Source: Ectothiorhodospiraceae bacterium
GTDB taxonomy: Bacteria > Pseudomonadota > Gammaproteobacteria > Nitrococcales > Halorhodospiraceae
NCBI GenBank assembly: GCA_003552345.1
Contig: PULM01000031.1
Coordinates: 1-33,181 of the forward strand
DNA: 33,181 nucleotides
Direction: 5' to 3'
In this document: positions 1 to 33,181 of the stretch, piece after piece
Layout of the letters: each line of letters begins with the position of its first letter
How positions within the stretch are numbered: position 1 is the stretch's first letter
Made by a program: the position numbers and the translations under genes
Notes under the pieces: model-generated
Seen by the model: the letters and a program-made list of their open reading frames with translations, nothing else
What the model was told of the DNA's origin: nothing
Databases searched by the model: none

Positions 1-1
1 C

Positions 2-181
2 CGATACACCACGGAGATCGTCGCCAACGAGATGCAGATGCTCGACAGCCGCAGCGGCGGGGGCGGCGCCGCCCCGATGGGCGGTGGCGAGCAGCGCCCG
101 GCCCAGGCCCCGGCGGCGGAAACCGGCGGCGGGGGCGCACAGGAGGCCCCGGCGGATTTCGACGACGACATCCCGTTCTAG
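2..181 (+). CDS. ssb: Single-stranded DNA-binding protein, C-terminal part (5' truncated by window)
   Basis: Reading frame RYTTEIVANEMQMLD...ADFDDDIPF*; Gly/Pro/Gln-rich linker and the DDDIPF acidic tip typical of SSB. Confidence 0.93.
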   Translation, partial: RYTTEIVANEMQMLDSRSGGGGAAPMGGGEQRPAQAPAAETGGGGAQEAPADFDDDIPF

Positions 182-219
182 CTTACGCCGCAGGCGCGAC
201 TGTTAAAGTTCGACTTACG

Positions 220-245
220 AGGCCCGCAGGACGCGGGCCTTTTTA
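220..245 (+). terminator. Rho-independent terminator after ssb
   Basis: Perfect 8-bp stem AGGCCCGC-aggac-GCGGGCCT followed by TTTTATT. Confidence 0.88.
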
Positions 246-265
246 TTGGTGGACCGCGGAGACCG

Positions 266-283
266 GCCCCCGCGGGCGGGGGC
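266..283 (-). terminator. GC hairpin adjoining the copA stop codon (no U-tract)
   Basis: GCCCCCGC-gg-GCGGGGGC inverted repeat 2 bp beyond the copA stop codon. Confidence 0.45.
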
Positions 284-285
284 GA

Positions 286-2550
286 TCAGGCGGCGCGCGG
301 CACCGGCTCCTGGGCCGGCAGCGTCGTGCGCCGCAGACGCAGGCTGTTGGTCACCACCAGCAGGCTCGAGAGGCTCATCGCCCCGGCGGCCATCATCGGT
401 GAGAGGAGCACACCGAAGAACGGATAGAGCGCCCCGGCGGCCACCGGCATCAGGGTCACGTTGTAGACGAAGGCCCAGAACAGGTTCTGCCGGATGGTCC
501 GGAAGGTCTGGCGCGCCAGCCCCAGCCCCCGCGCCACGCTGCGCGGATCGCCGGCCATGATCACCACGTCCCCGGCCTCGATGGCCACGTCGGTGCCGGT
601 GCCCACGGCCACCCCCACATCCGCCCGGGCCAGCGCCGGGGCATCGTTGATGCCGTCACCGACGAAGGCCACGTGGCGTCCATCGGCCTGCAGATCGCTG
701 ATCGCCGACTCCTTGTCCGCCGGCAACACCTCGGCGCGCACCTCGCGAATGCCCAACTCGGCGGCCACCGCCTCGGCCGTGGCCCGGTCGTCCCCGGTGA
801 GCATCACCGTCCGCAGCCCCAGCCCCTGCAGGGCCACCACGGCGTCCAGGGCACCCGCCTTGATCGGATCGGAGACCGCGATCAGGCCGGCGACGTGGCC
901 ATCGACCGCCACATACATCGGCGTCCGCCCGCGCCGGGCCAGGGCATCCGCGCGGGCGGCCTGATCCGCATCGATCTCCGCGCCCAGCAGCTCCATGTAC
1001 CGCCGCGCCCCGACCGCCACCTCGGCGCCGGCCACCCGACCGCGGACACCGAAGCCGGCCACGGCCTCGACCCCCTCGGCAGCGGGTATGCTCAGGTCGC
1101 GCTCCTGCGCGGCGGTCACCACGGCCGCGCCCAGCGGGTGCTCGCTTTGCGCCTCTACCGCTGCGGCGCGGGCGAGGATGTCATCCTCCTGCCAGTCGCC
1201 GCGGGTGACCAGTTCGGTCAGGGCCGGGCGGCCCTCGGTCAACGTCCCGGTCTTGTCGAGGACCACGGTGTCGATCCCGGCCGCGGCCTGGAAGGCGGCG
1301 CCGCGGCGAAAGAGGATGCCCTGTTCGGCCCCCCGCCCGGTGCCCACCATGATGGCCATCGGCGTGGCCAGGCCCATGGCGCAGGGGCAGGCGATCAGCA
1401 GCACCGCCGCGGCCACGACCAGCCCGTGGTCCACCCCGAAGCCCAGGCCGACCCAGACCACCACCGCGATCAGGGCAAGCACGATCGCCCCCCAGACCAC
1501 CACGCCGGCCACCTTGTCCACCAGGGATTGGATGGGCGGCTTCGACGCCTGCGCCCCCTCGACCATGCGCACGATCTGGCCGAGGACCGTGTCGCCCCCG
1601 ACCCGGGTGGCCCGGAAGGCAAACGCGCCGCTGCCGTTGATGGTGCCGCCGATGACCTCGTCGCCGGCGCCCCGGGCCACCGGCACCGGCTCGCCGGTGA
1701 CCATGGACTCGTCGACGTAACTCGAGCCCTCGATGACCTCGCCGTCGACCGGCACCCGCTCACCCGGGCGCACCAACACCCGCTCGCCGGTCTGCACCTC
1801 CTCCACCGGAACCTCGCGCACCGCGCCATCTCGCTCGATACGCGCCGTCGGCACCTGCAGGGCCATCAGCCGCTGGATGGCCTGGGAGGCCCGGCCACGG
1901 CTCTTGAGCTCGAGGTAGCGGCCAAGCAGGACCAGGGTGATGATCACACCGATGGCCTCGAAGTAGACGCCGCGGGCCTCCTCGGGAAACAGCCCGGGGG
2001 CGATCACGACCGCCGTGGAGTAGCACCACGCCGCCGAGGTACCAAGCATCACCAGGGAGTTCATCTCCGGGGCGAGGCGGCGCAGGGCGGGACCACCATG
2101 GGCAAAGAAGCGCCGTCCCGCCCAGGCCAGCACCGGGGTGGCCAACGCCCACTCGACCCACAGCCAGGCCCGGTCCGGCGCCAAGGCCGCCATGGCATCC
2201 GCCAGTGCCGGCCAGAGCATCGGCCCCATCGCGACAAAGACCAGGGGAACGGTGAGTGCGGCGGCGATCAGCAGATCACGCCAGAGGCCGGCCAGCTCGC
2301 GGTCCCGACCCGCGGCGGCCTCCTCGTCGCTCTTGCGCGCTACGGCGGGGAACCCGCCCCGGGTCAGGGCCTCGGCGATCGTGGCGGGGGTCACCTGGGC
2401 AGGATCGTAGGCGATGCTGGCCCGTTCAGTGGCCAGGCTGACCGAGGCCTCGCTGACCCCCGGCAGCCTGCCGGCGATCCGCTCCACGCGCGCCACGCAG
2501 GAGGCGCAGGACATCCCCTCGACACTCAGCTCGACGCGTGCCTCGGCCAC
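286..2550 (-). CDS. copA: Copper-translocating P1B-type ATPase
   Basis: 754 aa; N-terminal HMA motif GMSCASC, CPC transmembrane motif ([12 protein letters not shown]), [25 protein letters not shown]. Confidence 0.96.
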
Positions 2551-2580
2551 TCGCCCTCCCCGCCCCCAGGTTCCGGGGCG

Positions 2581-2793
2581 CTAGTCGTCGGTTACCATAC
2601 CGGTAAAGCCTAACTCTTCCAGACGCTGAGCGACCATCGCCGGATCGGGACGCCCTTCCACCGCGGCCTCATCGTCTGCGGCGCTGACGCTGACCACCCG
2701 CTCGACGCCGGGCAGGCTCTCCAGGGCCTCGCGCACCGAGGCCTCGCAATGGGCGCAGCTCATGCCCTCAATCCGGATTCTGACCATTTCCAT
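2581..2793 (-). CDS. copZ: Heavy-metal-associated domain protein, CopZ-like copper chaperone
   Basis: 70 aa single HMA domain with GMSCAHC; lies directly upstream of copA on the same strand. Confidence 0.88.
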   Translation of the reverse strand: MEMVRIRIEGMSCAHCEASVREALESLPGVERVVSVSAADDEAAVEGRPDPAMVAQRLEELGFTGMVTDD

Positions 2794-3670
2794 GACTCGC
2801 TCCGTCTACTTGGATCCGTTGCTCCAGTCGGTCGACTTTCGCGTGTAACTCGCGCAGGTGGCGCAGCATCTCTTCGCGCTCATCGTGCGCCTTCTGCTCC
2901 GAGGCGACCCGCTTCTCTTCCTCTTCTTCCCAGTGCAGGGACTGCATGCTGTTGACGATGATACCGATGAAAAGGTTCAGGACGGTAAAGGCCGAAACCA
3001 GGATGAAGGCGACAAAGTAGAACCACGCCCCGGTGTGCTCTTCCATGACCGGACGCGCGATGGCCTCCGACCAGCTCTCCAGGGTCATCACCTGGAAGAG
3101 CGTGTACATGCTCGCGCCGATGCTGCCGAACCAGTCGGGGAAGGTATTCCCGTAGAGCTCGGTCCCCATGACGGCGAAGACGTAGTAGACCAATCCGAGC
3201 AGCACACCGATCCAGCCGATGCCGGGCAGCGCGCGCAGCAGGGATTCGACGATGACCCGCAGCCGCGAGACCTGGGAGAGCAGACGCAGCAGGCGCAGGA
3301 TGCGCAGCGCCCGGAGCACCGTGTAGGCGCCGGCGTCGGGGACCAGGGAGATGGCCACGATGCTGAAATCGAACAGGTTCCAGGGCCCGCGGAAGAAACG
3401 CGGCCCCCAGGCGAGGATGCGCAGCGCGATCTCCACCACGAAGAAGGCGAGGATGGCCTCATTGATCAACGGGATGGCGCCGCGGCTCCAGGCCACCAGA
3501 TCGTCGGAGGTCTCCAGGCCGAGGGTGACGCCGTTGATGCAGATCACGGCGATGACGGTGTTCTGGAATACTCGCGCCTCGACCAGCGCCTGCAGACGCG
3601 CGTGCCACGCCCGCAGCAGGGACGGTGCCCCGGACCCGTGGTCACTTGAAAAAGCCAAACCCGCCTCCAT
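2768..3670 (-). CDS. Bacterial voltage-gated sodium channel (BacNav/NaChBac family ion transport protein)
   Basis: 300 aa; S4 segment VLRALRILRLLRLLSQVSRLR; pore/selectivity filter TLFQVMTLESWSE; S6 FILVSAFTVLNLFIGIIVNSM; acidic neck EEEEEK then coiled coil. N-terminal start uncertain. Confidence 0.93.
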   Translation of the reverse strand: MEAGLAFSSDHGSGAPSLLRAWHARLQALVEARVFQNTVIAVICINGVTLGLETSDDLVAWSRGAIPLINEAILAFFVVEIALRILAWGPRFFRGPWNLFDFSIVAISLVPDAGAYTVLRALRILRLLRLLSQVSRLRVIVESLLRALPGIGWIGVLLGLVYYVFAVMGTELYGNTFPDWFGSIGASMYTLFQVMTLESWSEAIARPVMEEHTGAWFYFVAFILVSAFTVLNLFIGIIVNSMQSLHWEEEEEKRVASEQKAHDEREEMLRHLRELHAKVDRLEQRIQVDGASHGNGQNPD

Positions 3671-3672
3671 CT
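3645..3672 (+). promoter_or_regulatory. Sigma32 (RpoH)-like heat-shock promoter for hsp20
   Basis: CTTGAAA - 13 nt - CTCCATCT, close to the CTTGAAA/CCCCATnT sigma32 consensus, upstream of a small heat-shock gene. Confidence 0.7.
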
Positions 3673-3722
3673 TTACCGGTACGGACGGGGAGGCCGCCCA
3701 CCGGCCCCCGCTCCGAGGAACC

Positions 3723-3756
3723 CCCCAGTATAACCAGACAGGAGGTGATGCGTATG
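3723..3756 (+). promoter_or_regulatory. Candidate SD-occluding hairpin (possible RNA thermometer) in the hsp20 5' UTR
   Basis: ACCCCCC upstream can pair with the SD GGAGGT (3741-3746), with a C-A mismatch in the helix; located just before the hsp20 start codon. Confidence 0.35.
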
Positions 3757-4224
3757 GCCATCATGCGTTACGACCCCTGGAGCACGCTGCGTGATCTGCA
3801 GAGCGATCTCGACCGGATCTTCGCCCCGGGCTCCGCTCGCCCCGGCGCGATGATGCGCTCCGGCGAAGACAATGGCGAGACTGCCAGCAACTGGCTACCC
3901 GCCGTGGACATCCGCGAGGATGAGCAGAACTACGTGGTCCACGTGGACCTGCCGGGCGTCTCCCCCGAGGAGATCGACGTGGCCATGGACAACGGCATGC
4001 TGACCATCAAGGGCCAACGCGAGTCGGAGGAGACCGAGAGCGGCGCCAACTGGAAGCGCATGGAGCGGGTCCGCGGCACGTTCTTCCGCCGCTTCACGCT
4101 GCCGGACAACGTGGACGCGGAACGGATCGAGGCCCGCGCCCACAATGGCGTTCTGGAGGTCACCGTGCCCAAGCGTCAGGAAGAGCCCGCCAAGCGCATC
4201 CAGGTGCAGCCCGCCAACGAGTGA
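3754..4224 (+). CDS. Small heat-shock protein, Hsp20/alpha-crystallin family
   Basis: MAIMRYDPWSTLRDLQSDLDRIF..., alpha-crystallin domain (LPGVSPEEIDVAMDNGMLTIKGQRE, ...FRRFTLPDNVDAERIEARAHNGVLEVTVPK); SD GGAGGT at 3741. Confidence 0.94.
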   Translation: MAIMRYDPWSTLRDLQSDLDRIFAPGSARPGAMMRSGEDNGETASNWLPAVDIREDEQNYVVHVDLPGVSPEEIDVAMDNGMLTIKGQRESEETESGANWKRMERVRGTFFRRFTLPDNVDAERIEARAHNGVLEVTVPKRQEEPAKRIQVQPANE

Positions 4225-4250
4225 GGCGCTGCGTCCAGCAACACCCAACC

Positions 4251-4274
4251 GCCGCGGCCCCGCCGCGGCTTTTT
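4251..4274 (+). terminator. Rho-independent terminator after hsp20
   Basis: GCCGCGGC-ccc-GCCGCGGC-TTTTT. Confidence 0.85.
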
Positions 4275-4342
4275 CGTGTCGTCCGGCCGCCGGCAACGGA
4301 GCGGGGTTCCCCGACGGCGCGACGAGGCGCATACTGCCGGGC

Positions 4343-4705
4343 ATGAAGGAGCGAGGTTGGAGAGCGCGAATCGGCCCTAGCCTGCTACTCGGCGCGCTGT
4401 TGGTGAGCGGGTGCACCGGTTACGGTCAGCAACCCGGTGCGGAGCAGCCCGAGCCGCGGCCGGACTACGCCGACCCGAGGCAGTGGCCCGGCGGCCAGCA
4501 GCTGGACCCGGACGCCGGAGACCGCCAGGCCCGGGACGAGATGCGCGCCACGGGCACCGAGATGCGCAACCTGGGCCGCGACGCCGAATTCCAGGAGGGT
4601 TTCCGGGAACTTCAGCAGGGGATCCGCCGTGAGCAGTCGGAGATCCTCGGCACCTTCCCGGAGATCTACGGCCGCGACGCCTGGCGGCGCTTCCCGCAGC
4701 GCTAA
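4343..4705 (+). CDS. Small putative lipoprotein of unknown function
   Basis: 120 aa; basic N-terminus, hydrophobic core and lipobox LVSGC; soluble charged C-terminal part. Confidence 0.7.
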   Translation: MKERGWRARIGPSLLLGALLVSGCTGYGQQPGAEQPEPRPDYADPRQWPGGQQLDPDAGDRQARDEMRATGTEMRNLGRDAEFQEGFRELQQGIRREQSEILGTFPEIYGRDAWRRFPQR

Positions 4706-4710
4706 CGCCC

Positions 4711-5157
4711 CTAGCCGTCCCGGCCGTGGGGCACCACCACCACCGGGCAGCTGGCGTGCTGCAGCACCTGGTGGCTGACGGAGCCGAGCAGCAGACCGGC
4801 AAATCCGCCGTGCCCGCGGCTGCCCACCACGAACAGCTCCGCATCCTGCCCTGCCTGGTCGAGCAGCGTGCCGACGATCCCGTGGCGCTCGGCGTGGACG
4901 ACCTCCCTGCGGATCTCCACCCCGGCCGGAACCTCGCCGACGCCGCCCACCGCGCGGTCGAGGATCGCCTGCGCCTCCGCCTCCAGCTCCGATGCGGCGG
5001 GCGCCACCAGGACGCCGAGATCGGAGTCGAGGTAGCGCCGGTCGATGACGTAGACCGCCCGCACCGGGCAACCGCGCAGCGACGCCTCGTGGACCGCCCA
5101 ATTGAGGGCGCGCTGCGCGCCTTCGGAGCCGTCCATACCCACCACTATCGAACTCAT
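4711..5157 (-). CDS. Universal stress protein (UspA family)
   Basis: MSSIVVGMDGSEGAQRALNWAV... and the ATP-binding-type motif VGSRGHGGFAGLLLGSVSHQVLQHASCPVVVV. Confidence 0.94.
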   Translation of the reverse strand: MSSIVVGMDGSEGAQRALNWAVHEASLRGCPVRAVYVIDRRYLDSDLGVLVAPAASELEAEAQAILDRAVGGVGEVPAGVEIRREVVHAERHGIVGTLLDQAGQDAELFVVGSRGHGGFAGLLLGSVSHQVLQHASCPVVVVPHGRDG

Positions 5158-5252
5158 AAGCCCCCCTTGGGTCGTGCAGGCTGTTTTTCGGCGCACCGCC
5201 TGGATTATAGTCCACTGACTACCGGCACAGACTACGGGGAAAGGAAGGCGAA

Positions 5253-7025
5253 ATGAATGCCATCTGGCTTGCTGTTGCCGTCGTTGCCCTCTACATCGTC
5301 GGCTGGCTCTGGTACTCGCGGTTCCTTGCGGAGCGGATCTACTGCCTGGATCCGCGTTTCACCCCCCCGGCCCATCGCTACCGGGATGGCGTCGACTTCG
5401 TCCCGACCAACAAGTGGGTACTCTGGGGGCACCATTTCACCTCGGTCGCTGGCGCCGCGCCGATCGTCGGGCCGGCCATCGCCATGTACTGGGGCTGGGG
5501 GCCGGCACTGGCTTGGGTGGCCCTGGGCACGGTCTTCGCCGCCGGCGTCCACGACTTCGGCGCCCTGGTGCTCTCCAACCGGCACCGCGGGCAGTCGGTG
5601 GGCACGATGGCCAACCGGCTCATCGGCCGCCGCGCCAAGCTCCTGTTCCTGTTCATCATCCTGATCCTCATCCTGATGGTGAACGCCGTCTTCGCCTGGG
5701 TGATCGCCAATCTATTCATCACCAATCCGGCGGCCGTCCTGCCCGTGATCCTGCAGGTACCGGTGGCGATCTGGATCGGGTACATGGTGTTGCGCCGCGG
5801 CGGCAGCCTGCTGGTGCCCTCGCTGATCGCCCTGGTGATCATGTACGGCACGGCGATCCTGACCACGCATTACGAGTTCCTCCAGATCGACCTGGTGCGC
5901 TGGTTTGGCGGCGAGGGTGAGACCACGGCGCTGTTCGGGCTCGAGGCCACCCCGGCAAGCTTCCTGGTCTGGATCCTGGTGCTATTGGCCTACGTCTACT
6001 TCGCCAGTACGCTGCCGGTCTGGAAGCTGCTGCAGCCACGGGACTACATCAACGCGCAGCAGCTGGTCGTCGGCCTGGGCATCCTCTACATCGGCCTGTT
6101 CGTGATGCAGCCTGAGGTCACGGCACCGGCCTACAACACCGAGGCGACCACCTCCTGGTTCCCGTTGCTGTTCATCACCATCGCCTGTGGCGCCATCTCC
6201 GGCTTCCACGGCCTGGTGGCCTCGGGCACCAGCTCGAAGCAGCTGGACAAGGAGACCGATGCCCGCACCGTGGGCTACCTGGGGGCGCTCGGCGAAGGCA
6301 CGCTGGCGCTGATCACCATCATCGCGGTGGCCACGCTGTTCGCCAGCACCGCCGAGTTCACCGACAGCTACTCGAGCTTCGCCGCCGCCGGCCAGGCCGG
6401 GGTCGGCAACTTCGTCGAGGGGGCTTCGCAGCTGGCCGGCGGCATCGGCATCCCCTCCGACGTGGCGGCCACCATCGTCGCCCTGATCATCGTCTGCTTC
6501 GCCGCCACCACGCTGGACTCCGCGGTGCGCCTGCTGCGCTATATCATCGGCGAGCTGGGCACCGAGTACCGCATCCCCAACCTCACCCGCCGTCACGTGG
6601 CCACCTCGCTGGCCGTGGGCCTGACCGCCTTCCTGGTGCTGGTCCCCGACGGCGGCGAGGGGCTGGGCTCCGGGGGGTATCTGCTCTGGCCGCTGGTCGG
6701 GACCTCCAACCAGCTGCTGGCCGGGATCACCCTGATGCTGATCTCGCTGTGGCTCTACCGGAAGGGCCGCAGCCCCATCCCGACGCTCATCCCGATGGTC
6801 TTCCTGCTGGCGATGACCATCTGGGCGATGACCGAGCAGGTGGTCCTGGAGTGGTCCGGGCTGCGCGAGGCGGATGCCGAGTGGCTGCTCTTCGGCCTGG
6901 GCGCGGTAATCCTGGGCTTCGCCATCTGGATCCTGCTCGAGGCGGTGCGGCTGTTCCGCAGCCGTGACGAACTCGAGGCGCTGCGCGACCCGGCCGACGA
7001 AGAGCCGGAGCGGGAGCGCTCATGA
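5253..7025 (+). CDS. cstA: CstA-family carbon starvation / pyruvate-peptide transporter
   Basis: 590 aa polytopic membrane protein; FVPTNKWVLWGHHFTSVAGAAPIVGPAIAMYWGWGPALAWVALGTVFAAGVHDFGALVLS is characteristic of CstA. Confidence 0.93.
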   Translation: MNAIWLAVAVVALYIVGWLWYSRFLAERIYCLDPRFTPPAHRYRDGVDFVPTNKWVLWGHHFTSVAGAAPIVGPAIAMYWGWGPALAWVALGTVFAAGVHDFGALVLSNRHRGQSVGTMANRLIGRRAKLLFLFIILILILMVNAVFAWVIANLFITNPAAVLPVILQVPVAIWIGYMVLRRGGSLLVPSLIALVIMYGTAILTTHYEFLQIDLVRWFGGEGETTALFGLEATPASFLVWILVLLAYVYFASTLPVWKLLQPRDYINAQQLVVGLGILYIGLFVMQPEVTAPAYNTEATTSWFPLLFITIACGAISGFHGLVASGTSSKQLDKETDARTVGYLGALGEGTLALITIIAVATLFASTAEFTDSYSSFAAAGQAGVGNFVEGASQLAGGIGIPSDVAATIVALIIVCFAATTLDSAVRLLRYIIGELGTEYRIPNLTRRHVATSLAVGLTAFLVLVPDGGEGLGSGGYLLWPLVGTSNQLLAGITLMLISLWLYRKGRSPIPTLIPMVFLLAMTIWAMTEQVVLEWSGLREADAEWLLFGLGAVILGFAIWILLEAVRLFRSRDELEALRDPADEEPERERS

Positions 7026-7300
7026 GCCCCGCCGAAGGCTCCTGGTGGGAGCTGCTCGGGCGGCTGGTCCGCGGCTACGACCAGTCGCTGCGCCTGGGCC
7101 ACGAGGCCGAGGTCCGGCGCGAGCTGCAGGAGCAGGAGGATATTGTCCTCCTGCTCCTCTTCGGCGAGGCCATGGGGCTGCCCAACCCGGCCTCCTACTA
7201 CACTCTGGAGCTCTACCCGGCGCTGATCGAGTCCTACCATGAGTGGCACCAGCGCATGGGGATGGACCACTCGCCACTGGATCACATCCGCTGCTGCTAG
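7022..7300 (+). CDS. Small protein ending in Cys-Cys (possible 'cory-CC-star' type; YbdD/YjiX-like in context)
   Basis: 92 aa ending ...DHSPLDHIRCC*; start codon overlaps the cstA stop (ATGA). Confidence 0.85.
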   Translation: MSPAEGSWWELLGRLVRGYDQSLRLGHEAEVRRELQEQEDIVLLLLFGEAMGLPNPASYYTLELYPALIESYHEWHQRMGMDHSPLDHIRCC

Positions 7301-7328
7301 GCGGCGCCACTTGGGGCCCGGATGCGTG

Positions 7329-8264
7329 ATGGACCAGCCGATCCTCTTTTTCTCCGGCAAGGGCGGCGTGGGCAAGACCACCACGGCGGCCGCCCATGCC
7401 CTGGCCGCGGCGGACAGCGGGCAACGGGGCCTGCTGGTCTCCACCGACCCGGCGCACAACCTCGGTGACGCCTTCGGGCGACCGCTGGGCGGGCAACCCA
7501 CCCGGGTGGCCGCGAACCTCGACGCCATCGAGATCGACCCGGATGCCGAGTGTGCCCGCTACATCGAGCAGGTGAAGCAGAACATCCGGGCTACGGTCCG
7601 CTCGACCATGCTCGAGGAGGCGGAACGGCAGATCGACATGGCCGGCCGCGCCCCGGGGGCGTACGAGGCGGCGCTGTTTGACCGCATGGTGGCCATCCTG
7701 CTGGACGAGGCGCACCCGGGCGAGGCGCGGGGCTACGATCGGGTGGTCTTCGACACCGCACCCACGGGGCACACCATCCGGCTGCTCAGCCTCCCCGAAC
7801 TCATGGGCGCCTGGGTGGACGGACTGCTGCGTCGCCGCTCGGAGCACAACCGGGAGCGCTCGCAGTGGCTCGGCGACGGCGAGGTGCCCGAGGACCCGCT
7901 CTACGACCTGCTCAGTGAGCGGCGCCGGCGGATCGCCCGGGTGCGTGATCTGATGCTGGATCCGGCCGTGACGGCCTTCGTGTTTGTCCTCACCCCGGAA
8001 CACCTGCCGGTGGAGGAGACGCGGCGCGCGCTGGCGGAACTCGACAGCCACCAGCTGCGGGTGGGGGCGCTGGTGATCAACAAGGTGCTACCCGAGGAGG
8101 CCGACGGCGCCTTCGTGGCCCGCCGCCGGGAGGCGGAGGCGGAGCACCTGGCGGCGATCGAGCGCCACTTCGGTGACCGGCGGCGCTACTACGTGCCGCT
8201 GCAGGCCGCCGATGTGCGCGACCTGGACGACCTGCGCGCCATCGCCAGGCACCTCCGGGACTGA
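7329..8264 (+). CDS. ArsA/Get3(TRC40)-family ATPase, single-domain
   Basis: 311 aa; deviant Walker A GKGGVGKTTTAAAHALAAA, switch region STDPAHNLGDAF, FDTAPTGHTIRLLSLPE. Confidence 0.93.
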   Translation: MDQPILFFSGKGGVGKTTTAAAHALAAADSGQRGLLVSTDPAHNLGDAFGRPLGGQPTRVAANLDAIEIDPDAECARYIEQVKQNIRATVRSTMLEEAERQIDMAGRAPGAYEAALFDRMVAILLDEAHPGEARGYDRVVFDTAPTGHTIRLLSLPELMGAWVDGLLRRRSEHNRERSQWLGDGEVPEDPLYDLLSERRRRIARVRDLMLDPAVTAFVFVLTPEHLPVEETRRALAELDSHQLRVGALVINKVLPEEADGAFVARRREAEAEHLAAIERHFGDRRRYYVPLQAADVRDLDDLRAIARHLRD

Positions 8265-8302
8265 CCCGGGTGCGGGGGAGGCCCCCTCCGCACCCGGGTC
8301 AG
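8261..8302. terminator. Bidirectional hairpin containing the stop codons of both convergent genes
   Basis: Perfect 15-bp inverted repeat CTGACCCGGGTGCGG / CCGCACCCGGGTCAG; both TGA stop codons lie in the stem. Confidence 0.7.
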
Positions 8303-9288
8303 TCCGCCGCGCCGAGGTCGAGTACCGTGGCCCCGGTGGTCGCCCGGGCCTCCAGGTCCGTGTGGGCTTGCGCCGCCTTCTCCAGCGGGTAGCGCCGCCC
8401 CACCCGCGGCTCAATCACCCCCTGGGTGAGCGCATCGAAGTACGCCGAGGCCCCGGCCAGCAGCTCGTGGCGGTCGGCGACATAGTGGAACAGCACCGGG
8501 CGGGTGAGGAACAGCGACCCCTTCTGCGCCAACAGCCCGGGCTCGATCGCCGGCGGCGCCCCGGAGGCGCTCCCGTAGCTGACCATCAGCCCCAGCGGAC
8601 GCAGGCAATCCAGCGAGCCCTCGAACGTGGCCGCCCCCACCGAGTCGTAGACCACGTCCCCCCCCCGGCCGCCGGTGATCGCCTCCACCTTCTCGCGGAA
8701 ATCATCCCGCGTGTAGACGATCGGATGGTGGCAGCCGTGCTCCGCGGCCACCTGCGCCTTCTCCTCATCGCCCACGGTGCCGATCACCGTCGCCCCGAGG
8801 GCGTCGGCCCACTGGCAGAGGATCTGCCCCACGCCCCCGGCGGCGGCATGGATCAGCAGCGTGTGCCCGCGCCGGACCGTGAACGTACGGTGCAGCAGCA
8901 GCCAAGCGGTCAGGCCGCGCAGGAGGGTGCCGCCGGCCACCAGGTCATCGACCTCGTCGGGGACCGGGATCAGCCGCTCCGCCGGCAGGACCCGCGCCTC
9001 GGCATAAGCCCCCGGCGGTGGCGTGGCGTAGGCCACCCGCTCGCCCACCTGCACCTCGCGGACCCCTTCGCCGACCGCCTCGACCACCCCGCAGGCCTCC
9101 ACGCCGATGCCGTGGGGCAGATGCGGTAGCGGATACAGACCACTGCGGTGGTAGCAGTCGATGAAATTGACCCCGCAGGCGCTCTGGCGCAGCAGTACCT
9201 CGCCGGCTCCCGGGGCGGGTACCTCGACCTCCTCCACCTGCAGTTGCTCGGGACCACCGGTTTGCTGGATGCGGACGGCACGGGGCAT
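8299..9288 (-). CDS. qor: NADPH:quinone oxidoreductase (MDR superfamily)
   Basis: MPRAVRIQQTGGPEQLQVEEVEVPAPGAGEVLLR...GVNFIDCYHRSGLYP; AAAGGVGQILCQWA cofactor-binding motif. Confidence 0.93.
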   Translation of the reverse strand: MPRAVRIQQTGGPEQLQVEEVEVPAPGAGEVLLRQSACGVNFIDCYHRSGLYPLPHLPHGIGVEACGVVEAVGEGVREVQVGERVAYATPPPGAYAEARVLPAERLIPVPDEVDDLVAGGTLLRGLTAWLLLHRTFTVRRGHTLLIHAAAGGVGQILCQWADALGATVIGTVGDEEKAQVAAEHGCHHPIVYTRDDFREKVEAITGGRGGDVVYDSVGAATFEGSLDCLRPLGLMVSYGSASGAPPAIEPGLLAQKGSLFLTRPVLFHYVADRHELLAGASAYFDALTQGVIEPRVGRRYPLEKAAQAHTDLEARATTGATVLDLGAAD

Positions 9289-9314
9289 GGTGTCCTCCTG
9301 TCGGCCGGGGCGGC

Positions 9315-10208
9315 TCAGGTGTGACGCCCCAGCCCTTCGAGATAGGTCCGGAAATCCGGACCGAGTTCCGGGTGTTCGAGCCCGTAGGCCACGGTAGCCT
9401 GCAGGTAGCCGAGCTTGCTGCCGCAGTCGTAGCGCTCCCCGGCGTATTCGTAAGCGTACACCGGCTCCTCGCTCATCATCGAGACGATGGCATCGGTCAG
9501 CTGGATCTCGCCGCGGTGATCGGGCGCCGTCCGCTCAAGGTGATCGAAGATGCTGCGCGAGAGGATGTAGCGCCCGACCACTGCCAGGTTGGTGGGGGCC
9601 TCATCGGGCCGGGGCTTCTCCACCATGCCGCGCACGGCGGTGACGCCATCGGCCACCGTTTCGCCCTCGACCACCCCGTACTTGTCCGTCTCGGCCTGCG
9701 GCACGCGCTCGACGCCGAGCACGGACCCCCCGCGCTCGGCGGCCACCCCGGCCATCTGCGCCAGCGCCGGAGCATCTTCACCGGCATTGATCAGGTCATC
9801 GGCCAGGATGACGCCGAACGGCTCGCGCCGCCCCACCGCCGGGCGCGCGCAGGCCACCGCATGCCCCAGCCCCAGGGCCTCGCCCTGGCGGATGTAGATG
9901 CAGCTGACCCCCTTGGGCACCGTGTCCTTGACCAGCTTGAGGAGCTTCTCCTTGCCCTTGGCCTCCAGCTCGCGCTCGAGTTCCGTGGCGGTATCAAAGT
10001 GATCCTCGATGGCACGCTTGGTGCGACCGGTGATGAAGACGAGGTATTCGGCGCCGGCGGCCACCGCCTCTTCGACCGCATACTGGATCAGCGGCTTGTC
10101 GACCACCGGCAGCATCTCCTTGGGGCTGGCCTTGGTGGCCGGGAGGAAGCGGGTGCCGAGGCCGGCCACCGGGAAGACGACGGTACGGATCGGGTGGTTG
10201 GCGCTCAC
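9315..10208 (-). CDS. galU: UTP--glucose-1-phosphate uridylyltransferase
   Basis: [41 protein letters not shown], a GalU signature; GTG start with AGGAGG upstream. Confidence 0.96.
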
Positions 10209-10304
10209 GGTTCGACCTCCTGACGTTGTTCAGTCATTCCCTGTCCGCCAGCCGCGCCCCGGGGCACGGCCGGCACTCACTACCGGTCGAGGTGGGGGCC
10301 GACG

Positions 10305-13300
10305 TCAGCCAACCCAAGCCCGCGCGTTGCGGAACATGCGCAGCCAGGGCCCGTCCTCGCCCCACTCGGGCGGGTGCCAGGAGTATTGGACACTCCGGAA
10401 GACCCGCTCGGGGTGGGGCATGAGGATGGTCGCCCGACCGTCTTCGCTGGTGAAACCGGTCAGACCGCCGACCGACCCGTTGGGGTTGGCCGGATAGGTC
10501 TGCGCCGGCTGCCCACTGCCGTCGATATAGCGCAACACGGCCTGTGCCGCTGCCTCGTCGCCGGCACTGAAATCGACGCGCCCCTCGCCGTGGGCCACCG
10601 CCAGCGGGAGACGCGAGCCCGCCATGCCGCGCAGCAGGACCGATGGCGACTCCAGCACCTCGACCAGTGCCAGGCGGGCCTCGAACTGCTCCGAGCGGTT
10701 GCGCACGAACCGCGGCCAGGCCGCGGCGCCGGGGATGAGATCGCGCAGATGGGCGAGCATCTGGCAGCCGTTACACACCCCCAGGGTGAAGGTGTCCGGG
10801 CGGTGGAAGAAGGCCTGGAAGGCCTCCCGGGCGCTGTCGTGGAAGCGGATGCTCTTGGCCCAGCCGCCCCCGGCACCGAGGACATCGCCGAACGAGAAGC
10901 CACCGCAGGCGGCCAGCCCGTGGTAGCTGCTCAGATCGTCGTGGCCGCCGAGGATATCGCTCATGTGGACGTCCACGGCTTCGAAACCGGCGGCGTGGAA
11001 AGCCGCCGCCATCTCTACATGGCCATTGACCCCCTGCTCACGGAGCACCGCCACGCGCGGCCGCGCCCCGGTGGCAATGTACGGCGCCGCCACGTCCTCG
11101 GCAGGATCGAAGGCCGCGCGGGTGGCGCTCAGACCAGGGTCGTCGCTGTCCGGGACGGCATCGAAGGCCTCGGCGGCACACTCGGGGTCGTCGCGCAGGG
11201 CCTGCATCCGGTAGCTGGTCTCGGCCCAGATCCGCTGCAGCTCCCGCCGCGGCCGATCCAGCAGCGCACCCCCCGCGCCGCGGACCACCACCCGATCGTC
11301 CGCACGCGGCTGCCCCAGCCGGCGCACCCGGACGCCCTGCGGGGCATCGGCGGCCGCGGACTCCAGGGCATCGGCCTCGGCAGCGGTCAGCTGCAGGACC
11401 AGGCCAGGCTCCTCGCTGAAAGCGGCAGACAGGATCCCGTCCGGGCCCTCGCCGGAAACGGCGTCCAGATCCACCTCGAGCCCGCACCGCCCGGCGAAGG
11501 CCATCTCACAGAGCGTGACCAGCAGGCCGCCGTCGGAGCGATCGTGGCAGGCCAGGATCCGCCCTTCGCTGAGCAGACCCTGCACATGGTCGAAGGCCCA
11601 GCGCAGGGCAGCCGGGTTGTCCAGATCGGCCGGACGCTCGCCGGTGCAGCTGTAGACCTGCGCCAGGGCCGAGCCGCCCAGCCGGTGCCGATCACCACTG
11701 AGTTCCAGCGCCACCAGCACGGTTTCGGGCTGCGACTGCAGCTGCGGTGTCACCGCCCGGCGCACATCGGCGACCGGCGCGAAGGCGGAGACCACCAGCG
11801 AGACCGGTGACGTCACCGCCCGCTGCTCGCCGTCCTCCTCCCAGACGGTGCGCATGGACAGCGAGTCCTTACCCACCGGGATGGCCACGCCAAGCTCGGG
11901 GCAGAGATCACGCCCCACCGCGGCCACCGTGTCGTAGAGGGCGGCATCCTCGCCGTCGTGCCCGCAGGCGGCCATCCAGTTGGCGGAGAGGGTCACCGCC
12001 GACAGCCTCCCCACCCCGGCACTGGCCAGGTTGGTCAGCGCCTCGGCCACCGCCAGCCGCCCGGAGGCGGGGGCATCGAGGATGGCCACCGCGGGCCGCT
12101 CGCCCACCGCCATCGCCTCGCCGGCATAGCCCCGGTAATCCGAGACGGTCACCGCACAATCCGCCACCGGGACCTGCCAGGGGCCGACCATCTGATCCCG
12201 CACCACCTGCCCGGTGACGGTGCGATCGCCGATGGTGATCAGAAACTCCTTGGAGGCCACGGCAGGCAGCTGCAGCACTCGCTCCAGGGCCTCTGCCAGG
12301 CTCACCCCGGTCAGCTCCAGCGGCGCGCCGGCCACGGGCCGGCGGCGGACATCCCGCAGCATCTTCGGCGGCTTGCCCAGGAGCAGCTCCATGGGCAGAT
12401 CCACCGGCGTGTTATCGAAGTGGCCGTCGGCGACGACCAGCTCGCGGGCATCGGTGGTTTCGCCCACCACGGCGTAGGGGCAACGCTCGCGGGCGCACAG
12501 CGCCTCGAACTCGGCCAGCCGCTCGGGGTCCACGGCCAGGACGTAGCGCTCCTGGGACTCGTTGCACCAGATCTCCAGCGGCGACATCCCCGGATCGTCG
12601 ATGGGGATGGTGCGCAGTTCCACGCGACCGCCACGGTCGGCGTCGTCGAGGATCTCGGGGATGGCGTTGGACAGGCCGCCGGCCCCCACGTCGTGGATGG
12701 AGAGGATCGGGTTGTCATCGCCGCAGGCCGTGCAGGCGTCGAGCACGCCCTGCGCACGGCGCTGCATCTCGGGGTTGTCACGCTGCACCGAGGCCAGATC
12801 CAGCGACTCATCACCGCTGCCACTGGCCACCGAGGAGGCCGCCCCGCCGCCAAGCCCGATGAGCAGGGCCGGGCCGCCGAGCACCACCACCGGCGTCCCG
12901 GCCGGCAGGCTGCGCTTGTGCACATGGGCATCGCGGATGTTGCCCATGCCACCGGCGATCATGATCGGCTTGTGATAGCCGCGCACCTGCTCGCCGCCTC
13001 CGGGCGCCGGCGCGGCCAGCTCGAGGGTGCGGAAGTAGCCACTGAGCGCCGGTCGGCCGAACTCGTTGTTGTACCCCGCCGCCCCCAGGGGCCCGTCGAG
13101 CATGATCGCCAGCGGTGAAGCGATCCGCCGCGGCCGCGCCTCGGGCCCTTCCCAGGGCTGCCGGAAGCCGGGGATGCGCAGATTGGACACCGAGAACCCG
13201 GTCAACCCCGCCTTGGTGCGACCACCGATGCCGGTGGCCGACTCATCACGGATCTCACCGCCGGCGCCGGTGGCCGCACCGGCGAAGGGCTCGATGGCGG

Positions 13301-14204
13301 TGGGGTGGTTGTGGGTCTCCACCTTCATGACCAGATGGGCCGGCTCCGGGTGCTCGCGATAGGCCCCGTCCGCGCCCGGGTGCAGGCGCCGGGCCTCAAA
13401 GCCGGCGGCCACGGCGGCGTTGTCGCTGTAGGCCGAGAGCACGCCCTCGGGGCGGGCCTCGTGGCTGCGGCGAATCATGGCGAACAGCGACTGCGGCTGC
13501 GACTCGCCGTCGATGACCCAGTCGGCGTTGAAGATCTTGTGCCGGCAGTGCTCGGAGTTCGCCTGGGCGAACATCATCAGCTCGACATCGGTGGGGTTGC
13601 GCCCCAGACCGTCGTAGCTCTCGAGCAGGTAGTCGATCTCATCCTCGGCCAGCGCCAGGCCCAGTTCGGCGTCGGCGCGGACCAGCGCCTGACGCCCGCC
13701 ACCGAGAACGTCCACCACGGCCACCGGACGCGGCTGGCTGTCCCGGAACAGCGCCTCGGCCGCCTCGGGGCCGTCGAGCACGGCGTCGGTCAGCGGGTCG
13801 TGGATGGCGGCGGCCACGGCCTGATACGCGGCACCGGTCAGGGGCCCGTCGGTGGTGATACGGAACAACGTGCCCCGCTCGATGCGCTCGACCTCGCCGA
13901 GCCCGCAGTTGCGGGCGATATCCGTCGCCTTGCTCGACCACGGCGAGACGGTCCCGGGCCGCGGCACCACCAGCAGCGTGGTCTCCTCGCCTTCGGCGTG
14001 AGTCGGTGCGGGGTAGTCGGCCCCGTAGTCGAGCAGCTGCAGCAGGACCGCATGCTGCGCTTCGGAAAGGGACTGCCTGGCGGCCACGAAATGGCAGTAG
14101 ACGGCATCGACCCCGCGCACGGCTTCGCAGGCGTCCTGCAGCTCGTCACGCAGCTTGTCGAGGCGGAAGGGGGAGAGGGCGCGTTTTCCTGGAATCTGCA
14201 ACAT
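10305..14204 (-). CDS. purL: Phosphoribosylformylglycinamidine synthase (long single-chain form)
   Basis: 1299 aa; AIRS-like domains ([29 protein letters not shown]) and C-terminal glutamine amidotransferase ([12 protein letters not shown]). Confidence 0.97.
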
Positions 14205-14206
14205 GA

Positions 14207-14788
14207 TCAGTAGAGCTGGCGATCGAGCAGGGTCAGCAGCCGTTCGGCCACCGCGGCGGCGGCCGGCTCGCCGTCCTCGTCGCGGACCTTGGCCACCACC
14301 TGCCCGTCTTCACGGGCGATCTGGATACGAAAGCGCTGGGGCGAGGTGTCGATCCGCTCGGCGCCGCGGAACCAGCGGGCAAACACCCCGGGCTGCTCGA
14401 TCTCCTCGTCCGCCCGCGGCTCGTAGCGGATCAGGTAGTAGAGATCGTCGCGCTGGCGCTCGAGCACGGTGAAATCGAGCCGGTTCAGCGCCGCACCGGC
14501 GCCCGTCCACGCCTGGTTGATGCCCATATCCAGGACGAGTCGCGGGTCACCGTCGACTTCCGTCAGGCGCGACGGGATGGTGCGCGCTACGTCCACCGGC
14601 AGCTCCGCGTCGGCATCCGCCTCCGGATCCGGCGCCGCATCCTCCTCGGCAGGCTCGGGCTTGCCGACCAGATCCGGCGGGATCACCAGGTGCTCCGGGT
14701 AATCGGCCTCGTCGCGGGTCAGCGGATCCGTGGCGCAACCGCCGAGCAGGCCGGCCGCGAGCAGCACGGCCGGCACGCAGCGTGCCAT
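14207..14788 (-). CDS. bamC: Outer-membrane assembly lipoprotein BamC-like
   Basis: Lipobox [22 protein letters not shown]; located directly downstream of dapA as in the dapA-bamC operon. Confidence 0.8.
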
Positions 14789-14805
14789 CCTGGCGGTTGC
14801 CCCCC

Positions 14806-15693
14806 TCACAGCAGACCGGCGTCGGTCATCGCCTGACGGACCCGGGCCTGACCGGCCTCGGTCAAGCGGGTCATAGGCAGCCGCATGCCGGAGCCGGCCA
14901 TGCCGAGCTGCTCCACCGCCCACTTCACCGGCACCGGGTTCGGCTCGCAGAACATCGCCTGGTGCAGCGGCGTCAACCGCTCGTTGATGGTCTCGGCGGT
15001 CTCCATGTCGCCACTCAGAGCGGCGGCGCAGAGCTCGTGCATCTGCCGCGGCGCCACGTTGGCGCTGACCGAGACAACCCCCTTGCCGCCGACGCGCATC
15101 ATGCCCAGGGCGTTGAAGTCATCGCCGGCGAAGACGTCCAGTCGGTCACCGCAGAGGCGGATCACCTCCTCGGCACGCTCGACGGTCCCCTGCGCCTCCT
15201 TGAGGCCGACCACGTTGGGCAGCTCAGCCAGACGGGCGACGGTTTCCGGGAGCATGTCGCAGCCGGTGCGCCCGGGCACGTTGTAGAGGATCTGCGGCAT
15301 CGGCACCGCCTCGGCGATGGCCGTGAAGTGCTGGACCAGTCCCTCCTGGGTGGGCTTGTTGTAGTAGGGCACCACCAGCAGCGCCGCGTCGCAGCCGGCC
15401 TCCATGGCGCTGCGCGTCAGCTCGATGGCCTCCCAGGTCGAGTTGGCGCCGGTGCCGCCGATCACCGGGATGCGCCCGGCGGCCGCCTCGACGGTCGCGC
15501 GGATGACGTCCCGGTGCTCCTCGTAATCGAGGGTGGCCGACTCGCCGGTGGTGCCGACGGCGACGATGGCGTCACTGCCCTGCTCGACGTGGAATTCGAC
15601 GAGCTGTTTGAGCGCCTTCTCGTCCACGGCGTCCCGAATCCCGTCCTGCGCCTTCATCGGGGTGACCATCGCCACCATGCTGCCGCGGAACAT
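14806..15693 (-). CDS. dapA: 4-hydroxy-tetrahydrodipicolinate synthase
   Basis: MFRGSMVAMVTPMK..., VGTTGESATLDYEEH, LLVVPYYNKPTQEGLVQHF, YNVPGRTGCDM; SD GGAGGT. Confidence 0.97.
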   Translation of the reverse strand: MFRGSMVAMVTPMKAQDGIRDAVDEKALKQLVEFHVEQGSDAIVAVGTTGESATLDYEEHRDVIRATVEAAAGRIPVIGGTGANSTWEAIELTRSAMEAGCDAALLVVPYYNKPTQEGLVQHFTAIAEAVPMPQILYNVPGRTGCDMLPETVARLAELPNVVGLKEAQGTVERAEEVIRLCGDRLDVFAGDDFNALGMMRVGGKGVVSVSANVAPRQMHELCAAALSGDMETAETINERLTPLHQAMFCEPNPVPVKWAVEQLGMAGSGMRLPMTRLTEAGQARVRQAMTDAGLL

Positions 15694-15853
15694 CAGCACC
15701 TCCGTCGTCGGTCTCGAGTCTAATCGGCAAGGCGATCATGGTACTAAGCGGGCCGCGCGCCGCCAAGCAAGGGATTCCCCACGGCGCCGGCGCATTTCGG
15801 AGAGGGTCCGTGCTAGACTGCCGCCGCACACCCAAGCTAGGGCGAGCAGTGCG

Positions 15854-16381
15854 ATGCACAACCTGATGGTCATCACTGCCCTCGGCCACGATCGCCCGGG
15901 CATCGTCCGCGAGCTGGCCAGCGCGGTCACCGAGACCGGCTGCAACATCGCCGACAGCCGCATGAGCGTGCTCGGCGGCGAGTTCGCCATGATCCTGATG
16001 GTCTCCGGGCGCTGGAACGAACTGGCCAAACTCGAGAGCAGCCTGCCGCATTCGGCCCGGCGCATGGGCCTGGAGATCCACATACAGCGGACCGAGCCGG
16101 CGAGCACCGGCGAGCACCTGCTGCCCTACTCCGTGGAGGTGGTGGCCCTCGACCACCCGGGGATCGTCGCCGAGCTGGCCAACTTCTTCGCCACCCGCGA
16201 GATCAACATCCGCGACATGAATACCGCCAGCTACGCGGCGGCGCACACGGGCACACCGATGTTCTCGGTCTACCTGACCGTGGATGTACCCGCCGGGGTG
16301 CACATCGCCAGCCTGCGCGACGAATTCATGGACTTCTGCGACCAGTTCAACCTGGACGCCATCATGGAGCCGGCCAAGTAG
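15854..16381 (+). CDS. gcvR: Tandem ACT-domain protein, GcvR-like glycine cleavage regulator
   Basis: Two ACT-type segments (ITALGHDRPGIVRELASAVTETGCNIADSRM; VVALDHPGIVAELANFFATREINIRDM); divergent from dapA as in E. coli. Confidence 0.82.
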   Translation: MHNLMVITALGHDRPGIVRELASAVTETGCNIADSRMSVLGGEFAMILMVSGRWNELAKLESSLPHSARRMGLEIHIQRTEPASTGEHLLPYSVEVVALDHPGIVAELANFFATREINIRDMNTASYAAAHTGTPMFSVYLTVDVPAGVHIASLRDEFMDFCDQFNLDAIMEPAK

Positions 16382-16425
16382 CCGCCGCTTCGGATGACCA
16401 ACCCCGGCACGGGGACCGAACCGTC

Positions 16426-17760
16426 ATGAGCCAGCCGCTCACCCGCCGTATCTACGTGCTCGACACCTCCGTCCTGGTGCACGACCCGACGGCGCTGTTC
16501 CACTTCGAGGAGCACGACGTCTGCCTGCCCTCGGCGGTGCTCGAGGAGCTCGACGCCGCCAAGGAGGGCCTCTCCGAGGTGGCGCGCAACGCCCGCCAGG
16601 TCAGCCGCTTTCTCGATGATCTGCTCACCGGGCAGACGCCCGGCTCGCTGCACGACGGCGTCCCCCTCGGCCAGGGCGCGCCGGGCGAGCCCTCCGGGCG
16701 GCTGTTTTTCGAGACCGAGGGGCACGGCCGCGGCGACAGCGCCATCCTGGCCGCCGCCGGGCGACTGCGCGAACACCACGCCCAGACCCCGGTCCTGGTC
16801 TCCAAGGACATCAACCTGCGCATCCGCGCCCAGGTCGGCGGCATCGCCGCCGAGGACTACGAGAGCGACCGGGTCATCGACGACGTCGATCTGCTGCCCA
16901 CCGGGGTCGCTGCCATCCCCGCCGCGGCCTGGGCCCGAGCCCGCAGCCACGGACGCGGCTACCGCGTCCCGGTGCCCGATGACACGGTCTGGCGGATCAA
17001 CCAGTGCCTCTACAGCGAGGACGGATTCGAGGGCGTGGTGCACGGCTTCGACGGCGGAGACGCCGAGCTGACCCCGGTGACCGATTTCCGTGAAGGGCAG
17101 TCGGTGTGGGGCGTCCGCGCCCGCAACCGGGAGCAGAACTTCGCCCTGCACCTGCTCATGGACCCGGAGATCGATCTGGTCTCACTGCTCGGTGCCGCCG
17201 GCACCGGCAAGACCCTGCTGACCCTGGCCGCCGGACTGGCCCAGACCATGGACCGGGGTCGCTACCGGGAGGTGATCGCTACCCGCGCCACGGTGGCCAT
17301 CGGTGAGGAGATCGGCTATCTGCCCGGCACCGAGGAGGAGAAGATGACCCCCTGGATGGGGGCACTGATGGACAACCTGGAGGTGCTCAGCGCCCCGGAC
17401 AACGGGCTCGGCAGCGACTGGGCGCGGGCGGCCACCGCCGACCTGCTCCACTCGCGCGTGCGCATCCGCTCGATGAGCTTCATGCGCGGGCGCACCTTCC
17501 TGGAGAAGTTCGTCATCCTCGATGAGGCGCAGAACCTGACCGCCAAGCAGATGAAAACCCTGATCACCCGGGCCGGCCCCGGCACCAAGGTGGTCTGCCT
17601 GGGCAACATCGGCCAGATCGACACGCCCTACCTGACCGAGAGCACCTCGGGACTGACCTACCTGGTCGACCGGCTCAAGGACTGGCCGCACAGCGGCCAT
17701 GTGACCCTGCGCCGGGGCGAGCGCTCGCGGCTCGCCGACTACGCCTCGGACGTCCTCTGA
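16426..17760 (+). CDS. PIN-domain/PhoH-family ATPase (PhoH2-type RNA helicase-nuclease)
   Basis: N-terminal PIN motif YVLDTSVLVHDP; C-terminal PhoH P-loop LLGAAGTGKTLLTLAAGL and FVILDEAQNLTAKQMKTLITRAG. Confidence 0.93.
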   Translation: MSQPLTRRIYVLDTSVLVHDPTALFHFEEHDVCLPSAVLEELDAAKEGLSEVARNARQVSRFLDDLLTGQTPGSLHDGVPLGQGAPGEPSGRLFFETEGHGRGDSAILAAAGRLREHHAQTPVLVSKDINLRIRAQVGGIAAEDYESDRVIDDVDLLPTGVAAIPAAAWARARSHGRGYRVPVPDDTVWRINQCLYSEDGFEGVVHGFDGGDAELTPVTDFREGQSVWGVRARNREQNFALHLLMDPEIDLVSLLGAAGTGKTLLTLAAGLAQTMDRGRYREVIATRATVAIGEEIGYLPGTEEEKMTPWMGALMDNLEVLSAPDNGLGSDWARAATADLLHSRVRIRSMSFMRGRTFLEKFVILDEAQNLTAKQMKTLITRAGPGTKVVCLGNIGQIDTPYLTESTSGLTYLVDRLKDWPHSGHVTLRRGERSRLADYASDVL

Positions 17761-17763
17761 CGC

Positions 17764-17790
17764 CCTGACGCCGTCGCCCCGGCGCTCAGG
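17764..17790. terminator. Hairpin between convergent genes, overlapping the minus-strand stop codon
   Basis: CCTGACGCCG-tcgccc-CGGCG-c-TCAGG inverted repeat with one bulge; no U-tract. Confidence 0.5.
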
Positions 17791-18883
17791 GGGTCAGCTC
17801 CTCCTCCACCCCCATCGACTCATCGTCCGGCGGCTTACGCCGACGCACCCACGCCTTGATGATCGCCTGGATGAAGGTGGCCAGCGGAATGGCGAAGAAG
17901 ATCCCCCAGAACCCCCAGATACCGCCAAAGACCAGGATCGAGACGATGATCGCCACCGGGTGGAGGTTGACCACCTCGGAGAAGAGCAGCGGCACCAGGA
18001 CGTTGCCGTCGAGGACCTGGATGATCGTGTAGGCGGCCAGGACGTAGACCAACTCCTGGCTGACTCCGAAGTGGAAGTAGGCGATCAGCGCCACCGGCAC
18101 CGTCATCACGAAGGCGCCGATGTAGGGGATGATCACCGACAGCCCCGTCGCCACCGCCAGCAGCATGGCAAAGGGCAGGCCGAGCAGCGAGAAGGTGATG
18201 TAGGTCACCGCCCAGACGATGAGGATCTCGATGAACTTGCCGCGGACGTAGTTGCCGATCTGCTGATCGACGTCGAGCCACACCTCCGAGGCGAAGGCGC
18301 GGTGCCGCGGCATGTGGTTGCTGACCCACTGCAACAGAAGCCGCTTGTCCTTGAGCAGGAAGAAGACCAGAAAAGGCACCAGCACGGCGTAGATGACCAG
18401 GGTGCCGAGGATCATCAGCGACTGCACGGTGACCGAGGCCACCCCCCGCTGCCCCAGATCGGTGATCTCGCGCCGCGCGGTGTCGAGCATCTCGCGGATC
18501 TGCGCCTCGGAGAAGAGCTGAGGATACTGCTCGGGGAGCTGGAGCAGCAGCATCTGCCCCTGGGCCAGGATCGCCGGCAGCTGATCGACCAGCTGCCCGA
18601 CCTGGCGGTAGAGCAACGGGATCAGGGCAAAGAGCACCAGAATCAGGAAGGTGGTGAGAAAGAGGATGACCACCACCACCGCCAGCAGCCGCGGCACGCC
18701 GAAGCGCTCAAAGGCCCGCACCACCCCCTCCAGCAGGTAGGCGATGACCACGGCGGCGATCACCGGCGCGAGGACGCTGCCGAGCATCAGCAACGCCCCC
18801 AGGCCCAGTACCATGAGGACGATGAAGGCAGCGATCTGGGGGTCGTTGAACGTGCGGCGCAGCCAGCTTCGAATCAGCTCCAA
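17786..18883 (-). CDS. AI-2E family transporter (PerM-like permease)
   Basis: Multi-TM protein; PYIGAFVMTVPVALIAYFHFG, QVLDGNVLVPLLFSEVVNLHPVAIIVSILVFGGIWGFWGIFFAIPLATF. TTG start chosen because of SD GGAGAT upstream. Confidence 0.92.
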   Translation of the reverse strand: MELIRSWLRRTFNDPQIAAFIVLMVLGLGALLMLGSVLAPVIAAVVIAYLLEGVVRAFERFGVPRLLAVVVVILFLTTFLILVLFALIPLLYRQVGQLVDQLPAILAQGQMLLLQLPEQYPQLFSEAQIREMLDTARREITDLGQRGVASVTVQSLMILGTLVIYAVLVPFLVFFLLKDKRLLLQWVSNHMPRHRAFASEVWLDVDQQIGNYVRGKFIEILIVWAVTYITFSLLGLPFAMLLAVATGLSVIIPYIGAFVMTVPVALIAYFHFGVSQELVYVLAAYTIIQVLDGNVLVPLLFSEVVNLHPVAIIVSILVFGGIWGFWGIFFAIPLATFIQAIIKAWVRRRKPPDDESMGVEEELTP

Positions 18884-18984
18884 GGGCGCATCTCCTTCGC
18901 GGATCGCGCAACGATGATAACGTAGCCTGACGATACCTGCGCCGGCAGGAACCTGCATCCACCCCGCGGGTCCAAAGCATCACC

Positions 18985-20445
18985 ATGCTCGATCGCCTCT
19001 TCCGAACCGCCACTGCGCTGCTGATGGCGGCACTGCTCCTGACCACCGCGGCCCTGCAGCCGTTGCAGGCGGAGCGGGTTCAGCTGCCGCAGCTCGGCAC
19101 CCCCGGGGCCGACGCCCTGCCGGTGCACAAGGAGCGGGAGCTTGGCGCCGAGATCATGCGCCAGGTCCGCCAGCACCTGCCGCTGCACGAGGACCCGGAG
19201 AGCAACGAGTACCTCCAGAGCCTGGGGCAACGGCTGGCGGCGCACAGCAATGCGCCCGGGTTCGGCTACAGCTTCTTCCTGGTCGAGGACGACCAGATCA
19301 ACGCCTTCGCCCTGCCCGGCGGATACATCGGGCTGCACACCGGGCTGATCCGCGAGACCCGCACCGAGAGCGAGCTCGCCGGCGTCGTCGCCCACGAGAT
19401 CGCCCACGTCACCCAGCGACACATTGCCCGGCAGTACGCCCAGTCCCAGCAGCTCAATCTGCAGACCGCCGCCGCCGTGCTGGCGGCCATCCTGGTCGGC
19501 TCGCAGAACCCGCAGGCCGGCAGCGCCGCGGCCATGGCCGGCATCGCTGCCCCCATCCAGCAGCAACTCGGCCACTCCCGGGCCCATGAACAGGAGGCCG
19601 ACCGGGTTGGCCTGCACAACCTGGTGGCCGCGGGGCTCGACCCCCAGGGCATGCCCGGATTCTTCGAGCGCCTGGCCGACGCCTCACGCTTCGCCGAGGA
19701 CCCGCCGGAGTACCTCAGCACCCACCCGCTGACCGATCGACGCCTCAACGAGACGCAGCGCCTGGCCGAGCGCCTGGAGGGCGGCGCCGTCTACGAGAGC
19801 GGCCACCACGCCTTCATCCGGGCCCGGCAGCAGGTATTCAGCCATGAGCAGCGCAGCACCAGCGCCGTCGCCTTCATGCAGGATCAACTGCGGCGCAGCG
19901 CCGACAATCCCACCGAGCGGGCCGCCGCCCTCTACGGCCTGGCCCTGGCGCTCTCGCGCGAGTCCGGGCAGCACAGCCAGGCGCTGGCGCTGCTCGATAC
20001 CCTGAGCGCCATCGAGGGTGAACGGCTTTACGTCCTGCTGGGCCGCGCCGAGATCCTGCGCGCCGCCGGCGACACCGAGCAGGCACTGACCACCTATCAG
20101 GAGGCCCGCTCCCTCTACCCGGGCAGCTGGGCGACCACCTACCGCCTGGCCGAGACGCTCCTGGATACCGGCGACGCCGAAGAGGCCCGCCGACTGCTGG
20201 CCCGCGCCACCCGCGGGTCCGACGGCTCGACACAGCTGCTTCGCCTGCTCGCCGACGCCGCCCACGCCTCCGGGCGCGAGGCCGAGGGCTACATCGCCCT
20301 GGCCGAGCACTACCGCGCCCGCGGCGAGCACAGCCTGGCCGTGGCGCAGCTCAACAATGCCATCCGCCACGCCGGCGAGGATCGCTACCAGCGCGCGCGC
20401 GCCGAGGCCCTCAAGGAGCGCTGGACACAGCGCAACGCGGACTAG
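18985..20445 (+). CDS. bepA: M48-family periplasmic metalloprotease/chaperone with TPR region, BepA (YfgC)-like
   Basis: Signal peptide; HEIAH zinc motif (GVVAHEIAHVTQRH); C-terminal TPR-like repeats. Confidence 0.9.
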   Translation: MLDRLFRTATALLMAALLLTTAALQPLQAERVQLPQLGTPGADALPVHKERELGAEIMRQVRQHLPLHEDPESNEYLQSLGQRLAAHSNAPGFGYSFFLVEDDQINAFALPGGYIGLHTGLIRETRTESELAGVVAHEIAHVTQRHIARQYAQSQQLNLQTAAAVLAAILVGSQNPQAGSAAAMAGIAAPIQQQLGHSRAHEQEADRVGLHNLVAAGLDPQGMPGFFERLADASRFAEDPPEYLSTHPLTDRRLNETQRLAERLEGGAVYESGHHAFIRARQQVFSHEQRSTSAVAFMQDQLRRSADNPTERAAALYGLALALSRESGQHSQALALLDTLSAIEGERLYVLLGRAEILRAAGDTEQALTTYQEARSLYPGSWATTYRLAETLLDTGDAEEARRLLARATRGSDGSTQLLRLLADAAHASGREAEGYIALAEHYRARGEHSLAVAQLNNAIRHAGEDRYQRARAEALKERWTQRNAD

Positions 20446-20497
20446 CCAGTGCTTCCGCGACGTTAGTAGACTGCCGCGGCACCCTGGGAGCGCGGTC

Positions 20498-21295
20498 ATG
20501 GCGTCCGGCGAAGCTTTCAACCACGAATGGATCCTGCGCATGGGCGATGCCACGCCCGTCGGCGTGCTGTGGCGCGCCCTGCAGGCTGACGGCGGAAGCC
20601 CGGGGCCGGCCTGCGACACGGCCTTCCAGGGCCTGCGCAGTCAACTCGACACCACCCTGAGCGGGCTGAACGCCGTGGCAACCTCGGCTGGCGCCACCGG
20701 CGAGGACGGCGTCGACCCGGCGAACGAGACCCCGCAATGGCTGACGCCGTGGCTGCAGACCCTCGCCCGCCTCGGCCCCTGGCAGCACGGCCTGGAGCGC
20801 ACCCAGGGGCTGCAGATCGCCCTGGATCGCTACCTGCATGCCCACGTCGAGTGCGCGCGAATCCTGCTGGATTCGGTCCGCGCCGGCCTCGACACCCTGG
20901 AGCAGCGCCTGCAAATGGCCGCGCAGGACCCGCAGCGGCCGCTGCCCGAGGACTACCGTACGCTCTACGAGTGGTGGCTTACCGACAGCGAGGCCTGCTA
21001 CGAGCAGGCCCTCGCCTCGGCGCAGTGGGCCGAGGCCTTCGGTCGCCTGGCCAACGCCACCACCGCCCTGGTCGATCGTTACCAGAAACAGCTCGACGCC
21101 GGCCTGCGCACCCTGGACCTGCCCAACCGGGATGACTTCCTCGACACCCAGCGCCGCCTGGTTGAGCTCGAGCGCAGCCAGCGGCGCAACACACCGGGCG
21201 ACGAGCTGGCCGCCCTGCGCAATGAGGTCGCCCGCCTGCGCGATGAGGTGGGCGCCCTGCGGGCGGAACGCACACCGGGACACCGGGAGCGGTGA
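20498..21295 (+). CDS. phaE: Class III PHA synthase subunit PhaE
   Basis: 265 aa; helical protein whose stop (TGATG) overlaps the phaC start; LPEDYRTLYEWWLTDSEACYEQALASAQWAEAFGRLANA fits PhaE. Confidence 0.82.
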   Translation: MASGEAFNHEWILRMGDATPVGVLWRALQADGGSPGPACDTAFQGLRSQLDTTLSGLNAVATSAGATGEDGVDPANETPQWLTPWLQTLARLGPWQHGLERTQGLQIALDRYLHAHVECARILLDSVRAGLDTLEQRLQMAAQDPQRPLPEDYRTLYEWWLTDSEACYEQALASAQWAEAFGRLANATTALVDRYQKQLDAGLRTLDLPNRDDFLDTQRRLVELERSQRRNTPGDELAALRNEVARLRDEVGALRAERTPGHRER

Positions 21296-22335
21296 TGGCG
21301 CAGTCGCCATTCGACCACCCGCTGCATGACTGGCAACGCCGCCTGATCGAGACCCTCGAGCAGGCGGCGGAACTGCCCGTGGACACCCGTGGCGCCACCC
21401 CCTTCACCCACCACGGCGAGGTGGGCCCGGGGATGCACCTGCGCCGCTACGCCCCCCAAGCGGCTACCGGGCAACGCCCGGTGCTGATTGTCTACTCGCT
21501 GGTCAACCGCCCCTTCATCCTGGACCTGACCGAGCGCCGCTCACTGATCGCCGCCCTGACCCGGGCCGGGCACCCGGTCTACCTCCTCGACTGGGGTTAC
21601 CCGAAAGGCGCCGACCGCTTCCTCGACCTGGGCGACTACATCGACGACTTCCTGGCCACCGCCGCCGAGGAGGTCGCCGCCAGAGAGGGCGCCACAGCGG
21701 ACCTGCTTGGGGTCTGCCAGGGGGGCGTGTTCGCGCTGTGTCTGGCCGCGCTGCAACCGCAGCGGGTCCACCGACTGGTGAACCTGGTCACACCGGTGGA
21801 CTTCCACACCCCCGGGGACCAGCTCAGCCGTATGGCACAGGGGGTCGACTTCGATCAGGCGGCGCAGACCCTCGGCAATGTCTCGGCGGAATGGCTCAAC
21901 AGCGTCTTCGTCGCCCTCAAGCCCTACCGACTGTTGGCCCAGCGCTATATGGAGCTGCCCGAGCTGGCAGACCACCCCGAGGCCCTCCACGACTTTCTGC
22001 GCCTGGAACGCTGGATGTACGACAGCCCGGATCAGGCAGCGACCGCCTTCGCCGAATTCGGCCGCGAATGCTACCAGCGCAACGGTCTGCTCAACGGCAC
22101 CCTGACCCTCAACGGCCGGCCGGTGCGCCTTTCCGCCATCGAACAGCCGGTGCTCAATGTCTACGCCGAGCAGGACCACCTGGTCCCGCCAGCGGCAGCG
22201 CGCGCACTCGGCGCCCATGTCGGCTCCACGGACTACGGCGAACTGGCTTTCCCGGGAGGGCATCTGGGTGTGTTCATCAGCCGCCGGGCTCACGCGGAGC
22301 TGCTGCCGCGGATCGTTGCCTGGCTCGCGGAGTGA
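21295..22335 (+). CDS. phaC: Class III poly(R)-hydroxyalkanoate synthase subunit PhaC
   Basis: Lipase-like box GVCQGG; LVNLVTPVDFHTPGDQL; ERWMYDSPDQA; catalytic-type AEQDHLVPP and GGHLGVFIS. Confidence 0.95.
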   Translation: MAQSPFDHPLHDWQRRLIETLEQAAELPVDTRGATPFTHHGEVGPGMHLRRYAPQAATGQRPVLIVYSLVNRPFILDLTERRSLIAALTRAGHPVYLLDWGYPKGADRFLDLGDYIDDFLATAAEEVAAREGATADLLGVCQGGVFALCLAALQPQRVHRLVNLVTPVDFHTPGDQLSRMAQGVDFDQAAQTLGNVSAEWLNSVFVALKPYRLLAQRYMELPELADHPEALHDFLRLERWMYDSPDQAATAFAEFGRECYQRNGLLNGTLTLNGRPVRLSAIEQPVLNVYAEQDHLVPPAAARALGAHVGSTDYGELAFPGGHLGVFISRRAHAELLPRIVAWLAE

Positions 22336-22438
22336 GGAGGGATGACGCACTGCCACATGACGGAGGCTTGCAGCCCCCCGCCGCGTTGATCACAATCATG
22401 CACCCATAGCGGGCGGCGACCGGGCCGGGGTCACGCCC

Positions 22439-22463
22439 AAAAAAAACCCCCTCAAAGAGGGGG
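22439..22463 (-). terminator. Strong rho-independent terminator on the minus strand
   Basis: Minus strand CCCCCTC-TTT-GAGGGGG followed by T8. Confidence 0.92.
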
Positions 22464-22607
22464 CAAGGAGTTGGCGACATAGGTCTCCAGGGAGGAGACG
22501 CCGCCAGGAGGAGACCGGCTAACAAAACGTTGGCTCCCTCGGGAGCCCTACCGCTGACTCACCCGCATCCGCGATCGCGCGCTTCGAGTGATTCGGCGTT
22601 GTTGCTA
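22439..22607 (-). ncRNA. Candidate small RNA in the phaC-phaB intergenic region (about 169 nt)
   Basis: Own sigma70 promoter (TTGACA-17 nt-TATCAT) and U8 terminator; hairpins GGCTCC-CGAG-GGAGCC and GTCTCC-TCCCT-GGAGAC; duplicated GTCTCCTCC motif; no credible ORF. Confidence 0.65.
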
Positions 22608-22613
22608 CGCAAC

Positions 22614-22642
22614 ATGATAGCCTCGTCACATTGCGCTGTCAA
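22614..22642 (-). promoter_or_regulatory. Sigma70 promoter for the candidate sRNA
   Basis: Minus strand TTGACA (22637-22642), 17-nt spacer, TATCAT (22614-22619). Confidence 0.75.
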
Positions 22643-22647
22643 ATAGT

Positions 22648-22685
22648 TGCCTGCCCCGCACTATTAATGAGCTGCGGGGCAGGCA
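22648..22685 (-). terminator. Hairpin downstream of phaB
   Basis: 13-bp inverted repeat TGCCTGCCCCGCA / TGCGGGGCAGGCA with 12-nt loop, 9 nt beyond the phaB stop; weak U-tract. Confidence 0.6.
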
Positions 22686-22694
22686 GCCCCAAAC

Positions 22695-23441
22695 CTAGAA
22701 GCTGCAGAACTGCCCGCCGTTGACCGGCACATTGGCCCCCGTGATGTAGCCGGACTCATCGGCCACCAGGAAGGCGATGACCCGGGCGATCTCCTCGGGC
22801 TCGGCCATGCGTCCGGCCGGGATCTGGGCGACGATCTGCTCACGCACGTTGTCCGGGATCGCCGCCGTCATGCTGGTCGCCACGTAGCCCGGCGAGACGG
22901 TGTTCACCGACACCCCCTTGCGCGCATTCTCCTTGGCCAGGGCCATGGTGAAGCCGTGCATGCCCGCCTTCGCCGCGGAGTAGTTGGCCTGACCGAACTG
23001 CCCGGTCTGACCATTGACCGAGGCGACATTGACGATGCGCCCGAAGCCGCGATCCCGCATGCCGTTGAGAAACTGGCGCGTGACGTTGAACACGCTGTCC
23101 AGGTTGATGTCGATGACATCCTGCCAGTCCTTCTGTTCCATCTTGTGGAAGAAGGCATCGCGGGTAATCCCGGCAAGGTTGACCAACACCTCGACCTCAC
23201 CGTACGTCTCGGCCAACTGCCCGGCCATCCGCTGGCAGGATGCGTAATCCGCCACGTTGCACTCCACGTAGCCGACCTCGTGGCCCTCCTCGCGCAGCTG
23301 CGCCTGCCACTCGTCGATGCGCTCCGCCTTGGCGTCCACGCAAGTGGTAACCACGCGATATCCCTGCGCGGCGAGTTCGCGACAGACAGCGGTGCCAATC
23401 CCACCGTTGCCTCCGGTTACCAGGGCCAAACGACCTGCCAT
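22695..23441 (-). CDS. phaB: Acetoacetyl-CoA reductase
   Basis: SDR fold MAGRLALVTGGNGGIGTAVCRELAAQGYRVVTTC; NVASVNGQTGQFGQANYSAAKAG catalytic region; C-terminus NVPVNGGQFCSF; PHA locus context. Confidence 0.94.
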   Translation of the reverse strand: MAGRLALVTGGNGGIGTAVCRELAAQGYRVVTTCVDAKAERIDEWQAQLREEGHEVGYVECNVADYASCQRMAGQLAETYGEVEVLVNLAGITRDAFFHKMEQKDWQDVIDINLDSVFNVTRQFLNGMRDRGFGRIVNVASVNGQTGQFGQANYSAAKAGMHGFTMALAKENARKGVSVNTVSPGYVATSMTAAIPDNVREQIVAQIPAGRMAEPEEIARVIAFLVADESGYITGANVPVNGGQFCSF

Positions 23442-23516
23442 AACGGTATTCCTCGCTTTTCTGCATTGGGCTTGCACACCGGGGCGCACGGCGTTTGCCG
23501 CGCTGCACCACTATTG

Positions 23517-23573
23517 TGCATCGCAGCATCTGCTGCGCTTACGAAGCTTATGCTGCGATGCAGCGAGTGTCAA
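23517..23573 (-). promoter_or_regulatory. phaB promoter with candidate PhaR operators
   Basis: Minus strand TTGACA-CTCGCTGCATCGCAGCA(17)-TAAGCT; inverted TGCATCGCAGCA (23517-23528) and TGCTGCGATGCA (23551-23562). Confidence 0.65.
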
Positions 23574-23661
23574 CGACACAAGAAAACCCAACGACCCCGG
23601 GGGCGGGCACGGGGCAGGCGATACAGAGGCAGGCGGGGTACAACCGGGGTGGGTGCAGGAA

Positions 23662-23696
23662 GCGGGGCGCGGGCCTGGCGGCCCTGCGCGCCCCGC
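23662..23696 (-). terminator. Hairpin downstream of phaR (no U-tract)
   Basis: GCGGGGCGC-GGGCC-tggc-GGCCC-tgc-GCGCCCCGC. Confidence 0.5.
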
Positions 23697-23706
23697 GGGG
23701 GGCGGT

Positions 23707-24240
23707 CTAGTCGCCCTGCGACTCGCCGCCGTCCTGATCCTGACGGTGGCGCCCGGGTCCGCGGTTGGAGGCGGGCGGATCCTCGAAGCCGCCCCCCTCC
23801 TCTTCACGGCCGCTGTCCAGCCCGCTCATCTGCCGCCACAGGGCCAGATTCCGCTCCGCGAACTGGGTCATGATGTTCATGGGGTTGTGATCCATGAACT
23901 CCCGGGTGCGCTGCTGGAAGACCCGCTGCTGATCCGCCCAGAGCTCCAGGCTCTTCTCCAGATAGCTGGTGAGCATGTTCTGCATGTTGCCGCCGTAGGC
24001 GCGGATCAGCTGCGCCAGCAGCTGACTAGAGAAGATCGGCTCGCCCTCTTCCTCCTCCTCGCTGATAATCTGGAGGAGGATGCTGCGGGTGATATCCTCG
24101 CGGGTCTTGGCGTCAACCACCTGGAAATCGACGCTCTCGAGCACCAGCCGCTTGACGTCCGCCAGCGTGATGTAGCTCGAGATCGCCGTGTCGTAGAGAC
24201 GGCGGTTGGGATACTTCTTGATGATCCGGGTATCTGACAT
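23707..24240 (-). CDS. phaR: Polyhydroxyalkanoate synthesis repressor PhaR
   Basis: N-terminal PHB/PHA accumulation regulator domain RIIKKYPNRRLYDTAISSYITLADVKRLVLESVDFQVVDAKTREDITRSILLQII. Confidence 0.96.
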   Translation of the reverse strand: MSDTRIIKKYPNRRLYDTAISSYITLADVKRLVLESVDFQVVDAKTREDITRSILLQIISEEEEEGEPIFSSQLLAQLIRAYGGNMQNMLTSYLEKSLELWADQQRVFQQRTREFMDHNPMNIMTQFAERNLALWRQMSGLDSGREEEGGGFEDPPASNRGPGRHRQDQDGGESQGD

Positions 24241-24266
24241 TCAGGGCCTCCGGCGCGGGCACACGA

Positions 24267-24295
24267 ACCGTATGCTGCAGTGCATAGAGTGTCAA
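24267..24295 (-). promoter_or_regulatory. phaR promoter with candidate autoregulatory PhaR operator in the spacer
   Basis: Minus strand TTGACA-CTCTATGCACTGCAGCA(17)-TACGGT; same architecture as the phaB promoter. Confidence 0.6.
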
Positions 24296-24378
24296 GCGAG
24301 TTGCTACCATGGGGGCAGCTCTCACGAGACGCTGGCCCGCCCCGGCCGGCCCTACCGAACCGCAACCGAGGTCAGCAC

Positions 24379-25224
24379 ATGGGCAACGCCGAACGGGCGG
24401 CTACGCTGGAGCGGCTGGGCGATTCCGACACCCTGCCCGCCCTGCCCTACGTCGCCCACGACATCCTGGTGGTCACCAGCCATAACGAGGTGAACATCAG
24501 CGAGGTGGCCGAGACCCTGGCCCGCGAGCCCGGGCTGGCGGCGCGTATTGTTGCTGTTGCCAATTACGCCTTCTTCTCCCGGCGCGAGACGGTCTACTCC
24601 CTGGAGCAGGCGGTGATGCGCATCGGGCTCAACCGGGTGCGCGTACTGGCCACCTCCCTGCTGCTCAATGACCTCTTCCGCACCGCCCCGTGCCCCCACT
24701 TCCAGCTCCAGCGCTACTGGCACGAGGCCCTGGGCACGGCCTTCTGCGCCGCCCGCCTCGCCCCGGACTGCGCCCCCGGCGAGAGCCGCGACGCCGCCTA
24801 CCTGGGCGGCGTGCTGCACAGCATCGGCCTGCTGCTGCTGGTGCACATCTTCCCCCAGACCATGGACCAGGTCCTGGCCGAACACGAGCGCGACCGGGAG
24901 CGGTCGCTGGCCGGACTCACCTTCCGCGCCCTGGGCTGCGACTACGGCGAGGCCGGCGCGTTGCTGCTGCGCGAGTGGTCGGTACCCGAGCCGATCGCCG
25001 TCACCGCCGGCAACGCCCATCGTGAGCGCTACGAGGGCCCCCACGCGGATCTGGTGGCCACCGTCCGCTTCGCCAACGAGTGGCTGCAGCGCGGCTTCGA
25101 CCCGACGCAGTGCGCCGACGCCCCGGCCATCGCGCAGCCTAAACTCGAGCGGGTCAGCGCAGCCTGCCGCGAGGAGTACGAGGCCCTGGCCGCTTTCGCC
25201 CAGCTGCTCAGCGGCGACGCGTGA
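24379..25224 (+). CDS. HDOD-domain signalling protein
   Basis: LPALPYVAHDILVVTSHNEVNISEVAETLAREPGLAARIVAVANYAFF...VYSLEQAVMRIGLNRVRVLATSLLL, typical HDOD pattern. Confidence 0.88.
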   Translation: MGNAERAATLERLGDSDTLPALPYVAHDILVVTSHNEVNISEVAETLAREPGLAARIVAVANYAFFSRRETVYSLEQAVMRIGLNRVRVLATSLLLNDLFRTAPCPHFQLQRYWHEALGTAFCAARLAPDCAPGESRDAAYLGGVLHSIGLLLLVHIFPQTMDQVLAEHERDRERSLAGLTFRALGCDYGEAGALLLREWSVPEPIAVTAGNAHRERYEGPHADLVATVRFANEWLQRGFDPTQCADAPAIAQPKLERVSAACREEYEALAAFAQLLSGDA

Positions 25225-26590
25225 GCGCGCCGCCCTCATCGCCGTCAGCCAGCGAGAGGAACCCGGCGGCCTTGTCCTCGGTCTCCTGTAGCTCGGCGGC
25301 ACAGGTGGAGTCCGCCACCACCCCACCACCGGCCCAGTAGGTCATGCAGCCATCGCCGCAGGTGGCGGTGCGGATGGCGATGCTGGTATCCATGCGCCCG
25401 TCCAGCCCCAGGTAGCCGATCGCCCCGCAGTACACCCCGCGCGGCCCGGGTTCGAGCTCGTTGATGATCTCCATGGCCCGACGTTTCGGCGCCCCGGTGA
25501 TCGAACCGCCGGGCAGACAATCGCGGAGCAGGTCGGTGGCCCGCCTGCCCGGGGCCAGGCGCCCGGTCACGGTGCTGACCAGATGGTGCACAGAGGCGAA
25601 CCGCTCACCCCGGCACAGCGAAGGGACACGGACGCTGCCCACCTCGCACCCCTTGCCCAGATCGTTGCGCAACAGGTCGACGATCATCACGTTCTCTGCC
25701 CGGTCCTTGGCGCTGCTCATCAGCTCGTGCCGGGCTGCCGCATCCTGCCCCGGATCGGCCGACCGCGGGCGGGTGCCCTTGATCGGCTCCGTGGTGACCT
25801 GGCCGTCGGCATCCAGGCGCAGAAACCGCTCCGGCGAGAGGCTGAGCACATCCACACCGGGCACACGCAGCCAGGCCGCGAAGGGCGCCGGCGAGGCGCC
25901 GCGCAGGGCCAGATAAGCCGCCTGCGGATCACCGCGATAGGGCACCGTGAACCGGCGGGCCAGATTGACCTGATAGCAGTCGCCGGCGTGCAAGTAAGCC
26001 TGCACCCGGCGGAACGCCGCCGCGTACCCGTCGGCCTCCGGCTCGCGCCGGATCGCGCCGACCGTGGACCAGGGGCACGGATCCGAGGCCCCCTCCTGGC
26101 GCTGCACCACATCGGCCAGCCAGGCCTCGTCGAGGTGTCGCCCCACGGCCATGGTCCAGCCCTGCTGATGATCCGTGATCAGCGCCTGCTCGTAGAGCCC
26201 CACGGCCATCTCCGGGAGCGCCGGATCCGCCCCCGCCACCCCCATCAGCCGTCGCCCCAGGTCGTAGCCGAAGTAGCCCACCGCCCCACCGGTGAATGGC
26301 CAGCGCGGGTCAACCGGCAGCGGCCCCAGGGCCTCGAGCTCGGCGGCCAGGTGGCTCAGCGGATCGCCGCTGCGCTGCTCCACCTGCTCACCCCGGCGGA
26401 TGGTCGTCTGCCCGCCGGCGGCCACCAGGGTGGCCACCGGCCGGGCCACGAGGATGTCGTAGCGCGCCGCAGCGCAGCCGCCATGCCCCGAGTCGAGCCA
26501 CGCCGACCACGGCTCGCCGCCGAGCACACGCAGGGCCGCAGCCCCGTCAGCAAGATACGGCAGGCTTCGGGATTGCAGGGATGCAGACAC
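25208..26590 (-). CDS. pabB: Aminodeoxychorismate synthase component I
   Basis: Chorismate-binding enzyme motifs: PIKGTRPR, AENVMIVDLLRNDLGKGCEVGSVRVPSLC, LPGGSITGAPKRRAMEIINELEPGPRGVYCGAIGYL. Confidence 0.92.
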   Translation of the reverse strand: MSASLQSRSLPYLADGAAALRVLGGEPWSAWLDSGHGGCAAARYDILVARPVATLVAAGGQTTIRRGEQVEQRSGDPLSHLAAELEALGPLPVDPRWPFTGGAVGYFGYDLGRRLMGVAGADPALPEMAVGLYEQALITDHQQGWTMAVGRHLDEAWLADVVQRQEGASDPCPWSTVGAIRREPEADGYAAAFRRVQAYLHAGDCYQVNLARRFTVPYRGDPQAAYLALRGASPAPFAAWLRVPGVDVLSLSPERFLRLDADGQVTTEPIKGTRPRSADPGQDAAARHELMSSAKDRAENVMIVDLLRNDLGKGCEVGSVRVPSLCRGERFASVHHLVSTVTGRLAPGRRATDLLRDCLPGGSITGAPKRRAMEIINELEPGPRGVYCGAIGYLGLDGRMDTSIAIRTATCGDGCMTYWAGGGVVADSTCAAELQETEDKAAGFLSLADGDEGGALTRRR

Positions 26591-26666
26591 AGTGATGATG
26601 CTCCGGACTGATCAGATCGTTTAACCTCGGCACGATAAAAAAACCTACGCTCGACGGAGGAGAAGC

Positions 26667-28400
26667 ATGAACGATCACGGCGCCGCCGCATTCTACGATG
26701 CCCGCCCGTGGGAGCGGTGCTACGGCACCTCGAACGACCCCGACCCGGTACTGCGGGAGCTGACCACGGTGGCGGAGATCGCGCGGCGCCGGGCCGAGCG
26801 CACGCCGGATCGCATCGCCTACACCGCCTGCCTGGAGAACGGCCTGCATGCGAGCCTGGACTTCGCTACCGTCGACCGGCTGGCCGACGCCTTCGCGGCC
26901 TGGCTGATCGCCGAGGCCGGCATCCGCCCCGGCGATCGGGTGGCGGTGCAGATGCCCAACTCCCTGCCCTACCCCATCGCCGTGTTCGGCACCCTGCGCG
27001 CTGGCGCGGTGCTGGTGAACATCAATCCGCTGTTCACCCCTCGCGAGATGCAGCACCAACTCCGGGACAGCGGCGCGCGGGTGCTGGTCCTGGTTGACCT
27101 GTTCGCCGACAAGCTCGCCGCCGCGCTGACCGGAACCGCCGTGGAGGAGGTGGTGCTCACCGGCGTCGCCGACCTTTTCCCCTGGCTCAAGCGCGGCCTG
27201 ATCCACGGCGTGCTGCGGGCCAAGCGCGAGATCCCGGCAGCACCGCCGAGCACCCGCCGGCTCGGCGCCGTGCTCACCCGCGGCGAGCGCCTGTCCCCCC
27301 AGGCGTGGCCCGAGCGCGGCCCCGACGACCTGGCCCTGCTCCAGTACACCGGTGGCACGACCGGCCTGCCCAAGGGCGCGGAGCTGCGCAACCGCAACAT
27401 CCTCGCCAACCTCGAGCAGATCGACATCATGGCCGGCGACGCCATTCGTCCGGGCGAAGACGTGGTCCTCACCGCGCTGCCGCTCTATCACATCTTCGCC
27501 TTCACCTTTAACCTGCTCACCTTCCACCACCACGGCTGCCGCAACATCCTCTGCCCGTCGCCGCGGCCGGTGGAGAAGCTGCGCAAGGCCTTTGAACAGT
27601 TTCCGGTCAGCAAGTTCTCGGCGGTCAACCTGCTCTTCTACGGCCTGCTGCAGGCGGAGTGGTTCCGCAGCAATCCGCCCCGGCACCTGGATTTCGCCAT
27701 CGCCGGCGGCACCGCCCTGCACCGCAGCACCGCCGAGCAATGGCAAGCGCTGCTCGGCCACACCCCGCTCGAAGGCTATGGCCTGACCGAGACCAGCCCC
27801 GTCCTGGCGGTGAACCCGCCCCACGGCGAGAACCGCCTGGGCAGTGTCGGGGTGCCGCTGCCCGGCAGCGATGTGCGCATCGTCGACGACAACGACCAGC
27901 CCGTCCCCCAGGGGCAGACCGGCGAGATCGTCGGCCGCGGCCCCCAGGTCTTCGAGGGCTACTGGCAACGGCCCGAGGAGAACCGCCAGGCACTGCGCTG
28001 CGGCTGGCTCCACACCGGCGATATCGGCTACATGGATGCGGACGGCTACATCCACATCGTCGACCGCAAGAAGGACATGATCGACGTCTCCGGGTTCAAC
28101 GTCTATCCCAACGAGGTCGAGGAGGCCCTGGCCGAGCACCCGGCCGTGGCCGAGGTCGCCGTGGTCGGTGCCCCCCGGGGCGAGGCCGGCGAGGCCGTGG
28201 TGGCCTTCGTCGTCACCCCGCGCGATCAGGAGCTGGGCGAGTCGGAGCTGCTCGACTTCGCACGGCAGCAACTGACCAACTACAAGGTGCCCCGACGGGT
28301 GATCTTCCGCGACGCACTGCCGAAATCCGCCGTGGGCAAGCTGCTGCGTCGCGACCTGCGCGACGACGCCCGGGCCGCGATCGAGGCCGCACAGGCGTGA
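26667..28400 (+). CDS. fadD: Long-chain fatty acid--CoA ligase (AMP-binding)
   Basis: 577 aa; YTGGTTGLPKGAELRNRN, EGYGLTETSPVL, GWLHTGDIGYMDADGYIHIVDRKKDMIDVSGFNVYPNEVEE. Confidence 0.92.
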   Translation: MNDHGAAAFYDARPWERCYGTSNDPDPVLRELTTVAEIARRRAERTPDRIAYTACLENGLHASLDFATVDRLADAFAAWLIAEAGIRPGDRVAVQMPNSLPYPIAVFGTLRAGAVLVNINPLFTPREMQHQLRDSGARVLVLVDLFADKLAAALTGTAVEEVVLTGVADLFPWLKRGLIHGVLRAKREIPAAPPSTRRLGAVLTRGERLSPQAWPERGPDDLALLQYTGGTTGLPKGAELRNRNILANLEQIDIMAGDAIRPGEDVVLTALPLYHIFAFTFNLLTFHHHGCRNILCPSPRPVEKLRKAFEQFPVSKFSAVNLLFYGLLQAEWFRSNPPRHLDFAIAGGTALHRSTAEQWQALLGHTPLEGYGLTETSPVLAVNPPHGENRLGSVGVPLPGSDVRIVDDNDQPVPQGQTGEIVGRGPQVFEGYWQRPEENRQALRCGWLHTGDIGYMDADGYIHIVDRKKDMIDVSGFNVYPNEVEEALAEHPAVAEVAVVGAPRGEAGEAVVAFVVTPRDQELGESELLDFARQQLTNYKVPRRVIFRDALPKSAVGKLLRRDLRDDARAAIEAAQA

Positions 28401-28481
28401 GCGGCGCCTCGGAGCCGACCCGGCGGGCGTGGTATCCTGACGCGCTCGAGCGACCCCCGCGAACAAGCCTGTAGAGGATCC

Positions 28482-29225
28482 ATGGCCGGACACAGCAAGT
28501 GGGCCAACATCAAGCGCCACAAGTGGGCGCAGGATGCCAAACGGTCCAAGATCTTCACCAAGCACATCCGCGAGATCACGGTCGCCGCACGCCTCGGCGG
28601 TCCCGATCCGGAGATGAACGCCCGGCTGCGGCTGGCCCTCGATCGCGCCTTTGCGGTGAACCTGCCCAAGGACCGCGCCGACGCCGCGATCAAGAAGGGT
28701 GCCGGACTGGATGAGGCGGAGACGTACGAAGAGATCCGCTACGAGGGCTACGGCCCCGGCGGCTCGGCGATCATGGTCGACTGCATGACCGATAACCGCA
28801 ATCGCACCGTCTCCGAGGTCCGCCACGCCTTCAGCAAGCACGGCGGCAAGATGGGCACCGACAACTCGGTGGCCTACCTGTTCCAGGAGCGCGGCGTGCT
28901 GGTCTTCGCCCCGGGCACCGACTCGGATCAGGTGCTGGAGATCGCCCTGGAGGCCGGCGCCGACGACCTGGTGGAGAACGAAGACGGCTCCCTGGAGGTG
29001 CTCACCGACCCGGAGGCCTACCGCAGCGTGCGCGACGCCCTGACCGAGGCCGGGCTGGAGCCGGCCCAGGCGGACGTAACCCAGCGCCCGGACCTGACCG
29101 TCCAGATCGAGGGCGATAACGCCCGCAGCACCGCGAAGCTGATCGAGCGCCTGGAGGACCTGGACGACGTGCAGCACGTCTACACCAACGCCGATCTGCC
29201 GGCGGAGGCCTACGAAGAAGGCTAG
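28482..29225 (+). CDS. yebC: YebC/PmpR family protein
   Basis: MAGHSKWANIKRHKWAQDAKRSKIFTKHIREITVAAR..., upstream of ruvC as in many proteobacteria. Confidence 0.97.
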   Translation: MAGHSKWANIKRHKWAQDAKRSKIFTKHIREITVAARLGGPDPEMNARLRLALDRAFAVNLPKDRADAAIKKGAGLDEAETYEEIRYEGYGPGGSAIMVDCMTDNRNRTVSEVRHAFSKHGGKMGTDNSVAYLFQERGVLVFAPGTDSDQVLEIALEAGADDLVENEDGSLEVLTDPEAYRSVRDALTEAGLEPAQADVTQRPDLTVQIEGDNARSTAKLIERLEDLDDVQHVYTNADLPAEAYEEG

Positions 29226-29228
29226 GCG

Positions 29229-29732
29229 ATGACCCGCATCCTCGGCATCGACCCCGGCTCACGGGTCACCGGCTACGGCATCGTCGACGACGGCCGTCCC
29301 CACCGCCTGGTGGCCGAAGGGACACTGCGCCTGCCCCGACAGGCCGGGCTGGCCGAGCGCCTGGGCCGCATCTTCGATGGCCTGGCCGGGCTGATCGCCG
29401 AACACCGCCCGGACGAAGTGGCCCTCGAGCAGGTCTTTGTTCATCGCAACGCGGACACCGCGCTCAAGCTCGGCCACGCCCGCGGTGCGGCCCTGACCGC
29501 CTGCGTCCAGGCCGGACTGCCGGTGGCCGAATACGCGCCGGCGCGGATCAAGCAGGCGATTGCCGGCAGCGGCCGCGCCGACAAGGCCCAGGTGGGCTAC
29601 ATGGTCCGCGCCCTGCTGCGCCTGCGCAGCCAACCAGCCGAGGACGCCGCCGACGCCCTGGCCGCCGCGCTCTGCCACGCCCACCATCGCAGCGCCCCGC
29701 TGGCGCAGGCCGCCTCCGGAGGCCAGTCATGA
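29229..29732 (+). CDS. ruvC: Crossover junction endodeoxyribonuclease RuvC
   Basis: MTRILGIDPGSRVTGYGIV; ALEQVFVHRNADTALKLGHARGA. Confidence 0.97.
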   Translation: MTRILGIDPGSRVTGYGIVDDGRPHRLVAEGTLRLPRQAGLAERLGRIFDGLAGLIAEHRPDEVALEQVFVHRNADTALKLGHARGAALTACVQAGLPVAEYAPARIKQAIAGSGRADKAQVGYMVRALLRLRSQPAEDAADALAAALCHAHHRSAPLAQAASGGQS

Positions 29733-30343
29733 TCGCCCGGCTGCGCGGCACCCTGCTCGAAAAACGCCCGCCCACGCTGGTGGTCGAGGCCCACGGCATC
29801 GGCTACGAGGTCGAGGCGCCGCTCTCCACCCTGGAGGCCGTGCCCGAGACCGGCCAGGAGGTGGTGCTGCACACCCACCTCAGCGTCCGCGAGGACGGGC
29901 AGACACTGTTCGGCTTCCGCTCCCGTGCCGAGCGGGACCTCTTCCGCAGGCTGATCCGCATCTCCGGCGTGGGGCCGAAGCTGGCCCTGGCGCTGCTCTC
30001 CGGCGTGGACGGCGAGGAGCTGGTCCGCTGCGTTCGCGATGACGACCCCAAGCGACTGACCCAGGTCCCGGGGGTCGGCCGCAAGACCGCCGAGCGGCTC
30101 ATCGTCGAACTGCGCGACCGCCTGGAAGGGATCGCGCCGGTGGGCGCACCCGCCGCCGTGGCGCAATCCGGCGCCGCCGACGGCGCCAGCGATCCGGTGG
30201 GCGAGGCCGTGGAGGGGCTGGTGGCCCTGGGCTACAAACCCCCGGAGGCGGCGCGCATGGCCCGTAACGCAGCCGAGCCCGGCCTTGGCTGCGAGGCGAT
30301 CATCCGGCGCGCCCTGCAGCGCGCCGTACCGCGGGGGGCGTGA
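29729..30343 (+). CDS. ruvA: Holliday junction branch migration protein RuvA
   Basis: [60 protein letters not shown]; overlaps ruvC. Confidence 0.97.
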
Positions 30344-30345
30344 CC

Positions 30346-31386
30346 ATGAGCGATCAAAACGGGCCGCCGGAGCGCATCATCGACGCCGCCGGCACCGGCG
30401 ATGACGCCGCCCTGGAGCGGGCCCTGCGTCCGGTATCCCTGGATGAGTACGTCGGCCAGGCCGGGGTGCGCGAGCAGCTGGAGATCTTCATCCATGCCGC
30501 CCGCGGGCGCAGCGAGCCCCTGGATCACACCCTGCTCTTCGGCCCGCCGGGGCTGGGCAAGACCACCCTGGCCAACATCATCGCCACGGAGATGGGCGCC
30601 AACCTGCGCCAGAGCTCGGGCCCGGTCCTCGACCGCCCCGGCGACCTGGCGGCGATCCTGACCAACCTGGAACCCGGCGACGTCCTGTTCATCGACGAGA
30701 TCCACCGCCTCTCCTCGGTGGTCGAGGAGGTGCTCTACCCGGCCATGGAGGATTTCCGCATCGACATCGTCATCGGCGAGGGGCCGGCGGCGCGCTCGAT
30801 CAAGCTCGACCTGCCGCCGTTCACCCTGGTCGGCGCCACCACCCGGGCCGGGCTGCTGACCTCGCCGCTGCGCGATCGCTTTGGCATCGTGCAGCGGCTG
30901 GCCTATTACCCGGTCGACGAGCTGACCCGCATTGTCGAGCGTTCCGCCGACCGCCTGGGGGTGCAGACCGAGGCGCACGGCGCCGCGGAAATCGCCCGCC
31001 GCGCCCGCGGCACCCCGCGGGTCGCCAACCGCCTGCTGCGCCGGGTACGGGACTTCGCCGAGGTGCGGGCAGACGGGCGGATCACGCGGGAGGTCGCCGC
31101 GGACGCCATGGAGCTGCTCGACGTCGATCGCAACGGCCTCGACGAACAGGACCGGCGCCTGCTCGAGGCGGTGGTGCACAAGTTCGGCGGTGGGCCGGTG
31201 GGCCTGGATAACCTGGCCACCGCCATCGGCGAGGAGCGCGGCACCCTGGAGGACGTCGTCGAGCCCTACCTGATCCAGGAGGGCTACCTCATGCGTACCC
31301 CCCGCGGGCGTGTGGCCACCGAACACGCCTACACCCTGCTCGGCGTCCCCGGGCAGCCGGCCGGCCCCGGCGACCTCTTCGGCTAG
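30346..31386 (+). CDS. ruvB: Holliday junction branch migration helicase RuvB
   Basis: [69 protein letters not shown]. Confidence 0.98.
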
Positions 31387-31410
31387 CGCCAACGGCCGCT
31401 GGCGGGCACG

Positions 31411-31434
31411 GAGCGCCGCCCGGGCGCTTCTTGT
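31411..31434 (+). terminator. Possible terminator after ruvB
   Basis: AGCGCC-gcccg-GGCGCT then TCTTGT; weak U-run. Confidence 0.4.
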
Positions 31435-31461
31435 CATTCCGGTGGAACTTGTTTCTATAAC
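31431..31461 (+). promoter_or_regulatory. Possible promoter for the tol operon
   Basis: TTGTCA - 19 nt - TATAAC in the AT-richer ruvB-tolQ gap; spacing is non-optimal. Confidence 0.35.
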
Positions 31462-31511
31462 TCACTGTCGTTACATTCGATCCCTCCGGCCTTGCCAGCG
31501 CGAAAGACCCT

Positions 31512-32210
31512 ATGACCGCCGACGTCTCCTTCCTCCGCCTCATCCTCGACGCCAGCCTGCTGGTGCAGGCCGTGATGCTCTCGCTGATCCTCGCCTCCAT
31601 CACCTCCTGGGCGCTGATTCTCTACAAGCGCCTGAGCCTCAAGCGGGCCGAGCAGACCGCCATCCGCTTCGAGGAGGAGTTCTGGGCCGGCGGCAACCTG
31701 GCCGAGATCTACCGCCGGCTCAGTGACGAGGGCCCCGGCGAGCACGCCGGCATGGAGCGCATCTTCCGCGCCGGGTTCCAGGAGTTCTCGCGCATGCGCA
31801 AGCAAAGCGGCGCGCCACCGGCGGCGGTGGTCGAGGCCGCGCACCGGGCCATGCGCGTGTCGGTCAGCCGTGAACTGGACAACGCCGAGCGCCACCTGCA
31901 ATTCCTGGCCACGGTCGGCTCGGTCAGCCCCTACGTGGGGCTGTTCGGAACCGTCTGGGGCATCATGAACTCGTTCCGCGCCCTGGCCGGGCAGCAGCAG
32001 GCAACCCTGGCCACCGTGGCGCCGGGGATCGCCGAGGCCCTGATCGCCACCGCGCTGGGGCTGTTCGCCGCCATCCCGGCGGTCATCGCCTACAACCACT
32101 ACGCCAACCGCGCCGAGCGGCTGGCGAACCGTTACGAGACCTTCGTCGAGGAATTCACCAGCATCCTCGAGCGGCATACCCATGCGGCCGGCGCGGCGCC
32201 GGCGAAGTAG
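31512..32210 (+). CDS. tolQ: Tol-Pal system proton channel TolQ
   Basis: MTADVSFLRLILDASLLVQAVMLSLILASITSWALILYKR; FLATVGSVSPYVGLFGTVWGIMNSF; PGIAEALIATALGLFAAIPAVIAYN. Confidence 0.96.
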   Translation: MTADVSFLRLILDASLLVQAVMLSLILASITSWALILYKRLSLKRAEQTAIRFEEEFWAGGNLAEIYRRLSDEGPGEHAGMERIFRAGFQEFSRMRKQSGAPPAAVVEAAHRAMRVSVSRELDNAERHLQFLATVGSVSPYVGLFGTVWGIMNSFRALAGQQQATLATVAPGIAEALIATALGLFAAIPAVIAYNHYANRAERLANRYETFVEEFTSILERHTHAAGAAPAK

Positions 32211-32222
32211 GAGGGCACCGCC

Positions 32223-32687
<465 letters not shown>

Positions 32688-32697
32688 GGCCGTGCCC

Positions 32698-33181
32698 ATG
32701 CGCTGGCTGAGAGTGCCAACCCCCAGGCTGCCGAACCGGCTGGCAAGCAGCCCGTCCCGTTTTGTGGTCTACTCCACGCTGGGCCATGTGGCCGTGTTCA
32801 CGGTGATGGGCGCGAACTTCGCAACCTGCACCCGCACCCCGGAGGCCCCGGAGTTCGACGGCCCGATCATCGAGGCCACCGCGGTGGACAGCGCTGCGGT
32901 GGAAGCCGATATGGAGCGGCGCCAGGAACCAGAGCCGGAACCCGAGCCGGAGCCGGAGCCGGAGCCAGAACCGGAACCAGAGCCGGAACCCGAACCGGAG
33001 CCAGAGCCGGAGCCGGAGCCCGAACCGGAACCCGAGCCAGAGCCGGAACCGGAGCCCGAGCCAGAACCGGAGCCGGAACCGGAGCCCGAACCAGAGCCCG
33101 AGCCCGAACCAGAGCCCGAGCCCGAACCAGAGCCCGAGCCCGAACCAGAGCCCGAGCCGGAACCCGAACCAGAGCCCGAAC
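32698..33181 (+). CDS. tolA: TolA-like protein with long Glu-Pro repeat (3' truncated by window)
   Basis: Downstream of tolQR; N-terminal TM FVVYSTLGHVAVFTVMGANF with SxxxH pattern; frame stays open to the window end through at least 42 EP dipeptides. Confidence 0.75.
   Translation, partial: MRWLRVPTPRLPNRLASSPSRFVVYSTLGHVAVFTVMGANFATCTRTPEAPEFDGPIIEATAVDSAAVEADMERRQEPEPEPEPEPEPEPEPEPEPEPEPEPEPEPEPEPEPEPEPEPEPEPEPEPEPEPEPEPEPEPEPEPEPEPEPEPEPEPEPEPEPE
32926..33181 (+). repeat. GAR-CCN hexanucleotide tandem repeat encoding (EP)n
   Basis: Uninterrupted GAA/GAG-CCN units; nested 18-bp unit GAACCAGAGCCCGAGCCC in 3 exact copies plus 1 near copy at 33088-33159. Confidence 0.97.

Follow-up and report, generated by a model that had tools for sequence, protein, structure and literature searches.

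A conserved small RNA gene in the polyhydroxyalkanoate locus of an Ectothiorhodospiraceae bacterium and its probable control by PhaR

The 33,181-nucleotide stretch of DNA analysed here (the window) carries, on its minus strand, a gene for a small RNA (sRNA) belonging to a conserved, uncatalogued family that is probably a PhaR-controlled gammaproteobacterial counterpart of MmgR, with a different structure and promoter geometry. The anatomy of the gene, its conservation, covarying structure, operator, and synteny, together with the occurrence of the same operator before phasin genes, lead us to read it as a PhaR-repressed sRNA; its transcription, the binding of PhaR, the direction of control, the dependence on Hfq, and the targets are what we infer from these features. 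It is likely that the sRNA acts in trans, pairing with Shine-Dalgarno (SD) regions as a translational brake linked to storage. PHB metabolism already offers one precedent of PhaR regulation of an sRNA, MmgR from alphaproteobacteria, and, if our reading is correct, a structurally distinct family in halophilic and related gammaproteobacteria would indicate that PhaR recurrently drives an RNA brake. The family would then provide a tractable test of how granule formation and translation are coordinated, as well as a means of influencing bioplastic production in halophiles.

Anatomy and conservation of the sRNA gene

The gene comprises the following features, all on the minus strand.

22637..22642, minus strand: -35 box TTGACA, read from the sequence; TTGAC(A/G) is kept in relatives
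22614..22619, minus strand: -10 box TATCAT, after a spacer of exactly 17 nt; TATCA is kept in the sampled members of the genus
22600..22614, minus strand: PhaR-type operator TGTTGCGTAGCAACA, its first base being the last of the -10 box; spans the likely start site
22439..22607, minus strand: predicted sRNA transcript of about 169 nt, from promoter-terminator spacing, fold (z = -2.92), and conservation in the order
22507..22516, minus strand: seed GGUCUCCUCC, conserved, predicted to be single-stranded, complementary to SD sequences
22472..22506, minus strand: post-seed hairpin with outer stem UGGCGGC/GUCGCCA and inner stem GUCUCC/GGAGAC, from fold and covariation
22439..22464, minus strand: intrinsic terminator CCCCCTC-TTT-GAGGGGG-T8 with a U8 tail, ending at 22439; covarying helix

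The start of the transcript was placed about 7 nt past the -10 box. A preliminary description of this DNA had proposed an sRNA gene served by a promoter and a terminator of its own, and each element it listed, i.e. TTGACA and TATCAT at 17 nt, about 169 nt without a convincing ORF, and a terminator ending in T8, was found again on the minus strand. A promoter scan of 18 kb gave this one sigma-70-like site and no other, against a mean of 0.8 in shuffled sequence; taken alone, this match is within chance, but its conservation in relatives is, from the sequences compared, beyond chance. The terminator ranks first among 10 terminator-like sites, and none of 200 shuffled sequences folds as stably as the 169-nt RNA.

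The presumed seed lies in the first of two copies of GTCTCCTCC (22515-22507 and 22499-22491, minus strand). Both CUCCUCC copies of the preliminary description, which had placed them in or near loops, are present, but only the first is single-stranded in the predicted fold and conserved; most of the second is contained in the GUCUCC/GGAGAC stem, and relatives (G003, G005, and family f2) have lost or altered it. UCUCCUCC is invariant across the 11 sequences of alignment A2 and is not part of any conserved stem in the model, so that GGUCUCCUCC has the properties of the proposed C/U-rich anti-SD seed: it is conserved, unpaired in the predicted fold, and complementary to SD sequences. The tetraloop hairpin GGCTCC-CGAG-GGAGCC described earlier also exists, but it belongs to the variable 5' half and recurs only in the two closest relatives, in one of them imperfectly. 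Longer homologues from other genera and families (L009, L013, L016) have a common 5' domain, GGCAAAAAA..GGGAG..CTCCC, and GCGCTCTTCTT occurs in some of their 5' halves; the RNA of the window has neither.

By nucleotide search, the RNA was found in its own genome and in all 8 other sampled members of the genus, for a total of 16 of 59 genomes, with the 3' 85 nt as its best-conserved part. A first MAFFT alignment of mixed families misaligned the f2 seeds, and the first covariance model was therefore built from family f1 only and extended by model search. The resulting model R1, which covers the 3' module (the last ~83 nt) and leaves the promoter aside, detects this module in 30 of 51 genomes of the order (E ≤ 0.001), the weakest of these matches, which lack the module, being probably false. 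Among 35 confident sequences, both sides changed at 12 of the 19 base pairs, including 5 of the 6 pairs of the terminator helix, in an alignment that was fitted to the structure and whose pair counts thus lean toward it. Covariation of the structure in the same 35 sequences reached 0.185, compared to at most 0.077 in the slid control, a value attained by none of 500 shuffles; the 11 close sequences alone gave no significant covariation signal. The preliminary description had regarded a promoter and terminator not conserved in relatives as evidence against its proposal, and both are conserved. By comparative evidence the sRNA gene is real; that it is expressed, we infer.

A small-protein gene is exceedingly improbable at this position. 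Short ATG/GTG frames are present by chance, but no reading frame is conserved across the relatives compared, the conservation of the module is at the level of base pairs, and the distance between operator and seed ranges from 41 to 169 nt between species.

Several copies of the sRNA occur in some genera, a few of them without operator. In one genome, two tandem copies follow phaR-phaB (L079, G016:C1:513152 and 513482), and the first of them has no good operator; another genome (G019) has up to five matches. Weaker relatives are found in other Gammaproteobacteria: similar RNAs in G488, G317, and G412 (L178, L180, L182), and in G346, G292, and G223 (L181, L185, L199), combine GUCUCCUCC with a GAAAGG/CCUUUC-type hairpin and a terminator. 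Those of G346 and G292 adjoin phaR, and near-operator sites are seen in G346 and G223. A pattern scan of named genomes returned mainly Ectothiorhodospiraceae MAGs and Methylonatrum kenyense; four other matches (two Streptomyces, one Brachybacterium, and one unclassified Pseudomonadota MAG) are possibly due to chance.

The PhaR-type operator and the PHA locus

The genes surrounding the sRNA were identified with Pfam and NCBIfam models, and two of their promoters contain sites related to the operator.

22695..23441, minus strand: phaB, acetoacetyl-CoA reductase (TIGR01829); the sRNA follows directly downstream
23707..24240, minus strand: phaR, polyhydroxyalkanoate synthesis repressor (TIGR01848 above cut-off, PF07879 and PF05233)
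21292..22335, plus strand: phaC, class III PHA synthase (best model TIGR01836, just under cut-off), convergent with the sRNA
20357..21295, plus strand: phaE, class III PHA synthase (PF09712; NCBIfam TIGR01834 below cut-off)
23551..23565, minus strand: PhaR-type site CGCTGCATCGCAGCA in the phaB promoter; its operator score of 14.0 is the second-best in the window, the sRNA site scoring 23.6
24271..24286, minus strand: PhaR-like site TATGCACTGCAGCATA in the phaR promoter, just past TTGACA, with core TGCACTGCA

The position between phaC and phaB given in the preliminary description is correct and can be refined: phaB is on the same strand as the sRNA, phaR lies upstream of phaB, and phaE-phaC converge on the sRNA from the plus strand. 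This neighbourhood is kept in related genomes, with phaR at most 2.3 kb from the sRNA in 25 of the 28 genomes with clear matches and phaR-phaB-sRNA as the usual order at homologous loci. PhaR itself is encoded in the genome studied here, and across the order 52 of 54 genomes have PF07879.

A feature missed by the preliminary description is that the -10 box leads directly into the palindrome TGTTGCGTAGCAACA. In the promoter alignment, this palindrome takes the form TGTTGC-NNN-GCAACA or CTGC-NNN-GCAG, at the -10 box or a few bases past it. This palindrome, at -10/+1, fits the published PhaR operator CTGCNNNGCAG, known from R. sphaeroides (PMC12542648), and the exact CTGCNNNGCAG is found in the sRNA promoters of G002 and G008. 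Perfect TGYTGCNNNGCARCA occurs upstream of 26 of the 45 model matches, which were found without use of the promoter, against a shuffle expectation of 0.02% for each. The operator is absent from 8 of the 35 confident module matches, namely sibling copies elsewhere, one copy on a cut contig, and that of G027, which adjoins phaR yet has no operator.

Only four perfect copies of the palindrome exist in the genome studied here: one at the sRNA and three ahead of phasin genes, of which one gene has two copies and another has one. Both phasins were confirmed as PF09361. Across the genus, phasin genes carry TGCNNNGCA, mostly as two copies 27 bp apart. These double sites stand some 50-130 nt upstream of the start codon (L019, G000:C183:28534-28575; L021, G000:C202:8926; L223-L242), a conserved double-operator design. 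Other perfect palindromes in G005 and G008 are not clearly situated before genes; one of them, at 749011 in G005, overlaps an apparent hfq reading frame, recognised by eye.

All of these observations suggest that the sRNA gene is probably under PhaR control. The suggestion of a link to PHA control in the preliminary description thus appears far better founded, through operator, synteny, and phasin operators, than could be seen at the time. It could be argued that some other regulator binds the palindrome and that the sRNA merely adjoins phaR, given that the motif was assigned from a consensus published for other classes. We judge this quite unlikely, since the same site precedes the phasin genes, most of which across the genus have the 27-bp repeat, weaker sites with a similar core precede phaR and phaB, and CTGCNNNGCAG is the PhaR consensus of R. 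sphaeroides, and the PhaR of S. meliloti binds promoters of phasins and phaZ as well as, in EMSA, that of mmgR (PMC12542648).

Another view, that the element simply represents the phaB 3' UTR and terminator, with no separate gene, is very unlikely. Both are on the same strand, the gap from the phaB end to the -35 box is short (22695 to 22642), and readthrough could contribute. Nevertheless, a near-consensus promoter with its operator is kept across families, the interval between phaB and this promoter varies, as does the 5' half of the RNA, and sibling copies exist away from phaR-phaB. A separate, PhaR-repressed gene is the reading we retain.

Proposed mechanism and candidate targets

In the absence of PHB, PhaR would occupy the palindrome and block RNA polymerase, because the site overlaps both the -10 box and the start. 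In the species that have been studied, PhaR is released by PHB granules. The sRNA should therefore accumulate with PHB: as granules form, PhaR would be titrated away and the sRNA would be made along with the phasins. It would present GGUCUCCUCC beside a hairpin and a terminator with an Hfq-type U-tail, an hfq gene being present in the genome, and the seed may pair with SD regions, slowing the translation of a set of mRNAs that probably includes phasin or central-carbon genes. The sRNA would in this way be a post-transcriptional brake, reporting the storage status of the cell to the translation machinery.

A candidate phasin target is phasin 2. In three close species its ribosome-binding site pairs with the seed through 10 bp and a single bulge, at -14 to -16.6 kcal/mol, and in G005 it ranks 5th of 212 sampled genes; outside these three species the pairing is weaker. 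Duplex energies of a longer seed with PHA genes were not distinct from those with 23 genes of the window, and no conserved specific target was found among the 212 sampled G005 genes and the relatives compared. The earlier proposal of a trans-acting, SD-targeting sRNA for PHA or carbon storage is borne out, as far as sequences can indicate, for the seed and the PHA link, but target prediction did not add a conserved specific target to it.

It is a realistic possibility that a PhaR-controlled, SD-targeting sRNA has its real function outside PHA metabolism, with PHB status retuning genes of carbon metabolism, the TCA cycle, and nutrient uptake, as for the Neisseria NmsRs or Caulobacter SisA-D. 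Being a consensus anti-SD sequence, the seed might bind many mRNAs; the NmsRs repress TCA genes via two anti-SD stretches (PMC5362039), phoU of two relatives (G005 and G006) forms 9 bp with the seed without a mismatch, and paralogous sRNA copies exist without a PhaR site. On the other hand, the location at phaR-phaB and the operators shared with phasins suggest at least a link to PHA.

phoU and pstB were top-ranked in the 300-kb G005 sample (212 genes) and were rejected as targets because the pairing is not conserved: that of the phoU start region is confined to G005 (L248) and G006 (L263), and that of pstB to G005.

Comparison with known sRNAs

At Rfam gathering scores, neither the window nor 19 related loci matched any known family, and the covariance model search that had also been proposed as a check found, within the order, the homologues described above. 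The Rfam scans are also what bears on sX13 of Xanthomonas, named in the preliminary description. The best sub-threshold match is anti-hemB of Burkholderia (RF02837), through CUCCUCCCUG and the terminator, with 22 bits (E 0.007) for a cut-off of 49.5; by name this RNA is antisense to hemB, a context not found at the sRNA locus.

The closest functional likeness is to alpha-r8/MmgR of Sinorhizobium meliloti (RF00519), which has a PhaR-type promoter site, a C/U-rich anti-SD stretch, a U-tail terminator, and a link to PHB. The MmgR promoter carries a PhaR site, and MmgR lowers phasin protein and PHB, (PMC8401924); at RF00519 loci generally, TGCNNNGCA is present within 70 nt upstream in 17 of 30, where 1.2 would be expected. 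The comparison with MmgR in the preliminary description is therefore apt for function and control, but does not extend to membership of the family, as the sRNA scores 20.4 bits against a gathering score of 41. MmgR is about 77 nt in length, compared to about 169 nt, and the 5' halves differ. Where the RF00519 core is UUUCCUCCCU, the second copy in the window reads UCUCCUCCCU, but that copy is not conserved in relatives. In the MmgR promoter the dyad is located between the -35 and -10 boxes (PMC8401924), whereas the operator of the sRNA overlaps the -10 box and the start, and the sRNA gene, unlike MmgR, is situated in the phaR-phaB locus.

NmsRA and NmsRB, the Neisseria siblings, are described as sRNAs with anti-SD C/U stretches that occur as sibling copies and repress the translation of metabolic genes, and in this they resemble the sRNA; the parts of PMC5362039 used here do not describe PhaR control. 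RF02278 (Betaproteobacteria toxic small RNA), which covers the Burkholderia double-hairpin sRNAs, shares a GUCUCCUCC-like start, a hairpin, and a terminator hairpin, but is about 60 nt in length, and the sRNA scores 16.8 bits against its gathering score of 50. The broad model R2 finds 9 alpha-r8 and 4 RF02278 loci (13 of 35) at the correct place, with weak E values of 0.0002 to 0.11 that may stem from the terminator and C/U content. Common descent with the alpha-r8/RF02278 RNAs is possible. More tentatively, PhaR control of short anti-SD RNAs might be an old or repeatedly evolved proteobacterial circuit, in which alpha-r8/MmgR, the present family, and some RF02278 RNAs would be variants of one PHB-granule-sensing switch acting as a translational brake; we consider this conceivable but somewhat doubtful. 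A PhaR-type core is found at one of the three RF02278 loci above cut-off. At the RF02278 locus L091 (G077:C1:3667838), a perfect operator-type palindrome, TGTTGCGTCGCAGCA, lies about 50 nt upstream.
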